A stretch of 64,000 nt of DNA, taken from the NCBI RefSeq assembly GCF_000473205.1, contig NZ_KI421507.1:2223302-2287301 (forward strand). The letters run 5' to 3'. Origin of the DNA: Pseudophaeobacter arcticus DSM 23566 (GTDB taxonomy: Bacteria; Pseudomonadota; Alphaproteobacteria; Rhodobacterales; Rhodobacteraceae). The position numbers and the translations under genes are program-made. Shown piece by piece: positions 1-64,000 of the stretch (the stretch's first letter is position 1; every line of letters starts with the position of its first letter). Below the pieces are notes generated by a model. It saw only the letters and a list, made by a program, of their open reading frames with translations. It was not told the DNA's origin and searched no databases.

Positions 1-501
1 GGTGGAAACCACGTCCTGGCCTGCACCGATATCGTATGTGAGGCGTGGGATAACTCCGGACAGATCAGCCTGCGCGGTATCGCCTTGGACAATCAGCGTT
101 CCCGATAAGGTCATCGGCGCGTCGATGTTCTTGAGAGTGAGGGTGCCAACCACGACGAGAGTGCCGTTCGTCGCAAGATCGAACTGGTCAGCGACAAAAA
201 CGGCCAACGGATGATCGTCGACAGAAAGCCACGCCTCATTTGCAACGGCAGTCGCACGTGGGTCGGCGATGGAAACGGTCGGCATATCAATCTCGACCCG
301 CACTTGCCCTGTCTCAGGGCGCTCGGGATCGAAGAAAATATCTGCGACCCAGCTACCAAAGGCACCTTGCGCGGTCTGATCGGCTATCTCGACACTGTAG
401 GTCAATTGGCTCGATGCGTGATCGACTGTCCAAGCATCCTGTCCATATGCCGCGCTTGCCAAGATGATGAAAAGGGCGATTGCGGAAGGTCTATTCTGCA
501 T
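1..501 (-). CDS. YceI-family periplasmic protein, 3' end outside window
   Basis: The reverse frame is open from an ATG at 501 to the window edge (167 codons, no stop reached). The N-terminus is a short hydrophobic signal peptide ending near AAYGQ, followed by AWTVDHASSQLTYSV and later by VTGTLTLKNIDAPM-like strands, the pattern of the YceI lipocalin-like fold that binds isoprenoid-type lipids. The start lies inside the end of the cytochrome b561 gene (11-base overlap), so it is the last visible gene of an operon with a second YceI protein and the cytochrome. Family assignment is fairly sure; the ligand is unknown. Confidence 0.8.
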   Translation of the reverse strand, partial: MQNRPSAIALFIILASAAYGQDAWTVDHASSQLTYSVEIADQTAQGAFGSWVADIFFDPERPETGQVRVEIDMPTVSIADPRATAVANEAWLSVDDHPLAVFVADQFDLATNGTLVVVGTLTLKNIDAPMTLSGTLIVQGDTAQADLSGVIPRLTYDIGAGQDVVST

Positions 502-1132
502 GGATGTCACTCCTCTCGTCTTTTGACCGGCGAACAGGAAGCATCGCTTCCAGCACGCTGTCTCGGTTGATGACGTGGTGTTTCAGAGCTGCCGCCGTGT
601 GAACCGAAGCAAGCCCGCAGAGAGCCCAGGCCCCTGCCCAATGCGCCGTGTGGAACAATGCGTCCCGCCCGGCGTCGGGGCCGATGGGGTGCGGGAAGGT
701 AAAGAGACCAAAAACCTGCGTCGGTATCCCGAGCGGGGACGATGCGGCCAGCAACCACCCAGAGATCGGCAACCCGAACATGAGCATGTAGAGCCCCACA
801 TGCGCCGCTCGCGCGGCGAACCTTTCGGGCGTTTTCGTGTGCTCTGGCAGGTCGGGCTCTGGCAAAGCGACTCTGAATAGAAGGCGGATCAGGACGAGTC
901 CAAAAAGCAGGACCCCGATAGACTTGTGAAGCTGGTAGGCCTCGAAGACTGGAATCCCCAAAACGGTGAGAGAAAAATCTCCCGCCTCCGCTGCCGCTTC
1001 TGCGACCCGCGACATGGCGAAACCACCCAAAATCATGGCAAGGAGGGCCGCCGTCATCGTCCAGTGTAGAAGGACGATGACGACTGGCCAGCGCGCCGGA
1101 ATATCTGAGCGGCGCATTGGATCAGCTCTCAT
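491..1132 (-). CDS. cytochrome b561-family membrane protein
   Basis: This is a 213-residue protein with about four membrane helices. Candidate heme-ligand histidines sit in LLHWTM near the N-terminus, in LHKSIG (helix 2), in RAAHVGLYML (helix 3) and in the final HTAAALKHH segment, as in bacterial di-heme cytochrome b561 proteins, which pass electrons between quinol and an acceptor in the inner membrane. An internal ATG at 1117 (MRRSDIPARW) is an alternative start. The gene overlaps both neighbouring YceI genes by 11 bases, so translation is probably coupled. The YceI-b561 pairing parallels E. coli yceI-yceJ; the physiological role here is inferred only. Confidence 0.88.
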   Translation of the reverse strand: MRADPMRRSDIPARWPVVIVLLHWTMTAALLAMILGGFAMSRVAEAAAEAGDFSLTVLGIPVFEAYQLHKSIGVLLFGLVLIRLLFRVALPEPDLPEHTKTPERFAARAAHVGLYMLMFGLPISGWLLAASSPLGIPTQVFGLFTFPHPIGPDAGRDALFHTAHWAGAWALCGLASVHTAAALKHHVINRDSVLEAMLPVRRSKDERSDIHAE

Positions 1133-1790
1133 TCGGGCCTGTGAAGCCCTCTACCCGGCCCCAATTGCAAGGGACGTTCGTGTCGGGAGCGCCGTCACAG
1201 CGAACCAAATCAAAACGGGCGTCGAGATCGACCACGAAGCCGGTGGGCGAACCAAGAAAGGCAATGAAGTCCATCCCGTGGTCCAACCGCGCGATCTCGC
1301 CCGTGACATGGAAGCCGACGACTTCGACTTCATCGTAATTCGGGATGAAATCCGGGTAGGTCCGACGGTTGACCATTTGGAAGTCGAGTTCGACTGGGGC
1401 CGTCACGCCCAGTATTGTAAGGTCGCCGATCAGTTTGCCTGTGGTCGGCGTTAGCATCCGCGCCTCGGTAGAGGTGAAGTCGATGGTTGGGTGGTCTGTG
1501 ACGTTCAGGTAATCGGCGTTGCGCACATGATTGTCGCGCCCGACATGGTTCGAGTTGATCGAAGCGGCGTCGATAGTGAAAGTGATCTCGCTGTTTGCGG
1601 GAACTTCTTCATCAATGAGAAACGTTCCGTCGAAAGTGTCAAACCGACCGACCGTATTGGCCATGTTCATATGGTCGATCTCCCAGCCGACATGGGCATG
1701 GCCAAGGTCGAGGGTCCACTCAACAGGTTCCGCGAACGCGGGCGTAGTCGCGAGAATTGTGGCAAAGGTAGCAATGGCTGATTTCAGCAT
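1122..1790 (-). CDS. YceI-family periplasmic protein
   Basis: A 222-residue protein with a clear signal peptide (MLKSAIATFATILATTPAFA) and a YceI domain: HVGWEIDHMNMANTVGRFDTFDGTFLID, then NADYLNVTDHPTIDFTSTEA and GDLTILGVTAPVELDF. The C-terminal part has two cysteines (RCDGAPDTNVPC) that could form a disulfide in the periplasm. It lies 39 bases downstream of azoR on the same strand and overlaps the cytochrome b561 start. The family role is binding of amphiphilic or isoprenoid molecules; a role together with the adjacent cytochrome in quinone handling or stress protection is an inference. Confidence 0.9.
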   Translation of the reverse strand: MLKSAIATFATILATTPAFAEPVEWTLDLGHAHVGWEIDHMNMANTVGRFDTFDGTFLIDEEVPANSEITFTIDAASINSNHVGRDNHVRNADYLNVTDHPTIDFTSTEARMLTPTTGKLIGDLTILGVTAPVELDFQMVNRRTYPDFIPNYDEVEVVGFHVTGEIARLDHGMDFIAFLGSPTGFVVDLDARFDLVRCDGAPDTNVPCNWGRVEGFTGPNES

Positions 1791-1829
1791 GGATTAGTCT
1801 CCTGATTTGGATTGGGGATTAAGTGGAGT

Positions 1830-2480
1830 TCAGGCAGCGATTGAACCGGGCAATTTGGCATCAATGTCAGCCAATGCTGCTTGCAGGATGTCGTGGGCAT
1901 CCGGCACGGTCGTAGCCTCAATGGTGAAAACCTCGACCGAAGTCAGACCGATAAAGTTCATCAGGCCGGTCAGGTAAGGACGCAGGTAATCGTAGCTCTC
2001 CAACGGCCCGCCTGGCGCATAACCGCCTGCGCCGTAGCTCAACGCGAGGTAGGTCGGACGATCAGCTAGAAGACCGCGAAACTGGCCGTCCTCATAAGCG
2101 AAGGTGTGTCCGATACGAACGATCTGGTCGATCCAGGCCTTCAGCGCGGACGGAACCGAGAAGTTGTAGAGGGGCGCGGATAGCACAACAATATCCGCGT
2201 CGCGGAGTTCAGCGATCAGTGTATCCGATTGCGCAGTCGCCTTTCGAAGATCGTCAGTCATCGCCTCTGGCGGAGTGTAGTAGCCTTTGATGGTCTGGTC
2301 GGCGATATGAGCGATTGGATCTGCGACTAGGTCGCGGTTCACAATCTCGGCGTTCGGGGTCACACTGGACAGTTGGTCAGTGATGTGATCCGCCAACGCT
2401 CTGCTGAATGAACCCTCGATGGCACTTTCGGACGGAGCGGTTGGTCGGGATGAACTGTCGATTTGAAGAATACGGTTCAT
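1830..2480 (-). CDS. azoR: FMN-dependent NADH:quinone reductase / azoreductase
   Basis: A 216-residue flavodoxin-like protein of the AzoR family, which reduces quinones and azo compounds with NADH and FMN in the cytoplasm. Visible marks are the N-terminal MNRILQIDSSSR strand-loop for FMN phosphate, LSAPLYNFSVPSALKAWIDQI (flavin loop), and SYGAGGY near the active site. The start at 2480 was chosen over an upstream ATG at 2525 because AGGAGG precedes it at good spacing and the family begins MxxILxI. It heads a leftward operon with YceI/b561/YceI and is divergent from a LysR-type gene, the usual arrangement for quinone- or electrophile-induced azoreductases. Confidence 0.9.
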   Translation of the reverse strand: MNRILQIDSSSRPTAPSESAIEGSFSRALADHITDQLSSVTPNAEIVNRDLVADPIAHIADQTIKGYYTPPEAMTDDLRKATAQSDTLIAELRDADIVVLSAPLYNFSVPSALKAWIDQIVRIGHTFAYEDGQFRGLLADRPTYLALSYGAGGYAPGGPLESYDYLRPYLTGLMNFIGLTSVEVFTIEATTVPDAHDILQAALADIDAKLPGSIAA

Positions 2481-2586
2481 GGCAATGCCTCCTGTTTGGA
2501 TGGCTTCAACATGATACGCGCGCATCTTGCGGGAAACAGGCTTTCATGACATTCTGTCGTGCATCAAATGCAGGAATGAATTGGCT
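2481..2586. promoter_or_regulatory. divergent azoR / lysR promoter region
   Basis: The 106-base gap between azoR and the LysR-type gene must hold both promoters. It contains a small dyad, TGCATCAAATGCA, at 2560-2572, close to the regulator start, and an imperfect dyad CATGAC...GTCGTG just before it. LysR regulators usually bind T-N11-A dyads in such gaps; which of these is the operator is an inference. Confidence 0.4.
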
Positions 2587-3486
2587 TTGGACCTAAACCT
2601 TCTCAAGACCTTTGCCGATGTCGCGCGGAGAGGTTCATTCGCGGCAGTCGCGCGAGATGAAGGGGTCGATCCGTCGTCTGTATCCCGACGTGTTGCAGCG
2701 CTCGAACAGGCGCTCAGTCTTACACTCTTTGAAAGAACCACGCGACGGCTCGCCCTTACAGAGGCGGGACGGCTCTACCTCGCACAAGTCGGATCAATTA
2801 TTGAAGCTATAGAAGAAGCGGCGGACATCGCCCGCGATGCGGTGACAGAGCCGTCCGGTCTTCTCAGGATCACAACGTCAGTTGCTTTTGGGGAGCGCTG
2901 GCTCACTCCCCGTCTCGGCCCGTTTCGATCCGCCTACCCTCGGGTCGAGGTTGAACTTATCCTAACCGACGCTGAGATAGACATTGCAGCCGAAGGCATT
3001 GACCTCGCCCTGCGCCTCGGCCCGCAGGTTGAAGGGTCATTCATTGTCTCGAAACTGTTTGACGTTCACTATCACGCAGTCGCAGCACGAGCCTACCTGG
3101 ATGTAGCTGGACCACCAGACAGTCCATCGGACCTGGCCACCAGGGATGGTATTTTCTTTGCTCTGCCACGTTTCGGTTCGGCTTGGCGCTTCAGAAAAAC
3201 ACCGACCGATACCTTGATTGAAGTACGACCAAATCCGACGCTCGCAATCTCCAGCGCCTTGGCGGTCCGGCGCGCAGCGCTCGAGGGACTTGGCGTTGCC
3301 CTACTGGCCGATTGGACAGTGGCGGAGGACTTAGAGACTGGTCGACTTATCGACCTTTTCCCCGACTACGAAGGGAGTGCGACAGGCTTCGACACGGCCG
3401 TTTGGACGGTATTTCCCAGTCGGGACTATGTTCCAGCTCGGTTGAGAGTCTTCCTAGATCATATCCGTGACCGAGGGAGCGCATGA
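2587..3486 (+). CDS. LysR-family transcriptional regulator
   Basis: A LysR-type regulator of 299 residues when read from the TTG at 2587 (MDLNLLKTFADVARRGSF). TTG codons at 2581 and 2527 are alternatives; 2587 best fits the family N-terminus and has AGGAATG upstream. The winged helix-turn-helix covers residues 1-60 (VARDEGVDPSSVSRRVAALEQAL), followed by the effector domain (LRITTSVAFGERWLTPRL, then IDLALRLG). It belongs to the group that often acts as a local repressor or activator of a divergent oxidoreductase, so control of azoR is likely. The effector is unknown. Confidence 0.88.
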   Translation: MDLNLLKTFADVARRGSFAAVARDEGVDPSSVSRRVAALEQALSLTLFERTTRRLALTEAGRLYLAQVGSIIEAIEEAADIARDAVTEPSGLLRITTSVAFGERWLTPRLGPFRSAYPRVEVELILTDAEIDIAAEGIDLALRLGPQVEGSFIVSKLFDVHYHAVAARAYLDVAGPPDSPSDLATRDGIFFALPRFGSAWRFRKTPTDTLIEVRPNPTLAISSALAVRRAALEGLGVALLADWTVAEDLETGRLIDLFPDYEGSATGFDTAVWTVFPSRDYVPARLRVFLDHIRDRGSA

Positions 3487-3764
3487 TCCCCCATCTCCTT
3501 TTGAATGCCAAGGGCTCCGCCCAGTGAATTCAAGCAGACACCTCTCCAGTTGATAAGCTGAACGGGAGCGGACATTCAGACAAGTACGCTGTAGGTCAGG
3601 TTTGTCCGCCTAGCAGACTGTGGCTTTAGTCCCGCTGTTTGTCTGCTCTTCGATCTTTCGATGCATACCGGTCAAAAGCGCGTTGCCCTCTCTGCATGAC
3701 CCAAAGGACGCCATAGAGGTAACAAATGGACCTGTCACGCTTTTGTGCCGCCCCAAGTGCTCGT

Positions 3765-4748
3765 TTAGGCCACTTTCCGTTCGAAGGCGACCGGGCTTTT
3801 CCAGCCCAGTGCTGAATGGCGTCGGCGTGGATTGTAGAAGCCATTGATGTATTCGAAGATGGCCATCTCAGCCTGCCTGCGCGTTTCCCATGACCGCCGC
3901 CAGATCAGCTCAGCTTTGATGGTTTTGAAGAACGTCTCAACGGCGGCGTTGTCGTAGCAGTTGCCCTTCCCAGACATCGACACCTTGAACCCATGCTGTC
4001 GCAGGATCTTCTGATAGTCGTGTGAACAATATTGCGACCCACGATCCGTGTGATGAATGCAGTCCTTGGGCGGTTGCCGGAACGCGATGGCCATCTTCAA
4101 CGCTCGGATCGCCAGATCACGTTTCATCCGATTGCTCACCGCCCAGCCGATCACACGCCTTGAATGAAGGTCCAGGAATGAGGAGGAACAGAAAACGGTC
4201 CGGGGGACCGTTTTCCCGACGAATGCCAGATAAAGCCAACCCTCGCGTGTCCAGACATAGCTGATGTCCATTGCCCGGCAGGGTATTTCCGTAGGAAATG
4301 TCCCGAGAGGGGCCGCCCATTTCTGGTTGGGCGCATCAGCGTTGAAGTCTCGATCCAGCAGGTTCGGCGCAATATTGAACTTGTGATCGCTATCGGTCGT
4401 CACCTTGTGTTTGCGGGTTCTGGCCACTGATATGCCGTTCTGACGCATCAGCCTGCCTACGCGGCGGTGCCCCACGTCCAAGCCGATCTCTTTCAGCTCT
4501 TCCGTCATTCGCGGCCTGCCATAGCTGCCCAAACTAAGACGGGATTGTTCTTTGATATGGGCCAACGTGATCAAATCAGACCGCTGTCTGCGGCTGGCTG
4601 GACGGCTGCGGAACGCACGCAAACCACGTGAACTGACGCCAACAACCTCGCACAACCGATTGGCTGGAAAGCTGGACCTATGTTCTTCGACAAACCTAAA
4701 TCTCATTGCTTTAGGCCCGCGAAGAACTGGGTGGCCTTCATCGGGCAA
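3765..4748 (-). CDS. IS3-family transposase OrfB with two extra in-frame segments
   Basis: The reading frame encodes the IS3 OrfB integrase core: HTH_21-like region (GSYGRPRMTEELKEIGLDVGHRRVGRLMR), then DISYVWTREGWLYL with the first catalytic Asp, HHTDRGSQYCS with the second, and NAAVETFFKTIKAEL with the catalytic Glu. Compared with the usual family text NQKWAGDISY...YLAVILDLHSRR, it carries about 15 extra residues directly before the first catalytic Asp and about 14 between YLA and LDLHSRR. Each extra segment is encoded by a short palindrome-bearing insert that keeps frame. Normally OrfB is made by frameshifting from orfA, which is broken here, so function is doubtful. Confidence 0.8.
   Translation of the reverse strand: MPDEGHPVLRGPKAMRFRFVEEHRSSFPANRLCEVVGVSSRGLRAFRSRPASRRQRSDLITLAHIKEQSRLSLGSYGRPRMTEELKEIGLDVGHRRVGRLMRQNGISVARTRKHKVTTDSDHKFNIAPNLLDRDFNADAPNQKWAAPLGTFPTEIPCRAMDISYVWTREGWLYLAFVGKTVPRTVFCSSSFLDLHSRRVIGWAVSNRMKRDLAIRALKMAIAFRQPPKDCIHHTDRGSQYCSHDYQKILRQHGFKVSMSGKGNCYDNAAVETFFKTIKAELIWRRSWETRRQAEMAIFEYINGFYNPRRRHSALGWKSPVAFERKVA
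4177..4221. repeat. short palindromic insert 1 inside orfB
   Basis: Core at 4192-4214: arms AAAACGGTCC and GGACCGTTTT around a GGG centre. Flanks read gaggaaCAG on the left and CCCGACGAATG on the right. Removal restores the normal transposase spacing between YLA and LDLHSRR. Confidence 0.75.
4267..4313. repeat. short palindromic insert 2 inside orfB
   Basis: Core at 4285-4299: ATTTCC-GTA-GGAAAT, with outer GGG/CCC pairs. Flanks are CCCGGCAG and CCCGAGAGG, similar in layout to the other two inserts but with different arm sequence. It lies just before the codon of the first catalytic Asp of orfB. Confidence 0.7.
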
Positions 4749-4781
4749 ATGATCCCCCGGATCATTTCCTGATCCTCTTCA
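4739..4781. repeat. short palindromic insert 3 at the orfA/orfB junction
   Basis: Core at 4747-4767: AAATGATCC-CCC-GGATCATTT. On the minus strand its flanks are gaagaggatCAG and GCCCGATGAAGG, matching those of insert 1. It interrupts the run of A where orfA and orfB normally meet by frameshifting. Confidence 0.75.
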
Positions 4782-5021
4782 GTTTAGGATATCCCACTCC
4801 TCCTTGAGAAGCCGGATCTCGCGTCGAAGCCGCTCATTCTCTTTGGCGAGATCTAAATCTTCTTTCGACACCACGTCAGTATCTCGATGCGCGGTGATCC
4901 ATTTGTTCAGCGTCTACATGCCGACACCCAGATCGTCAGCCACCTGCTTGCGCGTAAGCCCACTTGTCAGCGCGATACGCACCGCATCAGCGCGGAATTC
5001 GTCCGTCCGTTTCAGTCCCAT
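4779..5021 (-). pseudogene. IS3-family orfA, broken by nonsense and palindromic insert
   Basis: Reading from ATG at 5021 (preceded by AGGAG) gives the typical OrfA helix-turn-helix MGLKRTDEFRADAVRIAL...LTRKQVADDLGVGM, then codon 36 is TAG (4914-4916) where the family has a serine codon (GMSTLNKW). After it the frame continues with the leucine-zipper end (ENERLRREIRLLKEEWDIL) and is cut at 4779-4781 by an insert. The expected ending KKATQFFA is found beyond the insert at about 4705-4738. Two separate lesions show that this copy is dead. Confidence 0.85.
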
Positions 5022-5193
5022 AGTTCGTCTCCTTTGTTGCAGGAAATGCTATCAAAGGAGCGGCATCAAACCGTGACAGGTCCACTGGGTTTCAACAAGC
5101 GTGGCCTTCTCGGCTCCAGTACTGGAGACGCAACGCGAACACCCCCGCCGGAGCGAGGTGTAAGTTATTGAATTTGTTCATTTATGATAATAT

Positions 5194-5240
5194 TGGTTGC
5201 GGGAGTAGGATTTGAACCTACGACCTTCAGGTTATGAGCC
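5194..5240 (-). other. 3' fragment of initiator tRNA-Met gene (attachment-site remnant)
   Basis: Read on the minus strand this is the 3' part of the initiator tRNA: anticodon loop CTCATAA, stem CCTGA, the T arm GTAGG-TTCAAAT-CCTAC, and the acceptor end CCCGCAACCA with encoded CCA. The 5' half of the tRNA is absent: at 5241 the pairing partner of the anticodon stem changes from the expected TCAGG to TGAGG and similarity stops. Such 47-base tRNA 3' ends are the standard attachment identity of tyrosine-integrase islands, and an integrase follows 180 bases on. The integrated element should lie to the right. Confidence 0.85.
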
Positions 5241-5356
5241 TCACAGGCGTGATATTGCTATAGTTTACTGAACATATTTCTTTGTATATTTATCAATATA
5301 TTACACCCATACAAACTAAACCACTCACACCCGTATATTGTTCAAATTTGCTCGTC

Positions 5357-5400
5357 AGTGTAGCACTGGTGTAGCACCAATAGTATTTCGTAGCACCAAG
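5357..5400. repeat. TAGCAC direct repeats upstream of integrase
   Basis: Three copies of a GTAGCACY motif occur in 44 bases (GTGTAGCACTG, GTGTAGCACCAA, CGTAGCACCAAG) between the attachment fragment and the integrase start. The location fits arm-type integrase binding sites; this is inferred from position and repetition only. Confidence 0.5.
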
Positions 5401-5418
5401 ACATTTCAGGGGAACAGC

Positions 5419-6570
5419 GTGGCCAGCCATCGTTTGAACTTTACCAAAGCCGCACTCTTAAAGGCCGCAGCCGCCAGGAAGGGCGCGCGGGACTATTACT
5501 ATGATGAACGTGAAGCGGGGCTAATGATGGCCGTAACCGCTGCGGGATCAAAGAGCTTTTACCTCTACAAACGAATTGAGGGCCGCCCGGAACGCCTGCT
5601 CTTGGGCAAGTTCCCCGACATGACCGTAGAGCAAGCCCGCAAAGCTGCCGCCAAGGCCAAAGGCGGCATCGCCGCCGGAGCGAACCCGCAAAAAGACAAG
5701 AAGGCCATTCGAGACGAGATGACGTTTGGCGCACTCTTCGGCGAATACATGGACAAATACTCCAAGGTTCACAAAAAATCGTGGAAATACGATGAGCGCG
5801 AAGTGAACAAGTATCTGTCGCACTGGTTCCGCCGTAAAATCTCCAGCATTGACCGGGCCGAGGTCGAACGGCTGCATGCCAAGACCGGCAAGGAAAACGG
5901 CATCTATCAGGCCAATCGCCTGCTTGAACGCATTCGTTCCATTTTCAACAAAGGGATCGAATGGGGTTGGAAGGGCGTAAACCCGGCAACCGGGATCAAG
6001 AAATTCCGCGAACAGAGCCGCGACAGGTTCCTGCAACCGGACGAGCTGCCCCGCTTTTTTGAAGCCCTGGCGAATGAACCAAATGAGGCCGCGCGGGATT
6101 TCTTTATGATCTCCCTGCTGACCGGGGCGCGCAAATCAAACACCCTGGCGATGATGTGGAAAGATATCAGTTTTGAAGCCGCAACCTGGCGCATTGAGGA
6201 AACCAAAAACGCTGACCCGCTGACAGTCCACCTGCCCCAGCAAGCCGTTGAATTGCTAATTGAGCGCAAGCTGAAATCAGACAGCCCCTATGTATTTGCT
6301 GGCTCCGGCAAGAGCGGCCACCTGGCCGACCCCAAGAAAGCCTGGACGCGCATTTTGGCAGAGGCAGGCATTGAAAACCTGCGCATACACGACCTGCGCC
6401 GCACCCTTGGCAGCTATCAGGCAGCGACGGGGGCCAATGGCTATATCATCGGAAAATCGCTGGGCCACCGTTCGCAGCAATCGACCGCAATCTATGCCAG
6501 GCTAAACCTGGACCCGGTCCGTGAAAGCGTAGACAAGGCAACTGAGCTGATGTTCTCGAAGACGCGGTAG
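5419..6570 (+). CDS. tyrosine-type site-specific integrase (P4-like)
   Basis: With the GTG start at 5419 (GGGGA upstream) the protein has 383 residues. A TTG at 5338 would add 27 residues without family similarity. The N-terminal DUF4102 arm-binding domain (YYYDEREAGLMMAVTAAGSKSFYLYKRIEGRPERLLLGKFP) is followed by a core-binding SAM-like domain and the catalytic domain with TGARKSN (Arg), HDLRRTLGS (His-x-x-Arg), LGHRS (His) and the tyrosine in AIYARL. This family integrates islands into tRNA 3' ends, and the adjacent initiator-tRNA fragment is its likely target. The gene reads away from that site and appears intact. Confidence 0.93.
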   Translation: MASHRLNFTKAALLKAAAARKGARDYYYDEREAGLMMAVTAAGSKSFYLYKRIEGRPERLLLGKFPDMTVEQARKAAAKAKGGIAAGANPQKDKKAIRDEMTFGALFGEYMDKYSKVHKKSWKYDEREVNKYLSHWFRRKISSIDRAEVERLHAKTGKENGIYQANRLLERIRSIFNKGIEWGWKGVNPATGIKKFREQSRDRFLQPDELPRFFEALANEPNEAARDFFMISLLTGARKSNTLAMMWKDISFEAATWRIEETKNADPLTVHLPQQAVELLIERKLKSDSPYVFAGSGKSGHLADPKKAWTRILAEAGIENLRIHDLRRTLGSYQAATGANGYIIGKSLGHRSQQSTAIYARLNLDPVRESVDKATELMFSKTR

Positions 6571-6920
6571 CATATCCCCCAATGGCAGTTCTGCGCAGGA
6601 AGCTGACTTTGCAAAGTCATGGTGGCACACCAGAGCGTCAGGCGCGACTGGCCCAAAGCTACCGCTCAATCGAGTTGTAAGAAACCGCAGTTAACGCCGC
6701 AAATGCGGACATTTGAATGAAGCGCCAACCAATTCAATCTCGGCACTTCGCAGGCGGCTTTGATCTGTGGCAACGTTTACAACCCGGGTTTGGAGAGCGC
6801 TTGGCGACAGCGCGGCCTGGTGCGGGACGCTGCGGGAGGTGTGTTGGGTGACCACACGTCAGCAGAGAGTTCTCAGCTGACGCCTCAGATTTAAGTGGAA
6901 CCCTCGCTGCCTACCTGCTA
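6571..6920. other. intergenic stretch with one dispersed repeat
   Basis: No gene is evident. At 6593-6619 there is a copy of a TGCGCAG...AGCTGACTTTGCAAAGTCA element that recurs at 20406-20437 and, more diverged, at about 57327-57350. The rest shows no recognisable features up to the IS630 end. Confidence 0.5.
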
Positions 6921-8090
6921 GTCTTCCACGCCTGACGCAAGATTCCCAAGTATGCTCAGTTGTGGCATGGTCGGCGGATGAGACGCTCCGACATCTGCCT
7001 TTACCTTGGCCCCGCCGACCGCACCGAGCTGCAAGCCCTGATCGCCAACCGCAACACGCCGCGCAAGCTCGTCTGGCGGGCCGAGATCGTGCTGGCCACG
7101 GCCGATGGGAGTGGCACCACCGAGATCATGCGGCAGACGGGCATGTCGAAGCCGACGGTCTGGCGCTGGCAGGAGCGGTATCTCGATGAGGGCGTGGCGG
7201 GGCTCAAGCGGGACAAGACGCGGCCCTCTCGGGTGCCGCCGTTGCCTCGGGAGGTCCGGCTGAAGGTGATCGCGAAGACCGTGCAGGAGGCCCCGCCCAA
7301 TGCCACGCACTGGAGCCGCGCGTCGATGGCAGAGGCGGTGGGAATTTCGGCTTCGAGCGTGGGGCGCATCTGGGCCGATGCCGGGCTGAAGCCGCATATC
7401 GTGAAGGGCTTCAAGGTCTCGAACGACCCGATGTTCGAGGAGAAGGTCACCGAGATCGTCGGCCTCTACCTCGACCCGCCGGACCGCGCGGTCGTGCTCT
7501 GCGTCGACGAGAAGTCCCAGATCCAGGCGCTCGACCGGACCCAGCCGGGGCTGCCGCTCAAGAAGGGACGCGCTGCCACGATGACCCACGACTACAAGCG
7601 CCACGGCACCACCACGCTCTTCGCCGCGCTGGACGTGAAGTCGGGCCTGGTCATCGGAGAATGCATGCCGCGCCACCGCGCCAGGGAGTTCCTGAGTTTC
7701 CTCCGCCGTATCGACCGGGCGGTGAAGAAGCCCCGCGACATCCATCTCGTGCTCGACAACTACGCCACCCACAAGACGCCCGAGGTGCAGGCCTGGCTGG
7801 AGAAGCATCCCCGCTTCAAGCTGCATTTCACGCCCACAAGCGCGTCCTGGATGAACCTCGTCGAGCGCTTCTTCGCCGAGATCACCGCCAAGCGCATCCG
7901 CCGCGGCAGCTACTCCAGCGTCGACGACCTCGAGGACGCAATCTACGATTACCTGCTGCAGCACAACGCCAAGCCGAAGCCCTTCGTCTGGAGCAAGACC
8001 GCCGAAGACATCCTCGCCCGGGAGCGGCGCGCACTCGACGCGCTCGACCTTATCAGAGGAAATCGGTAGCAAATGTCAGACTCGGAACAC
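6921..8090 (+). mobile_element. IS630-family insertion sequence, copy 1
   Basis: A 1170-bp element inside a CTAG target (TA at 6919-6920 and 8091-8092), the target preference of IS630. The ends are imperfect inverted repeats (GTCTTCCACGCCTGAC against the complement of GTCAGACTCGGAACAC). It carries one transposase gene and is identical in coding sequence to the copy at 9815-10984. Confidence 0.92.
6978..8069 (+). CDS. IS630-family transposase (copy 1)
   Basis: A transposase of 363 residues from ATG 6978 (a TTG at 6960 would add six). An N-terminal helix-turn-helix (TTEIMRQTGMSKPTVWRWQERYLDEG) precedes the DDE domain of the Tc1/mariner-IS630 type: LCVDEKSQIQALDRTQPG (first Asp), HLVLDNYATHK (second Asp) and SWMNLVERFFAEI (Glu). 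All catalytic residues are present, so it should be active. A long open frame on the opposite strand is a codon-bias shadow. The gene product is identical to copy 2. Confidence 0.95.
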   Translation: MRRSDICLYLGPADRTELQALIANRNTPRKLVWRAEIVLATADGSGTTEIMRQTGMSKPTVWRWQERYLDEGVAGLKRDKTRPSRVPPLPREVRLKVIAKTVQEAPPNATHWSRASMAEAVGISASSVGRIWADAGLKPHIVKGFKVSNDPMFEEKVTEIVGLYLDPPDRAVVLCVDEKSQIQALDRTQPGLPLKKGRAATMTHDYKRHGTTTLFAALDVKSGLVIGECMPRHRAREFLSFLRRIDRAVKKPRDIHLVLDNYATHKTPEVQAWLEKHPRFKLHFTPTSASWMNLVERFFAEITAKRIRRGSYSSVDDLEDAIYDYLLQHNAKPKPFVWSKTAEDILARERRALDALDLIRGNR

Positions 8091-8125
8091 TAGTCTGTTC
8101 CAAGACGATTCGAGGAGCGACTCCG

Positions 8126-8887
8126 TTGCAGATAACCAACCCCCTACTTGCACCCACCAAACTACTGGATTTTGATGCCGCGCCTCTTGCGCATCTAATA
8201 GAGAGCCGCAGCTGGCGCGACTTATCCGAATACGATCGGATCGGAGCTGCCTATGATTTCGTTCGAAATGAAATCTCGTTCGGATACAATCGAGCTGACG
8301 ACATCCCCGCATCCGAGGTACTTTCCGACGGCTACGGGCAGTGCAATACGAAAGGCACGCTCTTAATGGCGCTGCTGCGTGGTGTTGGCGTTCGTTGCCG
8401 GTTGCATGGGTTTACGATCCACAAAGGCTTGCAGCGCGGTGTTGTCCCAGAGTTGGTGTATCCGCTTGCTCCAGAGGAAATTCTCCATTCGTGGGTAGAG
8501 ATCGAATTTCAAGGGGCCTGGATCAACCTTGAAGGCTTCATCCTGGATGACGCTTTCTTCGAAGTCCTGCAAAGATCGTTCTCGGACACGGACAGTCTCT
8601 GCGGTTATGGCGCGGGCACAGATTGCCTTGGCGCACCTCCCGTCGCCTGGAACGGAGAAGATACCTACATTCAGAAAACCGGCATCGTGCAAGATTTCGG
8701 CGTGTACGATACGCCCGACGCCTTCTATTTGTCCCATGAGCAATCCTTTGGAAGGCTGCGTGGTGCCCTTTACCGTCATATAATACGCCACTGGATGAAT
8801 GCGCGCGTACGTGGTTTCCGCAGCGGCCGCCTGAAGACTGACCGACGCGCGACACACGCGCATGAGGAGCCTGCCAATGCCGCATGA
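8126..8887 (+). CDS. transglutaminase-like cysteine peptidase-fold protein
   Basis: Read from TTG 8126, preceded by CGAGGAG at 8111, the protein has 253 residues; the frame also runs open back into the IS, which is a shadow. The transglutaminase core shows Cys73 in LSDGYGQCNTKGTLLMALLRGVGVRCRLHGF, His121 in EEILHSWVEIEF and an Asp in GFILDDAF near 141. Bacterial proteins of this class are cytoplasmic peptidases or amidases of mostly unknown substrate. The end overlaps the transporter start by 11 bases, so the two are one transcriptional unit inside the IS630 pair. A link to metal handling is inferred from that coupling only. Confidence 0.82.
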   Translation: MQITNPLLAPTKLLDFDAAPLAHLIESRSWRDLSEYDRIGAAYDFVRNEISFGYNRADDIPASEVLSDGYGQCNTKGTLLMALLRGVGVRCRLHGFTIHKGLQRGVVPELVYPLAPEEILHSWVEIEFQGAWINLEGFILDDAFFEVLQRSFSDTDSLCGYGAGTDCLGAPPVAWNGEDTYIQKTGIVQDFGVYDTPDAFYLSHEQSFGRLRGALYRHIIRHWMNARVRGFRSGRLKTDRRATHAHEEPANAA

Positions 8888-9794
8888 TCACGGGCACGCG
8901 AATATCGATCCGAATTCTGGGGATCGACGGGTTGCGATCGCGATCTGGGCGAATGGGCTACTTACTGTTGCGCAAATCGTCGGGGGCATATTGTCGGGCA
9001 GTCTAGCACTTATCGCCGATGCGCTGCACAACTTTTCCGATATGGCCTCGCTTGTCATTGCCTTCGCCGCGCGCAAGATCGCGCGCCGCCCGGCCGATGA
9101 GCGCATGACTTTCGGCTATGGCCGGGTCGAAATCGTCGCTGCCCTGATCAACTACACCACCCTGATCGTGATCGGCTTCTACCTGATCTACGAAGGTGGC
9201 ATGCGCATGATTGATCCACCCGAAGTCATGGGGTGGACCGTCGTCATTCTCGGTGGAATTGCGCTTGTGGTCGACACGCTGACCGCAATGCTGACCTATT
9301 CGATGCAGAAGGGGAGCGTGAACATCCGCGCGCTGTTTCTCCACAACCTTTCGGACGCGTTGGCTTCAGTGGCCGTCATAGTCGGCGGGACGCTCATTAT
9401 ACTTTATGATATGCGTTGGGTGGATCCGGCCATCACCATCGGCATCGCGCTCTACATCCTGTATCTGTCCTTCACCGAAATAGGGGGCCCAATTCGAACC
9501 CTGATGCTTGGGAGCCCACCAGATATTGATGGAAATGACGTGGTCAGAGCGATCCAGAGTGTCGATGGCGTTGTGAACGTGCATCATGTCCACCTGTGGC
9601 AAATGCAGGAGAACACTGCGGCATTGGACTGCCATATTGTTGTCGAACGCGACCGGATGGGTGAGGCCGACAAAATTAAAGAAAACGTCAAATCGGTGCT
9701 GCATGAACGTTTCTCAATCGAGCATTCCACGCTTGAATTCGAAGCGACCGACAATGCGCATCAGGAGGCGCAGGTGTTCGGACACCGCTCATGA
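8877..9794 (+). CDS. cation diffusion facilitator (Zn/Cd/Co efflux)
   Basis: A 305-residue CDF transporter from ATG 8877 (AGGAG at 8865; an ATG at 8862 is less likely). Six membrane helices are visible, with the metal-site motifs HNFSD (His51-Asp55, helix 2) and HNLSD (His156-Asp160, helix 5), the HxxxD/HxxxD signature of zinc-type members. The histidine-rich start (MPHDHGHAN) and the cytoplasmic C-terminal domain with NVHHVHLWQM are typical. It exports divalent metal by proton antiport across the inner membrane. Its position between two IS630 copies suggests horizontal gain of metal tolerance. Confidence 0.93.
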   Translation: MPHDHGHANIDPNSGDRRVAIAIWANGLLTVAQIVGGILSGSLALIADALHNFSDMASLVIAFAARKIARRPADERMTFGYGRVEIVAALINYTTLIVIGFYLIYEGGMRMIDPPEVMGWTVVILGGIALVVDTLTAMLTYSMQKGSVNIRALFLHNLSDALASVAVIVGGTLIILYDMRWVDPAITIGIALYILYLSFTEIGGPIRTLMLGSPPDIDGNDVVRAIQSVDGVVNVHHVHLWQMQENTAALDCHIVVERDRMGEADKIKENVKSVLHERFSIEHSTLEFEATDNAHQEAQVFGHRS

Positions 9795-9814
9795 CGATTG
9801 CCCAAGGCATACTA

Positions 9815-10984
9815 GTCTTCCACGCCTGACGCAAGATTCCCAAGTATGCTCAGTTGTGGCATGGTCGGCGGATGAGACGCTCCGACATCTGCCTTTACCT
9901 TGGCCCCGCCGACCGCACCGAGCTGCAAGCCCTGATCGCCAACCGCAACACGCCGCGCAAGCTCGTCTGGCGGGCCGAGATCGTGCTGGCCACGGCCGAT
10001 GGGAGTGGCACCACCGAGATCATGCGGCAGACGGGCATGTCGAAGCCGACGGTCTGGCGCTGGCAGGAGCGGTATCTCGATGAGGGCGTGGCGGGGCTCA
10101 AGCGGGACAAGACGCGGCCCTCTCGGGTGCCGCCGTTGCCTCGGGAGGTCCGGCTGAAGGTGATCGCGAAGACCGTGCAGGAGGCCCCGCCCAATGCCAC
10201 GCACTGGAGCCGCGCGTCGATGGCAGAGGCGGTGGGAATTTCGGCTTCGAGCGTGGGGCGCATCTGGGCCGATGCCGGGCTGAAGCCGCATATCGTGAAG
10301 GGCTTCAAGGTCTCGAACGACCCGATGTTCGAGGAGAAGGTCACCGAGATCGTCGGCCTCTACCTCGACCCGCCGGACCGCGCGGTCGTGCTCTGCGTCG
10401 ACGAGAAGTCCCAGATCCAGGCGCTCGACCGGACCCAGCCGGGGCTGCCGCTCAAGAAGGGACGCGCTGCCACGATGACCCACGACTACAAGCGCCACGG
10501 CACCACCACGCTCTTCGCCGCGCTGGACGTGAAGTCGGGCCTGGTCATCGGAGAATGCATGCCGCGCCACCGCGCCAGGGAGTTCCTGAGTTTCCTCCGC
10601 CGTATCGACCGGGCGGTGAAGAAGCCCCGCGACATCCATCTCGTGCTCGACAACTACGCCACCCACAAGACGCCCGAGGTGCAGGCCTGGCTGGAGAAGC
10701 ATCCCCGCTTCAAGCTGCATTTCACGCCCACAAGCGCGTCCTGGATGAACCTCGTCGAGCGCTTCTTCGCCGAGATCACCGCCAAGCGCATCCGCCGCGG
10801 CAGCTACTCCAGCGTCGACGACCTCGAGGACGCAATCTACGATTACCTGCTGCAGCACAACGCCAAGCCGAAGCCCTTCGTCTGGAGCAAGACCGCCGAA
10901 GACATCCTCGCCCGGGAGCGGCGCGCACTCGACGCGCTCGACCTTATCAGAGGAAATCGGTAGCAAATGTCAGACTCGGAACAC
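9815..10984 (+). mobile_element. IS630-family insertion sequence, copy 2
   Basis: Second 1170-bp copy in the same orientation as copy 1, with the same end sequences and a CTAG junction on both sides (TA at 9813-9814 and 10985-10986). Confidence 0.92.
9872..10963 (+). CDS. IS630-family transposase (copy 2)
   Basis: Translation is identical over the whole length to the copy at 6978-8069, including the helix-turn-helix and the DDE residues (CVDEKSQ, VLDNYATHK, NLVERFFAE). Identity also holds in the opposite-strand frame, so the nucleotide sequences are the same, which points to very recent duplication or gene conversion. Confidence 0.95.
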   Translation: MRRSDICLYLGPADRTELQALIANRNTPRKLVWRAEIVLATADGSGTTEIMRQTGMSKPTVWRWQERYLDEGVAGLKRDKTRPSRVPPLPREVRLKVIAKTVQEAPPNATHWSRASMAEAVGISASSVGRIWADAGLKPHIVKGFKVSNDPMFEEKVTEIVGLYLDPPDRAVVLCVDEKSQIQALDRTQPGLPLKKGRAATMTHDYKRHGTTTLFAALDVKSGLVIGECMPRHRAREFLSFLRRIDRAVKKPRDIHLVLDNYATHKTPEVQAWLEKHPRFKLHFTPTSASWMNLVERFFAEITAKRIRRGSYSSVDDLEDAIYDYLLQHNAKPKPFVWSKTAEDILARERRALDALDLIRGNR

Positions 10985-10996
10985 TAGCCAATTGCA

Positions 10997-11839
10997 TTGA
11001 AGGCAATGAAACACTTGGGGAAGGCGATGCCGTTCAATCCTTGGCTTACTTTTGTGCTGATTGTAATGCAAACCACTTTGCACTTAGGTGCCACCCCAGC
11101 GTCAGTACAATATTCTTTTGAAAAGGTCAGCCAGTTGCTGCGAGTTATGTCTAACATTTCTGTTCGAGGAAAAATGATCACAAGATTGCATATTTGGAAT
11201 ATATGCAAAATCGGCGCAATTCACGACAAGCTGTTATTCAAAAGTAACAGGAGGGCGAAGGTAAAGCTTCAATTTCTGCTCTCCCTTTTTTTCATTATCT
11301 TTTCAGGGGAAACAATAAGCGCTGGCGCTCAAAATACGCCCCTAGGGCGATGCACAATTGCGAGGCAAGGTTCCGAATTAATTCAATCAGGCTGCGATCA
11401 ACAGCGCCTATCCTTGCAAGAAATCTATGACGGAAGGTTTTTGTTGGAGATCCTAACGGGTCACAAACCTTTCACGCTACTAGGGAGTCCTATTCCGGAC
11501 AGAGAACCTACTGAATATATTCTCCGCAGAATGTCATTGCTAAATAAGAGCTGCAAAAATGACGAAAGTTGCCCAAATGAAGTCAAAAACATTGAGGCCG
11601 TATTGGAGACTGGCTGCGAGAATCCTATCACCACAGTGGAACTACATGCATTTGACGAAATTTCCGGAGATTACTACAAGAGTATTAAATTCGGCCAAGG
11701 CGTTTTGTGCAAATCAAATAAAATCAATTGGATGATCTTCGACAGTTTGTTCTCCCCCCTACATCGAAAAACAGTCTTGCCGGAAGAGCAAATTGAATCG
11801 AAAAGTGATCAACTACAATTCTACATATTTGGAAATTAA
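10997..11839 (+). CDS. hypothetical exported protein, start uncertain
   Basis: The open frame is 280 codons, but codon use and A+T content suggest the real protein starts later. A hydrophobic signal-like stretch (KLQFLLSLFFIIFSGETISAGAQ) lies at 11258-11330, preceded by AGGAGGG at 11249-11255, yet the codon at the right distance is GTA rather than a start. ATG codons at 11174, 11006 and 10997 are candidates. The mature part has six or more cysteines (GRCTIA, SGCDQQR, NKSCKNDESCPNE, ETGCENP, GVLCKS), fitting a periplasmic disulfide-bonded protein. No family recognised. It is clearly more A+T-rich than its neighbours, suggesting transfer. Confidence 0.55.
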   Translation: MKAMKHLGKAMPFNPWLTFVLIVMQTTLHLGATPASVQYSFEKVSQLLRVMSNISVRGKMITRLHIWNICKIGAIHDKLLFKSNRRAKVKLQFLLSLFFIIFSGETISAGAQNTPLGRCTIARQGSELIQSGCDQQRLSLQEIYDGRFLLEILTGHKPFTLLGSPIPDREPTEYILRRMSLLNKSCKNDESCPNEVKNIEAVLETGCENPITTVELHAFDEISGDYYKSIKFGQGVLCKSNKINWMIFDSLFSPLHRKTVLPEEQIESKSDQLQFYIFGN

Positions 11840-11842
11840 ACA

Positions 11843-12292
11843 ATGCCTGAAATAAGTTACGGAATTAACGGATTTCCTACCTTCTCATTTACATCAGACG
11901 ATTTTCATGCTGCATATGACCCCGACGGCTTTTCGCTCGGAAGGCTAGCGTTTGACGCAGTTCAGAATTTCTCCAGCTCTTTGCATGTGCGGCAACGAGA
12001 GCGAACCTCCCTTCGCATCGGTCACTTTGGGCTGAGTGCTGCCACCCGTCACCTAGGTAGATCCGCGCGACCCTCGTGGGCTGCCAGCAACGGCAGCTCT
12101 GCGCAGAGAGCGCCATTTGCAAACTCTGTGATTAGACAAGACCTGCCACAGCTTTTTGCTGCGGTGCCACCAGCAGGAGCTGACGTTCGCCGCAAGTGCA
12201 GCCTACAATCAGGGTTGAACGGTAGAGACGCGTACAAAGCCGCCATTCACCGGCTCGCGTCGGATGGCGGCTTTCTCAACTTAGCACGATAG
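11843..12292 (+). CDS. doubtful ORF downstream of exported protein
   Basis: A 149-codon frame beginning four bases after the previous gene. The first 35 residues (MPEISYGINGFPTFSFTSDDFHAAYDP) look plausible, but the remainder has the composition of translated non-coding DNA and includes a strong hairpin at 12236-12274. A short gene overrun by degraded intergenic sequence is the likeliest reading. Confidence 0.25.
   Translation: MPEISYGINGFPTFSFTSDDFHAAYDPDGFSLGRLAFDAVQNFSSSLHVRQRERTSLRIGHFGLSAATRHLGRSARPSWAASNGSSAQRAPFANSVIRQDLPQLFAAVPPAGADVRRKCSLQSGLNGRDAYKAAIHRLASDGGFLNLAR
12236..12274. terminator. bidirectional hairpin
   Basis: Arms AAAGCCGCCAT (12236-12246) and ATGGCGGCTTT (12264-12274) form an 11-bp stem around a 17-base loop, with A/T at both outer ends. 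It looks like a bidirectional rho-independent terminator. Confidence 0.5.
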
Positions 12293-12454
12293 AAGGCAAT
12301 TATGCCTAAAAAACCACTTCACCGAATTCATGCCTCAGTAGCTATCGGTTGGCCTTCTTGACAGCTTGCGCGGTTAGCAACGATTACCAGTGCATCCACC
12401 AGTGTTTTCGGCTAGCAGATTGGCATTCCCGATCAATATCAAGGACATTTCGGC

Positions 12455-13228
12455 ATGACATCAGGCAACAAGACGGCGATTGTGACAGGTGGTTTGTCAG
12501 GCATGGGGCTTGCCATTGCACGCAGGCTGGCAAAAGACGGTACAACCGTTTTTGTTGGAACGCGGAGTGCTGGCGATGAGGCTAAAGCGCGCGCAGTTCT
12601 TGGGGCGGATGCCGATCATATTTTTGCGAAGGCCCTCGACGTGCGATCACGCGAGACCGTTGATGCCTTTGTCGCCGATGTAGTCGCGGCGCGTGGCGGC
12701 GTTGATATTCTTGTGAATGCGGCGGGTGTCTATGACGAGGCTGCAATAATCGATCATCCAGAGCAGATTTGGGAGGATCAGATTGACGTGAACCTCAGTG
12801 GTACGTTTCGGATGATACGTGCTGTGATGCCGCATATGACACACGCCGGATGGGGTCGGATCATCAACCTCGCCTCTGTTGCTGCTCACAATGGTATGGC
12901 CAACAATGCCGCCTATTGTGCATCTAAAGCGGGGCTTTTGGGCTTGGGTCGCTGTGTCAGCCTTGAGGGGGCCGCGCATGGTGTAACATGCGTCTCGATC
13001 AGCCCGACTTGGGTCGAAACCGAGATGCTGCGCAAGTTTATTGATGCCGACATGAAGGCCACGGGGCAGACGCTGGAACAGGTCCGTGCGGACTATGCCA
13101 AGTCGAATCCGCAGAACCAACTTGTGCAGCCAACAGAGATCGCCGAGCTGGCTGCATTTTTGGCCAGTGATGCGGCCCGCGCGTTGACGATGGGTGATTA
13201 TCAGGTCAACGCCGGATCACTTTGGTAG
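12455..13228 (+). CDS. short-chain dehydrogenase/reductase
   Basis: A 257-residue classical SDR, NAD(P)H-dependent and cytoplasmic. Cofactor motif TGGLSGMG at 11-18, NAAG near 88-91, Asn113, and the catalytic Ser141, Tyr154 and Lys158 (INLASVAAHNGMANNAAYCASKAG) are all present. C-terminal end YQVNAGSLW resembles the family's usual DGG end. AAGGA precedes the ATG. It resembles 3-oxoacyl-ACP and 3-hydroxybutyrate dehydrogenases, but the substrate cannot be told. The gene converges on the NRPS-like reductase with a 28-base overlap of coding ends, so a shared pathway is possible: an aldehyde from the reductase could be reduced further here. Confidence 0.88.
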   Translation: MTSGNKTAIVTGGLSGMGLAIARRLAKDGTTVFVGTRSAGDEAKARAVLGADADHIFAKALDVRSRETVDAFVADVVAARGGVDILVNAAGVYDEAAIIDHPEQIWEDQIDVNLSGTFRMIRAVMPHMTHAGWGRIINLASVAAHNGMANNAAYCASKAGLLGLGRCVSLEGAAHGVTCVSISPTWVETEMLRKFIDADMKATGQTLEQVRADYAKSNPQNQLVQPTEIAELAAFLASDAARALTMGDYQVNAGSLW

Positions 13229-15984
13229 TCACGCGCGCGACGTTTCAGCAGGGTATCACCATCGCTGATACTGTCGAATGGTTGCGTGCTGATGCGTGCC
13301 CAAGCAAGCCGCGCAGCGTTATTTTCAAAGGTTGAATCGGCGCGCAAAGTGTCCGGGAAATCAGCGATGACTTTGGCTATCCCTGCCTCAAGCGTTACAG
13401 CACCCAGCCACGCCGACGCAGGCAGTGCTGCTTTGGCAACCGGCGCGATACGTGCATCCGCCATCAGGTTGTAGATCGGCGCTGCGGGCGCTGTGATAGG
13501 GCCAAGTAAAAATGCAGCTGCAACTGTCACATCGGTCATCGGAAACTCAAGCGATTGTGGCATATGGCCAGCCATCAATGATGCTTTGAGAATGATTTCA
13601 TAGATATCGCGCGGGTTCGGTGCATTCAGATCATAAAGCGACGGGAGACGCACAATCGCTGCAGGAACACCAGAAGCCGCAATCGCACCTTCTGCCGCGA
13701 TCTTTGCTGCGCCGTAGCCGGTACATCCATCCCAGACAGTTGCGGGCGCTTCGGGCCAGGGGCCGCCACGGTCAGGAAAGACCGCACTCGATGAGGTGAA
13801 CCGCAAATCGGCCCCAGCATCGGTACAGAACGTTAGGACCGTCTCCATGCCACGCGCAGACCAATCCAGCATGTCTTCGCGTCCGATCGCGAGGTTCACC
13901 ATAGCCGCGCAGTGAACGACTTTAGTAACCGAAGCAGCCAAAGCGGTGTAGCTGTCCTGATGCAATGCGAAATGAGGTGCGTCCAAGGTTCCGTGCACAA
14001 TAACGTAGCGGTCGGATGCGACCCCATGTGCCAGCGCGACGTCATCCAAGCGATCACGCGCGCCACGGTTTTTGTCCCTGACAAGGCAATAGACAACCTC
14101 GCCTGCGGGCAAATCACGGGCGGCTTTGGCCAGAACATGCCCACCCAGAAATCCCGTGGACCCCGTCAGCAAGATGCCCGGACGATCAAGGTTCTCGGTC
14201 GGCGCAGGCGCATCGGCCTCATGCGTCATCAATTGGTCAAGGCGGTGCAGCGGGACGTTCATTGCCAGATCAAAGTCGATCGGAAGGCCGTAGACCTTTT
14301 CAAGTTCCAGCATCAAGGTCACGCACATCAATGAATCGCCGCCCTGATCATGAAAGCTAAGCGCGGGATCAATGTCAGACGGCGCACAGGACATTGCTAG
14401 GGCTGCCGCGGCAATGACAGCATCCTCGATCACCTCTGCATCAATCATGGTTTCCTCTACCGCTGGAAGGGCCCGCATGTTTGCTTTTCCCGACACCGGA
14501 TGCAGCGGCAAGGCGTCCATCTGAACTAGGAAAGTCGGCACACAATAGGCTGGCAACACAGCCCGCAGGTCGGCGGCAAGCGCTGTGGGGATTTTGTTGG
14601 TTCCTGCAACAAGCCCCCAGTGTTCATTGTTGCGTTTGGCCTGTGCAGCGTCCGCCGCAAAATAGAAAACTAGGCTTTGACCGCGCGCGCCGACTTCGGC
14701 CACCCAAGGTGCCGCACTGGAAAAAGCCAGCCTTTCGCGCATAGTGTCAGACAGCTCTTTGGTCTGGATCGAAAAGCCCCGCAGCTTGAGCATATGGGCA
14801 ATGCGCCCTTCGATATGCAGCGCGCCCGTGTCGTCCACCCACGCCTGATCGCCGGTGTCGTACAGCCGCACCTCGCACCCCTCAATGGTCAGTTCGCGGA
14901 ATCGCAGGCGGGTTTCCTCGGGGCGATTGACGTAGCCAGGGCCCAGCATCCGGGGCCCTTCAAAATGCAACTGCCCAGACGTGCCGGGCGGGCAAGGCAA
15001 ATCCGTCTCATCCAGAATGACCGCGCGAAGATGCTCCATCGGGATACCAACCGAGGCAGGCGCATCGCCCGCTGGCTCTGTCAGGTGCGACATACAGACA
15101 TCGTGGGTCTCGCAAATGCTATAAAGGTTCCACAGGGCCACGTCGGGCAGTTTGGCCAAGGACGCGATGATCAGATCATCGCTGACAACTTCTCCATTGA
15201 GCACAACGCGACGCAGCGGCAGTGCAGCCGCCTTGTCAGCGCCCAATGCATTTAGGAACGTGTCATAGAAGGAGGGTGTAAACAGCATCTCGTCAATGTT
15301 GTTTGCGATCAGAAAATCAGCGAGCTTTCCCGGTGCGAACAATGTGCTGGCATCGGGAAACCACAAGCCCGCCCCTTTGCGCAGTGGGCGAAACATTTCC
15401 CAGATCGCAAACACGTAGATGCCCACGCGCATATCGGGGCCATAGGGCGTATATGCGTCACGCCATTCATATGACAGATATGCCGCGTCCTGAGACACTG
15501 GAATACACTTTGGTCGCCCTGTTGTGCCAGATGTCGCGACCAAATAAATTGGATCGATCGGTGCAACCGCCGCCGCATGCAGTGGCGCATAATGCGCGGG
15601 GGCATCGCCAAGCAGGTCATTGGCATCAACCGTTTCGCAATCACCCGGCAACTGGCCTGATGCGGGTCTTTCGCAGGTGACAATCAGGCTGACCTGCAAT
15701 TCAGACACGATGTTATGCAACACCATTTGTGGCATCGCGGGATCAAGGTGCACAAACGCACGGCCATGAACAACGCAAGCAACAGCGCTTGCGGCCATAG
15801 CAACACCAGGTGAGCCAAATATTCCGACGACCTGGGGGTCTTTCAGACGACGACCAAGTGTCGAAACAAACTGGCCGAGCCGTTTGTAAGTAACTGTACC
15901 ATCGCCATTGGACATGGCGGGCAAATCCGAGAACTCTGAAATAGCGCAGACGAGATCGGCTGCAACTGTTTGGTGCGATGTCAT
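13201..15984 (-). CDS. NRPS-like adenylation-carrier-thioester reductase (A-T-R)
   Basis: A 927-residue multidomain enzyme from ATG 15984; the frame is open further upstream but that part reads like intergenic sequence. The adenylation domain has the ATP loop TSGTTGRPK at 151-159, LYDTGD near 374-379, GRIAHMLKLRGF at 393-404 and the catalytic Lys500 (SGKANMR). The carrier domain has DQGGDSL with the phosphopantetheine Ser551. The thioester reductase domain has TGSTGFLG at 607-614, a Ser triplet near 731-733 and Tyr757-xxx-Lys761. Such enzymes activate a carboxylic acid and release it reductively as an aldehyde or alcohol. There is no condensation domain, so it acts on a single acid. Substrate unknown; a phosphopantetheinyl transferase must act in trans. 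Confidence 0.88.
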   Translation of the reverse strand: MTSHQTVAADLVCAISEFSDLPAMSNGDGTVTYKRLGQFVSTLGRRLKDPQVVGIFGSPGVAMAASAVACVVHGRAFVHLDPAMPQMVLHNIVSELQVSLIVTCERPASGQLPGDCETVDANDLLGDAPAHYAPLHAAAVAPIDPIYLVATSGTTGRPKCIPVSQDAAYLSYEWRDAYTPYGPDMRVGIYVFAIWEMFRPLRKGAGLWFPDASTLFAPGKLADFLIANNIDEMLFTPSFYDTFLNALGADKAAALPLRRVVLNGEVVSDDLIIASLAKLPDVALWNLYSICETHDVCMSHLTEPAGDAPASVGIPMEHLRAVILDETDLPCPPGTSGQLHFEGPRMLGPGYVNRPEETRLRFRELTIEGCEVRLYDTGDQAWVDDTGALHIEGRIAHMLKLRGFSIQTKELSDTMRERLAFSSAAPWVAEVGARGQSLVFYFAADAAQAKRNNEHWGLVAGTNKIPTALAADLRAVLPAYCVPTFLVQMDALPLHPVSGKANMRALPAVEETMIDAEVIEDAVIAAAALAMSCAPSDIDPALSFHDQGGDSLMCVTLMLELEKVYGLPIDFDLAMNVPLHRLDQLMTHEADAPAPTENLDRPGILLTGSTGFLGGHVLAKAARDLPAGEVVYCLVRDKNRGARDRLDDVALAHGVASDRYVIVHGTLDAPHFALHQDSYTALAASVTKVVHCAAMVNLAIGREDMLDWSARGMETVLTFCTDAGADLRFTSSSAVFPDRGGPWPEAPATVWDGCTGYGAAKIAAEGAIAASGVPAAIVRLPSLYDLNAPNPRDIYEIILKASLMAGHMPQSLEFPMTDVTVAAAFLLGPITAPAAPIYNLMADARIAPVAKAALPASAWLGAVTLEAGIAKVIADFPDTLRADSTFENNAARLAWARISTQPFDSISDGDTLLKRRARDYQSDPALT

Positions 15985-16269
15985 GAAATTGGTCCCTGCT
16001 TCTGGCTCCACGTTTACCAGCATGAGAGCGAAGAAACAGTCCAACTTTTTACCTGACGACGGATATGCGCTCAGCTGCCCGCGCAACCGTGGCATTGCGC
16101 CAAAACAGGCATACGCGAGGTTAACTGAAGTACAAGGAGCGAGACCGTGAGCGCGCAGAGCCGACATTCGCCCAACTTGCAGCATTGGTCGATTAGGGCT
16201 CAAAGCTGCCTTGCGGCTGTGCAGCAGCTGGCGCGCGGCATTTTCGCTCCTGGTGCCCGCCGCTGCATG

Positions 16270-16361
16270 GCACCAGCCAGCCCAATCCCGACCTTCATGC
16301 AAGGCGCAGCGATGACCGTGCTGCAGGCGCGAAGGCACCCGATAGTTTCCCGAAAGCTGCC
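16270..16361 (-). repeat. dispersed intergenic repeat, copy A
   Basis: Read on the minus strand, it matches 17492-17570 on the plus strand: GGCRGCTTTCGGGAAA, then a GCAGCA and CGCTGC block, then TGCATGAA-GTCG-GATTGGGCTGG. The two copies face each other across the gene at 16392-17189. The whole stretch 15985-16391 has no supported gene. Confidence 0.6.
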
Positions 16362-16391
16362 ATTGGTATTGGTTGTGGTGAATGTATTCGA

Positions 16392-17189
16392 CTACTTCCA
16401 CCACGTATCGTAAGCTACCGCCCCGGCTTGCACAATCCCGACAACCATCAGAACTGCCGTCAGCCAGAAGATACGGTTTTGCGTATTTCTATTGTCAGCA
16501 TGACGCTGTTCTTCGAGCTCGAAGCTGGTGACCGTGTTCAGCACTTGCGGTCTGAGCTTGTAACCATGGTGCTGCGTCGTTTCGAGATCTTGCGCCTCCT
16601 TCATCGAATCCAGAAGGAGCGTGTAGTAGGTCATCAGTTCTTCTTTATCAGACCGATGAACCCAGCGAACCGTATAGAAGTGGGTCAGCAAGCTGGTCGG
16701 ATGTGTCTGGAAGGCTCGATCCTTGACCGTTTCTGAAAGAATGTAGCGCAGCACCTTCATTCGATCATGACGAGTCAGCTTGCGCTTGTTGAAGCGCGAT
16801 TGCAGATATCGGTCGAATGTCACCCGTATCCAGGGCCAGCAGCTCCATCGGTAAAGAAAGAACTTCGGAAGGCCGATTGTGTAAAAGGTCCAGCCTCGAT
16901 AGTAGTGCTGGACCCATGGCTGGAACTCTGCCAGTTCGCTAATGTCGAGGGATCGTTCCTCAGTGAAATTCTGACCGTCGAGCGACCACTTCCCTCTCAC
17001 CTGATCATCCACGAGGTCGACGACGAGGAGCCTTGCCTCGCCCGCGCTGTCGAGCATGTAGACCAGATAGGTGTCGTTCTTCAGAGCCTCGTCACCCGCG
17101 AGCGGTATCATCCCTTTAATTGGTTTCGCTAATGCCGCCTGAATGACATGCCGTAAGGCTAACTGCCGAATCCTCGCTGGTATACCCAT
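16392..17189 (-). CDS. hypothetical protein with C-terminal membrane anchor
   Basis: A 265-residue protein from ATG 17189 (GGAGG just upstream; ATG 17204 is an alternative). It has a soluble N-terminal half, a basic and aromatic middle (YRWSCWPWIRVTFDRYLQSRFNKRKLTRHDRMKVL) and a single transmembrane helix at the end (FWLTAVLMVVGIVQAGAVAYDTWW). No enzyme motif or known family is recognised. The gene stands alone between a pair of inverted intergenic repeats. The overall look is of an inner-membrane anchored cytoplasmic protein. Confidence 0.65.
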   Translation of the reverse strand: MGIPARIRQLALRHVIQAALAKPIKGMIPLAGDEALKNDTYLVYMLDSAGEARLLVVDLVDDQVRGKWSLDGQNFTEERSLDISELAEFQPWVQHYYRGWTFYTIGLPKFFLYRWSCWPWIRVTFDRYLQSRFNKRKLTRHDRMKVLRYILSETVKDRAFQTHPTSLLTHFYTVRWVHRSDKEELMTYYTLLLDSMKEAQDLETTQHHGYKLRPQVLNTVTSFELEEQRHADNRNTQNRIFWLTAVLMVVGIVQAGAVAYDTWWK

Positions 17190-17491
17190 CCCGCCTCCGA
17201 TCAATGTCCTTGAAGAAGAAATAAGTCATATTTCGTCTCACGTCTCCCTATTCCGTTCGGATATCTTGAGGGCCACGGTGCATGGAGCTTCGACCATGGT
17301 CCACATCCCTTCCATTCGATGATGCTTGGTGCCTGGATGTGCGGCGAAGGTCTGCTCCTTCCATTGCTCGTGCAGCATTGGACCGCTGCAAGTCTGGCAG
17401 ATCCCGAAGACTTTGCAAATGTCACTATCTGCGCTTCGCTGCCCCTGGAGCTGATCGCAGCATCAGCCAGGGCCGCCACCGCCTGCTGAAC

Positions 17492-17570
17492 GGCGGCTTT
17501 CGGGAAAGCTCTCGCGCTCGCAGCAGCGCTTTCGCTGCACCCTGCATGAATGTCGTGATTGGGCTGGTAG
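17492..17570 (+). repeat. dispersed intergenic repeat, copy B
   Basis: Inverted relative to copy A at 16270-16361, with a shared core TGCATGAA-GTCG-GATTGGGCTGG and GGCGGCTTTCGGGAAA. The region 17205-17638 contains no other feature. Confidence 0.6.
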
Positions 17571-17638
17571 CGGGCGCTAGCGCCAATCGAGTTTGCGATG
17601 CTATCTGTATCAGCAACACCCAGCAAGGAATCCCAGCC

Positions 17639-17866
17639 ATGCCCAAAGTGAAACCCGTCCGGGAGCGCGCCGCTCGCGCACTGTGTAAGTTAGAAGGCCT
17701 TGAACCAAACATAACAATGGAGGGGGCGCCCATGTGGTGCTCGTTCCTACCGGAAGTCGATGCCGTTCTGAGGGCAGCACTCAAACCCGAATGCTGGGAG
17801 GCCTTGAAAGATACCTCGGATGAGCTGGAAGCCGAGCACCTTCAAAAGCCTTTAAACACCCTTTAA
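17639..17866 (+). CDS. small conserved-type hypothetical protein
   Basis: A 75-residue protein (MPKVKPVRERAARALC...) starting at ATG 17639 with AAGGA at about 17625. Its composition (charged, amphipathic, with CKLEGLEPNITMEGAPMWCSFLPEVDAVLRAAL) is that of a folded small cytoplasmic protein. It is followed directly by a strong terminator. Its last 13 codons, the terminator and following DNA are duplicated at 58254-58460, where the front of the gene is missing. Function unknown. Confidence 0.6.
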   Translation: MPKVKPVRERAARALCKLEGLEPNITMEGAPMWCSFLPEVDAVLRAALKPECWEALKDTSDELEAEHLQKPLNTL

Positions 17867-18030
17867 AGACCTCCGCCGCCCGACGATTTAAACGGTTTGG
17901 GCGGCGGATTTTTGGAGTTTGAAACGGGAAGTGTCCCAAACCTCCCTCGCCGCCTCAAACCAGCCGCGCGGCTATGGGCTGGTCAAAGGCACGATTTGGG
18001 GTTAGAAAACAGGGAATTCGTCAAATTGGT
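17824..18030 (+). repeat. 207-bp direct repeat, left copy
   Basis: Nearly identical to 58254-58460 (constant offset 40430; only a few differences seen, for example at 17942, 17992 and 18028). It contains the 3' end of the small gene, a TTAA-N7-TTAA box at 17852-17866, a terminator and one AACGGGAAGTGTCCC motif at 17923-17938. Confidence 0.85.
17872..17913 (+). terminator. rho-independent terminator
   Basis: Perfect 10-bp stem TCCGCCGCCC / GGGCGGCGGA followed by TTTTT. The same structure is at 58302-58343 in the second copy of the repeat. Confidence 0.85.
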
Positions 18031-18547
18031 GTTAGGAGACACTTGTTATTGCAGTAACCGGAAGAACCCGGATGTTCCCGGAAGAAGCCGGATAGAGCTA
18101 TGTAAAAAAAGGCTTTCAGCGCTGTTTAACCTGGGTTTTAAGGCGAATAGGTTTTGTCTTTCAAACCCGCCCCAAATGGCCCATACAGGGCATCAAGGCG
18201 ATTATCGGACACTTCGCCTTTCAAACTCCTCTCCCCCACTACAGCCCTTATAAAACAAGCGCTTGAGGTCGCCTCGAGTCCGATAATGGCGCTTATGTTC
18301 AATTCCGAACCAGGAAGTAGCGCCGACTGAGGCGGCCCAGTTCCTAGAATGGGATTATGCTTTTCATGACAAAGAGTTGAGCAAAATCGGTATGCCGCAG
18401 CCGCACTTCGAACTAGGAACAGATTTTGGAACGGATCTCAGGCTTGCCTTCACTTGCTGCGGCGCGGAGAATGGCAGCTGTGAGCCCAAAGTCGCGGATG
18501 CTGCACTTTGAACGAATGGCGGCTTTCCTTTTGAGTGATCAGGTTGA
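18031..18547. other. non-coding stretch with short repeats
   Basis: No gene is supported. At 18059-18091 two 16-base near-identical units (CCGGAAGAACCCGGAT, CCGGAAGAAGCCGGAT) stand in tandem, and a near-CtrA sequence TTAA-N8-TTAA lies at 18126-18141. The end of the region is the left copy of the 197-bp repeat (18280-18476). Confidence 0.5.
18280..18476 (+). repeat. 197-bp direct repeat, left copy
   Basis: Roughly nine-tenths identical to 20204-20400. Contains a partly preserved dyad (AGGAAGT / AGTTCCT) around CGCCGACTGAGGCG and one AACTAGGAAC motif. No open frame is shared by both copies. Confidence 0.8.
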
Positions 18548-19108
18548 CTATCGCTGCCGTGTAGCCACGCCACGCAGCATTTCCTCAACAACCGGTGCTG
18601 TTGCCTGTGCGATTTTCAAAGTAGCGCGTTCCAATCTTGAGGGGTTGCGGATTTGCCCGCCCCAGAAACCGCGTTGGCCTCCGTTGGGTGATACGGCCCG
18701 TGCAGTCGCCATCACTCCGCCTGACCCTGTATGCACGAGAGCAATGTCAGCCGATCCCGTCGCTGGATACATGCGTACCAAAAGCAAGTAGTTATATCGT
18801 TGTTCGCGGGCGGTTTGGACTAAGCTGTTCCTGTTGGAGTACCGGTAGTTGGCATCTCCGGCAACTAAAGGTGCAAAGCTACCAAGGCTCTCTGCGCGGC
18901 TTGCCAAGTCCGTCCAAAGTTCTGCTTCCTCTGCACCGGCGGCCTGCGTTCTGCCGTAGACAACTCGCGCCAGGGCAAAGCGAGCGGGCAACTCAAAGTG
19001 ATCAGGGGTTGACGAAGTCACGGGAACTGGCCGCGCGTCGCCAACAAAACTTGGGGAGGAACAACCGCCCAGAAACACAAGAAAACAAGCGATTACAAAC
19101 AGTTTCAT
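18548..19108 (-). CDS. predicted lipoprotein
   Basis: A 186-residue protein from ATG 19108 (GGAGAAAACCC upstream). The signal peptide MKLFVIACFLVFLGGC ends in a lipobox (LGGC), so it should be lipid-modified and held at the inner or outer membrane. The mature part (FALARVVYGRTQAAGAEEAELWTDLA...YNYLLLVRMYPATGSADIALVHTGSGGVMATARAV) resembles lipoproteins of unknown function in Proteobacteria. It is divergent from the DUF6502 gene across a 102-base gap that holds two identical-type operators, so the two genes are probably co-regulated. Confidence 0.75.
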   Translation of the reverse strand: MKLFVIACFLVFLGGCSSPSFVGDARPVPVTSSTPDHFELPARFALARVVYGRTQAAGAEEAELWTDLASRAESLGSFAPLVAGDANYRYSNRNSLVQTAREQRYNYLLLVRMYPATGSADIALVHTGSGGVMATARAVSPNGGQRGFWGGQIRNPSRLERATLKIAQATAPVVEEMLRGVATRQR

Positions 19109-19147
19109 GGGTTTTCTCCGTTTCATCATGTTTTGATTAAGTGTAAG

Positions 19148-19164
19148 ATGTGTAAATTGCACAT
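19148..19164. promoter_or_regulatory. operator-like dyad 1 (ATGTG-N7-CACAT)
   Basis: ATGTGTAAATTGCACAT, a 17-base dyad with 5-bp arms, matching the second site in 13 or more positions. Centre-to-centre distance to site 2 is 46 bp. Located between two divergent genes. Confidence 0.65.
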
Positions 19165-19193
19165 TTCATTTATTGATTGCAGTGTCAAGGGAA

Positions 19194-19210
19194 ATGTGCA
19201 AATCACACAT
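19194..19210. promoter_or_regulatory. operator-like dyad 2 (ATGTG-N7-CACAT)
   Basis: ATGTGCAAATCACACAT ends immediately before the proposed ATG at 19211, so a protein bound here would block translation-region DNA and transcription of the DUF6502 gene. This fits autorepression; binding is not shown. Confidence 0.65.
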
Positions 19211-19957
19211 ATGCATTGGCTAGACCCCATTTTGAGACCCCTTGCGCGACTGGCAGTCCGGAAAGGATGGTTGTTTCCGGTCGTGGAGCGCCGTTTGCGT
19301 CACGCATATGTTGAGGCCGCACAGGCCATTGATGGCGATGGAACAACAGACAGCAAGATCAGCATAAAAACGGGATTGCAGCGACGCGACATTGCGCGAT
19401 TGCGTGGTGAACGCGATCCCAACGAGACCAAGCGCCAACCCTTGGCCGAAATCATTGCGCTTTGGTGGGATGACCCGACCTTTGATGCTGAAGGGATTCC
19501 CATTCAAGGCGATGGCGCAAGCTTCACGAGCCTCGCGCGTAGCATCAGAAAGGATGTCCATCCCCGCACATTTCTGGACATTCTCATCGAGATAGGGGCC
19601 GTGAGCGAAATCGACGAGCAAGTCAGCCTCAACGTGCGGAGTTATCGCCCGCCATCTGGTTCAGATGAGCAATTGGCTTACCTGGCAGACAATGTGGGGG
19701 ATCATCTGGCAGCGGCGGTTTCGAACGTGGTTGATGGAGGACGGAATTACGACATGGGCGTCCACTACAAGGGCTTATCGGCAAGCGCAATTTCGCAACT
19801 GGACCGGCATTTTCGAACTCGAATGAGGCAAACACTGGAAGAACTAGATACTATGGCCCGAGGCTTTCCTGCCACCGAGGACGGGCTCCACAGATTCCGC
19901 GCCGGTGGGTTTTTTTTCGACGATGTAAGCAGTGAGGCCAATCCAAATGATCCGTAA
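19211..19957 (+). CDS. DUF6502-like protein, possible transcriptional regulator
   Basis: A 248-residue protein from ATG 19211 (MHWLDPILRPLARLAVRKGW). The upstream frame to 19133 overlaps both operators and is unlikely to be translated. The N-terminal part, with RHAYVEAAQ..., TDSKISIKTGLQRRDIARLRGERD, looks like the winged-helix region of DUF6502 proteins, and the C-terminal half (DEQLAYLADNVGDHLAAAVSNVV...AISQLDRHFRTRMRQTLEELDTMAR) is helical. Family function is not established. It is divergent from a lipoprotein gene and overlaps a tiny lipoprotein gene at its end, so an envelope-related regulon is a reasonable guess. Confidence 0.72.
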   Translation: MHWLDPILRPLARLAVRKGWLFPVVERRLRHAYVEAAQAIDGDGTTDSKISIKTGLQRRDIARLRGERDPNETKRQPLAEIIALWWDDPTFDAEGIPIQGDGASFTSLARSIRKDVHPRTFLDILIEIGAVSEIDEQVSLNVRSYRPPSGSDEQLAYLADNVGDHLAAAVSNVVDGGRNYDMGVHYKGLSASAISQLDRHFRTRMRQTLEELDTMARGFPATEDGLHRFRAGGFFFDDVSSEANPNDP

Positions 19958-20090
19958 AGTATTAGCGCTCTTTCTTCTGATTGCACTCGCCTCCTGTTCA
20001 ATGTCTGATGAGATTCCTGCGATTGATTGTCCTCGCGAAGGAGGCATAGGCGGAACAGGCGACTGTCCTATCCAACCTGAAGTCACATGA
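19947..20090 (+). CDS. 47-residue lipoprotein
   Basis: ATG at 19947 overlaps the end of the DUF6502 gene by 11 bases. The product MIRKVLALFLLIALASC has a signal peptide with lipobox LASC; the mature part has two more cysteines (IDCPREGGIGGTGDCPIQ) that could pair. It is an entericidin-sized lipoprotein without recognisable family, and should be cotranscribed with the DUF6502 gene. Confidence 0.65.
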   Translation: MIRKVLALFLLIALASCSMSDEIPAIDCPREGGIGGTGDCPIQPEVT

Positions 20091-20203
20091 TGACTACGGA
20101 AGAAACCGGCCATTGGGGCAAGCGCAGCGAATTCACACTTTGTCCGCACACCAAACCTTAGTCGCTCCCTACCAGGCTGAGGCATTCACCACGCACTGCC
20201 GAA

Positions 20204-20400
20204 CCGATAGTGGCACTTATGTTCACTTTCGAACTAGGAACTAGCGCCGACTGAGGCGGCCCAGTTCCTAGAATGGGATTATGCTTTTCATGACAAAGAG
20301 TTGAGCAAAATCGGCATGCCGCAGCCGCGCTTCGAACTAGGAACAGATTTTGGAACCGACCTCAGGCTTGCCTTCGCATGCTGCGGCACGGAGAATGGCG
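20204..20400 (+). repeat. 197-bp direct repeat, right copy
   Basis: Second copy of 18280-18476. Here the dyad is intact: CTAGGAACT (20234-20242) and AGTTCCTAG (20263-20271) around GCGCC...GGCG. The motif TTCGAACTAGGAAC occurs at both ends of the unit. Together the copies bracket the lipoprotein/DUF6502 genes. Confidence 0.8.
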
Positions 20401-20413
20401 GCAATGCGCAGAG

Positions 20414-20437
20414 AAGCTGACTTTGCAAAGTCAGCTT
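20414..20437. repeat. 24-bp perfect palindrome
   Basis: Arms AAGCTGACTTTG and CAAAGTCAGCTT with no spacer, preceded by GCGCAG and followed by TTC. Degenerate relatives stand at 6593-6619 and about 57327-57350. The remaining bases up to 20832 hold no supported gene. Confidence 0.7.
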
Positions 20438-20832
20438 TTCGACCTGGGAACGCTGCCTGCGACCGCTGTGATGCCACGTGAGAAGCGACTATTGATCAGA
20501 GGTGCGTCGGAATTTTGGGGTTGGAGGGCAGCAGTGCCAACGAAGCGCCCATTCGCTCCAGTTGCGCCAACGGCTGCTTTGCACTGGACACCGTGAGAAC
20601 AATGTTGTGTTTGGTGGAGGAACCGGCAACGCTCAGTGCGGATTAAAGCGCAGGTTTGAATATTGTAAGAACTTTTTCGGTTCGGAAATCGAATGAATAG
20701 ATACATTTCAGATCATCACAAATGGCATTTATATTCTTCCCAAAGCGGTTTCAATTGGTAAAAATATCAAATCACGCCTTTGATAAATTCATTTTTTGAG
20801 TATGATTGATATGCGAAGACTTGAAAATTGGT

Positions 20833-21930
20833 TCATGCAAATAGTGCAACGATCTTTTCAAAGATAGGCCGCAACTGGGCGATTACTGCCATACCGCTAG
20901 TGCTCGTTGCCCATGTGAACAGTGCTGTCCCAAGCGCTCCAGCGATTGCGCTAGAAACAATTCCTCCAATCGCAGCGATTCCACTGCGAAAATGACCAAG
21001 TCGGCTTGTTCCATTCTGCAGTGCACTTTCAAAGTAATTTTTGGAGGCTCTTAACGCCTCCACAACTTCGTTTTCGACTGACGGATCGCTCATCACATCG
21101 ATTGCTGAGTCTGCTATTTTTAAGAGATCTTCTGAGGTTACGCTTGGTAACAACTCCGGAAGCATTGCCTCAGATTGCTCTTTGCTTACTAGCAACGGCC
21201 GAATTTCTTCGTGCATGCTGACTAGTAATTTGCAGGCCGCAATGAAGCCGCCATCAAGCCCATCTGTGACATAGTTATCATTTATACTGCCTTGTATGAA
21301 AGACATGGGTCCATCTAGCATAAGAAACACAGGAAGTTCGTGTTCGAGCGCGATCAGATAATTCGAAAGGCGTCTGTGGAAGTCATCTGGTACTTGCTTT
21401 TGTCTACATTCAACTAGGATTTGTTGAACGTGATCTTTTAGTATTCGAAACCTCAACTCAAGCTCGCCAGGCGCGCCCTTCTCTGGCGTTCCTTTGTCGC
21501 GCAGTCCCAATCGGTGATCTTGGTCAGTTAATTCGACAGGAGATGCTCCGACAATCTGCTCAATTGTAGAAATCTTGTCAGTTGGAAAGTTGGGGAAAGC
21601 TTCAATAATTACGGATCGGTCAAAGTGACTATAGAAAGCCTGAGGAATTTCGGATTTATAATTCTCAATCTCTTGACGCTCAGCTTCTATCCGTTCGGCC
21701 TCTCGGCGCTTAGCCTCTATCCGTTCGGCTTCTTCACGCTCAGCCTTTGCTTTTTTGAGGTTCTGATCACTTTCTTCATGAGTCTGTTCCACAACATGAT
21801 CTATCCCGTCATGCCTTTGAAACCACTGCTGCCCACAATTGGAACATTGAACCAGGCGACGTTGCGATGGTTCTATCGTGTCTTCAGGAACTTCATACTG
21901 CACTGCGCAGTTCGGACAGATTAATCGCAT
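20833..21930 (-). CDS. zinc-ribbon, coiled-coil protein with C-terminal membrane segment
   Basis: A 365-residue protein. The N-terminus is a zinc ribbon of the MJ0042 type (CPNC at 5-8, CSNC at 29-32). Residues 50-92 are a highly charged coiled coil with a repeated EAERIEAKRRE pattern. The middle is a mixed alpha-helical domain of unknown kind, and the end has a Gly/Ala-rich hydrophobic stretch (FRSGIAAIGGIVSSAIAGALGTALFTW) likely to span the membrane, followed by a short amphipathic tail. No known family for the middle part. It is a stand-alone gene; base composition is more A+T-rich than the backbone, suggesting acquisition. Confidence 0.75.
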   Translation of the reverse strand: MRLICPNCAVQYEVPEDTIEPSQRRLVQCSNCGQQWFQRHDGIDHVVEQTHEESDQNLKKAKAEREEAERIEAKRREAERIEAERQEIENYKSEIPQAFYSHFDRSVIIEAFPNFPTDKISTIEQIVGASPVELTDQDHRLGLRDKGTPEKGAPGELELRFRILKDHVQQILVECRQKQVPDDFHRRLSNYLIALEHELPVFLMLDGPMSFIQGSINDNYVTDGLDGGFIAACKLLVSMHEEIRPLLVSKEQSEAMLPELLPSVTSEDLLKIADSAIDVMSDPSVENEVVEALRASKNYFESALQNGTSRLGHFRSGIAAIGGIVSSAIAGALGTALFTWATSTSGMAVIAQLRPIFEKIVALFA

Positions 21931-22261
21931 TCTGTAGTCACTTCCTGTTGAAAGTCAGACACTGCTACCTATTGAGTATGTGTAGAAATGCCTACAGATG
22001 GCAAATAAGAAACACAAGTTCTGGTTGGAAATTTGTTATCTTACCAGGCTTTTACGGCCCTTTCCTTGGGCCAATGGAGGCTTTCGATACAGCTCAGGCG
22101 TTTATTCAGCTTGCAGAATAGATCCAGATGGGTGGCCCTTGGGCTTTCGCTACTCTCGCACAATTCGGCCATTTTGAAGGTCAGTTTCGTCTTGTGCCTT
22201 CGCCCCTGCGCAGCAAGAACCCACTCCTTGCCATATCCATATGACTTGAACGTCTCCTTTG
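21931..22261. other. intergenic stretch, nothing recognised
   Basis: Between the zinc-ribbon gene and the IS1182-like remnant no gene, RNA or repeat could be supported; the open frames here lack start signals and family similarity. Confidence 0.4.
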
Positions 22262-23355
22262 GGCTTATTCCGTTGAAAAACTCGCCCCAGTAGCCGCGTT
22301 GAATAGCTCACGAGATTGAGCGCGCGTTGCCTCGCCTCTCTTCAGCAGGCGATTTTTGGTGGCGGCAGGAGCTTTGCGAGCTTTCGGAGGTTCTGGGCGG
22401 TTGCTGCGAGGTGGAATTCGTCGCGCGCGCCGAGAGGGCCCCGCAATCGAAGACGGTTCAGCCCTAGGATCCGCTTCAGATGGGCGAACAGCATCTCAAC
22501 CTTCTTCCTCAGTTTGCAGGAGATCGCGTATTCCGTGGTCTAAGCGATCGCACGGGCCCGATTACGGGATGGCTCGTAGATCGACCGGAGTACCTTGCGT
22601 GCAGGCGCCTTCGGGCAGCAGCGTGCTTTCAGTTCGCAGACATCGCAGTCGGCCTTGCTGGCCCGGTAGCGCAGCATCCCATGCTCATCCGGTTTCTGCT
22701 CTCTGGCCGTCGTGAAGGCCCGACGGTTCTGTTTCAACTCCTTGCCCCCCGGACAGGTGTAAGTGTCCTGCTCGGCATCATAGGTGAAGTCGGTGCGTTC
22801 GAATGTTCCATCCCGGCGCGCCGACTTGTCAAACACCGGGATATGAGGCACGATCCCGCGCTGGCCGCTTGCCAGTCCCTCCGCGATGCAGCTGGCAACC
22901 ACCGTTTCGAACAGATGGCGCAGCAGATCGCTGTCACGGAAACGGCCGTGCCGGTTCTTCGAATGATCCGGCACGGGATCGGTCAGGTCGAGACGGCAGA
23001 ACCAGCGGTAAGCGAGATTGAGGTGGACCTCCTCGCAAAGTCGACGTTCCGAACGGATACCCATGATGTAGCCGATCAGCAGCATCCGGATCGTCAGTTC
23101 AGGATCAACCGACGGTCGCCCAGTGGAGCTATAGAACGGTGCCAGGTGCTGCCGGATGCCACCCAGATCCACAAACCGATCCACCGCCCGGAGCATGTGG
23201 TCCGCCGGGACATGCGCCTCAACCGAGAACTCGTAGAACAGAGCGCTCTGCGCTTCCTGCCGGGTTCCCATCATCGCCGTTCACCTCCACCTGTCTCAAG
23301 TGAACTGAATCAGCGCTCAGGGCTTCAGGCAAGCAGAGTTTTCAACAAAATAGGC
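22262..23355 (-). mobile_element. IS1182-like element, internally deleted
   Basis: Ends are related inverted repeats (GGCTTATTCCGTTGAAAAACTC at the left; GAGTTTTCAACAAAATAGGC at the right). About 1.1 kb remains, shorter than intact members of this type because the centre of the transposase is missing. Confidence 0.75.
22340..23274 (-). pseudogene. IS1182-type transposase, deleted and with an amber codon
   Basis: The N-terminal part (FVDLGGIRQHLAPFYSSTGRPSVDPELTIRMLLIGYIMGIRSERRL...VPDHSKNRHGRF) is joined in GLASGQ-RGI-VPHIPVFDKSARRDG to the C-terminal zinc-binding part (CPGGKELKQ...CDVCELKARCC). The DDE core expected between GLASGQ and PHIPVFDK is gone. The frame stops with TAG at 22540 where relatives have a lysine codon, and the usual ending (RKKVEMLFAHLKRILGLNRLRLRGP...) continues in frame to 22340. 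The element cannot transpose by itself. Confidence 0.85.
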
Positions 23356-23521
23356 TGGGACCAGTCAGTGAGATGCAAAAGGCTACCGCCAACAAAGCCC
23401 GCATAGAAGACCATAGATATTCCCTCCTCACATGAGGGGGATTTTCTTCATGTTTTCAATGACCCTCGTGCATCGCATTTAAGTACACAGCTATACTCAT
23501 AGCGATGCGGTCACCTCATAT

Positions 23522-23852
23522 TCAAGTGGCCAAAGCGATCATTTCCCGGCTCCGAACCGAATGACTTACGACTAAATCGCTATTTACCTTCTCGTCGCAA
23601 TCCATGGAGAAAGGCCTGTAGCGACGGCCATCGTCCGCGCAAATATAGGCATCACCGGCAATAGAAACATTGTAGCCAAACGAGCGCAATAGCCTGCCCA
23701 ACGGTGCCGGAGACAGCGACATGAGGCTACGGGCGCCCAAGCCACCGGACAGATGACAAAGCCCTGCCACGACTATGCGCGTGGCCTGTAACCTGTCCTC
23801 GTTTGTTCCCTGGTTGTTATCAGATACAAAGCGGGTGCACTCCCAAACCGTT
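23522..23852 (-). pseudogene. host gene fragment cut at the prophage left border
   Basis: On the minus strand a frame of about 109 residues stays open from 23852 to the TGA at 23522 (CTRFVSDNNQGTNEDRLQ, LGRLLRSFGYNVSIAGDAYICADDGRRYRPFSMD). It reads like real protein but has no convincing start; a GTG at 23770 exists inside the similar-looking part. Upstream it ends at a stop just before the prophage end, so the front was probably lost when the phage inserted. No matching front half is visible right of the prophage. Family not recognised. Confidence 0.5.
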
Positions 23853-23892
23853 TAACGAAAAAAATCCATGCAACTGTACATAGCTACTTGCG

Positions 23893-23928
23893 GGAGAGGT
23901 TCTTGCTTTCATAAGCAAAAGCCTCTCC
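23893..23928. terminator. hairpin downstream of repressor gene
   Basis: Arms GGAGAGG (23893-23899) and CCTCTCC (23922-23928) with an inner TTGCTT/AAGCAA stem. It sits after the repressor's stop on the minus strand and before the left phage end, so it may end repressor transcription. Confidence 0.5.
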
Positions 23929-23944
23929 GAAGTCTTCCAGTTCC

Positions 23945-24718
23945 TCACCACTTGTGCCCTGACCATACGACCTCGCCGACGATGTTTTCTGCAATGGCGT
24001 TCATAGCTTCAGCTGTGCAGTGTTCGGTTGGAAATTTTGACTGGTCTGGATTGTCGCTGCGGATGATTATGGCGTGACCGGGAACCACCTCAAGCCGCTT
24101 GATGCGGGTGCCGTTGGCGGGGTCGTTGTAGACATAGATGTGGCCGCTTTGAATTTCGCGTTTGTTGCGGTCGATCATCACCAGATCACCGTCATAGATG
24201 CTGGGTTCCATGCTGGCCCCACGTGCTGTGATCAGGGCGCTGGAGCCTGGGTAGATGCCATTTTGTGCCAGCCACCTTTTTGAGAAGGCCAGATGGTCGA
24301 TCGGTGGGCCATCGAGATTGATATACCCGCCACCCGCCGCCGCCTGCACATCGTGGCGGGCCACGGTGGCAAAGGGCTGACCATCCAGTTCGAATTCATG
24401 GTCCGCGTCCAGCGCGTCGGGGTTCTTTATATAATAGTCGGCGGTGATCTCATCCGCATGTTTGGCCACCGCGATTGCGTGGCCATATTGCTCCTGCACC
24501 TTCTTGACCACGGCAGGAACTCTAATACCGGTCAAAATGTAGGCAATGTCGGCGCCGGCTTCCCGAGCTGCTATCAGGTATTCCCCAGAAGGTGAGCGTT
24601 TGTTGTTTTCATAGTTGAATTGAGCATTTTTTTTAACACCAACAAGCTGCCCCCAAGCATCTTGCGTCAAGCCGAGCCGCTCACGTTCTTCACGTAGCCG
24701 AGTACCTAATTTATCCAT
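23945..24718 (-). CDS. phage repressor, HTH plus S24 peptidase-like domain
   Basis: A 257-residue protein from ATG 24718 (MDKLGTRLREERERLGLTQDAWGQLVGV). The frame is open upstream, but this start begins the XRE-type helix-turn-helix and lies outside the early promoter. The C-terminal half is a LexA/CI-type S24 domain with the serine in ITARGASMEPSIYDGDLV and the lysine in RIKRLEV, so RecA-stimulated self-cleavage is possible. It differs from the Mu c repressor, being of lambda CI type. Divergent from the early operon, it should bind the dyad at 24741-24756 and keep the prophage silent. Confidence 0.9.
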   Translation of the reverse strand: MDKLGTRLREERERLGLTQDAWGQLVGVKKNAQFNYENNKRSPSGEYLIAAREAGADIAYILTGIRVPAVVKKVQEQYGHAIAVAKHADEITADYYIKNPDALDADHEFELDGQPFATVARHDVQAAAGGGYINLDGPPIDHLAFSKRWLAQNGIYPGSSALITARGASMEPSIYDGDLVMIDRNKREIQSGHIYVYNDPANGTRIKRLEVVPGHAIIIRSDNPDQSKFPTEHCTAEAMNAIAENIVGEVVWSGHKW

Positions 24719-24734
24719 TTGAATTACTTTCCTG

Positions 24735-24763
24735 TTGACGGTATTCATTTGAATACCTAACAT
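24735..24763 (+). promoter_or_regulatory. early promoter with overlapping operator
   Basis: TTGACG (24735-24740), 17 bases, TAACAT (24758-24763) make a sigma70-type promoter for the rightward early operon. The spacer contains a 16-base dyad GTATTCATTTGAATAC (24741-24756), and an ATTTGAATTAC half-site lies at the repressor start. A repressor bound to the dyad would cover both core elements. Confidence 0.7.
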
Positions 24764-24797
24764 CACCCTATACAGGATATTATCCGATTGGTGATGA

Positions 24798-25085
24798 ATG
24801 ATGACAGATAGCGACTTCCCTTTCCAGCATGGTGACATGTTGTACAGCGCAATCCTTGGCGCGTTCCGTGCCAGCGGCACGACTTTTGATCAATGGTACA
24901 AGGCCAATGGTGTAACTCAGGCACAGGCGCGCAACGTGACCTTTGGTATCTCCCAAGGTCCGAAAAGCCGCCAAGTTTTGAAAGCGATGATCCTGGGTGC
25001 AGGGCCGGATGTTGTGAAAGCCGGATATCTTGCCCGTCTGACCCGTCATGTCGAAGCCCTGAAAGAGCTGGGGGCGCTGAAATGA
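24798..25085 (+). CDS. small early DNA-binding-type protein (Ner position)
   Basis: A 95-residue protein (second ATG at 24801 possible). The sequence ILGAFRASGTTFDQWYKANGVTQAQARNVTFGISQGPKSRQVLKAMI has the layout of a helix-turn-helix, and the gene occupies the place of Mu ner, first in the early operon beside the repressor. Ner-type proteins shut down early transcription. The role here rests on position and fold impression, not on close similarity. The stop overlaps the next start (ATGA). Confidence 0.6.
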   Translation: MMTDSDFPFQHGDMLYSAILGAFRASGTTFDQWYKANGVTQAQARNVTFGISQGPKSRQVLKAMILGAGPDVVKAGYLARLTRHVEALKELGALK

Positions 25086-25822
25086 CCTTTTCCCGTAACG
25101 ACTTGAGCGAAATCGAAGGCGAAGCGCGGATCGCAGATCGGCACATCCAAGAGGTGCTAGAATTCGGTCGGATCTCTGAACTCCACGCCCTTATAGAGCG
25201 CCGCAAGGAAGAACTTGAGGATTTCGGAGAGGTTTTCCGCGTTTCAACAAAAAACCCATCTTCAAGGGGCGGGCGTCCCACAGTCTCATACCTTCTCAAT
25301 GAACATCAATCCGTAGCTGTCTGCATGTGGGCAAGAACAGAAAAGGCTCGTGAGGCCCGGCGAGAAATCATCGAAGTGTTTATGGCATGGCGGCGGGGCA
25401 GCTTGGTGGTGGCGGATGAGGCCCCGCAGAACAGCGAAACCCGTCCTGATCTGAATGCCACCATGGCGGCCAGCACTGCACGGGTGCAGCACAGCACCGA
25501 CTATCTGCGCAGCCTCTATGGGCTGGGGGAATTGCAGGATATCGCCAGCGATGTAACCCATATGCCGATCTGGCCCAGCAATCGCCGCCCGAACTGGTGG
25601 CACAATCAGGACCTGCGCAGCTTTCTGACCAAGGCGCATCGCCAGATGTCCAGTGTTCGGGCCGCTTCAGAAGGTCAGCGCCTGTTTGGCGAGGACTGCC
25701 CCGGCAAATCCGCGATCTGCGAATATTGGTTGCGCCTGGATAAGGCCAAGAAAGAAATGGTTCTAGTGCCTGAACAACCAACTTCCACCGCATCACGCGA
25801 AGTGGCGAGGCTGGGTAAATGA
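25082..25822 (+). CDS. phage early regulatory protein, Rha/antirepressor-like
   Basis: A 246-residue protein coupled by ATGA overlaps to both neighbours. The N-terminal half (RIADRHIQEVLEFGRISELHALIERRKEELEDFGEVFRV...RGGRPTVSYLLNEHQSVAVCMWARTEKAREARREIIEVFMAWRRG) has the YLLNEHQ...VCMxxRTxxA pattern of phage Rha/antirepressor-type domains. The C-terminal part is unlike anything recognised. Likely cytoplasmic and active in early control of phage development. Exact function unknown. Confidence 0.65.
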   Translation: MTFSRNDLSEIEGEARIADRHIQEVLEFGRISELHALIERRKEELEDFGEVFRVSTKNPSSRGGRPTVSYLLNEHQSVAVCMWARTEKAREARREIIEVFMAWRRGSLVVADEAPQNSETRPDLNATMAASTARVQHSTDYLRSLYGLGELQDIASDVTHMPIWPSNRRPNWWHNQDLRSFLTKAHRQMSSVRAASEGQRLFGEDCPGKSAICEYWLRLDKAKKEMVLVPEQPTSTASREVARLGK

Positions 25823-26175
25823 TCCGGTCCGTCCCCCTAGCAATGCAGAATAGAAGCTTTGCGTCGACCTCCCCGGAGACGCCAGCTTCTGCCTCGCTCA
25901 ACCGTACCACTCTGAGCACCCGCAAGATCCAGAGTGCCCGTATGCGGTTGAGCCACTACCCCAGCGATGCCGTGGATGCGTCGCTGGGGGCTTTTGACAC
26001 CCCACGCCCGCTCACGGCGAAGACCGGCCCCGGCGCAGCCCTATTTTGGCTGAACCGGGGCCACATTATCCACCTGCCCTGGGCAAACTTTTCTGAGTTT
26101 TGGGACGATCTCATTGGCGGGCTTTGCGTCTGCATCTTCCCCCTGCTTCTTTTGTTTCTGGAGTTTGTGAAGTGA
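25819..26175 (+). CDS. small early phage protein with C-terminal membrane helix
   Basis: A 118-residue protein starting at an ATGA overlap. The first half is Ser/Thr/Arg-rich; the end (FWDDLIGGLCVCIFPLLLLFLEFVK) is a single hydrophobic helix that could anchor it in the inner membrane. No family recognised. The tight overlap with neighbours on both sides supports that it is a real gene. Confidence 0.5.
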   Translation: MIRSVPLAMQNRSFASTSPETPASASLNRTTLSTRKIQSARMRLSHYPSDAVDASLGAFDTPRPLTAKTGPGAALFWLNRGHIIHLPWANFSEFWDDLIGGLCVCIFPLLLLFLEFVK

Positions 26176-26474
26176 CCGAAGAATTTAAAACCCGGCGCAC
26201 GTCCCTGGCCCCCATAGCCGCCGCACTAGCGGGTGCGACCTCTGAGTATGCGGAACGCCGCCAGGAGGTCCAAGACGTCCATATGGATCTGTGCAGTGCC
26301 CGCCTGTGGGGCGCCCCCAACCTAGGCGAAATTTCGGCAAAATCTGATGCCGCCGTCGAAGCCATGAGCGCGGCACAAGAGAAGGTCGCCGACCTGATGG
26401 CTACCCTGCAGTCCACAGGCGCCCTCGCCAATTTCTACGCCTTCGTCTCAACCCAAGACCGGGCTGCAACCTGA
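26172..26474 (+). CDS. small early phage protein
   Basis: A 100-residue alpha-helical protein from GTG 26172 (GTGA overlap with the preceding stop). Sequence ...RRTSLAPIAAALAGATSEYAERRQEVQDVHMDLCSARLWG...AVEAMSAAQEKVADLMATLQS suggests a helical bundle or coiled coil. No family recognised. Confidence 0.55.
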   Translation: MTEEFKTRRTSLAPIAAALAGATSEYAERRQEVQDVHMDLCSARLWGAPNLGEISAKSDAAVEAMSAAQEKVADLMATLQSTGALANFYAFVSTQDRAAT

Positions 26475-26596
26475 TGCCCGGCGCGCAGATCATAAAGGGC
26501 CGTTTCCCGGCCCCAGAGCGCGCCGATCCCACCGGTCATGCCGCACAGAACGGCAGGCCTTCCCCAACTGAACCCCATTTCACTGGAGCATCCACA

Positions 26597-27490
26597 ATGA
26601 CCCCTCCAAATTGGCAGAATACTCAATCGTTGCCGGTGGCAGACATCCAGGTGGAAGAGCGCCTGCGCATCGCCTCCGACACGGCAGTCGCCAGTATCGT
26701 TTCATCCATTCAGGAAGTCGGCAGCATCCTGCAACCCTTGTTGGTGCGCCGGGTCAAAGGCGGCTATCGCCTGATGGACGGGCTGCACCGCCTGACCGCA
26801 GCGAAGCAGGTCGGCCTGGAAGAAGTACCGGTCAAGGTGAGCGAATGCACCAATGACCAGGCCATCAGGATTGAGGTCGACGCCAACGTGGCAGGCGCAC
26901 CGCTCACACCTTTGGATATGGCGGTATTTTTGGCCGCTCATAAAGAGCTGTACGAGCGGGAAAACCCCGAAACACGGCGCGGTAGCGCTGGCGGCAGAGC
27001 CAAAAGTGAAGTGCTAACTGACAAAATGTCAGTTAGCAGTTTTGCTGCCAACGCCGCCGAGGTTTTTGGCAAGGGCGAGCGTCAAATCTTCCGCCTGATC
27101 AGCGTCGGTGAGAAGCTGTCGAAAGCTGAAATTGGCCTTTTGCGCAAAGCACCAAAACGGGTGCAGTTCAAAGACCTGGAACACATCGCCAAATGCGGCG
27201 CACAAGCCGACCGCAGTGCAATCTGCGCCGCCCTGGGAGCGGGCGAAGCGAAAACCGCCAAGGAAGTTCTGGACCGCAAAAAGGCCCCAGGCGCGGCGGT
27301 GCTGTCGCCGCTCGATCAGCAGATTGCGAAGCTCAAAGACGCCTATTCGCGCGCTCAGAAAAGCGCCCGCCGGGAGTTCGTCCGGCTTCATAGCGACGAG
27401 CTGATTGAGTTGATCCATGAAATCAGCGCCGAGGAAGAGGGTGCCGCCGAAGTGGTCTCGTTTGCCAGCAAACGGGAGGCGATCCAATGA
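26597..27490 (+). CDS. ParB/sulfiredoxin-domain DNA-binding phage protein
   Basis: From ATG 26597 (GGAG nine bases upstream) the product has 297 residues; an ATG at 26474 would add 41 low-complexity residues. The N-terminal ParB domain shows LPVADIQVEERLRIASDTAVASIVSSIQEVGSILQPLLVRRVKGGYRLMDGLHRLTAAKQVGLEEVPVKV, followed by a helix-turn-helix region (FAANAAEVFGKGERQIFRLISVGEKLS). Such proteins precede the transposase in many Mu-like phages of Rhodobacterales; a role in control or transposition-complex assembly is inferred. A perfect 12-bp-arm palindrome lies inside the gene at 27012-27038. The end overlaps the transposase start (ATGA). Confidence 0.85.
   Translation: MTPPNWQNTQSLPVADIQVEERLRIASDTAVASIVSSIQEVGSILQPLLVRRVKGGYRLMDGLHRLTAAKQVGLEEVPVKVSECTNDQAIRIEVDANVAGAPLTPLDMAVFLAAHKELYERENPETRRGSAGGRAKSEVLTDKMSVSSFAANAAEVFGKGERQIFRLISVGEKLSKAEIGLLRKAPKRVQFKDLEHIAKCGAQADRSAICAALGAGEAKTAKEVLDRKKAPGAAVLSPLDQQIAKLKDAYSRAQKSARREFVRLHSDELIELIHEISAEEEGAAEVVSFASKREAIQ
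27012..27038. repeat. 27-bp perfect hairpin palindrome within the ParB-like gene
   Basis: Arms TGCTAACTGACA (27012-27023) and TGTCAGTTAGCA (27027-27038) with an AAA centre. It is in frame and encodes the residues VLTDKMSVS in the linker between ParB domain and helix-turn-helix. The arms are A/T-richer than the surrounding gene. Confidence 0.85.
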
Positions 27491-29619
27491 GCGCCGACAT
27501 AGCCCCATCCCAAGAATGGTGGTCTGCAGAGCAGATTGCAGAGGCTTGCCTGCCCGGCCTTCCGGGATCCGCGCGGGGGGTGAATGCTTTTGCCCTGCGG
27601 GAAAACTGGCGCGCGACACCCGGCGCCATCATGCGCAAGCCTGGGCGCGGTGGCGGGTTGTTCTACCACTGGTCCCTCTTGCCCTTTAATGCCCGTTTAA
27701 AGCTGATTGAACGGGAGGCGCAGCACAAAGAGGCCTGCCCCGAAGATCACCAGGATCGTGGGCAAGCCTGGGCCGGGTACGAGGCGTTGAGCCAGAAGGC
27801 GAAAGACACCGCAGCCGACCGGCTGGACGCCTTGGATAAGGTCGAATTGTTGCACACCAGCGGCGCGCGCCATGTGGTCGCGGTTGAGGCCGTCGCTAAG
27901 GAAAAGGGCCTCAGCCCCCGCACGGTCTATAACTGGATCGCCTTGGTTGAGGGCGTCGCGCCTGAGGATCGTTTGGCCTATCTTGCACCGCGCCCGCCTA
28001 AGAAACGCACCAAGGCCGAAGACCGGGCGCAGTTCGCCCCGTTCCTGGACTGGCTGAAAAGCGCTTACCTCCGCCTGGAACGCCCGACCTTTGCCCAAAG
28101 CTACCGCTCGGCAAGTTCTGAGGCCCAGCGTAAAAAATGGCCGACGCCCCCAGAGAAGACCGCGAAACGCTGGGTTGACGCAGAAGTGCCCCGTACCGTG
28201 CAGGTCTTCAAGCGGGAGGGGGCCAACGGCCTCATGCGCTGCTTTCCTGCCCAGATCCGCGACCGCTCATGCCTGTCTGCCCTGGAAGCGGTCAACGCTG
28301 ACTGCCACAAGATCGACGTCTTTGTGGAATGGCCAGACGGAACCATAAACCGCCCCCAGATCGTGGCGTTTCAGGATCTCTATTCTAACAAGATCCTGTC
28401 CTGGCGCGTCGATCACGACCCCAACAAGGTCATGGTTATGGCCGCCTTTGGTGAGCTGGTCGAAAACTGGGGTATTCCCAAGCGCTGCCTCTTCGACAAT
28501 GGCCGGGAATTTGCCAACAAGTGGATGACCGCCGGCGCGCCAACCCGGTTCCGGTTCAAGATCCGCGAAGACGACCCAATCGGGGTCTTGCCCCACCTTG
28601 GAATTCAGATGCACTGGGCCACCCCGGCCCATGGCCAGGCCAAGCCCATCGAGCGGGCTTTTCGAGACCTGGCAAGCGACGTGGCGAAAGACCCGCGCTT
28701 TGCCGGGGCCTATGTCGGCAATCGGCCCGATGCGAAACCTGAAAACTACGGCAGCCGTGCCATCAAGGCGGCTGATTTCGTGGAAATTCTGTCCGAGGGC
28801 ATTGCAGAGCACAACGCGCGCCCTGGACGCCGCTCAGCAACCGCCAACGGGCGCTCCTTCGACCAGACCTTTGAAGAGAGCTACGCGACCGCTCCGATCC
28901 GCAAAGCAACCGAAGACCAGCGCCGTCTTTGGCTGATGGGCCAGGCCCCCGCAAAGCTGCACAAGGAAAATGGTGGTTTGAAGCTGCATGGCAACGTCTA
29001 TCACTGCGACTGGATGAGTCAGGAGGCAGGAGCAAAGGTCATTGCCCGCTTCGACCCTGAGGATCTGCACAGCGGCGTCCATATCTATGCTTTGAGCGGC
29101 GAATACATGGGCTTTGCGGAATGCCAGCAAAAGGTCGGGTTCTTCGACCTGGAAGGCGCGCGTTCAACAGCTCGCCGCCGCAGCCAAATTACCAAGGCTC
29201 AGAAGAAGCTCGCCGAGCTTCATGCTCCATTTGCACCGGAACGGCTCGGCGCGGACATGAACGCTGGACGCAAAGAGACCCCTGCCCTGATGGCGGCAAA
29301 GGTGGTTTCGCCGGTCTTTCCAAAGCCGCAACCCCGTGTTGCCTTGTCTCGGACCAATCCCGACGCGGCAACCGCTCGCGATGCGCTGGTCTTGAAAATG
29401 AAATCCAAGCCGAAGGCCAAGGCCACTCCCACCGAGTTTCAGGTGGCCGGCACCCCCGACGAGCGCTTTGACCAGGTTGCCGAGATCCGGCGGAAAATCA
29501 ACGCGGGCGAACCAGTCGGTGACCGGGAACGGAGCTGGATGGAAGGCTTTGTGGACCACCCCGAATACAAGGGCCTTTTGGCCGTGAAACGAAGCTTTAG
29601 CGGCGGCAACGCCGGGTAA
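27487..29619 (+). CDS. Mu-type transposase A (DDE recombinase)
   Basis: A 710-residue MuA-like transposase. N-terminal winged-helix end-binding region (WWSAEQIAEACLPGLPGSARGVNAFALRENW), a further HTH region (AVAKEKGLSPRTVYNWIALVEG), then the RNase H-like core with Asp in VNADCHKIDVFVEW, Asp in KRCLFDNGREFANKW and Glu in AKPIERAFRDLASDV. The beta-barrel domain (VYHCDWMSQEAGAKVIARFDPEDLHSGVHIYA) and a C-terminal region for MuB contact follow. It cuts and joins phage ends during replicative transposition. A CtrA-type TTAA-N7-TTAA box lies in the coding region at 27686-27700. Confidence 0.95.
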   Translation: MSADIAPSQEWWSAEQIAEACLPGLPGSARGVNAFALRENWRATPGAIMRKPGRGGGLFYHWSLLPFNARLKLIEREAQHKEACPEDHQDRGQAWAGYEALSQKAKDTAADRLDALDKVELLHTSGARHVVAVEAVAKEKGLSPRTVYNWIALVEGVAPEDRLAYLAPRPPKKRTKAEDRAQFAPFLDWLKSAYLRLERPTFAQSYRSASSEAQRKKWPTPPEKTAKRWVDAEVPRTVQVFKREGANGLMRCFPAQIRDRSCLSALEAVNADCHKIDVFVEWPDGTINRPQIVAFQDLYSNKILSWRVDHDPNKVMVMAAFGELVENWGIPKRCLFDNGREFANKWMTAGAPTRFRFKIREDDPIGVLPHLGIQMHWATPAHGQAKPIERAFRDLASDVAKDPRFAGAYVGNRPDAKPENYGSRAIKAADFVEILSEGIAEHNARPGRRSATANGRSFDQTFEESYATAPIRKATEDQRRLWLMGQAPAKLHKENGGLKLHGNVYHCDWMSQEAGAKVIARFDPEDLHSGVHIYALSGEYMGFAECQQKVGFFDLEGARSTARRRSQITKAQKKLAELHAPFAPERLGADMNAGRKETPALMAAKVVSPVFPKPQPRVALSRTNPDAATARDALVLKMKSKPKAKATPTEFQVAGTPDERFDQVAEIRRKINAGEPVGDRERSWMEGFVDHPEYKGLLAVKRSFSGGNAG
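27686..27700. promoter_or_regulatory. CtrA-type box TTAA-N7-TTAA
   Basis: TTAATGCCCGTTTAA, within the 5' part of the transposase gene. Perfect match to the CtrA consensus spacing; intragenic, so its function is uncertain. Confidence 0.45.
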
Positions 29620-29685
29620 AAAAAAAGAAACGCCGCCGCCTGGCTGGACCCCAAGGCGACGGCATAAGACTTGATAGGAGTGAGC
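29620..29685. other. gap between transposase and MuB genes with stem-loop
   Basis: A run of A (29619-29628) precedes a stem GCCGCCGCC / GGCGACGGC (one mismatch) around a 14-base loop. It may slow transcription or protect the message end; it has no T-tract on the plus strand. Confidence 0.4.
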
Positions 29686-30432
29686 ATGGCATATCTTTCT
29701 GAAATCGGCAACGCTGTTAGGCCTCTGACCAATGTGGCCAGAATGGCTGGGCTTCTCGATGAGCTGAAAGACCGCGTCTTTGGTGCCCCCGGCTTTGGGG
29801 TGTTCCATGGCCCTCCGGGCTACGGAAAGACCTTCGGCGCGATCTTCTGCGCGGTTGAGCTGGATGCAATTCACCTGCTTGTGCAAAGCGAATGGAGCAA
29901 GAAATTCTTCCTCCAACAGCTTTTGCGCGAACTCGGACAATCCTCAAAGGGGACTGTCCCAGAACTTGTGCAAGCCGCCACACAGGCCCTGGCATTAGAA
30001 AGTCGCCCCTTGATCATTGACGAAGCTGACTACCTGATCGCCAAGGGGCTGACCGGAATTGTGCGCGACCTTCACGACGGATCGCAAATCCCAATCCTGC
30101 TGGTTGGTGAAGAGAAACTGCCCCAGAAACTCAGGCAGTTTCGCCAGTTCGACAGCCGAATTTTTGCCTACGCAGAGGCGTTGCCCGCCGACCTAAAAGA
30201 TACGCGGGAACTGGCAGACATGGTGTCCCCCCAAGGCATCAGCCTTGATGACGAGATCTTGGAGGAAGTGCGCGCCCGCCACACCGGAAACGCCCGCTGG
30301 ATCGTCAAGGAAGTCTCCCACATTTGCAAACAGGCCCGGCTCAACGCCATCAGCGAAATCACCAAACAGAGCTGGGGGGGCCTGGAGTTCCTGCGCGACA
30401 CAGCCCCCATGCCACGGGATGACTTGAAATGA
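29686..30432 (+). CDS. MuB-like AAA+ target-DNA activator
   Basis: A 248-residue ATPase from ATG 29686 (TAGGAG upstream). Walker A FHGPPGYGKTFG and Walker B PLIIDEADYLI are clear, with LLVGEEKLPQKLRQF as sensor region. MuB-type proteins bind target DNA as ATP-dependent filaments and activate the transposase. The N-terminal helix-turn-helix of Mu B itself is shorter here. The gene ends in an ATGA overlap with the next. Confidence 0.92.
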   Translation: MAYLSEIGNAVRPLTNVARMAGLLDELKDRVFGAPGFGVFHGPPGYGKTFGAIFCAVELDAIHLLVQSEWSKKFFLQQLLRELGQSSKGTVPELVQAATQALALESRPLIIDEADYLIAKGLTGIVRDLHDGSQIPILLVGEEKLPQKLRQFRQFDSRIFAYAEALPADLKDTRELADMVSPQGISLDDEILEEVRARHTGNARWIVKEVSHICKQARLNAISEITKQSWGGLEFLRDTAPMPRDDLK

Positions 30433-31307
30433 TGCAGGTCCCCGTAAAAAAAGGCCCGGAACGGGAAATGCTGGAGTTCATCCGTTCCCAGCTTCGCTTT
30501 GTCGAAATGGACGTTTCCGCGCATTGCTCTGCTAGGCCGGAAGCCATGTCCCGCTTTATGGAACGGCTGCGGGACAGTGGCGCGGTGGTTCCCTGTGGCG
30601 TCTCGGGCGGTCTGCGCTACCTCACCGCCTGGGGGCCACAGGAAGCGGTCAAGATCGACGCCATGGACAAAGCTGGTGAACTCACAGCAAAACGCGCCCG
30701 CTCCTACCTGCTTGAGCTGATCGAAGGGGCAGCAGCAGAGGGCGTTTCGGTTGATATCCCCACCTCGAAACCCGGCACAGACCACGAGCGCAAGATTTGG
30801 CAATTCATCTCTGCACACCGCCACTTCACCAACGGCGATGTCATGGCAGCCTTTCCAGAGAACCCGCTTGAAACCATGGGCTTTCTGCGCGCGTTGCGCG
30901 CGGCAAAAGTGGTCAAATTCTGGGGGCGTGAAAAGGCGACAGCCTTCTATACGGTTCACTCCCCCAAAGAGCAGCGTGTAGCGGCAAAAGACCTGCGCAG
31001 CAGCACCGAGGGCGCTATCTGGTCCGCGATCCGCATCAAGCGTCGTTTCCGCCCCCTTGAGCTGCACCAGGCCCTTCTCCCAACGCGCCCCGAACTCAGC
31101 CAAGACGAGGTGACCCGGTACTGCCGCACCCTCAACAAGGCGGGTTACATCAAGCCCCCGAAGCCAACCAAAAAGATCACCTGTGAAACTCCGTTCAATC
31201 TGGTCAACAACACCGGCCCGCTCCCCCCTCACTCTCAGCGCGTGACCGTGATTGTTGACCCCAACGAAGACAGAATTTCTTACTCACCACTAGGGCAAGT
31301 ACAATGA
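30429..31307 (+). CDS. early phage protein with repeated winged-helix-like segments
   Basis: A 292-residue protein in the early operon. Three segments look like small winged helices: EMLEFIRSQLRFVEMDVSAHCSARPEAMSRFMERLRDSGAVVP, IWQFISAHRHFTNGDVMAAFPENPLETMGFLRALRAAKVVKFWG and IWSAIRIKRRFRPLELHQALLPTRPELSQDEVTRYCRTLNKAGYI. It is probably a DNA-binding protein; the family is not recognised. Overlaps of ATGA at both ends show tight coupling with MuB and the following gene. Confidence 0.7.
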   Translation: MMQVPVKKGPEREMLEFIRSQLRFVEMDVSAHCSARPEAMSRFMERLRDSGAVVPCGVSGGLRYLTAWGPQEAVKIDAMDKAGELTAKRARSYLLELIEGAAAEGVSVDIPTSKPGTDHERKIWQFISAHRHFTNGDVMAAFPENPLETMGFLRALRAAKVVKFWGREKATAFYTVHSPKEQRVAAKDLRSSTEGAIWSAIRIKRRFRPLELHQALLPTRPELSQDEVTRYCRTLNKAGYIKPPKPTKKITCETPFNLVNNTGPLPPHSQRVTVIVDPNEDRISYSPLGQVQ

Positions 31308-31678
31308 GCAACCGAGCAATCCTCGCCGATGACGGCTGGAACGGCAGCGTTCCCGATTGGGTGACCGTTCTTGTCACCGAATGCGACCAATCTTCCCAGG
31401 CGACCGTGGCCAAAAAGCTGGACGTCAGCTCGGCACTGGTCAGCCAGACCATTCGCAACCAATACAAGGGCAACATGAGCAATGTGGAAACCATTGTTCG
31501 CGAAACCTTCATGAACGCACCCGTGCAGTGCGGTGCCCTGGGCGGCGAGATTGAAAGCGCGACCTGCCTCACCTGGCGGCGCCGGGCCGAAGATCTCACG
31601 TCTTCAAGCCCCATGCGCGTGATGATGTTTCACGCCTGCCGGGCCTGCCCCAAGTTCAAGCCGGAGGCCGAAGAGTGA
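31304..31678 (+). CDS. small HTH protein with cysteine motifs
   Basis: A 124-residue protein. The N-terminal half has a helix-turn-helix (SSQATVAKKLDVSSALVSQTIRNQYKGNMSNVE), the C-terminal half four cysteines (QCGALGG...TCLTWRR...HACRACPKF) that could bind zinc or a cluster. Comparable proteins occur in early regions of Mu-like phages, where their job is not known. Confidence 0.7.
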   Translation: MSNRAILADDGWNGSVPDWVTVLVTECDQSSQATVAKKLDVSSALVSQTIRNQYKGNMSNVETIVRETFMNAPVQCGALGGEIESATCLTWRRRAEDLTSSSPMRVMMFHACRACPKFKPEAEE

Positions 31679-31752
31679 CCCTTCCCCCGAAAACCAAACT
31701 CGCCATCTGGCTCCGCAGTCTTGCCGACCGGCTTGATCCGACCGGAGCTTAA
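31675..31752 (+). CDS. 25-residue peptide gene
   Basis: GTG at 31675 overlaps the preceding stop (GTGA) and gives MTLPPKTKLAIWLRSLADRLDPTGA, an amphipathic basic helix. Start-stop overlap and sensible composition support translation, but the size makes it uncertain. Confidence 0.4.
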   Translation: MTLPPKTKLAIWLRSLADRLDPTGA

Positions 31753-31780
31753 CCACCCCCCAAATCGAAAGAAACCACCC

Positions 31781-32458
31781 ATGACAAACGCCCAGAATCC
31801 GACTCCCGAAACGACCTCAAGGCCCGCACAGATCCCCGATGGGGTTGTTGAGATCAAAGGCAAAGAATACCGCACCAATGCCAAAGGCTCATTGGTGCCC
31901 GCTGAGCTGGTGAAAGCCCAGGACGCGCTCCAGGACGAGACGGTCCGCAAGATGATCGGCTATGGCAAGGCCCTTAGCGAACAGATTGCCCGGTTCAAGG
32001 CCCATACATTCAACGACATCAGCGCATTCGAAGCGCTGCTGGCCCAAGAATACGACGCCACTGTCGGTGGCAAGAAAGGCAACAAGACCCTGTTCAGCTA
32101 TGACGGGTTGTACAAGGTCCAGGTGCAGATCGCCGAGTCCTTTGATTTTGGCCCTGAATTGCAGATCGCCAAAGGGCTGGTGGACGAGTGCCTGAATGAG
32201 TGGGCCGCAGATTCTGGCCCTGAGCTGCGCGCCATCGTGACCAAGGCGTTCAACACCGACAAAGAGGGGCAAATCAACCGCTCTGAAATCTTCATGCTGC
32301 TGAATCTGGACATCGCCGACGAGCGCTGGAAACGGGCCATGCAGGCAATCCGCGACGCCATGCGGGTGGTCGGTTCCAAAACCTATGTCCGCTTCTACGA
32401 GCGGGCCTCTCAGACCGCCGCATGGGAAGCGATCACCATTGATCTTTCAAAAGCATAG
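31781..32458 (+). CDS. DUF3164 family phage protein
   Basis: A 225-residue protein from ATG 31781. Matches the DUF3164 pattern of Mu-like early regions: IPDGVVEIKGKEYRTNAKGSLVPAELVKAQDALQDETVRKMI...FNDISAFEALLAQEYDATVGGKKGNKTLFSYDGLYKVQVQIAE...INRSEIFMLLNLDIADERWKRAMQAIRDAMRVVGSKTYVRFYER. Usually annotated next to GemA; function not established. It is sometimes mislabelled as a sulfate transporter but has no membrane segments. Confidence 0.88.
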   Translation: MTNAQNPTPETTSRPAQIPDGVVEIKGKEYRTNAKGSLVPAELVKAQDALQDETVRKMIGYGKALSEQIARFKAHTFNDISAFEALLAQEYDATVGGKKGNKTLFSYDGLYKVQVQIAESFDFGPELQIAKGLVDECLNEWAADSGPELRAIVTKAFNTDKEGQINRSEIFMLLNLDIADERWKRAMQAIRDAMRVVGSKTYVRFYERASQTAAWEAITIDLSKA

Positions 32459-32470
32459 GAGGCTGAGACC

Positions 32471-32725
32471 ATGGCACTGACCGAAGATGAAATCCGCGCC
32501 AGCCTCAAAGAGGGAATGAGCCTCTACGCAACCAGGTTGCACCGCGCCAATCTGGTGCTGGGCAACCGGCTCGCGGTCCTGCGCCAGGAAGCGGACCTGG
32601 CCAAACTTCCAGACGGTCGCTTTGACCAGGTTGCGCGGGAAGAAATGGAAGTGGCCGACCGGCGTATGCAAGCCAACGTCCAGATCTGCCACCCGGCCAC
32701 ACCTTTCCTGCAGGAGATCTCGTAA
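32471..32725 (+). CDS. small early phage protein
   Basis: An 84-residue helical protein (MALTEDEIRASLKEGMSLYATRLHRANLVLGNRLAVLRQEADLAKL...) with TAATG coupling to gemA. AGGAGG at 32457-32462 precedes the ATG. No family recognised. Confidence 0.65.
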   Translation: MALTEDEIRASLKEGMSLYATRLHRANLVLGNRLAVLRQEADLAKLPDGRFDQVAREEMEVADRRMQANVQICHPATPFLQEIS

Positions 32726-33177
32726 TGAGCCGCGCCCTGCAAAAGAAGATCCACGTCGGGTGCAAAGAACTTGGCCTGGACGGTGACGCCCGCCAGGCGC
32801 TGCAACTTGCCGTCACCGGCAAGGCTTCCATGAAAGACATGACTGAGGCCGATTTAAACGCCGTTTTAAATCGCCTTAAACAGGACGGTTTCAAGGTCAA
32901 CTCGAGCGGTAAGAAACATGCCAAGGCCTCGCGCGCCGATCTGCGCTTGATCCACGTTCTTTGGCGCAAGCTCGGCGAGGCTGGCAAACTACGAGACCCG
33001 AGCCGCAAAGGCCTCAACAAGTTCATTCGCGAGCGCTTTGGCAAAGCCTGGAGCAATGTGCCCGCAGACGTGGACATGATGCGCGATCACGTTGAAATCG
33101 ACCAGGTCATTCAAGCTCTCAAAGCCTGGGGGCAGCGCGTCGATATCGACTTCAATTGGTCGGACCACCAGAAATGA
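32725..33177 (+). CDS. gemA: GemA-like regulatory protein (Mu gp16 family)
   Basis: A 150-residue protein of the gp16/GemA family: IHVGCKELGLDGDARQALQLAVTGKASMKDMTEADLNAVLNRLKQDGFK, then LRLIHVLWRKLGEAGKLRDPSRKGLNKFIRERFG. In Mu, gemA affects host gene expression and DNA supercoiling in the early phase. The coding sequence contains three TTAAA blocks at 32853-32880, close to but not a perfect CtrA box. ATGA overlap with the Mor-like gene follows. Confidence 0.88.
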   Translation: MSRALQKKIHVGCKELGLDGDARQALQLAVTGKASMKDMTEADLNAVLNRLKQDGFKVNSSGKKHAKASRADLRLIHVLWRKLGEAGKLRDPSRKGLNKFIRERFGKAWSNVPADVDMMRDHVEIDQVIQALKAWGQRVDIDFNWSDHQK

Positions 33178-33569
33178 CCCAAGAGTTCCGCCCCTACCTG
33201 CCCGGTGTCCTGGCCTTCATTGCTGATGAAATCAGCGATAAACTGGCTGTGCGTTTGGCGGAACTCAAAGGCGGGCGTGAGGTCTACATTCCCAAGAACC
33301 CCGGCCCTGAAACCTCCCTGGCCAAACTGGTCGGCCTGGAGAACGCTCGCCTTCTCTACGAACATCTAGGCAGTGGCAAACTGTTGGTCCCTGCCGGAAA
33401 CATTGGCGGCCAAACAGGCCGACGCCAGCGGGTGGCAATGCTACTAGACCAAGGCTTGAGCCACTCAGAAATAGCGGCAGAGGTTGACGTCCATCTGCGA
33501 ACTGTGGAACGTGTAGCCGCGTCCCTGCGTGATCCTGAAAGCAAGAACCAGGGCGACTTTTTCCTCTAA
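33174..33569 (+). CDS. Mor-like middle/late transcription activator
   Basis: A 131-residue protein from ATG 33174. The N-terminal part (GVLAFIADEISDKLAVRLAELKGGREVYIPKNPGPETSLAKLVGLENARLLYEHLGSGKLLVP) matches the Mor dimerisation domain, and the C-terminus (RVAMLLDQGLSHSEIAAEVDVHLRTVERVAASLR) is a helix-turn-helix. Mor activates the middle promoter in Mu. Here it closes the early operon, and lysis/head genes follow after an 82-base gap, so it probably turns on late expression directly. Confidence 0.88.
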   Translation: MTQEFRPYLPGVLAFIADEISDKLAVRLAELKGGREVYIPKNPGPETSLAKLVGLENARLLYEHLGSGKLLVPAGNIGGQTGRRQRVAMLLDQGLSHSEIAAEVDVHLRTVERVAASLRDPESKNQGDFFL

Positions 33570-33651
33570 AATCAGACTATCCCCGACAATCGCCGGGGCG
33601 GCAAGTTCGCTTTGCACCGCGTAGTTTCGTCTCAAACAGACGGAGCTTTCC
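33570..33651 (+). promoter_or_regulatory. early/late junction with small hairpin
   Basis: The 82-base gap after the activator holds a stem CCCCG / CGGGG at 33581-33598 and is the first non-coding space for 1 kb, so it is the best candidate for the activator-dependent promoter of the lysis-head operon. No convincing -35/-10 pair was seen, as expected for an activated promoter. Confidence 0.4.
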
Positions 33652-34263
33652 ATGCAGTCAGTCCAGCAAATTGCACAAGAGATCGTGGCGCGTGAAGGCG
33701 GCTATGTGAACGACCCGGACGATCCGGGCGGGGCCACCAAGTTTGGCGTCACCATCCACACCATGCGCCGACTTGGGCTGGATCTGGACCGCGACGGCGA
33801 CATCGATGCCCAGGACGTCCGCAAGCTGACCCGCGAAGACGCCGTCGAAATCTTCATCCAGCACTATTTTGCAAAGCCCCGTATCAACCTGCTGCCAGCC
33901 GAGTTGCAGGCGTCCGTCTTTGATATGTACGTCAACGCCGGCGGCAATGCAGTGAAGATCCTCCAGCGGCTATTGGGCGAATTTCAAGAGCCGGTTGCCG
34001 TTGATGGCGCGCTTGGCCCGAAGACCGCGCAAGCGGTGCACCGCGCGTTCAAAAAGGCAGGCGGCTACTTTGTCGACGCCTACGGCATTGCCCGTCGCAA
34101 TTACTATTTTCGGCTGGCGGATCGGCGGCGCGCCTCCCGCAAATATGCCCGCACCCGTGCGGGCGGCAAAGGCGGCTGGATCAAGCGCGCCGAGGAGTTC
34201 ATCGCGCCGCGCTTTCACATGAGCCAATCAGAGTTTCAGAAGAGGACCGCACAATGGGGCTGA
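33652..34263 (+). CDS. phage endolysin, GH108-type muramidase
   Basis: A 203-residue glycoside hydrolase of family 108 with the peptidoglycan-binding C-terminal region. The catalytic Glu is in IVAREGGYVNDPDDPGGATKFGVTI, and INLLPAELQASVFDMYVNAGGNAVKILQRLLG and VDGALGPKTAQAVHRAF complete the fold. It cleaves the glycan strand at lysis and needs the holin encoded next (10-base overlap). An EF-hand-like insert LDLDRDGDIDAQDV may bind calcium. Confidence 0.92.
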   Translation: MQSVQQIAQEIVAREGGYVNDPDDPGGATKFGVTIHTMRRLGLDLDRDGDIDAQDVRKLTREDAVEIFIQHYFAKPRINLLPAELQASVFDMYVNAGGNAVKILQRLLGEFQEPVAVDGALGPKTAQAVHRAFKKAGGYFVDAYGIARRNYYFRLADRRRASRKYARTRAGGKGGWIKRAEEFIAPRFHMSQSEFQKRTAQWG

Positions 34264-34835
34264 TTAGTCAATTTTGGGGAATGCTCTTTGGCGGGGGCCG
34301 CAACGTGGTCGCTGAGACCGTCGAAGTCTTCCGGGAGAACGCCGAGGCCGGGGCCGTGCGTGGCGCTGCAATCCAAACCGGGGCCATGGGGCAATTCTCG
34401 GCTGAGTTCGGCCAACGCCAGCGCGGCTGGTTTGATCGCTTTATGGACGGTCTAAATCGCCTGCCCCGCCCCGCTATGGTGATCGGTATCCTGGCGTTGT
34501 TCACATCGGCCATGACCAATCCAATCTGGTTTGCAGAGCGGATGCAGGGGCTGGCTCTTGTTCCTGAGCCGTTGTGGTGGCTGCTGGGGGCCGTCGTGTC
34601 CTTCTATTTTGGTGCACGGCAACAGGTGAAGACCCAGGACTTCCAGCGTGATCTAGCGGCAACCATGAGCCGCGTTCCCCAGGTCGTGGAGAATATCGAC
34701 GCTCTGCGCACCCTGCGCCATGACAGCCCCGGTGCCGCTGAAACGGGAACGGATACGGAGTTGGCTCAGTCAGCCACTGAGCAAAGCGACAACCCCGCTG
34801 TGACCGAGTGGCAGGAGAGCAAAGAGTGGCCCTAG
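34254..34835 (+). CDS. holin of the 3TM family
   Basis: A 193-residue protein with hydrophobic segments PAMVIGILALFTSAMTNPIWFA and EPLWWLLGAVVSFYFGARQQ plus an amphipathic start (LISQFWGMLFGGGRNVV), matching the 3TM holins that also serve gene-transfer-agent release in Rhodobacterales. It forms the inner-membrane lesion that lets the endolysin out. The charged C-terminal tail is cytoplasmic. Confidence 0.85.
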   Translation: MGLISQFWGMLFGGGRNVVAETVEVFRENAEAGAVRGAAIQTGAMGQFSAEFGQRQRGWFDRFMDGLNRLPRPAMVIGILALFTSAMTNPIWFAERMQGLALVPEPLWWLLGAVVSFYFGARQQVKTQDFQRDLAATMSRVPQVVENIDALRTLRHDSPGAAETGTDTELAQSATEQSDNPAVTEWQESKEWP

Positions 34836-35164
34836 ATCTTGATACAGGGCTGAAGCTTGCAAGTTTCCTGCTGTCCGTTGGGGCGATCATTTTCGCCTTC
34901 ATATCCAATCGCAGAAAAGACACCGACGAACGGTTCAAGGACGGTTCAAAGCGGATGGACCGCCACGACATGCGGATTGTTGCCCTGGAACAAACCGTGC
35001 AGGCCATGCCCGGAACCGGTGACATCCACGCCCTGCAACTGGAGCTGGTCAAACAGACGGGCTCGCTAGCAGAAATGCGCGCTGTAATGGAAGGCAACGC
35101 CAAAATTATGGCGCGGCTTGAAACCATTGTCAGCCGCCACGAAGACCACCTTATCGGGGGCTAA
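34826..35164 (+). CDS. DUF2730 family membrane-anchored phage protein
   Basis: A 112-residue protein from GTG 34826 (AGGAG seven bases upstream). One N-terminal membrane helix (GLKLASFLLSVGAIIFAFISNRR) is followed by a coiled coil (RMDRHDMRIVALEQTVQAM...LVKQTGSLAEMRAVMEGNAKIMARLETIVSRHEDHL). This layout fits DUF2730 and i-spanin-like proteins of Mu-type lysis cassettes; a part in outer-membrane disruption is plausible. Confidence 0.8.
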   Translation: MALDLDTGLKLASFLLSVGAIIFAFISNRRKDTDERFKDGSKRMDRHDMRIVALEQTVQAMPGTGDIHALQLELVKQTGSLAEMRAVMEGNAKIMARLETIVSRHEDHLIGG

Positions 35165-35170
35165 GAGCAG

Positions 35171-35470
35171 ATGACCAAATACATCGACAGAATTTCCCAG
35201 CACCGCCGCCTCACCATCCTGAAATTCCTAGCGGACAGCCCAGAATACACGTCAAACGCGTCAATCCTGGAACACGTCTGTAATGACTTCGGCATTTCGT
35301 CTTCCCGTGACCAGATCATGGGCGAGTTGGATTGGCTTCAGGAACAAGGCTTGGCAACATTTGAAGACAACGGCTCCTTCCGCGTGGCGACCATCACCAG
35401 CCGGGGCGTTGACATTGCCACAGGCAAGGCCCGCAATGCTGGTGTCAAACGCCCACGTCCGGGTTCCTGA
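35171..35470 (+). CDS. ArsR-like winged-helix phage protein (Mu gp26 position)
   Basis: A 99-residue winged helix (RLTILKFLADSPEYTSNASILEHVCNDFGISSSRDQIMGELDWLQEQGLATFEDNGSFRVATITSRGVDIATGKA), as in the VpaChn25_0724-type proteins that occur between lysis and terminase genes of Mu-like phages. Function not established; probably binds DNA during packaging or regulation. Confidence 0.82.
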   Translation: MTKYIDRISQHRRLTILKFLADSPEYTSNASILEHVCNDFGISSSRDQIMGELDWLQEQGLATFEDNGSFRVATITSRGVDIATGKARNAGVKRPRPGS

Positions 35471-35471
35471 C

Positions 35472-36035
35472 ATGCCCCCGCCCCGCAAGGTTGACCTGCT
35501 CCCCTCTGAGCTGAAGAAATGGCTGCAAGACGCGCTGAAAGAGCGTGGCTTTGCAGGCTATGAGGATCTGGCCGAAGATCTGAATTTCCGCCTGGAAGAA
35601 GAAGGCTATGAGCTTCGGATCAAGAAATCTGCAATCCATAGTTACGGCACCGAGTATGCCGAGTTCGTCAAACATCAGGACGAAGCCAGCGCCTGGGCGG
35701 CAGGGTGGATGAACGACAACGGCTTGGAAGAAGAGGCGCAGCGCCACAACGTGCTCTTCCAAATGATCACCACCCTCGCCTTCAAAGTCATGCAAAGCCA
35801 GATGACCAAGAAGGGGGAAGAGATCGACCCCAAAGAACTGCACTTTATCGGCAAAATGCTCAAAGACGTGATGGCAAGTTCCGGCATTCGGCAAAAGCTC
35901 ATGGATGATGAACGCAGCCGGATCGCCGAGGAAGAACGCGCCGCATTGGCCAGCAAGCTTGATGAGGCTGTTGAAGCTGGCGACGTCGAAAAAGAAGCCG
36001 CCTTGAAGGCCAAAGAGATCATGGGGTTTGCATGA
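35472..36035 (+). CDS. small terminase-type protein (Mu gp27, DUF3486)
   Basis: A 187-residue helical protein from ATG 35472: MPPPRKVDLLPSELKKWLQDALKERGFAGYEDLAEDLNFRLEEEGYELRIKKSAIHSYG is the DUF3486 signature. It precedes the large terminase as in Mu and is thought to recognise DNA for packaging. The C-terminus is a charged coiled coil. Confidence 0.9.
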   Translation: MPPPRKVDLLPSELKKWLQDALKERGFAGYEDLAEDLNFRLEEEGYELRIKKSAIHSYGTEYAEFVKHQDEASAWAAGWMNDNGLEEEAQRHNVLFQMITTLAFKVMQSQMTKKGEEIDPKELHFIGKMLKDVMASSGIRQKLMDDERSRIAEEERAALASKLDEAVEAGDVEKEAALKAKEIMGFA

Positions 36036-36370
36036 ATACCGAACCCGAAACAGAACTGTTTGAGGCTTTTGGCTTTCCGGTCGAAGTGGACCAGAACTTG
36101 GGCCATCTCTGGGTGATCCACGACGGGACTATTTCTTGGGACCAGCTCCAGGAGATCAAGAACCAAGCCTGGGGCGCTGATGCCCGTGCGATTGAAGTTT
36201 ACCCAGCCAAAAAGGACGTGGTGAACTCGCTGGACTGCCGTCACCTCTGGCGGCTTGGCCCAAATGATTTTGCACCGGATCTGCTTGGCAATGACCCCGC
36301 AAGAGATAGCCTCGCCGCTCGCTACATGACTGCTTGGGCAGAAGCGCGAGAGGATAGACATGGCAGCTAA
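36032..36370 (+). CDS. small phage protein between terminase subunits
   Basis: A 112-residue protein coupled by ATGA overlap. FGFPVEVDQNLGHLWVIHDGTISWDQLQEIKNQAWGADARAIEVYPAKKDVVNSLDCRHLWRL resembles small DUF7694-type proteins found in alphaproteobacterial Mu-like phages. Function unknown. It overlaps the terminase start by 11 bases. Confidence 0.7.
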   Translation: MNTEPETELFEAFGFPVEVDQNLGHLWVIHDGTISWDQLQEIKNQAWGADARAIEVYPAKKDVVNSLDCRHLWRLGPNDFAPDLLGNDPARDSLAARYMTAWAEAREDRHGS

Positions 36371-37802
36371 TGTTGATCCGGTCATCACCTTTCTGCCTTA
36401 CCAAAAGGCATGGATTGCGGACAAATCCCGTTTCAAAATCGGTATGTTTACCCGTCGTGGCGGCAAGACTTTTGGCTCGGGCGGCGAAATCGTTGACGAC
36501 TGCATTGATGCGGAGATCGAAGGCCGTAAGACCCGCTGGACCATCCTGTCCCGATCTGAGGCCACTGCAAAGGAAGCCATTGAAGACGCTGTAAAGCCCA
36601 TGACCGAGGGCTTTTACGCAGCCTATTCGACATTGGCGCGCAAGGGACGCCCGGAATTCTCAGAGGAGGATTTCATTGTCCCGGCCCACAAGCGGGAAGT
36701 GGTCCAGAATGGTGACACCCACCTGATCGACGTGGAGGAAGCCAAGTATAAAGCCCAGGAGGTGCGCTTCCCTGGTGGCTCTCGTGTTACTGCGATTTCA
36801 GCCTCCCCCGATGCCGCCCGTGGTTTCGGCGGCAACATGCTCTTTGACGAATTCGCGTTCCATGCAGACAGCCGCAGGATCTGGGGCTCAGCCTTTCCGG
36901 TTGCCGCGCGCGGCGGTCACAAAATCCGCGTCATCAGCACACCAAATGGCAAGGGCAACAAATTCCACGAGCTGATGACCACCGTGGACAACGGCTTTTC
37001 CAAGCACCACGTCGATATCTACGAGGCCGTCAAACAAGGCCTGGACGTAAATATCGAAGAGCTTCGGGCCGGTATGTCCGACGAGGACGCCTGGTCGCAG
37101 GAATTCGAGCTGCAATGGCTGGATGCCGCGTCGAGCTGGCTAGACTACGATTTGATTTCGTCATGCGAAGATGTGCGCGCCGGTCATCCGGCTCTCTATC
37201 GTGGCGGGATCTGCTATGTCGGCGTCGATATTGCAGCGCGCAACGACCTCTTTGTGATCTGGGTTCTGGAGCTGGTAGACGGCCAATTCATCACCCGCGA
37301 AATCATCGCAGAAAAGCGGATCAAGTTTGCCCGCCAGGATGAGCTTTTGGCCGACGTGTTCCGGCGCTACCGGGTTGCCCGTTGCTGCATGGACCAAACC
37401 GGCATGGGCGAAAAGCCGGTTGAGGATGCCAAGCGCAACCACGGCGAAGACCGGGTACACGGCGTCATCTTTGGCACCGGCACAAAGCTGGATATGGCAA
37501 CCGGCCTGAAAGAGCGCTTCCAGGATCGCTCTATGCTCATTCCAGAGGGCGACCCGAAGCTACGCGCCGATCTTCACGCAATCAAATCGGTGACCGGCCC
37601 CACGGGCATTCGCCGCCTTGTGGCTGACACCGACACCGACGGCCACGCTGACCGCTTCTGGGCGGCGGCTCTCGCCTGTCTTGGGGCCGAAACAGAATAT
37701 CAGCCGTTTGTCTATCTCCCGGTTCCTGCAGGTGGCGGTAAAGACGCGCAGCGCCCTGTCAAAATTACAGCGGGCTTTCGTGCCCAAAAAGGAGTTTGGT
37801 AA
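36360..37802 (+). CDS. large terminase (Mu gp28-like)
   Basis: A 480-residue packaging motor. ATPase features: KIGMFTRRGGKTFGSGG (Walker A-like), NMLFDEFAFH (Walker B) and RVISTPNGKGNKF (coupling motif). The RNase H-like nuclease has Asp in YVGVDIAARND, ARCCMDQTGMG and TDGHADRFWAAAL. It cuts and pumps the transposed DNA into heads, taking flanking host DNA with it as in Mu headful packaging. The stop overlaps the portal start (TAATG). Confidence 0.93.
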   Translation: MAANVDPVITFLPYQKAWIADKSRFKIGMFTRRGGKTFGSGGEIVDDCIDAEIEGRKTRWTILSRSEATAKEAIEDAVKPMTEGFYAAYSTLARKGRPEFSEEDFIVPAHKREVVQNGDTHLIDVEEAKYKAQEVRFPGGSRVTAISASPDAARGFGGNMLFDEFAFHADSRRIWGSAFPVAARGGHKIRVISTPNGKGNKFHELMTTVDNGFSKHHVDIYEAVKQGLDVNIEELRAGMSDEDAWSQEFELQWLDAASSWLDYDLISSCEDVRAGHPALYRGGICYVGVDIAARNDLFVIWVLELVDGQFITREIIAEKRIKFARQDELLADVFRRYRVARCCMDQTGMGEKPVEDAKRNHGEDRVHGVIFGTGTKLDMATGLKERFQDRSMLIPEGDPKLRADLHAIKSVTGPTGIRRLVADTDTDGHADRFWAAALACLGAETEYQPFVYLPVPAGGGKDAQRPVKITAGFRAQKGVW

Positions 37803-39367
37803 TGGCTTACCAGCTGGTCGACCACCTTGGACGCCCGATTCAGAAATCTGCACTGGTGGAACGGATTGCGGAGCCGGGCCTAACCTCAATCCGAAACGCC
37901 TGGGCGCCAACCGTGGCATCGGGAATGACCCCGTCCCGCTTGGCGTCCGTGCTCTTGGCAGCCGCAGAGGGCAATATTCACGACTACCTTGTTCTGGCTG
38001 AAGAGATGGAAGAGCGGGACCAGCACTATGCGTCAGTCCTGGGCATTCGCAAACGGGCGATTTCCGGTGTTGAAGCCATTGTGGAGGAAGCCTCCGACAA
38101 CCCGCTTGATAAGAAGATCGCCGACGACGTCCGGGAAAACCTTGCGGAGCATGACGGGTTTTCAGATCTGGTCGAAGACATGCTGGACGCCCTGGGCAAA
38201 GGGTTTTCACAAGTGGAACTGGACTGGGGGTTCGGCAAAAAGAGCTGGTGGATTGAAGAATTCATTCGCCGCGACCCCCGGTTCTTTACCTTCGACCGCG
38301 ACACTGGCCAGGAGGTTCGCCTTTTGGACCAAGAAGACCTGGTCAATGGCGTTGAGCTGAAGCCCTTCAAATGGATTTCCCACAAAGCCAAGTTAAAATC
38401 CGGCCTTCCAATCCGGGGCGGTCTCGCGCGCCTGGTTGCGTTTGGCTGGATCTGCAAAAGCTACACGGTCAAAGATTGGACCGCCTTTATTGAGACCTAC
38501 GGCCTGCCCCTGCGCCTGGGGCGCTACGGCCCTAGTGCTACCAAAGAAGATGTCGAGATCCTGTTCCGCGCTGTTGCAAACATCGGCACCGATGCGGCTG
38601 CAGTTCTTCCCGAGAGCATGAAAATCGACTTTGAGGGCGGCGATAAAGGCACCGGGGGCGACAAGGTTTTTGAGAACCTGGCGCGCTGGACCGACGAGCA
38701 AACATCCAAGGCGGTTCTTGGCCAAACCATGAGTTCCGACAACGGCTCTTCCATGGCCCAGGCTCAGGTTCATAACGAGGTGCGCCACGACGTTGCCAAG
38801 GCCGACGCCAAGTCCGTCACCACGACTTTGATGCGTGACCTGGTCAAACCCTATGTGGATCTGAATTATGGGGTGCAAAAGCAATATCCCAAGCTCAAGA
38901 TCATCATTGAGGAAGCCGAAGACGTCGACATGATCATGCGCCACACCGCCGAGATGGTGGACCGGGGCATGAAAATCAAACAGTCTGAGGTGCGCAGCAA
39001 GCTCGGCTATTCGCAGCCGGATAGCGACGACGAGGTCTTGGTGTCGTCAACGGCTCAGCCCGCCGCAAAGCCAGCCCCTACACCTCCCGCGAAAGAAGCC
39101 GTGGCCAAGAACCGCGCGACCGAACCAAGTGCAGACCCTTATGCCGCGCTGAAAGAGCTGGAAGGGGAGCTGGCGGGGGATTGGGAAGAGGTCATGACCC
39201 CGATTATTTCACCCGTTCTTGAAGTGCTGGAAACGGCGACCTCCTACGAGGAAGCTCTTGCTACTCTCGCAGAGGCTTTCCCCAAGATGGACACGAAGGC
39301 CTTGGTTCAAAGCCTGGTTAAATCGGCTGTAAAGGCCCGAGCCCTGGGCGACGGTTCTGATGGCTGA
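37802..39367 (+). CDS. portal protein (Mu gp29, DUF935)
   Basis: A 521-residue portal from ATG 37802. Typical DUF935 segments include AEEMEERDQHYASVLGIRKRAISGVEAIV, FEDMLDALGKGFSQVELDWG, FIETYGLPLRLGRYGPSATKEDVEILFRAVANIGTDAAAVLPESMKIDF and GSSMAQAQVHNEVRHDVAKADAKSVTTTLMRDLVKPYV. It forms the dodecameric ring through which DNA enters. An 8-base overlap links it to the next head gene. Confidence 0.93.
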   Translation: MAYQLVDHLGRPIQKSALVERIAEPGLTSIRNAWAPTVASGMTPSRLASVLLAAAEGNIHDYLVLAEEMEERDQHYASVLGIRKRAISGVEAIVEEASDNPLDKKIADDVRENLAEHDGFSDLVEDMLDALGKGFSQVELDWGFGKKSWWIEEFIRRDPRFFTFDRDTGQEVRLLDQEDLVNGVELKPFKWISHKAKLKSGLPIRGGLARLVAFGWICKSYTVKDWTAFIETYGLPLRLGRYGPSATKEDVEILFRAVANIGTDAAAVLPESMKIDFEGGDKGTGGDKVFENLARWTDEQTSKAVLGQTMSSDNGSSMAQAQVHNEVRHDVAKADAKSVTTTLMRDLVKPYVDLNYGVQKQYPKLKIIIEEAEDVDMIMRHTAEMVDRGMKIKQSEVRSKLGYSQPDSDDEVLVSSTAQPAAKPAPTPPAKEAVAKNRATEPSADPYAALKELEGELAGDWEEVMTPIISPVLEVLETATSYEEALATLAEAFPKMDTKALVQSLVKSAVKARALGDGSDG

Positions 39368-40547
39368 GTATTCAGACAAGCCGGGCTATGCCTTTAACCC
39401 AGGACCGCCGCCCGAGGTTTCGAATTTCTTTAGCAACAAGAGCCTGCGCCCTAGCTTTAGTTGGCAGGATATTGAGCCAGAAGAACACGCGGTCAGCTTC
39501 ACCGTCGCCAAGGCTATGCAGGTCGATGTGCTTCAAACCATCCGCGACGAGCTGCAAAAGGCGATTGATGACGGCGTCCCGTTTGAACAGTTTCAAAAGA
39601 ACCTGGAGCCACGACTGCGCCGGATGGGCTGGTGGGGCGTCAAGGAACAAATCGACCCGCTGACCAATGAAGTAAACAAGGTGCGCCTCGGCTCACCCCG
39701 CCGCCTGAAGACGATCTATCGCGCCAACATGCGCTCAGCCCGCGCCGCTGGACAGTGGGACCGCATCCAGCGCAGCAAGCGCGCCCTGCCCTATCTCGTT
39801 TACCTGATCGGCCCCAGCCAGCGTCACCGCCCGACCCATGAGGCTAAGAACGGCCTGGTGCTGCCCGTGGATGATCCGTTCTGGCAAATTTGGTATCCGC
39901 CCAATGGTTGGGGCTGCTTATGCCACGTGCGCCAAATCACCCGGCGCGAGGCCGAGGAAATCGGTATCGGCGAAAGCCCGGAAACGCCGATGCAAGACGT
40001 GTTCAATGAGCGCACGGGAGAGATCAAATCTATTCCTTCCGGCATTGATCCAGGATGGGAAAGCAACCCCGGCGCTTTCAGGCAACGCCGCATGGCAGAG
40101 TTTTTGCAAGGCAAGCTCGATGAGGCAGATCCGGCCATCGCCCATGCGGCGGCACGAGACATGGCGACAAGCTGGCGGGTTCGGCGCATCCATGACGGCA
40201 CCGCGCAAGGAACCGCGCCTGTGGCTATCCTGCCAAAAGCCCTTGCGGACAAGATCGGGGCACAAACCCGCGTTGTGAGTTTTTCAGACTACACCGCTGC
40301 CAAGGGCCGGGAAAAACACCCAGAAGCCGAGATTGAACGCTTTGCAGATCTGGAGCGGGTTCTGGGGCGCGGCACCATTGTGCAACGGGACAACCCCAAA
40401 AGCCTGTCCGTCCTGGAAGAGATCGACGGCGATTATTGGCTGGCAGCGTTCAAGGCGACCCAGGACGGCAGCGAAATCTATCTCAGCACTTTTTACCGGC
40501 CTGCCCGGCGATATGCTGAGCGCCTTCTAAAGCGAGCTGGAAAGTGA
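39360..40547 (+). CDS. minor head protein (Mu gpF / SPP1 gp7-like) with extra C-terminal domain
   Basis: A 395-residue head morphogenesis protein. The gp7-like part runs to about residue 230 and has RANMRSARAAGQWDRI and NGWGCLCHVRQITRREAEE. The last ~100 residues (VVSFSDYTAAKGREKHPEAEIERFADLERVLGRGTIV...DYWLAAFKATQDGSEIYLSTFYR) look like a PBECR-type barnase/colicin-like nuclease domain, which is known to be fused to such proteins. That second call is an inference from pattern only. The protein connects portal and capsid and may be injected. Confidence 0.85.
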   Translation: MAEYSDKPGYAFNPGPPPEVSNFFSNKSLRPSFSWQDIEPEEHAVSFTVAKAMQVDVLQTIRDELQKAIDDGVPFEQFQKNLEPRLRRMGWWGVKEQIDPLTNEVNKVRLGSPRRLKTIYRANMRSARAAGQWDRIQRSKRALPYLVYLIGPSQRHRPTHEAKNGLVLPVDDPFWQIWYPPNGWGCLCHVRQITRREAEEIGIGESPETPMQDVFNERTGEIKSIPSGIDPGWESNPGAFRQRRMAEFLQGKLDEADPAIAHAAARDMATSWRVRRIHDGTAQGTAPVAILPKALADKIGAQTRVVSFSDYTAAKGREKHPEAEIERFADLERVLGRGTIVQRDNPKSLSVLEEIDGDYWLAAFKATQDGSEIYLSTFYRPARRYAERLLKRAGK

Positions 40548-40904
40548 GTGGATCTGCGCTTGCAAGGTCGCAACCCCTTGTCGATCCCAAACCGAGGGTC
40601 TGGTCCGGTCGAGCGAATGGCTCAAGCGCAGGACCAAAATAGGCTGTTGGGGGCGAATTTTCAACCCGGCCACCAGATTTGATGCAATCGCCTGCCTGCC
40701 GCCCGGCTAGGATCAAATTTAAAGGGTACTTAAACGGGGTACAAACGCCCTTGAGCAATTTTCCGGGCCACGATAGCGTCTAGAGTGTAGAGGCGCTGTA
40801 TGGGCCTTATTTCGGCCTCCCCCAAAATCCCAAAATCACCCGAGCCACTGCCCCCGACATCCGTCAGGGATGAGTAAGGCCGCGCCGTGGCGCAATGTCG
40901 GCCC
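40548..40904 (+). promoter_or_regulatory. long intergenic region before the protease gene, with CtrA-type box
   Basis: At 357 bases this is one of the largest gaps in the prophage. It holds a perfect TTAA-N7-TTAA box at 40719-40733 (full form TTTAAAGGGTACTTAAA). No gene is supported. A promoter for the head-tail operon could lie here. Confidence 0.45.
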
Positions 40905-41867
40905 ATGACACAGACCAATTCAATCCAAACTCTGGCCTTGGCCATGAACAGCGTCGGCGACGAAGCGCCCGACTGGATCCAGCTCACACCGGCTGGCCCA
41001 ACTCTTGAGGGGCGCGACGGTCGCACCTGGAAAATGGATGACCCGGAAGCCGTGGTCGCTGCGTTTGAAACCCACGGCCAGGACCTGCCCGTCGATTTTG
41101 AACACGCCACCCAGGAAAAAGGCGCTAAGGGCGAACACGCTCCTGCGGTGGGTTGGATCACCGAGCTGGAAGCCCGCAACAATGCCCTGTGGGGAAAAGT
41201 TGACTGGCTGGATACAGGCAGAGAGGCCGTCGCCTCTCGCGCCTATCGTTATGCCAGCCCGGTTTTCAATTTTGCGCGTGCGACCAAAGCCGTCAGCAAA
41301 GTCTTGTCTGTGGGCCTCACCAATCAACCGAATTTTCAACTCACCGCCCTCAATCGCGAAGGCGCACAGGAGGACTGCACCATGAATAAAGACGCCCTTG
41401 AGGCGTTGGGCCTGAAAGAAGACGCATCAGACGGCGACGTTCTGACCGCGATCAACAAGCTCAAGTCGGACGAAGCCACCGCGCGCAATCGCGCCGAGAC
41501 GCCCGACACCTCAAATTTCGTGCCCAAGGCTGATTACGATCTGGCCATGAACCGCATTCGCTCCTTTGAGGGCGAGGCGGAAAAGCGCGCCGACGCAGAA
41601 ATCACCGCCGCTGTGGATGCCGCTGTGGAAGCGGGCAAGATTGCCCCGTCCAGCCGCGACTATCACACCGCCGCCTGCCGCTCCGAAGGCGGTCTCGCAA
41701 ACTTCCAGGCGATGGTTGAGGCCAGCCCCGTCATCGCTGCCAAAACCGACCTGGACGACAAAGACCCCGACAAGGGGGCAACCGCGCTTTCAAGCGAAGA
41801 GATCGCCACGTGTCGTGCCCTTGGCATGACCGAAGCTGAATTCGCCAAAGCCAAGGCCGAGGAGTAA
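40905..41867 (+). CDS. head maturation protease (Mu gpI-like)
   Basis: A 320-residue protein from ATG 40905. The N-terminal protease part (WIQLTPAGPTLEGRDGRTWKMDDPEAVVAAFETHGQDLPVDFEHATQEKG...PAVGWITELEARNNALWGKVDW) matches Mu gpI, which cleaves itself and the scaffold during prohead maturation. From residue 160 on, the sequence is a charged scaffold region with its own start codon and ribosome site. Confidence 0.9.
   Translation: MTQTNSIQTLALAMNSVGDEAPDWIQLTPAGPTLEGRDGRTWKMDDPEAVVAAFETHGQDLPVDFEHATQEKGAKGEHAPAVGWITELEARNNALWGKVDWLDTGREAVASRAYRYASPVFNFARATKAVSKVLSVGLTNQPNFQLTALNREGAQEDCTMNKDALEALGLKEDASDGDVLTAINKLKSDEATARNRAETPDTSNFVPKADYDLAMNRIRSFEGEAEKRADAEITAAVDAAVEAGKIAPSSRDYHTAACRSEGGLANFQAMVEASPVIAAKTDLDDKDPDKGATALSSEEIATCRALGMTEAEFAKAKAEE
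41382..41867 (+). CDS. nested scaffold protein (Mu gpZ-like), in-frame internal start
   Basis: Inside the protease gene and in the same frame, an ATG at 41382 is preceded by AGGAGG at 41368-41373 with 8-base spacing, a far better ribosome site than that of the full-length gene. The 161-residue product (MNKDALEALGLKEDASDGDVL...) is charged and helical. It corresponds to the I/Z arrangement of Mu, where the scaffold is made in excess from an internal start. Inferred from the start signal and known architecture. Confidence 0.72.
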   Translation: MNKDALEALGLKEDASDGDVLTAINKLKSDEATARNRAETPDTSNFVPKADYDLAMNRIRSFEGEAEKRADAEITAAVDAAVEAGKIAPSSRDYHTAACRSEGGLANFQAMVEASPVIAAKTDLDDKDPDKGATALSSEEIATCRALGMTEAEFAKAKAEE

Positions 41868-41873
41868 CCCGAC

Positions 41874-42785
41874 ATGATGGTAACAGCCGCCGCTCTCGCC
41901 GCCCTTCAAGTGGGCTACAAGAAGAATTTCCAGGACGCGTTTTCCGCAATTCGTCCTGAGGCCGATTTCACCAAGGTCGCCACTGTCATCCAATCGACTT
42001 CCAAATCCGAGACCTATGGCTGGCTCGGCAAGTTTCCCAAGATGCGGGAATGGGTCGGTGCCCGCGTGATCAAAGACATGGAAGCCCATGGCTATTCGAT
42101 CACCAACAAAGACTTTGAAGCCACGGTCGGCGTTGACCGAAACGACATCGAAGACGACAACCTGGGCATCTATGCGCCTCTGTTTCAGGAGATGGGGCAC
42201 AGTGCCGGTCAACAGCCCGATGACCTGACCTTTGGCCTGCTGGCAAACGGTCGCACTGAGACCTGTTTTGACGGCCAGTATTTCTTTGACACCGACCACC
42301 CGTCACATGATGAGAACGGCGGTGACACAGTGGCATCCAATGTCGATGCATCCGGCCTGGGCGGAAACCCCTGGTGGTATCTGCTGGATGTCAGCCGGCC
42401 GTTGAAACCGCTGGTTTATCAGGAACGCAAGAAGCCTGAGTTCGTCGCCCATGTCGATCCAAAGAACTCCGACCACGTCTTCCACAACAAGGAATTCCTC
42501 TACGGTGTAGACGCGCGGTCCAACGTCGGCTTTGGCCTCTGGCAAATGGCCTATGCCTCAAACGTGGCTTTGGACGGCGACAGCCTGGATGCCGCAATTG
42601 AGCAGATGCGCTCGCTGAAGGATATCAACGGTCGCCCCCTGGGCATCAAGCCTGGCCTGCTTGTTGTTGGTCCCAAGCTGCGCTCCCAGGCGAACAAGAC
42701 CGTCAAAGTCATGTTGAGCGAAGGCGGCGCATCCAATGCCAACTACAACGCGGTGGACGTCCTGGACACCGACTGGGCGGCCTAA
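41874..42785 (+). CDS. major capsid protein (Mu gpT-like)
   Basis: A 303-residue HK97-fold coat protein of the gpT family: LQVGYKKNFQDAFSAIRPEADFTKVATVIQSTSKSETYGWLGKFPKMREWVGARVIKDMEAHGYSITNKDFEATVGVDRNDIEDDNLGIY, then FDTDHPSHDENGG. It should be the most abundant phage protein. The second codon is also ATG (41877). It is followed directly by a tRNA gene. Confidence 0.94.
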   Translation: MMVTAAALAALQVGYKKNFQDAFSAIRPEADFTKVATVIQSTSKSETYGWLGKFPKMREWVGARVIKDMEAHGYSITNKDFEATVGVDRNDIEDDNLGIYAPLFQEMGHSAGQQPDDLTFGLLANGRTETCFDGQYFFDTDHPSHDENGGDTVASNVDASGLGGNPWWYLLDVSRPLKPLVYQERKKPEFVAHVDPKNSDHVFHNKEFLYGVDARSNVGFGLWQMAYASNVALDGDSLDAAIEQMRSLKDINGRPLGIKPGLLVVGPKLRSQANKTVKVMLSEGGASNANYNAVDVLDTDWAA

Positions 42786-42796
42786 CCGCTACCCAG

Positions 42797-42871
42797 CGCG
42801 GGGTAGAGCAGAGGTAGCTCGCCAGCCTCATTAGCTGGAGGTCGCGGGTTCAAATCCCGCCCCTGCACCCA
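42797..42871 (+). tRNA. tRNA-Met(CAU), initiator-like, phage-encoded
   Basis: A 75-base cloverleaf with encoded CCA. Acceptor CGCGGGG / CCCTGCA pairs except C1:A72, the mark of initiator tRNA. D arm GAGC-AGAGGTA-GCTC, anticodon stem CCAGC/GCTGG with loop CTCATTA (CAU at 42829-42831), T arm GCGGG-TTCAAAT-CCCGC. It lacks the three consecutive G:C pairs at the base of the anticodon stem that classical initiators have. It lies between the capsid gene and the next head gene inside the late operon, so it must be processed out of that transcript. Confidence 0.85.
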
Positions 42872-42896
42872 ACCCATCAAATAGAAAGGCTGACCC

Positions 42897-43280
42897 ATGA
42901 GCGCAGCGAAACTCAAGATTTCATCCGTATCGGCAAACGGCTTTTGGCGCTGTGGTCGCCACTTCACCAAGACAGGCGTCCTTGTGACCGCTTCGGACTT
43001 TTCCGAAAAGCAGCTCGAACGTCTCAAAGGCGAACCCATGTTGCGGGTTGCCCCGGCAACCAAAGAGGACGCGGGTCTGGCTGAAGAACGAGCGGCGGCA
43101 ATTGCAGCGGGCATCAAAACCCTGGCCGCCCAGGACTTCCAACGCGACGGCAAGCCCAAGATTGATGCTTTGAACGAATTGCTGGGCGACGAGCTGGGCA
43201 AGATCGCGGTCCCAGAACGCAACGAGATCTGGGACCAGCTTGTGCGCGGGGGTTTCAAAGCCCCCGAGCCAGCGGCCTAG
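42897..43280 (+). CDS. Mu gp35-like head-tail protein
   Basis: A 127-residue protein following the tRNA. ISSVSANGFWRCGRHFTKTGVLVTASDFSEKQLERLKGEPMLRVAPA matches the HI1506-related/gp35 N-terminal domain, followed by a short helical tail (DALNELLGDELGKIAVPERNEIWDQL). Position after the capsid agrees with Mu order. Function in Mu is not established. Confidence 0.8.
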   Translation: MSAAKLKISSVSANGFWRCGRHFTKTGVLVTASDFSEKQLERLKGEPMLRVAPATKEDAGLAEERAAAIAAGIKTLAAQDFQRDGKPKIDALNELLGDELGKIAVPERNEIWDQLVRGGFKAPEPAA

Positions 43281-43383
43281 CCAAGATCCCTAGGGTCCAA
43301 TGATCCACTGCGGCACCGGGGCGCTGCAGTTGGGAAGCCCTCCCCGCCCCGGTCCTCATTCTTTTCACCAGACAGGTGCGCCA

Positions 43384-43827
43384 ATGGCCTATGCCACGCA
43401 AATCGACATCACCGAGCTGTATTCTGAAGACGCCCTCTATGTGGCGGATCGGGACGGCGACGGCGTGCCCGATGCGGCGGCGGTCACCCGCGCCCTGCGG
43501 TCTGCCAGCGGCGAAATCGACAGCTACCTCGGGGTCCGGTTTGCGCTTCCCTTGCCTGAGACCCCGGACTTGCTGGTGCAATTCTGCGTAGACATTGCGC
43601 TCTATCGCCTGGCCCTGTCCCGTGACGTGCTCTCCGATGAGCATCGCAATCGCTATGAGGACACCCTTAAGCACCTCAAAGACATCGCGCGCGGGTCTGC
43701 CACTCTGAATATTGCCCAGGGAACGGACGGCGATGACAGCGCGCCAACCGAACCGGATCGCCCCCGCCCCATCGTCGTTGGCGGCCCAGAGCGCGAATTC
43801 ACCCGTGCAAAACTGCGGGGGCTTTAA
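43384..43827 (+). CDS. head-tail connector (Mu gp36, DUF1320)
   Basis: A 147-residue protein from ATG 43384. ATQIDITELYSEDALYVADRDGDGVPDAAAVTRALRSASGEIDSYLGVRFALPLPETPDLLVQFCVDIALYRL is the DUF1320 signature. It belongs to the connector set placed under the portal. A 103-base gap with no feature precedes it. Confidence 0.9.
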   Translation: MAYATQIDITELYSEDALYVADRDGDGVPDAAAVTRALRSASGEIDSYLGVRFALPLPETPDLLVQFCVDIALYRLALSRDVLSDEHRNRYEDTLKHLKDIARGSATLNIAQGTDGDDSAPTEPDRPRPIVVGGPEREFTRAKLRGL

Positions 43828-43829
43828 GC

Positions 43830-44276
43830 ATGTCAGGCGTTACCGCATCCCTCACAACCCAAGGCCTCAAAGAAGCGATTGCAGCGCTCAGCCGTCTGGA
43901 AGGCTTTCAGATGGCTGAGCTGGCAGACGACGCGGGCGCGATCCTTGAAAGCTCCACGCGGCGTCGGTTCGACACCAAGACTGCCCCGGATGGCGAAGCC
44001 TGGACCCCCTGGTCTGAAGCCTACGACGAAACCCGCGACCATGATGTGCATTCGTTGCTGCTCGATGGCGGGGATCTGCGCGACAGCATGGCCAGCTACT
44101 CCAACGGCACCGAGGCCCATGTTGGCTCTAACCTGGTCTATGCCGCCCACCACCAAATCGGCGGTGAGGAAATCGGCAGCGGTATGCCCGCCCGGCCTTA
44201 TCTCGGCGTTTCCGATGACGACGAGCTGGACATTCAGGACCTTGTCACCACGCGGCTTGAGGAGCTGATGCAATGA
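43830..44276 (+). CDS. phage virion morphogenesis protein (Mu gpG / P2 S-like)
   Basis: A 148-residue tail-completion protein: LKEAIAALSRLEGFQMAELADDAGAILESSTRRRFDTKTAPDGEAWTPWSEAYDETRDHDVHSLLLDGGDLRDSMAS, GMPARPYLGVSDDDELDI. This family terminates tail assembly so that it can join heads. ATGA overlap with the next gene. Confidence 0.9.
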   Translation: MSGVTASLTTQGLKEAIAALSRLEGFQMAELADDAGAILESSTRRRFDTKTAPDGEAWTPWSEAYDETRDHDVHSLLLDGGDLRDSMASYSNGTEAHVGSNLVYAAHHQIGGEEIGSGMPARPYLGVSDDDELDIQDLVTTRLEELMQ

Positions 44277-44830
44277 CCTCTGCCCCGGATCTTCTCGGCC
44301 TCTTGCCTGCAACTGTTTGCGCCGCGATCAAGGATCTGCTGCCGGATCTGCGCGAATGCGAACCGCACGAAGGCAAGTATTCCCTGGAAGAGCTGAAACG
44401 TGAGGGCCTGCCCTCGCCTGCCGTCAAAGTCTCTTGCCTGGGCGCGAAACAGGACAAGACCTTTGCCGGTGCCCCTGCCACCTTCATGCTGCAGATGGCC
44501 GCTTATGTGGTGACCCGCGACAGCTTGCGAATGCGCCGCGAAGTTGCTGCGGCCAATATCTGCCAAACGATCATGACTTTGGTTCCCGAACAGGACTGGG
44601 GCTTGGCAGGGCTTGGCCGCGCGCGCAGCGCCGCCTTGCACAGTCTTGTTTCAACCAAGGTCAAATCCAAAGGCGTCTCCCTTTGGGCGGTGACCTGGCA
44701 ACAGCCCATCAGCTTTCACCAGCCCGCTTTGCAGCCGCTCGGAATGGCCCTCTATGTGGGCATCGACCCGGCTATTGGTCCCGATCACACCGCGACTTAC
44801 GAAATCGTAGGAGGTGGCACCGATGAGTGA
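44273..44830 (+). CDS. tail terminator-type protein (Mu gp37, DUF1834)
   Basis: A 185-residue protein of the DUF1834 family, judged from CAAIKDLLPDLRECEPHEGKYSLEELKREGLPSPAVKVSCLGAKQ and YVVTRDSLRMRREVAAANICQTIMTLVPEQDWGL. It follows gpG as in Mu. It overlaps the baseplate V start by 8 bases. Confidence 0.85.
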   Translation: MTSAPDLLGLLPATVCAAIKDLLPDLRECEPHEGKYSLEELKREGLPSPAVKVSCLGAKQDKTFAGAPATFMLQMAAYVVTRDSLRMRREVAAANICQTIMTLVPEQDWGLAGLGRARSAALHSLVSTKVKSKGVSLWAVTWQQPISFHQPALQPLGMALYVGIDPAIGPDHTATYEIVGGGTDE

Positions 44831-45221
44831 GCAAGCAGCCGAAGCCGACCGCCGCATTGAAAACCTTCTGCTGACTGGCAAGGTCATTGAAGTTGATCCC
44901 CCCAGTGGCAAGGCCCGCGTCAAATGCGGCGATGTGGAAACACAGCTTATCCCCTGGATGACGCCGCGCGCCGCTTCGGACCATTCCTGGTGGCCGCTCC
45001 AGGCCGGTGAATGGGTGATGATTGGCGCACCTTCCGGTGACCTGGCCCAGGCGGTCATTCTGGGGGCGGTGCCGACAGGAAAGAACCCGCCCTACGGGGC
45101 GGCTGACACCTTCCGCCTTAGCTTTGAGGGCGGCTCCTACATCGAGTTTGCAGGCGGCAACATCACCATCCACGCGACCGGCGACCTGATCCTTCAGGGC
45201 GCGAATGTGAGGCTCAACTGA
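44823..45221 (+). CDS. baseplate assembly protein V (P2-type spike)
   Basis: A 132-residue protein with an OB-fold start (LTGKVIEVDPPSGKARVKCGDVETQLIPWMTPRAASDHSWWPLQAGEWVMIGAPSGDLAQAVILGAV) and a short beta-helix end (SFEGGSYIEFAGGNITIHATGDLILQGANVRL), as in P2 gpV. It forms the central membrane-piercing spike. Start of the P2-like tail module; coupled to the PAAR gene by TGATG. Confidence 0.93.
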   Translation: MSEQAAEADRRIENLLLTGKVIEVDPPSGKARVKCGDVETQLIPWMTPRAASDHSWWPLQAGEWVMIGAPSGDLAQAVILGAVPTGKNPPYGAADTFRLSFEGGSYIEFAGGNITIHATGDLILQGANVRLN

Positions 45222-45487
45222 TGCCAGGAGTTTCGCGCATATCGCAAGACGCAGCGGGGGGAACCCTGATCGGTGTTCTGGCCCCAACTGTCGTGGTCAA
45301 CGGCTCCCCGGTCGCGGTGCTGGACTGCGCCGTCGAAGGGCACGGCCTCGTCCCCCACGCGGCCCCGGTCATGGCCGAAGCCAGCGGCACAGTCTTTGCC
45401 GGGGGAATTCCACTGTGCCGCACCGGGGACGCCGCAAGCTGCGGGCACCTCGCCACCGGATCAACCAATGTTTTTGCAGGAGACTGA
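45221..45487 (+). CDS. PAAR-domain spike tip protein
   Basis: An 88-residue PAAR protein: RISQDAAGGTLIGVLAPTVVVNGSPVAVLDCAVEGHG...GTVFAGGIPLCRTGDAASCGHLATGSTNVFAG. Metal-binding histidines and cysteines are present. It caps the gpV spike. The separate PAAR gene is a feature of several P2-type tails and contractile systems. Confidence 0.92.
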   Translation: MPGVSRISQDAAGGTLIGVLAPTVVVNGSPVAVLDCAVEGHGLVPHAAPVMAEASGTVFAGGIPLCRTGDAASCGHLATGSTNVFAGD

Positions 45488-45489
45488 CC

Positions 45490-45690
45490 ATGCCCAAGCC
45501 TACCAAACCCAACCAACCCACCAAGAACAGCTACGTCGCCAATGCGGATGGCTGGACCGCTGGTGAATGGCGCGCAAAGGGCAGCCCGCTCGAGCTGACC
45601 GAAGAGCAGGCCAAATATGAAAACGTCACTCTGGTTCCAAAAGAACCCGCCAAAGCCGCGCCCGCCAAAGGGAGCGCCGCGAAGAAATGA
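45490..45690 (+). CDS. small baseplate-region protein
   Basis: A 66-residue basic protein with Ala/Lys/Pro-rich C-terminus (PKEPAKAAPAKGSAAKK) and an N-terminal part that includes NADGWTAGEWRAKGSPLELTEEQAKYENVTLVP. It resembles small phage proteins of unknown function. It overlaps the next start (ATGA). Confidence 0.6.
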   Translation: MPKPTKPNQPTKNSYVANADGWTAGEWRAKGSPLELTEEQAKYENVTLVPKEPAKAAPAKGSAAKK

Positions 45691-46028
45691 TTGGCATGGA
45701 CAGGCAAACCGGACGGTCAATTGAGGGCGGCGCGCACCTGGCGCAGTCGATCCTTGATATATTGACCACGCCAAAAGGAACGCTGGTGATGCTGCGTGAC
45801 TATGGCTCCGATTTGCCTGCCGTAATCGACCAGCCTTTGAACGGTGAAACCCTCATTGACGTCTATCAAGCCACGGCTGAAGCGCTCGCGTTGTGGGAAC
45901 CCCGCATCGAGCTGGGCCGCGTCCAGGTGATCGACGCCCGCGCGGGGTATGCCGAGCTGGAACTGACGGACACCGATGGCAATGTGATTTCCTTGCCTGT
46001 CCTAACAAGCGGTGAGGCTAACCCATGA
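45687..46028 (+). CDS. baseplate protein W (gp25-like)
   Basis: A 113-residue GPW/gp25 protein. Visible marks include IEGGAHLAQSILDILTTPKGTLVMLRDYGSDLPAVIDQPLN and the acidic EPR...GRVQV-type core (ALWEPRIELGRVQVID). It forms part of the wedge that triggers sheath contraction. Confidence 0.93.
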   Translation: MIGMDRQTGRSIEGGAHLAQSILDILTTPKGTLVMLRDYGSDLPAVIDQPLNGETLIDVYQATAEALALWEPRIELGRVQVIDARAGYAELELTDTDGNVISLPVLTSGEANP

Positions 46029-46930
46029 GCGGCTTTATCCCTATCGACCTGAGCAAGCTACCCGCGCCGGAGGTCATCAAGACCGTGAGCTTTGACGCGC
46101 TGCTGGACGAGATGAAGGCCGAAGCCATCAGCCAGATGCCCGACCTCGCGCCCTTCCTGGACCTGGAAAGCGAGCCGGTCTCCAAGCTTTTGCGGGTTTG
46201 CGCATATTTCCGAATGCTGGACCGGCTGGAATTCAACGACGGGGCACGGGCCAATATGCTGGCGCTGGCGACCGGAACCAACCTGGATGGGTTGGCTGCC
46301 TTTTGGGGCGTCGAACGGTTGGTTGTGCAGGCAGCCGACGACAACGTAACGCCGCCTCTGCCTCAGATCCTGGAGGCCGATGACGCGTTCCGCAGCCGCG
46401 TACAACAATCACTTGAAGGGCATTCAACTGCGGGGCCTCGCGGGGCCTATCGGTTCTGGGCATTGTCGGCCTCTGGCGAAGTGAAAGACGCAGCTATTTC
46501 TTCCGGCGTTCCCGGAGAAGTTCTCGTGACAATCTTGTCGGTCAACGGCGATGGCACCCCGTCAAACAGTGTTTTAAGCGCCGTTGAAGCGGTCCTAAAT
46601 GATGAGGACGTGCGCCCGATGAATGACCAGGTCACGGTCCAGGCGGCCGAGATCCTGACCTATACGATTTCGGCGCACCTGATCGTGCAATCCGGCCCAG
46701 ATGCCGGCGCAGTCCAGGCGGCGGCTTCAGCCGCAATTGAAACCTATGTCGCGGCTCAACACGGGCTTGGGCGTGACGTCACCCTGTCTGGGATCTACGC
46801 GGCGCTACACCAGCCCGGAGTTGCCAATGTTCAACTCGCCTCGCCAGCCGCAGACATTCCGGTAAATGCCGATCAGGCTGCATTCTGTTCCCCCGGCCCC
46901 AGCCTAACTGTCGGAGCGGAAAATGTCTGA
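46025..46930 (+). CDS. baseplate wedge protein J
   Basis: A 301-residue gpJ-like protein: FDALLDEMKAEAISQMPDLAPFLDLESEPVSKLLRVCAYFRMLDRLEFNDGARANMLALATGTNLDGLAAFWGVERLV, VRPMNDQVTVQAAEILTYTISAHL. It joins wedges of the baseplate. Coupled by ATGA to W and overlapping I by 8 bases. Confidence 0.93.
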   Translation: MSGFIPIDLSKLPAPEVIKTVSFDALLDEMKAEAISQMPDLAPFLDLESEPVSKLLRVCAYFRMLDRLEFNDGARANMLALATGTNLDGLAAFWGVERLVVQAADDNVTPPLPQILEADDAFRSRVQQSLEGHSTAGPRGAYRFWALSASGEVKDAAISSGVPGEVLVTILSVNGDGTPSNSVLSAVEAVLNDEDVRPMNDQVTVQAAEILTYTISAHLIVQSGPDAGAVQAAASAAIETYVAAQHGLGRDVTLSGIYAALHQPGVANVQLASPAADIPVNADQAAFCSPGPSLTVGAENV

Positions 46931-47495
46931 GTTTCAATCCATTCTGCCTCCCAACAGCACCAAGACAGAACGGGCGCTTGAACAGGCGTTCGGCGCCCAG
47001 AAGCCTGACCTGGCACCCGTTGCTCAATTGATGCGCCCCGGCCTGTGTCCGGCCCCGCTGTTGGGCTGGCTCGCTTGGGCGGTCTCTGTCGACGTCTGGG
47101 ACCCAAATTGGGCGGATGAAGACAAGCGCAGTGTGATCGCTGGTTCAGTTTCGGTGCACCGGCACAAAGGGACCATAGGGGCCGTGCGGCGCGCCCTGGT
47201 GACTGCCGGATATGGCACCGCACAAATTGTCGAAGCAAAACAAAGCGCCCTGTTTGACGGCAGTATTCGCTACGACGGCACCGAGATCTACGAAGGCCCC
47301 GACCATTGGGCCGAATACCGGATTTATCTAGACCACCCAATCACGGCCAACCGGGCCATCCAGGTCCGCGACATCCTTGCTCGTGTGGCACCCGCACGGT
47401 CGCACCTGAAAGGCCTTTATTTCATCGAAGCCGCCCACAGCTACAACGCTGCCATCTCGTATGACGGCAGCTTCACGCACGGAGTTGTCCAATGA
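46923..47495 (+). CDS. tail protein I
   Basis: A 190-residue P2 gpI-like protein: LPPNSTKTERALEQAFGAQKPDLAPVAQLMRPGLCPAPLLGWLAWAVSVDVWDPNWADEDKRSVIAGSVSVHRHKGTIGAVRRALVTAGYGTAQIVE. It links the baseplate to the tail fibre, whose gene overlaps by 4 bases. Confidence 0.93.
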   Translation: MSEFQSILPPNSTKTERALEQAFGAQKPDLAPVAQLMRPGLCPAPLLGWLAWAVSVDVWDPNWADEDKRSVIAGSVSVHRHKGTIGAVRRALVTAGYGTAQIVEAKQSALFDGSIRYDGTEIYEGPDHWAEYRIYLDHPITANRAIQVRDILARVAPARSHLKGLYFIEAAHSYNAAISYDGSFTHGVVQ

Positions 47496-48667
47496 CCAAC
47501 CTTCCCGAGGCAGCCGAATGGGCCGCCGGCATCTACCAAATCGAGCAAACAGATCCGGTCCTGGGTGGCCCGCCAAACCTTGCTGCCGGTGCCGGTATTG
47601 CCAATGTGCAGGCTGAACAGCTCGCCAAGAGAACTGCCTGGCTGAAACAAGAGATTGCAACGCTGCTGGCGACCCAGATTTCGACCTGGAACGGGATCAC
47701 CGGCGGCGGCACTCTCGACGGCGGTTTGACCCTGACTGCGGATCTGGCGGACTGGGGCGAAGCCCAGGCGGGCACCAGCGCGTCCAAGGTGATGAGCGCG
47801 CTGCGCGTCAAACAGGTCGTCGACGCTGCAATCGACGCTCTTGTCGGGGCCGCGCCTGCCCAGATGGACACGCTCAACGAGCTGGCGGCGGCCATCACCG
47901 AGAATGGTGACACCTCGTCGGCGCTCACCGCGCTCATTGCCTCAAAACTGGATGCGGCCACTTACACCCCGCAAGATATCCTGGCCAAATTGCTCAGCGT
48001 CGACGGGACCGGTTCTGGGTTGGATGCGGACAAGCTGGACGGGCTGCAAGCCACTAGCTTTTTCCGAGCGGACCAAAGCGGCGCACTGACCAACCTTGGT
48101 GGATCAAAGCAGATTTTCCAAGGCTGGGCCGGTGACGGGTCGCGCTGGTATTTGACCCCTAGGAAATCAGACGACTCCAATTGGGATTGGGATTTCGAAT
48201 TTGGCTTTTCCCGCCAAAATGATTGGTGGTACTGCGATACAGATTTCGTGATCAAAGGGCACAAGGCCTGGCACGCAGGCAACCACGGCGCAGGCTCTGG
48301 GCTGAATGCTGACATGCTCGACGGAAAACATGCCTCCGAATTTGCGCTGATGGGATCAAACAATCTGCCGTCTGCCTGGGTCAATTTTAACGGCCAAGGG
48401 ACGCTGCAAGTCCGAGATGCCCTGAATGTGTCCAGCGTCACAGATCTTGGTGCCGGGCTTTTCAGGATCAATTTTGCCACACCGATGGCTAACACAGACT
48501 ACGGCATTTGGAGCTTCGCAGGACTGGCACTGGCTGCAGGCGATGAGCGCGGGCATTGCTACATAAACGCCAAAACAGCCAACTATCTCGAAATTTACAC
48601 TGTCAATGTGCACGGCACCGCAGGCGATTGGGATGACGTGTCTGTTTTAATTATGGGGGGGCTATAA
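47492..48667 (+). CDS. tail fibre protein
   Basis: A 391-residue fibre. The N-terminal attachment part (FPEAAEWAAGIYQIEQTDPVLGGPPNLAAGAGIANVQAEQLAKRTAWLKQ) resembles short phage tail-fibre bases, the shaft has repeats of the type GSGLDADKLDGLQATSFFR and GSGLNADMLDGKHASEFALMG, and the C-terminal tip is unique (VNVHGTAGDWDDVSVLIMGGL). It decides host range; the tip region is expected to vary most among relatives. Confidence 0.88.
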   Translation: MTNLPEAAEWAAGIYQIEQTDPVLGGPPNLAAGAGIANVQAEQLAKRTAWLKQEIATLLATQISTWNGITGGGTLDGGLTLTADLADWGEAQAGTSASKVMSALRVKQVVDAAIDALVGAAPAQMDTLNELAAAITENGDTSSALTALIASKLDAATYTPQDILAKLLSVDGTGSGLDADKLDGLQATSFFRADQSGALTNLGGSKQIFQGWAGDGSRWYLTPRKSDDSNWDWDFEFGFSRQNDWWYCDTDFVIKGHKAWHAGNHGAGSGLNADMLDGKHASEFALMGSNNLPSAWVNFNGQGTLQVRDALNVSSVTDLGAGLFRINFATPMANTDYGIWSFAGLALAAGDERGHCYINAKTANYLEIYTVNVHGTAGDWDDVSVLIMGGL

Positions 48668-48668
48668 C

Positions 48669-49322
48669 ATGGGCTCTGCAATCGTTTACCGCCTCGCCGA
48701 AGGTTCTGCCGCGCTAATGACACCTGCGCCTGGGCATGATGCGTCCGAACTGGCTACGTCTTTGCCAGAGGGCACAGTCTTTTTCATCAAGGATACCTCC
48801 GAAATCCCGCCTGTTGGGATTGATCAGCTTGATGTGGATTTTGACAGCGAAACGGTCACACAAAAGCCGCCTAACCTTGAAGCGCTCAAAGCCAGCGCAT
48901 TGCTAGCCGTGCGTGAAATCGCGCAAGAGATCCGTGGTCATATTGCGACCTCTGCGCCGGTCGAGCGCTCCCTAAACTGGATTTTGAAAGCGGTTTACGG
49001 GGCTGCCTGGAAGGCCAACGAGACCGCTGCAAACCCTGCCCTAGCTCCTTTCAGTGCCATAGCCGAGGCCGGGTTCAAACTCGAAACAGACCTAACCGGC
49101 GAAGACCCCGTGACAGTCCGGGACCGTTCTTTGGAAAAGGCCACGCTGTTCTTTTATGCCAACCAACTGGTCGAAGGCATGGAACGCCTGGCTGAAGACC
49201 GCATCCCTACCGCCACTGACACGGCAGAACTCGAAATCATCATCACCCAATTGCGGGAACTGGAAACCCAAGCCCGCAGCAATCTCGAAACCCTCAACGA
49301 TGGAGGCAATTCTAGTGCCTGA
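48669..49322 (+). CDS. tail-fibre-associated protein, possible assembly factor
   Basis: A 217-residue protein directly after the fibre gene. The N-terminal part includes VYRLAEGSAALMTPAPGHDASELATSLPEGTVFFIKDTSEIP; the rest is helical (LLAVREIAQEIRGHIATSAPVERSLNWILKAVYGAAWKANET). Position is that of tail fibre assembly chaperones, but similarity to the known chaperone families is not clear. Confidence 0.6.
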   Translation: MGSAIVYRLAEGSAALMTPAPGHDASELATSLPEGTVFFIKDTSEIPPVGIDQLDVDFDSETVTQKPPNLEALKASALLAVREIAQEIRGHIATSAPVERSLNWILKAVYGAAWKANETAANPALAPFSAIAEAGFKLETDLTGEDPVTVRDRSLEKATLFFYANQLVEGMERLAEDRIPTATDTAELEIIITQLRELETQARSNLETLNDGGNSSA

Positions 49323-50493
49323 ACAGTTTCTTCATGGTGTGGAAGTCATCGGCATCGATGACGGCATCCGCCCAATCCGCAACGCCAAAAGCTCGGTGAT
49401 TGGTCTCGTCGGCACCGCCCCGGACGCCGCAGGGTTTCCGCTCAATAAGCCTGTGCTTATCAAAGGGCCGCGTCATGCCTATGAACTTGGTGCAGGCGGG
49501 ACCCTGCGCGACGCCTATCTGGCCGCCTATGAAAACGGCGCGTCCGAAGTGGTTGTCGTCGCCGTCGCAGAGGGCGCGGACGCTGCCGCGACCAAGGCCA
49601 ATGTGGTCGGCAGCGCGGCCACCGGCACTGGCGTTTTCGCCCTGGAAAATGCCCGTAGTGTCCTGGACATGGTGCCACGCATCACCGCCGCGCCAGGCTT
49701 TACTTCCGGGCTTCCGGCAGACGGCGTGAACCCGGTGGTTTCCAGCCTTATCACGGTAGCCGAAAAGAACCGGGCAATCGTCTTGAAAGACGGCCCCAAC
49801 ACCACCGAAGAAGACGCCAAGCTGGACCGCGACAACTACGGTTCCGAACGGCTCTTTATCGTGGATCCTGCCGTCACGGCGTTTGATGTGGACAGCGCTT
49901 CAGATGTGACCCGCCCGGCTTCGGGCTATGTCGCCGGTCTGATCGCCAAGAACGACGTGCAAAATGGCTACTGGCATTCGCCGTCAAACAAGATCCTGCG
50001 CGGCATCACAGGCACCGCCCGCCCGGTCGGGTTCCACCTGAGTTCGGCGGCAACCGAAGCTAACCGGATGAATGAAGCCGAAGTGGCGACCATCATCCGC
50101 AGCAACGGCTTCCGCCTTTGGGGCAACCGCACCACCAGCGCCGACGCCCAATGGGCCTTCCTGTCGGTCGTGCGCACCAATGACATCATCGCCCAAAGCA
50201 TTGCAGACGCGCATCTTTGGGCCATGGATCGCCCAATGTCCGCGCAGCTCTTCATGGACGTGCGCGACGGGGTTCAGGCCTTTGGCCAGGGATTGGTTCA
50301 GCGTGGCGCTTTGCTGGGTTTCAACTGCTGGATGGACCCGGAACTGAACACCGAGACCACCCTGAAAGCGGGCAAGCTCTATCTCGATTATGATCTCGAG
50401 CCGCCCGCACCGCTGGAGCACCTGATCTTCCGGGGTCACCGCAATGGCGACTACTACAACGACCTCGTTTCCAACGTGAAACAGGCTGCATAA
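49315..50493 (+). CDS. tail sheath protein (P2 FI-like)
   Basis: A 392-residue sheath protein from GTG 49315. GGAGG stands eight bases upstream, and the ATG at 49300 is less well placed. MPEQFLHGVEVIGIDDGIRPIRNAKSSVIGLVGTAPDA and later NGYWHSPSNKILRGITGTARPV, GFRLWGNRTTS, WAFLSVVRTNDIIAQSIADAHLWAMDRP are typical of contractile sheaths. Overlaps the previous gene by 8 bases. Confidence 0.95.
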   Translation: MPEQFLHGVEVIGIDDGIRPIRNAKSSVIGLVGTAPDAAGFPLNKPVLIKGPRHAYELGAGGTLRDAYLAAYENGASEVVVVAVAEGADAAATKANVVGSAATGTGVFALENARSVLDMVPRITAAPGFTSGLPADGVNPVVSSLITVAEKNRAIVLKDGPNTTEEDAKLDRDNYGSERLFIVDPAVTAFDVDSASDVTRPASGYVAGLIAKNDVQNGYWHSPSNKILRGITGTARPVGFHLSSAATEANRMNEAEVATIIRSNGFRLWGNRTTSADAQWAFLSVVRTNDIIAQSIADAHLWAMDRPMSAQLFMDVRDGVQAFGQGLVQRGALLGFNCWMDPELNTETTLKAGKLYLDYDLEPPAPLEHLIFRGHRNGDYYNDLVSNVKQAA

Positions 50494-50505
50494 GGAGACA
50501 CGGAC

Positions 50506-51006
50506 ATGATGCAGTATCCTCGCACTATCCGCAATTTCGGCGCCTTCATTGACGGTCGCAGCTATTGCGGCCGGGTCACCGAAGGCAAGCTCGCAGAGCT
50601 GAAGATGCAGACCGCCAGCCATCGCGGCGCGGGCATGGATGCCCCCGTTGCAGTCGACATGGGCATGGAAGCCATGCGCACCGAATTGACCCTGGCGGAA
50701 TGGCCGCCCGAGTTGATCAAGATGTTTGGCACCCGCCAGCGTCTGACCCTGCGCCCTGGTGCCATGGGGGAGGAGGATTTCACCGCCGACACCTTTGTTG
50801 CCACTGTGGGCGGGCGGTTTTCCGTCACCAACTTTGCCGATCTGAAACCCGGCTCGGATGCGCCTCTCAAGCTCACTGTTGAGACCGACTATTTCCGCAT
50901 GTTGCACAACGGCGAAGAGCTGTTCGAGATCGACGTGAAGGCCGGGAAACGGATCATCGGCGGCGTTGATCAATTGGAGGCCCTGCGCGCTTCAATGGGC
51001 TTTTAA
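50506..51006 (+). CDS. major tail tube protein (P2 FII-like)
   Basis: A 166-residue tube protein. IRNFGAFIDGRSYCGRVTEGKLAELKMQTASHRGAGMDAPVAVDMGMEAMRTELTLAEW is the FII signature. AAGGAG precedes the start. Its last codons overlap a CtrA-type box at 51003-51017. Confidence 0.94.
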   Translation: MMQYPRTIRNFGAFIDGRSYCGRVTEGKLAELKMQTASHRGAGMDAPVAVDMGMEAMRTELTLAEWPPELIKMFGTRQRLTLRPGAMGEEDFTADTFVATVGGRFSVTNFADLKPGSDAPLKLTVETDYFRMLHNGEELFEIDVKAGKRIIGGVDQLEALRASMGF

Positions 51007-51017
51007 AGCCCCTTTAA
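51003..51017. promoter_or_regulatory. CtrA-type box TTAA-N7-TTAA
   Basis: TTAAAGCCCCTTTAA, in the 71-base gap after the tube gene. It is followed by a hairpin at 51027-51045 (CGCGGCG / CGCCGCG), so this gap has both a terminator-like structure and a possible regulator site. Confidence 0.5.
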
Positions 51018-51026
51018 ACTTCAGGG

Positions 51027-51045
51027 CGCGGCGGTCCACGCCGCG
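51027..51045 (+). terminator. hairpin after tail tube gene
   Basis: Perfect 7-bp G+C stem CGCGGCG-GTCCA-CGCCGCG, without a U-tract. It may dampen transcription after the highly expressed tube gene, or stabilise its message. Confidence 0.45.
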
Positions 51046-51077
51046 TCATATATCCCCTCAAATTTAGAGTGAACCCA

Positions 51078-51398
51078 ATGACAAAAGTCAGCAAGTTGAA
51101 TGCCGTCACCCTGTCCACCCCCATCACAATTGACGGCAAGGAAGTGAAAGAAATCACTCTGCGAAAGCCCAGCACGGGTGAACTGCGCGGCCTTGGCACG
51201 GTAGATATCTTGCGCATGGAGGTCGACACCATGCTCAAGCTCCTACCCCGGATCACCCAACCGCCTCTTTCTTCCCTCCAAATTTCCGCTGAAATCGCGC
51301 TGGAGGACTTCACAGAGTTGGCGACCAAGACACTGCTTTTTTTCGCGAAGAAGGAGCAGTTGGACGGTCAACTGTTGGAGCTGGAAGCAGCCCCCTAA
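51078..51398 (+). CDS. tail assembly chaperone (P2 E / Mu gp41-like)
   Basis: A 106-residue protein from ATG 51078: VSKLNAVTLSTPITIDGKEVKEITLRKPSTGELRGLGTVDILRMEVDTMLKLLPRITQPPLSSLQI is the phage_TAC_7 pattern. It helps to load the tape measure protein. Its stop codon follows a run of five C, where a -1 shift would give a longer form ending in a gpE-type domain. Confidence 0.9.
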   Translation: MTKVSKLNAVTLSTPITIDGKEVKEITLRKPSTGELRGLGTVDILRMEVDTMLKLLPRITQPPLSSLQISAEIALEDFTELATKTLLFFAKKEQLDGQLLELEAAP

Positions 51399-51559
51399 AG
51401 CTCCCCGAATACGTGGAAGACGCCATGGCCGATATCGCCTCCGTCTTCCACTGGCCAACTGATGCCATGGACGCCATGCCCATCGAAGAACTGGCCATGT
51501 GGAGAGAGAAGGCGCGGGAACGCGCCGAAGCACAGAACGGCGGAGGTGATCCGCCCTAA
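51395..51559 (+). CDS. gpE-type extension of the tail chaperone, reached by -1 frameshift
   Basis: In the -1 frame after GCC-CCC-TAA, translation continues LKLPEYVEDAMADIASVFHWPTDAMDAMPIEELAMWREKAR..., a clear P2 GpE-family domain. A peptidyl-tRNA on CCC can re-pair one base back on the C5 run (51391-51395) while TAA is in the A site. Independent starts at GTG 51413 or ATG 51425 exist but have no close ribosome site. In most contractile-tail phages the two chaperone forms are made by such a frameshift. Confidence 0.72.
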   Translation, partial: LKLPEYVEDAMADIASVFHWPTDAMDAMPIEELAMWREKARERAEAQNGGGDPP

Positions 51560-51561
51560 GC

Positions 51562-54399
51562 ATGGAGCTGGCTAAAGTGGCCCTCGGAAATCTCAACATT
51601 GCGCTGATTTTGAAGCTGGTTGACCAGGTGTCTGGCCCAGCCCGAGGCGCAGAAGGCGCTCTGCGCCGGATCGGCGATGTCACCGAACAGTCCGGTCGCG
51701 CTGGTGTTGACTGGGCAAACCGGCAGCTCGAAGCCAATCAGGCGCGCCGATCTGCCCTCCAGGGGGAAGCTCTTGGATTGCTTGCCCTCGGCGGCAGTCT
51801 GATGGCTCTAACCGAACCCGCCATCCAGGCAGAGCAACGCCTGGCCGAAGTCTCAAAAGTGGTGGATTTTGAATCTCCTGAAGGCTTCAATATTCTGGCA
51901 AAAGATATCCGCGAACTGGTGACCTCTGGCGGGCTTGCTGCCACGGCCCAGGGGATGACAGATATCATCGCTGCGGCGGGCCGAATGGGTGTTGTGGACG
52001 CCAACCTGCCAGACGACGTCAAGCGCCGGGAGCTGCTGGAATTCGCCACTGATGCGGCCAAGATGAGCGCCGCCTTTGGTATCTCCGCAGATGAGGCCGG
52101 AACGACCCTGGCGCGCTGGCGGCAAAACCTGTCGATGACCCAGAAGGAAGCTATGGTCCTGGGCGATACCGTCAATTTGCTTGGCAATACCATGGCCACC
52201 AATGAGGCCGACATTCTCTCGGTGATCAACCGACAAGGCGTCGTTGCGCAGACGGCGGGTCTCGCAACATCTGAAATTGCCGCCTTGAGCGCGACCCTTT
52301 TGGCTGCTGGCGCACCGGCTGAAATCGCGGCCACAGGCCTGAAAAACTTCACCAACGCATTGACCAGGGGCGAAAGCACCACAAAGCGCCAGGCTGCCGT
52401 TTACAAAGCCCTCGGCATTGATCCTGTGTACATGGCCAAAAGGATGCAAGAGGACGCCTCAGGCGCAATTCTCGAAGTCCTGGGCGCCTTTGAGAAGATC
52501 CCGATGCACGCCCGCAGCTCCATGGTCGGGGATCTGTTCGGAGAAGAAGCCAAGGGCGCAATCATGCCCCTTATCCAGAACACCGAGATGCTGGAAAAGG
52601 CCTTCGCCAAAGCCGCCGACACCGCAAGCCTGCTGGGCCTCATGGAAGAAGAATACAGCCGCCAAGCGTCAACCACCCTGGTGCAGCGCCAGCGTCTGTT
52701 TGAATACGCCAAAGGGCTTGCCGTCGTCGTGGGCACGGTGCTGCTGCCCCAGCTCAACGAGCTGATGGAAGCCGTCATGCCCTTGATCGCTGCGACCTCT
52801 GAATGGGCCGCAGCGCATCCCGATTTGATCAATGGATTTATGAAGGCCGCCGTGGGGCTGTTTACCTTCAAACTGGCCTCCATAGCCCTGCGCTGGACGT
52901 TATTCTCTATCCTGCCGCCCTTCCTTCACATCATTCGCGCGGGCAGTTGGATGCTGATTTTGGCACCAAAGCTTGCCCGTGGCCTCCTGGCGCTTCTAAG
53001 CCCGATCAAACTGGTTCGCGGTGCCCTTGTTGCCATTCGCATGGCCTTTATCGCCACCGGGATCGGCGCGCTCCTCGTCGCCGTGGGCATGGCCGCAGTG
53101 TGGATCTACAACAACTGGTCGGGGCTTCAGGCCTTCTTTGTCGGCTTCTGGAACGGGTTCAGGGAAGCCCTAGGCCCAGCCGCGCCCATGCTTGATGCCA
53201 TTGCCGATTCCGTGAAGGGGATTTGGGAGTGGCTGGGCAATCTCCTGGGGCCGCTGGACGCCAGCCTGGAACAATGGACGGCCTGGGGCACAAGCGCGGG
53301 TGAAGCCGTTGGCGGCTTTGTCGCCAAGCTCAGCGAATGGACCGGTGTTAACGGAGAAATCCTGGCATCCGCCGCAGCGCTCTATGCTGGGTTTTCGGCG
53401 CTACGATTTATTTGGTGGCTCCCTACCGCCCCTATCGTCGCCGCTGGGAAACTCTTGGCTTGGGTTGGAAAAGGCCCCCTAAAGCTCTTGCTCTCAGGTG
53501 TTAGGGTATTGGCCGGTGCCTTTGTCCGTCTAGGTCTTTTGGCCCTGGCAAATCCAATCGGCTTGATCATCGCCGCCGTCGCCGCGCTTGCCTATGTCGT
53601 CTATGACAACTGGGACAAGATTGTGGCCAAGGTCACCGAAAAGATTGAAGTGGTACGCGCCGCCTTTGACGAAGGGCTGATACAGGGCGTGTTCAAGCTC
53701 CTGTCAGAGTTCAACCCCTTCACCCTGGCCGTTGAAGGAATGATCGGGCTTCTCGCCTATGTGATGGATCTGCTCGGCGTTCCTGAGCAAATCATCGAGA
53801 AGTTCAAAGAGATCTCCCTGTTCGCGACCGGCGTCACCCTCATGAAATCCCTTTGGGACGGGATGGCGTCGATTGTGGACCAGGCGGTGAATTTCATCGT
53901 CCAGAAGCTGAAGGACCTAAAACCCGACTGGATTTCAGATCTTCAGGCTTGGGTGAGCGGCTCCGGGGATACCCCCGCCGCCCCACAGTCTAGCAGCACA
54001 CGACGACGCACCAGGGGCACCCGCGATCACGGCGGGCCGGTTATGCCGGGTGTGCCCTATTTGGTTGGGGAGCGCGACGCGGAGATCTTTGTGCCAGGCG
54101 TAGCGGGCAGCATCCTGCCCACCCGCGTAATGAAGGCGGCCATGGCCGCGACCGTCATGGCTACGCCCAGCTTTGCCATGCCCACCAGTGCCGAAATCGA
54201 ACAACGCATCGACCCCAGACCAGCCCTGGCAAAGCCCGCACCCGCAACGCAGGTCCACCGCGAGGGCGACACCATCAGCATTCACATCGCGCCGCCTCCC
54301 GGCACCGACGAGGAAACTATCGCCCGCCTGGTGATGCGAGAATTGAACCGCAGAGACAACGAACGGCGCGCTGATCTGCACGATGGAGTGGACTACTGA
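51562..54399 (+). CDS. tail tape measure protein
   Basis: A 945-residue protein. The TP901-type core is visible in LAEVSKVVDFESPEGFNILAKDIRELVTSGGLAATAQGMTDIIAAAGRMGV and GISADEAGTTLARWRQNLSMTQKEAMVLGDTVNLLGNTMATNEADILSVINRQG. Several hydrophobic helices in the middle (VVVGTVLLPQLNELM, LLAVGMAAVWIYNNW, GLIIAAVAALAYVVYDNW) and a GGPVMPGVPYLVGERDAEIFVPG segment near the end are usual. Its length sets tail length. It may form the DNA channel in the host membrane. Confidence 0.94.
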   Translation: MELAKVALGNLNIALILKLVDQVSGPARGAEGALRRIGDVTEQSGRAGVDWANRQLEANQARRSALQGEALGLLALGGSLMALTEPAIQAEQRLAEVSKVVDFESPEGFNILAKDIRELVTSGGLAATAQGMTDIIAAAGRMGVVDANLPDDVKRRELLEFATDAAKMSAAFGISADEAGTTLARWRQNLSMTQKEAMVLGDTVNLLGNTMATNEADILSVINRQGVVAQTAGLATSEIAALSATLLAAGAPAEIAATGLKNFTNALTRGESTTKRQAAVYKALGIDPVYMAKRMQEDASGAILEVLGAFEKIPMHARSSMVGDLFGEEAKGAIMPLIQNTEMLEKAFAKAADTASLLGLMEEEYSRQASTTLVQRQRLFEYAKGLAVVVGTVLLPQLNELMEAVMPLIAATSEWAAAHPDLINGFMKAAVGLFTFKLASIALRWTLFSILPPFLHIIRAGSWMLILAPKLARGLLALLSPIKLVRGALVAIRMAFIATGIGALLVAVGMAAVWIYNNWSGLQAFFVGFWNGFREALGPAAPMLDAIADSVKGIWEWLGNLLGPLDASLEQWTAWGTSAGEAVGGFVAKLSEWTGVNGEILASAAALYAGFSALRFIWWLPTAPIVAAGKLLAWVGKGPLKLLLSGVRVLAGAFVRLGLLALANPIGLIIAAVAALAYVVYDNWDKIVAKVTEKIEVVRAAFDEGLIQGVFKLLSEFNPFTLAVEGMIGLLAYVMDLLGVPEQIIEKFKEISLFATGVTLMKSLWDGMASIVDQAVNFIVQKLKDLKPDWISDLQAWVSGSGDTPAAPQSSSTRRRTRGTRDHGGPVMPGVPYLVGERDAEIFVPGVAGSILPTRVMKAAMAATVMATPSFAMPTSAEIEQRIDPRPALAKPAPATQVHREGDTISIHIAPPPGTDEETIARLVMRELNRRDNERRADLHDGVDY

Positions 54400-54827
54400 T
54401 GCAGCTTGGAATGGTCATGATGGCGCTGGGTGTTTTTCGCTTTGGGATCTCCAGCGGATCTTATCAAAACTTCTCCCGCTCAGCGTCCTACAGGTGGGGC
54501 AAGGTCAACCGCATTGGCCGCGCGCCAGCTCTGCAGTTCACCGGGCCGGATGCCGAAACCATCAAGCTTGATGGGGTCATTTACCCCCATTTTAAAGGCG
54601 GTTTAAGGCAGGTTGAATTGATGCGCCTGCGCGCCAAAGCGGCCAAACCCATGATGATGGTGGACGGCCTCGGCTGGGTCTGGGACCGCTGGGTAATTGA
54701 CCAGGTGGAAGAGCGCAAAAGCGTGTTTCTCAGGGACGGCGCCCCGCGCAAGATCGAATTCACCCTATCCCTGAAATCCTACGGCAAAGACAACGGCGTC
54801 TTGTCGTCCTTCCTTGGGGGGCTGTGA
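54399..54827 (+). CDS. tail protein U
   Basis: A 142-residue P2 gpU-like protein: MVMMALGVFRFGISSGSYQNFSRSASYRWGKVNRIGRAPALQFTGPDAETIKLDGVIYPHFKGGLRQVELMRLRAKAAKP. A CtrA-type box (TTAAAGGCGGTTTAA) lies in the coding region at 54592-54606. Overlaps of one base on either side. Confidence 0.92.
   Translation: MQLGMVMMALGVFRFGISSGSYQNFSRSASYRWGKVNRIGRAPALQFTGPDAETIKLDGVIYPHFKGGLRQVELMRLRAKAAKPMMMVDGLGWVWDRWVIDQVEERKSVFLRDGAPRKIEFTLSLKSYGKDNGVLSSFLGGL
54592..54606. promoter_or_regulatory. CtrA-type box TTAA-N7-TTAA
   Basis: TTAAAGGCGGTTTAA within the tail U gene; perfect spacing, intragenic. Confidence 0.4.
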
Positions 54828-55006
54828 TGGCGTCTACAAAGAAAGACCTATGGGGTGTCTACATGGACCGCGCATTTCATTTCGACGCGCTCGGAACTGA
54901 TGCGGCCGACAAGGGGGAGTACGTACTCGCAATAAGCCAATTTCGCATGATGAAGTTTTATGTGGCCATGGCAAAGCACGCTGTAACATCGGAGTTGCCG
55001 TCATGA
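54827..55006 (+). CDS. small tail-region protein
   Basis: A 59-residue protein between tail U and X genes (MASTKKDLWGVYMDRAFHFDALGTDAADKGEYVLAISQFRMMKFYVAMAKHAV). Tight overlap with both neighbours supports it. No family recognised. Confidence 0.6.
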   Translation: MASTKKDLWGVYMDRAFHFDALGTDAADKGEYVLAISQFRMMKFYVAMAKHAVTSELPS

Positions 55007-55206
55007 CCACTTACCGCACGACCGACGGCGATATGGTCGATGAGATCTGCAAGGTTCACTACGGCGACGAGAGCATGACCGTGGCCGTCTACGAGGCCAA
55101 TCCGGGTCTCGCCGAGCGCGGCTCCATCCTGCCAAAAGGCTTGGAAATCACCCTCCCCGAAAAAGCGCCGGCACCCGTGCGCCAGCCTGTTCGGCTGTGG
55201 GGGTAG
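55003..55206 (+). CDS. tail protein X (LysM-like)
   Basis: A 67-residue P2 gpX-like protein: YRTTDGDMVDEICKVHYGDESMTVAVYEANPGLAERGSILPKGLEITLPEKAPAP. A LysM-type fold near the baseplate hub. Confidence 0.92.
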   Translation: MTTYRTTDGDMVDEICKVHYGDESMTVAVYEANPGLAERGSILPKGLEITLPEKAPAPVRQPVRLWG

Positions 55207-55209
55207 GTC

Positions 55210-56190
55210 ATGAAAGTTGCCTTCCAAATCATCGCCGATGGCAAAGACGTCACCGCAAATTTTGCCGACCGGCTCATTGGCCTAACCATCGTCGATGAGG
55301 CTGGCAATAAGTCTGACCGGGCGGATATACAGATTGACGACCGGGACTATGCCGTGGCCCTGCCGGAGACCGGCGCCAAGCTGAAAATCTCGCTTGGATT
55401 TGTCGGAGATCTGGTCGAAATCGGCCACTTTGTCGTAGACGAAATCAGCGGCACCATGGCCCCAGACACATTGTCGATCGGGGCCAAGGCGGCGGATATG
55501 CTCGGCGGTATTCGTGCCCGCAAATCGCGCTCCTGGCGCGACGTCTCAGTGCAAGACATCGTCCAGAAAATCGCCTCTGAGCATGGGCTGAAACCCGTCA
55601 TCAGCGAAAGCCTGAAGGCCCAGAAATTCGCCTATCTGGCACAGACGACTGAGAGCGATTTGAATTTCCTAACCCGTATCGCCAAGGATCTGGACGCCGT
55701 TGCAAAGCCCGCAGGTGGTGCCCTGGTGGTTGCCAAGCGCGGCGAGAACAAGGCCGCTGACGGCTCTGACCTTCCTGTTTTTCAGGTGGATAAATCCCAA
55801 ATCTCCGAAGGCAGTTGGCAGATCAACGGGCGCGGAAAATACCGCTGCGTGATTGTAGAATGGACCGACCCGGAAACAGCCGAAGTGCAGACCTGCACAG
55901 CCGGAAAAGACGACCCCAAGCTAAAAATCCGGCACCGCTACCCTAACAAGGCAGAGGCACAGCGGGCAGCCGATGCGGCCCTGGAGCGCGGTGGCCGGTC
56001 CAGTGGAAAAATTGACATTCGCTTGGGCGGGTTCTGGGGCGATCTGATGGCCGAGGCCAAGGTCAATCTCACCGGCATCAAACCCGAACTGGAAGGCGAA
56101 TGGCTAATCACCAACGTCACCCACCGCCTCGGCAGCACATTGACCACCAGTTTCAAGGCAGAGCGCGACAATGAGAAAGCGAAATCATAG
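55210..56190 (+). CDS. tail hub / late control protein D
   Basis: A 326-residue gpD-like hub protein: ADGKDVTANFADRLIGLTIVDEAGNKSDRADIQIDDRDYAVALPETGAKLKISLGF, WRDVSVQDIVQKIASEHGLKPVISESL, AQTTESDLNFLTRIAKDLDAVAKPAGGALVV. It connects tube and spike. It ends the tail operon: two hairpins follow. Confidence 0.94.
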   Translation: MKVAFQIIADGKDVTANFADRLIGLTIVDEAGNKSDRADIQIDDRDYAVALPETGAKLKISLGFVGDLVEIGHFVVDEISGTMAPDTLSIGAKAADMLGGIRARKSRSWRDVSVQDIVQKIASEHGLKPVISESLKAQKFAYLAQTTESDLNFLTRIAKDLDAVAKPAGGALVVAKRGENKAADGSDLPVFQVDKSQISEGSWQINGRGKYRCVIVEWTDPETAEVQTCTAGKDDPKLKIRHRYPNKAEAQRAADAALERGGRSSGKIDIRLGGFWGDLMAEAKVNLTGIKPELEGEWLITNVTHRLGSTLTTSFKAERDNEKAKS

Positions 56191-56202
56191 CCGAGCAAGA
56201 CG

Positions 56203-56246
56203 CCTCCCGGTCACGGGAGGTTAAAGGGTGCTTCAACACCCCTTAA
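56203..56246 (+). terminator. double hairpin ending the tail operon
   Basis: First stem CCTCCCG-GTCA-CGGGAGG (56203-56220); second stem TTAAAGGGTG / CACCCCTTAA (56221-56246, with one bulge on each side). Neither has a long U-tract, but together they plausibly separate the tail operon from com-mom. Confidence 0.6.
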
Positions 56247-56342
56247 CACGGGTCCAAATTCTGACAATGACCCCGCCGACCAGCAAAAGCTTCATGGCCG
56301 CTCCCTGTCCTCGAGGACCCGGCCTTCATGAGGTGATTCCAC

Positions 56343-56567
56343 TTGACGTTGCAAGACCAGCGTTGCGGCGAATGCCGTAGATTGCTATTCAAAATTGAGC
56401 CTGGCGCATTAAGCGGCGCGCTCTCTATCAAGTGCCCAAGATGCAAGGCACACAACACCCTGAGGCCACAGAGCCCTTCACCAAAGCGCCGGGAACATTC
56501 CCAAGAGCGCGATGGAAAGGACGGGCCACATGCCCAAGTTTCGCCATTGGATTTCATCCCGACATAG
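56343..56567 (+). CDS. com: Com-like zinc-finger translational activator of mom
   Basis: From TTG 56343 (AGGTGA six bases upstream) the product has 74 residues. The zinc finger has Cys8, Cys11, Cys31 and Cys34 (RCGECRRLLFKIEPGALSGALSIKCPRC), the Com family pattern. In Mu, Com binds the com-mom mRNA and uncovers the mom start. Here com overlaps the start of mom by 56 bases, keeping the Mu arrangement. A rare TTG start may keep its level low. Confidence 0.88.
   Translation: MTLQDQRCGECRRLLFKIEPGALSGALSIKCPRCKAHNTLRPQSPSPKRREHSQERDGKDGPHAQVSPLDFIPT
56491..56502 (+). promoter_or_regulatory. mRNA stem-loop just before mom start
   Basis: GGGAA-CA-TTCCC, ending nine bases before the mom ATG, inside com. 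It is at the place where Mu has the structure that Com alters to allow mom translation. Role inferred by analogy. Confidence 0.5.
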
Positions 56568-57264
56568 CAAACCCGTGGGAGAGCGTATCGTTCTGCCCTT
56601 GACCACGGCCTCCCAACCTCAGCTCGACAAGACAGGCCCGTCTCAGGTCTCCAAACACCAGCTATCACTTGCCTGGATTGGCTATCATGACGCGCTTTGG
56701 GCCTGCCAAAATTGGCACTACACAAAGAAAATTCCAGTCGGAAAAACCGTGAAAGTCGGCGTCTTCGAAGACGGTAAGTTCATCGGGGCCGTGATCTTTT
56801 CGCGGGGGGCCACCCCTCGCATCGGTTCACCCTACGGTCTTGAACAGACTGAAGTCTGCGAATTGACCAGGGTCGCCTTAACCTCTCACAAATCGCCTGT
56901 GACACAAATCATCAGTGAGGCACTGAGCATGGTCAAACAGGCCAATCCTGGCCTGCGCCTGGTTGTCTCTTATGCTGCCCTTGAAGAAGGTCACCATGGC
57001 GGCATCTACCAGGCGGGAAACTGGATCTACGAGGGTTGCGTCAAGTCCCATGTCTTCAAGATCGGAGACGAGCTGGTCCACGGTCGAAGCATGAGCCTGC
57101 GCACAAAGAGGCTAGGCATGACCTATGCGGAATATGCCCAGTCTCTGGGGTTTAAACAGCTCCCTCGAATCCATCTCAAGCGGCATAAATACTTGATGCC
57201 ATTGGACCGAAAGATGCGGCGACAGATAGATCCGCTGTCAAAGGAGTATCCTAAAGCAGAGTGA
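56512..57264 (+). CDS. mom: Mom DNA adenine-modification protein
   Basis: A 250-residue protein (ATG 56530 is an alternative start). It has the Mom family core: CQNWHYTKKIPVGKTVKVGVFEDGKFIGAVIFSRGATPRIGSPYGLEQTEVCELTRVALTSHKSPVTQIISEAL, LRLVVSYAALEEGHHGGIYQAGNWIYEGC. Mom turns adenine into N6-carbamoylmethyl-adenine in phage DNA, which protects it from many restriction enzymes. The C-terminal tail (RIHLKRHKYLMPLDRKMRRQIDPLSKEY) is basic. Last gene before the right end, as in Mu. Confidence 0.93.
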   Translation: MERTGHMPKFRHWISSRHSKPVGERIVLPLTTASQPQLDKTGPSQVSKHQLSLAWIGYHDALWACQNWHYTKKIPVGKTVKVGVFEDGKFIGAVIFSRGATPRIGSPYGLEQTEVCELTRVALTSHKSPVTQIISEALSMVKQANPGLRLVVSYAALEEGHHGGIYQAGNWIYEGCVKSHVFKIGDELVHGRSMSLRTKRLGMTYAEYAQSLGFKQLPRIHLKRHKYLMPLDRKMRRQIDPLSKEYPKAE

Positions 57265-57271
57265 AGAAGAA

Positions 57272-57293
57272 GTTCCTGGCCTAGGCCGGGAAC
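57272..57293 (+). terminator. strong palindrome at prophage right end
   Basis: Arms GTTCC-T-GGCC / GGCC-G-GGAAC around TA. It ends com-mom transcription and sits just inside the proposed right phage end. Confidence 0.6.
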
Positions 57294-57306
57294 CACAACT
57301 GTCGCA

Positions 57307-57512
57307 TGTCACTTTAAAAGGCTGCTGTGCGCAGGTAGCGAGCTTTGCAAAGTTTGATCCATTTCCCAACAGCGGCCTTTCATGTAGCCTGCAGCGAAAG
57401 CCGGGTGAGAGCCCTTAGTGACCGATGCTGCGCAGTTCACGAATGTCCGGGTTCGGTTGCGCATCCGCCGGAAACACTAAATGCTATACACGGCAACAGG
57501 AGACCATTTGAT
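57307..57512. other. host DNA next to prophage right end
   Basis: No gene seen. Contains a diverged member (57327-57350) of the CTTTGCAAAG repeat family. AGGAG at 57499-57503 belongs to the following gene. Confidence 0.4.
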
Positions 57513-58133
57513 ATGAGCTTTGAAACTTGGTTGGCATATTTAGCTGCATACACGATCCTTTCGCTCATTCCTGGACCCAGTGTCTTGATGGTGATTGGTC
57601 AGTCGCTATCCAAAGGTCTCGGCACTGCTTTTTATTGCATCTTCGGTGACTTGCTCGGCGGCATTGTCATGATGACGTTTGCGTATGTTGGGCTTGGTAC
57701 GGTTCTGGCAACATCCAGCGAGATTTTCCATATCATCAAATGGGCGGGCGTCGCCTATATGGCTTACCTAGGGTTAATGCAAATTCTGGCCGCACGGCGC
57801 ATGGTCGAAAGCGACCTGATCAGTGCAAACCCATTTGTCGCTCGTTCGGACAGCTTGCGAGCAGGATTTCTAACTGGCGTCCTAAACCCGAAAGCGATCC
57901 TTTTCTATGTTGCCTTCCTCGCCCAGTTCATGAATCCGGCGCATCCCATGATGCCTCAATTCCTGTTGCTGATGGCAACATCGACGATGATCGTTCTCTT
58001 TGTCTTGGGTGGATATGCGCTTCTGGCAGCGCAGGCACGAAAGGCCTTCCAAAGCCTACGTGCCCGAAAACGGATGGGTTACACTGGGGGATCATTTCTT
58101 TTGGGCGGCTCTGCTTTGTTGGCAACGAACTGA
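57513..58133 (+). CDS. LysE/RhtB-family amino-acid exporter
   Basis: A 206-residue membrane protein from ATG 57513 (AGGAG upstream). Six hydrophobic helices and the LysE signature: YTILSLIPGPSVLMVIGQSLSKGLGTAFYCIFGDLLGG in the N-terminal part, VAYMAYLGLMQIL in helix 3, GFLTGVLNPKAILFYVAFLAQFM after the loop. It exports amino acids or derivatives by proton exchange. Substrate not predictable. First host gene right of the prophage. Confidence 0.92.
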   Translation: MSFETWLAYLAAYTILSLIPGPSVLMVIGQSLSKGLGTAFYCIFGDLLGGIVMMTFAYVGLGTVLATSSEIFHIIKWAGVAYMAYLGLMQILAARRMVESDLISANPFVARSDSLRAGFLTGVLNPKAILFYVAFLAQFMNPAHPMMPQFLLLMATSTMIVLFVLGGYALLAAQARKAFQSLRARKRMGYTGGSFLLGGSALLATN

Positions 58134-58253
58134 AAGCCGACATCCGTTCCGAAAATTCGAATGGAAACTTAGTCCGCATACCACCAGTTCGCGACGTGCG
58201 TAGCCAAGGTCAGCTAACACAGATTCGTGCCAATGGATGTAGGGTCGCATTGG

Positions 58254-58460
58254 GCTGGAAGCCGAGCACCTTCAAAAGCCTTTAAACACCCTTTAAAGAC
58301 CTCCGCCGCCCGACGATTTAAACGGTTTGGGCGGCGGATTTTTGGAGTTTGAAACGGGAAGTGTCCCAAACATCCCTCGCCGCCTCAAACCAGCCGCGCG
58401 GCTATGGGCTGGTCAAAGGCTCGATTTGGGGTTAGAAAACAGGGAATTCGTCAAATTAGT
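58254..58460 (+). repeat. 207-bp direct repeat, right copy
   Basis: Second copy of 17824-18030 at an offset of 40430 bases. It starts with the last codons of the small gene found whole at 17639, so this end is a truncated duplicate. It includes the terminator (58302-58343) and a CtrA-type box (58282-58296). Confidence 0.85.
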
Positions 58461-58467
58461 TTGCTGC

Positions 58468-58558
58468 AACGGGAAGTGTCCCGTACTGCAACGCGAAGTG
58501 TCCCGCTACAGTCCCGCTACAACGGGAAGTGTCCCGTACTGCAACGCGAAGTGTCCCG
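58468..58558. repeat. iteron-like array of AACGSGAAGTGTCCCG
   Basis: Four 16-base units at 58468, 58490, 58521 and 58543, alternating AACGGGAAGTGTCCCG and AACGCGAAGTGTCCCG. Spacing is 22, 31 and 22 bases, i.e. a 53-base block repeated twice. Each unit is itself a dyad CGGGA-AGTG-TCCCG. A fifth related unit lies at 58353-58368 in the 207-bp repeat. Confidence 0.85.
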
Positions 58559-58595
58559 CTACACCTCACAGCATTAGCCAAGCGGACTTAGCAGT

Positions 58596-58691
58596 TTTGC
58601 AAAAATTTGAAAAAGTTGCTCCAAAACCCATAATTCGCACGAGTTTGCAAAAATTTGCAGGGCCTTCGGGGCTATAGTGCAAATTTTTGCG
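58596..58691 (+). promoter_or_regulatory. prpE promoter with ScfR/PccR-type sites
   Basis: Three related A/T-rich dyads: TTTGCAAAAATTTGA (58596-58610), TTTGCAAAAATTTGCA (58644-58659) and TGCAAATTTTTGCG (58678-58691). TTTGCAAA half-sites are known for short-chain-fatty-acyl-CoA regulators such as PccR of Rhodobacter sphaeroides. TATAGT at 58673-58678 is a possible -10. Activation by a PccR/RamB-type regulator is inferred. Confidence 0.6.
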
Positions 58692-58781
58692 CGTCTCTGT
58701 GACGCAAGGTTATGATGATTGCTTGCTCCGGAGCTGCGCTTGCGCATAACTCTTTTGAAACAAAACGCGTGGAGGACGCCG

Positions 58782-60674
58782 ATGTCTTACAAAGAGATAT
58801 ATGCCAACTGGAAAGCCGATCCTGAAGCCTTTTGGATGCAGGCCGCCGAGGCAATTGATTGGGTGGAGGCCCCGACCAAAGCGCTGACCGACAAGGGCGA
58901 CGGGCTGTATGAATGGTTCGCGGATGCCCGCGTCAACACCTGCTACAATGCGGTGGATCGCCATGTCGAGGCCGGCAGAGGCGAGCAGACGGCGATCATC
59001 TATGACAGCCCCATCACCCATACCAAACGCGAGATCTCTTATGTGGAGCTGCGCAACCGCGTGGCCAATCTGGCAGGCGCACTGCGGGCCAAGGGCATCG
59101 AGAAGGGCGATCGCGTCATCATCTATATGCCGATGATCCCCGAGGCGCTGGAGGCCATGCTGGCCTGCGCCCGTATTGGCGCGGTGCATTCGGTTGTCTT
59201 TGGGGGCTTTGCCGCCAATGAGCTGGCAGTGCGCATTGATGACGCCACCCCAAAGGCCATTATCGCTGCCTCCTGCGGGTTGGAGCCGGGCCGTGTCGTA
59301 CATTACAAACCGCTGCTGGACGGCGCCATCGAGCAGGCCGCGCACAAGCCCGAGTTCTGCGTTATCCTGCAACGCGAACAAGAGGTTGCCGAGCTTATTG
59401 AAGGCCGGGATGTCAACTGGCACGGCTTCCAGTATGGTGTTGAACCTGCCGAATGTGTGCCGGTGGAAGGCAATCATCCCTCCTATATTCTCTACACCTC
59501 TGGCACCACGGGCCAGCCCAAAGGGGTGATACGTCACACCGCCGGTCAGCTGGTGGCGCTGAACTGGACCATGAAGAACATCTATAACGTCGATCCGGGC
59601 GATGTGTTCTGGGCGGCGTCCGATGTTGGTTGGGTCGTGGGCCACAGCTATATCTGCTACGCGCCGCTGATCCATGGCAACACCACGATCGTCTTTGAGG
59701 GCAAGCCCATCGGCACACCGGATGCGGGCACCTTCTGGCGGGTGATCTCGGAACATAAGGTCAAAAGCTTCTTCACCGCCCCCACCGCATTCCGTGCGGT
59801 CAAGCGCGAAGATCCCAGGGGCGAATTTGTCGGCAAATATGACCTCAGCTGCCTGGGCCAGGTCTATCTGGCCGGTGAGCGCGCCGATCCCGATACCATC
59901 ACCTGGGCGCAGGATAAGCTGAAGGTGCCAATTGTGGACCACTGGTGGCAGACCGAAACCGGCTGGTCGATTGCCGCCAACCCGCTTGGCATTGAAGAAC
60001 TGCCCACCAAACTGGGCTCCCCTGCGGTGCCGATGCCCGGCTATGAGGTCGATATCCTGGACGAAGGCGGCCATCCCATTGCCGCCGGAGAGCTGGGGGC
60101 CATTGCCATCAAGCTGCCCCTGCCCCCCGGCACCTTGCCAACCCTGTGGAATGCCGAAGAGCGCTTCAAGAAAAGCTATCTCACCACCTTTCCCGGTTAT
60201 TATGAAACAGGGGATGCCGGCATGAAGGACGAAGACGGCTATCTCTATATCATGGCGCGCACCGATGACGTGATCAATGTCGCCGGGCACCGGCTGTCGA
60301 CTGGCGCCATGGAAGAGGTCCTGGCAGGCCATCCGGATGTGGCGGAATGCGCGGTGATTGGCGTCGCTGACCAGCTGAAAGGTCAGGCACCACTGGGCTT
60401 TCTCTGCCTCAATGCCGGGGTTGATCGCGATCCCAGCGAAATTGTGGCCGAAGTGGTCAAGCTGGTGCGTGAAAAGATCGGACCTGTGGCCGCCTTCAAA
60501 CTGGCCATTGTTGTTGACCGCCTGCCCAAGACCCGTTCGGGCAAGATCCTGCGGGGCACCATGGTCAATATTGCCGATGGCACCGCCTGGAAGATGCCGG
60601 CGACCATTGATGATCCGGCGATTCTGGATGAAATCACCGTCGCCCTGCAGAGCCTTGGCTTTGCAAAGGGCTAG
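58782..60674 (+). CDS. prpE: propionyl-CoA synthetase
   Basis: A 630-residue acyl-CoA synthetase from ATG 58782 (GGAGG upstream; the frame upstream is leader). Family PrpE: MSYKEIYANWKADPEAFWMQAAEAIDW, nucleotide loop ILYTSGTTGQPKGVIRHTAG, VDHWWQTETGW, YYETGDAGMKDEDGYLYIMARTDDVINVAGHRLSTG and the acylatable lysine in PKTRSGKILRGTM. It turns propionate, ATP and CoA into propionyl-CoA for the methylmalonyl-CoA route. Followed by a strong terminator, so it is a single-gene unit. A long opposite-strand frame is a shadow. Confidence 0.95.
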   Translation: MSYKEIYANWKADPEAFWMQAAEAIDWVEAPTKALTDKGDGLYEWFADARVNTCYNAVDRHVEAGRGEQTAIIYDSPITHTKREISYVELRNRVANLAGALRAKGIEKGDRVIIYMPMIPEALEAMLACARIGAVHSVVFGGFAANELAVRIDDATPKAIIAASCGLEPGRVVHYKPLLDGAIEQAAHKPEFCVILQREQEVAELIEGRDVNWHGFQYGVEPAECVPVEGNHPSYILYTSGTTGQPKGVIRHTAGQLVALNWTMKNIYNVDPGDVFWAASDVGWVVGHSYICYAPLIHGNTTIVFEGKPIGTPDAGTFWRVISEHKVKSFFTAPTAFRAVKREDPRGEFVGKYDLSCLGQVYLAGERADPDTITWAQDKLKVPIVDHWWQTETGWSIAANPLGIEELPTKLGSPAVPMPGYEVDILDEGGHPIAAGELGAIAIKLPLPPGTLPTLWNAEERFKKSYLTTFPGYYETGDAGMKDEDGYLYIMARTDDVINVAGHRLSTGAMEEVLAGHPDVAECAVIGVADQLKGQAPLGFLCLNAGVDRDPSEIVAEVVKLVREKIGPVAAFKLAIVVDRLPKTRSGKILRGTMVNIADGTAWKMPATIDDPAILDEITVALQSLGFAKG

Positions 60675-60684
60675 CAACTGACCG

Positions 60685-60720
60685 ATGTGGTCGAAGGGCA
60701 GCCCTGCCTTTCGACCACAT
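60685..60720 (+). terminator. terminator after prpE
   Basis: Stem of 16 bp with one G:T pair, ATGTGGTCGAAGGGCA / TGCCTTTCGACCACAT, around a four-base loop. U-tract is weak, but the stem is the strongest in the area. Confidence 0.7.
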
Positions 60721-60845
60721 AACGCACAGCTCAGCCGAAATCTTGTCCGATGCGCTAATTTCTAAAAACGGAAACCGGAATTACCTCTGGTTTCCCTTGC
60801 AACCCAAAATCACCGCTCTACCCTGCCGCGCAGGAGATGAGCAAA

Positions 60846-62276
60846 ATGAACACAGATGATATTTGGCGCCTGAGCGCCACCGAACTTTCCACCCACACCC
60901 GCGCTGGCGATATTTCCGCCGAAGCGGCGGTACAGGCCTCGATTGACCGGATGAATGCGGTGAACCCTGGCCTGAATGCGGTGGTTGAAGACCTGAGCAC
61001 CGAGGCGCTGAACCGCGCCCGGGATCTCGACAAGGCCCGCACAGCGGGTGCGGCGCCGGGGCCGCTTCAGGGGCTGCCCGTCACCATCAAGATCAACGTC
61101 GATCAGGAAGGCCATGCCACCTCTAACGGGGTGACAGCCTTGAAAGACCTGATTGCGCCCGGGGATGCGCCCGTGGTCGCCAATTTGGAAAAGGCCGGCG
61201 CTGTGGTGATTGGCCGAACCAATACGCCCGAGTTCTCCTTTCGCGCTGATACTGATAATCCGCTGTTTGGCCGCACCCATAACCCCTGGGGGCGACATAT
61301 TTCCCCCGGAGGCTCATCCGGGGGGGCTGGTGCTGCGGTGATGGCGGGTATTGGCGCCCTGGCCCATGGCAACGATATCGGTGGCTCGCTGCGGTTTCCG
61401 GCGGCGGCCAATGGCGCGGTGACAGTAAAACCAGGCCTGGGACGTGTCCCTGCCTGGAATCCCAGCCAAAAGGCAGAGCGCGGCATGCTGGCGCAGTCCA
61501 TGTCGGTGCAGGGACTGATCACCCGCTCGGCTGCGGATCTGCATCTGGCGATGCCGTCGCTGATTGCGCCAGATCCGCGCGACCCGTTTCATGTCCCCCT
61601 GCCCTGGCGCGGAGAGCCTCTTGAAGACCCGATCAAGGTCGCCTTTACTCGCAACACCTTTGGCTATGACCTGCACCCAGAGGTCAATCTGGCGCTAGAG
61701 ACAGCCCGTGATGCGCTGACAGATGCTGGCTATGTCGTTGAGGAGGTTGAGCCCCCCAATGTGTTTGAAGCCGGGCGCACCGGTTATCGGGCACTGATGG
61801 GTGAAGTCTATGCAATGATGAAGCAGGACGTCGATGCCGCCGGCTCCGATACCGTCCGCCAGATCTTTGACGTCTATTTTCAGGAATTCCCGCCCTTTGC
61901 CGGCACTGAGCTGTTGCAGATGATGGCCAAGCGCAGCCACTATGCGCGCCAATGGTCCATGTTCATGCAGGACTATCCTTTGGTTCTCACCCCGTTCCTG
62001 CCGCAGCCATTTTTCAAACCCGACCGCGACACCGAAGGCGCGGAAGGCGTGCATGAGGTACTAGGCTGCGCCGTCTATTCCTATGCTATGAACTATCTCG
62101 GCCTGCCTGCGGGCTGCGTGCCTGCGCGATTGGCCCCGCTGGCAAGCGGGCCGCAGCCGATCAATGTGCAGATCGTCGCCCGTAGCTGGCGCGAAGACAT
62201 GGCGGTGGACGCCTGCATCGCGATAGAGCAGCGGGTTGGTCGGTTTAGTCCACATCTTTGGGATCTTATGGCCTAG
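60846..62276 (+). CDS. amidase (amidase signature family)
   Basis: A 476-residue amidase from ATG 60846 (AGGAG nine bases upstream; ATG 60837 is too close to it). Ser-cisSer-Lys triad: Lys82 (LPVTIKIN), Ser157 (PGGSSGG) and Ser181 (NDIGGSLRFPAAANG). Typical features include RTNTPEFSFRADTDNPLFGRTHNPWG. It hydrolyses an amide to acid and ammonia in the cytoplasm; substrate unknown, but absence of gatB/gatC next to it argues against a GatA role. Confidence 0.92.
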   Translation: MNTDDIWRLSATELSTHTRAGDISAEAAVQASIDRMNAVNPGLNAVVEDLSTEALNRARDLDKARTAGAAPGPLQGLPVTIKINVDQEGHATSNGVTALKDLIAPGDAPVVANLEKAGAVVIGRTNTPEFSFRADTDNPLFGRTHNPWGRHISPGGSSGGAGAAVMAGIGALAHGNDIGGSLRFPAAANGAVTVKPGLGRVPAWNPSQKAERGMLAQSMSVQGLITRSAADLHLAMPSLIAPDPRDPFHVPLPWRGEPLEDPIKVAFTRNTFGYDLHPEVNLALETARDALTDAGYVVEEVEPPNVFEAGRTGYRALMGEVYAMMKQDVDAAGSDTVRQIFDVYFQEFPPFAGTELLQMMAKRSHYARQWSMFMQDYPLVLTPFLPQPFFKPDRDTEGAEGVHEVLGCAVYSYAMNYLGLPAGCVPARLAPLASGPQPINVQIVARSWREDMAVDACIAIEQRVGRFSPHLWDLMA

Positions 62277-62304
62277 GGCCCCCCGGCCCCAAGAGGTGTT
62301 TCAC

Positions 62305-62342
62305 GGCCTCACAGCCACCCGAAAAAAACAGGCTGTGAGGCC
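62305..62342. terminator. hairpin after amidase
   Basis: Perfect 12-bp stem GGCCTCACAGCC / GGCTGTGAGGCC around a loop with seven A. No T-tract. The following stretch to 62709 contains no supported gene. Confidence 0.6.
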
Positions 62343-62709
62343 CCTGTCCAATAGGGCTGCTGATCTGTAGGACGGACCAGCTGACACCAAAGGAAACCGG
62401 GAGATAGAGCGACCCATCTCCCGGCACCTTTCGTACAATGAAAACTCGCTGACGCACGACTGCCTTCCGCCAAAGGGGCCAAATTCGTCGCTCAAGACGG
62501 AACCAGCTCCAGCTAAAGGCAAACAAGAAAGCAAGACGCCCTGCCTGAAACTCCCGTTTGTTCAGAGTGCCTCAGTCCAGAGGCAGTGCACCAGCCCTCT
62601 CACAAAAATGTGATCGCATGTCGCACAGAGCCGTTTCGCCATAGCCACCTAAAATTTGCCTGCTATCCGGCTGAATTTCATCAGATTTAACCAGATGCAC
62701 AGGGTGTTT
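62343..62709. other. intergenic region between amidase and nadK
   Basis: No gene or clear regulatory site was seen; the two genes converge here, so it only needs to hold terminators. Open frames present lack start signals. Confidence 0.4.
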
Positions 62710-63465
62710 TCAGGTAAACTGCTCTGAGATCAGGCGCTCTTCCAGGCCATGACCCGGATCAAACAGGATCTTGTGCCGGATGCTGGGTTCGGTCTGAATT
62801 TCCACCCATTGGATATCTGGGCAGGAGATAGAATCCGCATCGGCCATGACCGGCCGTTTGTCCGCCTCCAGCACGTCAAAGCGCACCTTGGCGCAGCTGG
62901 GCAGCAACGCCCCCTGCCAGCGACGCGGGCGAAAGGCGGCAATAGCCGTCAGCGCCAGCACATCAGAGCCAATGGGCAGGATCGGCCCATGCGCGGAATA
63001 GTTATAGGCGGTGGATCCCGCCGGGGTGGAGACCAGCGCCCCGTCACAGACCAGCTCTGACAGTCGTTGGCGACCATCTACCGAAATCTTCAGCCGTGCC
63101 GCCTGCGGGCCTGCCCGCAGCAGTGAGACCTCATTGATCGCCAAGGCCTTGTGGACGGCACCATCCCTATCCATCGCGGTCATCGACAGGGGATTGATAA
63201 TCTCTTCCTCTGCCGCCTCAAGCCGGGCAAGCAGGCCATCCTCATGGTATTCATTCATCAAAAAACCAACCGTGCCCCGGTTCATACCATAGACAGGCAA
63301 GGCCAGATCAACCGCCTCGTGCAGGGTTTGCAGCATGAAGCCGTCCCCCCCCAGAGCCACGATCACATCGGCATTTTCCGGCTGCGCATTCCCGTGCTGT
63401 TTCACCAGGGCATCACAGGCCGATTGCGCCACGGGGGCGTCACTGGCCAAAAAGGCGATTCTCAT
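62710..63465 (-). CDS. nadK: NAD kinase
   Basis: A 251-residue NAD kinase from ATG 63465. GGDG motif at 39-42 (VIVALGGDGFMLQTLHE) with catalytic Asp41, PVYGMNRGTVGFLMNEY, ALAINEVSLLRAGPQAARLKI, and the substrate-binding STPAGSTAYNYSAHGPILP. It makes NADP from NAD and ATP in the cytoplasm and is an essential single-copy gene. Divergent from glyA across 187 bases. The upstream in-frame ATG at 63516 would add 17 residues without support. Confidence 0.95.
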   Translation of the reverse strand: MRIAFLASDAPVAQSACDALVKQHGNAQPENADVIVALGGDGFMLQTLHEAVDLALPVYGMNRGTVGFLMNEYHEDGLLARLEAAEEEIINPLSMTAMDRDGAVHKALAINEVSLLRAGPQAARLKISVDGRQRLSELVCDGALVSTPAGSTAYNYSAHGPILPIGSDVLALTAIAAFRPRRWQGALLPSCAKVRFDVLEADKRPVMADADSISCPDIQWVEIQTEPSIRHKILFDPGHGLEERLISEQFT

Positions 63466-63581
63466 TGTCACTAAACCCTGTTTCCGGTGTGAGCCATTTT
63501 GTTCCGAAACAAGCACAGCTGAACCACAAAGACCAGTGTTGCCGCTCTATGTTCGATTATTGCCGCTTTACAGCCTTTAAG

Positions 63582-63615
63582 ATCTGTGATGTTTCCGATA
63601 GGAAATCTCACAGAT
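63582..63615. promoter_or_regulatory. long dyad upstream of glyA
   Basis: Outer arms ATCTGTGA and TCACAGAT (8 bp perfect), with inner GTTTCC / GGAAAT partly paired around GATA. It lies 37 bases before the glyA start and could be an operator or a 5' leader hairpin. Confidence 0.5.
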
Positions 63616-63652
63616 TACCCAACCCTGCCACCTCCTACTTAGCGGAGCCACC

Positions 63653-64000
63653 ATGACAGCGACCACCCGTGATCCCGGATTCTTCACCGAAGCCCTCTCT
63701 GATCGTGACCCAGAACTCTTTGGCGCAATTACCGACGAGCTGCACCGCCAGCGCGACGAGATCGAACTGATTGCCTCCGAGAACATCGTCTCTGCGGCCG
63801 TGATGGAAGCGCAGGGCTCTGTGCTCACCAACAAATACGCCGAAGGCTATCCCGGTCGCCGCTACTATGGCGGCTGCCAGTATGTCGATGTTGCGGAAAA
63901 CCTCGCCATTGACCGCGCCAAGCAGCTGTTTGGCTGTGAGTTTGCCAATGTGCAGCCCAACTCTGGCTCTCAGGCCAACCAGGGTGTGTTCCAGGCGCTG
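63653..64000 (+). CDS. glyA: serine hydroxymethyltransferase, 5' part
   Basis: ATG 63653 (GGAG upstream) begins [26 protein letters not shown], then [81 protein letters not shown]: the SHMT N-terminal half with the folate and PLP phosphate-binding residues. It converts serine and tetrahydrofolate to glycine and methylene-THF. 116 codons are inside the window; the rest lies beyond 64000. Confidence 0.96.

Follow-up and report, generated by a model that had tools for sequence, protein, structure and literature searches.

The window, by which we mean the whole stretch of 64,000 nucleotides analysed in Pseudophaeobacter arcticus DSM 23566, contains an IS3-family element with two frames, orfA and orfB. 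This single copy carries three hairpin inserts, here designated I1, I2 and I3 (Table 1), with the arms AAAACGGTCC, ATTTCC and AAATGATCC already described in the earlier note. Once the inserts are omitted, orfB is free of stops and frameshifts; the window copy is nevertheless probably inactive, given the premature TAG in orfA.

Table 1. The IS3-family element of the window and its inserts (positions of the window).
Feature	Positions	Strand	Basis and remarks
IS3-family element, TIR to TIR	3727..5084	-	ends by eye and by aligning six copies
orfB transposase open frame, containing I2 and I3	3765..4748	-	ORF list
I3, family A	about 4178..4223	+ (antisense to transposase)	model R1, 74.3 bits; ends uncertain by a few bases
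I2, family B	4269..4311	+ (antisense to transposase)	model R2, 67.2 bits
I1, family A, at the orfA/orfB junction	about 4737..4782	- (sense)	model R1, 66.4 bits
Premature TAG in orfA	4914..4916	-	one orfA stop counted; place by eye

In the window, the only other model matches up to an E-value of 0.1 are I3 on the reverse strand (21.3 bits) and one match of 15.0 bits. A second transposase-like ORF, which by eye we take to be of the IS630 type, occupies positions 6960-8069 and carries no family A or B element. Positions 5200-6570 hold what we presume, on the same grounds, to be an integrase-like ORF beside a tRNA-like stretch, and this region is perhaps the edge of an integrated element.

The P. 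arcticus genome contains five more full copies of this IS3, four of which (L010-L013) are nearly identical to one another and 79% identical to the window copy; the fifth (L014), on another contig, is 77% identical to the window copy. Among the six copies, I1 and I3 are confined to that of the window, I3 being missing from the five others, and I2 is otherwise found only in L010-L013, so that L014 carries no insert. In the alignment of 29 relatives the I1 site is filled in three (L027, L028 and L123), the I3 site in one (L023, by a different hairpin) and the I2 site in one (L010), a few rows leaving one or other site uncovered. The sites being empty in L014 and in most of the relatives, the three hairpins are insertions, as had been claimed. 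I1 adds 43 nt and introduces a TGA. I2 and I3 each add 42 nt in frame, that is 14 residues rather than the 15 or so announced for these two inserts. The ends of I2 were defined through the clean junctions of family B at other sites; judged by eye, a clean insertion would have been one base longer, and it is this missing base that brings I2 into frame. It stands directly before the codon at 4266-4268, which by eye and from its motif we take to be that of the first catalytic Asp, in agreement with the earlier note. Folded as single-stranded DNA, I3, I2 and I1 give z values of -3.29, -2.21 and -2.15, and 0, 5 and 8 of 200 dinucleotide shuffles, respectively, fold as well.

The relatedness of the three inserts, also put forward in that note, holds for I1 and I3, which form one family (A), and not for I2, which belongs to another (B). 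Family A is laid out as TGAGGAGGATCAG, arm, loop mostly of three bases, arm and CCCGACGAA, with inner arms of 10 bases around the three-base loop; family B consists of CAYTGCCCGGCAG, the arms and GAGAGGG. In 16 family A sequences the inner helix is paired at 95.6% and the outer helix at 65%. Two-sided changes affect 6 of the 15 pairs, against a mean of 2.2 in shuffles, none of which (0/500) reaches this number, and the signal vanishes in slid controls. At two pairs of the outer helix, 14 of the 16 sequences have a tandem G.A and two have GC/CG; by eye, L123 has CC/GG there. In 12 family B sequences we counted 16 two-sided cells (shuffle mean 6.9, 0/500 as high), distributed over 5 pairs, a number of pairs that 167 of 500 shuffles also reach; both structures were drawn from the sequences on which they were then tested, which favours them. 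By eye, further B copies in IS genes have arms that differ wholly from one copy to another and still pair. It is thus the hairpin rather than the sequence of its arms that is conserved, the arms changing on both sides together, as the note had proposed. One site points to change in place: where orfA meets orfB, an unusual variant of the flanks (CTGAAGAGG ... ATGAAGG) recurs in the window copy, L028 and L170, and encloses different paired arms in each. The simple reading would be one old insertion of which both arms have been rewritten; a replacement by conversion would be an alternative.

Other hairpins were met in the course of this comparison. A third family (C), with an outer GCGCC/GGCGC stem, occurs in L027 (356-415), L146 (2205-2262), L032 and L170; in L027 and L170 it lies near what we take to be the catalytic Glu codon of IS3 transposases. 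In a fourth type (D; L023, L129 and L133), variable arms surround a constant CCATTGGTCCGAG, and it is this type that occupies the I3 site in L023. L169, L173, L175, L176 and L177 hold weaker relatives of family A with G-rich and C-rich outer ends, two of them close together in L169, L173 and L176; this group is perhaps an intergenic form of family A. A role of the sense family A copies as a frameshift signal was considered and rejected, the phase of the +43 shift differing by eye between L129 and L140.

The two main families are dispersed well beyond the IS3 of the window. The whole IS, used as a DNA query, found matches in 60 of 146 relatives, many of them short, limited to the inserts and situated elsewhere in genomes of the same family. 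The twenty of these stretches that were retrieved fall mainly into families A and B. A first, narrow pattern had retrieved no more than I1 and I3 plus one additional place. Of 120 genomes, the covariance models detected family A in 41 (all but one from the same bacterial family, 40 in number) and family B in 32, all of that family (E <= 0.01). In the P. arcticus genome, model A gives four matches, namely I1, I3 and two weak ones at 26.6 bits. Model B gives twelve; the eleven listed comprise the five I2 copies in the IS, two matches on one contig (C1) and four of 39.4 bits. Two P. arcticus stretches (L272 and L273) are identical over 2461 bases, each with a family B-like hairpin of 39.4 bits, and the ORFs tried there gave no Pfam match. 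The dispersed palindromes that the earlier note suggested looking for with covariance models thus exist, with copies elsewhere in the genome and in Rhodobacteraceae, and relatives of the IS often lack the inserts, so that neither of the two observations named in that note as refuting its claim was made. In Rfam nothing matches at the gathering score, and up to E = 1 the single match is BASRCI153, at 18 bits against 137.

An exact family B 41-mer was found at 15 places in 11 of 394 genomes of the same bacterial family; in the rows of this search the reversed 41-mer, used as a control, has no match. The flanks of the 15 places are of 11 kinds and therefore represent 11 different sites. The 41-mer is also present in 16 plasmid records, all of Rhodobacterales genera by name. 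Furthermore, the insertion of family B can be read against an empty site. Plasmids of Phaeobacter inhibens carry a family B element of 41 nt within an IS5 transposase, uninterrupted ISPko1-type copies of Paracoccus are about 94% identical to this IS5, and the comparison of the two reveals a clean insertion with no duplicated bases. A second IS5 group provides more clean B sites, including one in Dinoroseobacter shibae. An insert-free P. inhibens IS5 was not found among the 60 matches listed, 40 of them from P. inhibens; 39 of these 40, of which three were fetched, cover the full query with its insert, and the remaining one (H82) is a more distant copy that covers 77%. The family A junctions are not clean, a few target bases being missing or changed, and its 42-base pattern occurs at six places in 3 of 256 genomes. 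Among these 256 genomes no identical family A copies were found at different sites, the three identical ones sharing one IS site. Judged from such sequence comparisons, the mobility of family B is well supported and that of family A likely.

The base that precedes the 41-mer is C at 10 of the 11 sites and T at one (that this C belongs to the target was checked by eye at three sites only, by comparison with the empty form); the base that follows is G at eight sites and A at three. C before the element and a purine after it are thus combined at 10 of 11 sites (p = 1e-7), the background frequency in a single IS5 reference being 0.159. By eye, insertions near catalytic codons are conspicuous: near the first Asp in I2, L200, L212, L244, L199 and L259, near the second Asp in L161, and near the Glu in L028, L157 and L210. 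At least part of this apparent clustering follows from the preference for C|purine, of which ATC|GAC is an example.

What kind of gene receives these elements? In 94 distinct contexts, ORFs that span the element were selected by their length and base composition; of the 40 scanned, 21 gave a Pfam match, which in 19 cases was to a transposase family (IS3, IS5, IS256, IS21 and IS1182 types, as we assign them). The other two matches are to RelE (L190) and, in a frame that runs antisense to an IS5 gene, to a beta-helix (L189). A second scan dealt with twenty further ORFs at or beside 14 elements that the first had left unresolved. A transposase ORF overlaps the element in L139 and lies within about 250 bases of it in L145, L171 (under the cut-off), L183 and L186; the L135 element is intergenic, between EngA-like and RlmN-like genes, that of L193 lies in a peptidase gene neighbourhood, and the others of the 14 gave no host assignment. 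The two B copies of contig C1 flank a broken transposase gene, whose left piece matches PF13610 (DDE_Tnp_IS240, 5.8e-13) and whose right flank has no Pfam match. Among 92 IS3 copies, 23 have insertions of at least 18 nt, nearly all of them such hairpins by eye, the exceptions being those of L045, L048 and L118. Most of the identified hosts, then, are not conserved cellular genes but code for transposases or IS recombinases, and they come from IS families that are unrelated.

We consider it fairly probable that the inserts are non-autonomous mobile palindromes, mostly of 36-45 nt, with conserved flanks and paired free arms, and that in this bacterial family they usually reside in transposase genes. 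Mobile repeats without any preference would produce a similar picture if they inserted anywhere and were purged from useful genes, IS being damage-tolerant, multicopy and able to travel between species. IS carriers do multiply, and a C before a purine is a common target, not special to transposases. However, when each site is counted once, 10 of the 11 sites of the 41-mer still lie inside genes for transposases or IS integrases: an integrase next to a transposase of the IS91 type (L249), IS3-like genes (L250, L252, L255, where the match starts at the element edge, and L258), an IS21-like gene (L253), IS5-like genes (L254, L259, and L257 with L261-L263) and a gene with a weak rve match under the cut-off (L256); no host gene could be placed at the eleventh (L251 with L260). 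Neutral intergenic DNA is expected to be a larger refuge for repeats devoid of preference, and we regard their accumulation by purging as unlikely. At the other extreme stands a dedicated system that would place structure-recognised palindromes into transposase genes by means of a recombinase reading the hairpin and not the sequence. It would make of them either a hyperparasite hunting IS or a means by which the host disables these, and we consider it decidedly unlikely.

The reading frame bears on what such an insertion does to its host. IS3 and IS5 copies were aligned to uninterrupted references, an event being defined by its site and net length. Five events were dropped before the count (IS3 207/25, 207/31, 230/30 and 385/53, the last a split alignment of a real 38-nt insert; IS5 145/20), leaving 32 distinct events with net lengths of 36-57 nt, mostly 36-45. 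Their lengths are multiples of three in 13 of the 32, which is what one third would give (p = 0.45), and the inserts are found in both orientations and in different codon phases. That the elements are coding palindromes comparable to those of Rickettsia, read in frame and adding residues tolerated by the host protein, agrees with I2 and I3, with the otherwise open frames of L010, L011 and L013, which carry I2 (L012, identical, was left out), and with a 39-nt B insert within the annotated transposase of L212. The count over all events and the genome G024 speak against it, and we hold it to be very unlikely. Indeed, in G024, a genome in two contigs, one IS3 is present in six full copies, each at a place of its own, and all six carry the same set of four B inserts (38, 40, 38 and 38 nt), none of them a multiple of three in length; no insert-free copy of this IS3 was found in that genome.

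Full frames are restored in all six G024 copies by omitting the inserts, and one of these copies has lost its orfA start. Variable codons comprise 1 synonymous and 7 non-synonymous in orfA, and 2 and 5 in orfB; the total of 12 non-synonymous to 3 synonymous is to be set against a neutral expectation of 0.72-0.73 non-synonymous, with the reservation that the numbers are small and that young IS copies may look neutral anyway. More generally, 14 carriers of frame-breaking inserts, eight of them outside G024, have otherwise undamaged frames. Apart from the inserts, frames are without damage in 19 of 28 carriers and in 56 of 72 insert-free copies, uncovered stretches being scored as undamaged and the copies not being a random sample, some loci having been fetched for their elements and others through a protein search that favours uninterrupted genes. 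Such clean frames would be expected if the transposase were made all the same, the inserts being excised from the mRNA, bypassed in translation or eliminated from the DNA; we likewise hold this to be very unlikely, since both orientations and different phases argue against an RNA mechanism, the G024 codon changes are neutral-like and insert-free copies are equally clean. Movement in trans explains the G024 copies no less well than a skipping of the inserts.

In the model we favour, that of non-autonomous mobile palindromes settled in transposase genes, an enzyme supplied in trans would recognise the folded hairpin, probably as single-stranded DNA, and would join it to a short target. Such a recognition of the hairpin, together with the joining to a short target, would explain both the free arms and the missing target duplication. 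Most insertions would break the transposase, and the crippled IS would still be moved in trans by another copy, thereby carrying its passengers along. Only in a minority of cases, those in frame such as I2 in L010-L013, might the protein still work.

Mobile elements identified by their fold rather than by their sequence are rare. How short palindromes can move when no transposase is known for them is not settled in PMC3733652. The many sites of identical copies, the clean empty sites and the named plasmid carriers (Phaeobacter inhibens, Dinoroseobacter shibae) make insertion, target choice and the preference for transposase genes testable, and intact and interrupted IS copies occur in culturable bacteria. 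Furthermore, these elements disturb annotation by splitting or lengthening transposase genes.

Our search of the literature covered open-licence papers, subscription papers lying mostly outside it, and we recognised in it no report describing these elements; the words palindrome and hairpin are absent from the accessible part of the Paracoccus mobilome paper (PMC3281130). The palindromic elements of Rickettsia (RPE) measure 105-146 bp and are read in frame within conserved cellular genes (PMC2229807). The present inserts resemble the RPE-1 type as palindromes lying within coding genes, some of them in frame, but they are mostly of 36-45 nt and keep the frame only at the chance rate. The likeness to Rickettsia drawn in the earlier note thus stands for small, dispersed palindromes whose pairing is kept; it fails for coding inserts read in frame, as judged by the frame count, the two orientations, the transposase hosts and the length. 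The byps of a yeast mitochondrion are short hairpin inserts within coding genes that are bypassed by the ribosome, whereas the elements described here occur in both orientations and in several phases. In REP/RAYT and IS200/IS605-derived elements, a hairpin is recognised in single-stranded form and inserted without duplication; family B shares the latter, and the former is proposed for the present elements. Unlike for REP/RAYT, a Y1 transposase (PF01797) was detected neither in the P. arcticus genome nor in 11 of the 12 genomes of the genus searched, one of the 12 containing it.

The CGTC-tagged REPs of Alphaproteobacteria, among them RPE-4 and RPE-6, have no known dedicated transposase and some lie inside genes; in the consulted excerpts they are mostly intergenic, are not associated with transposase genes, and have stems of 8-9 bp starting with A-T pairs and loops of 4-5 (PMC3733652). 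As described there, they are short alphaproteobacterial palindromes like ours, some of them in genes, and by eye several family A copies, read antisense, have CGTC before the hairpin, although this tag varies and family B does not have it. The stems here start otherwise, the loops are mostly of three bases and the hosts are transposases. The pneumococcal RUP is a MITE moved by IS630-Spn1, with 107 bp, 9-bp terminal repeats and a TA target that is duplicated, and more than six IS families have transposase genes that it has entered and thereby inactivated (PMC2229807). Could RUP be a brake on transposases? That question has already been raised (PMC2229807). The elements described here share with it, as far as that account goes, a small size, the non-autonomous state and insertion into transposase genes of several IS families, but they consist of one hairpin of about 36-45 nt with free arms and, in family B, insert without target duplication. 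RUP is the closest precedent that we found.
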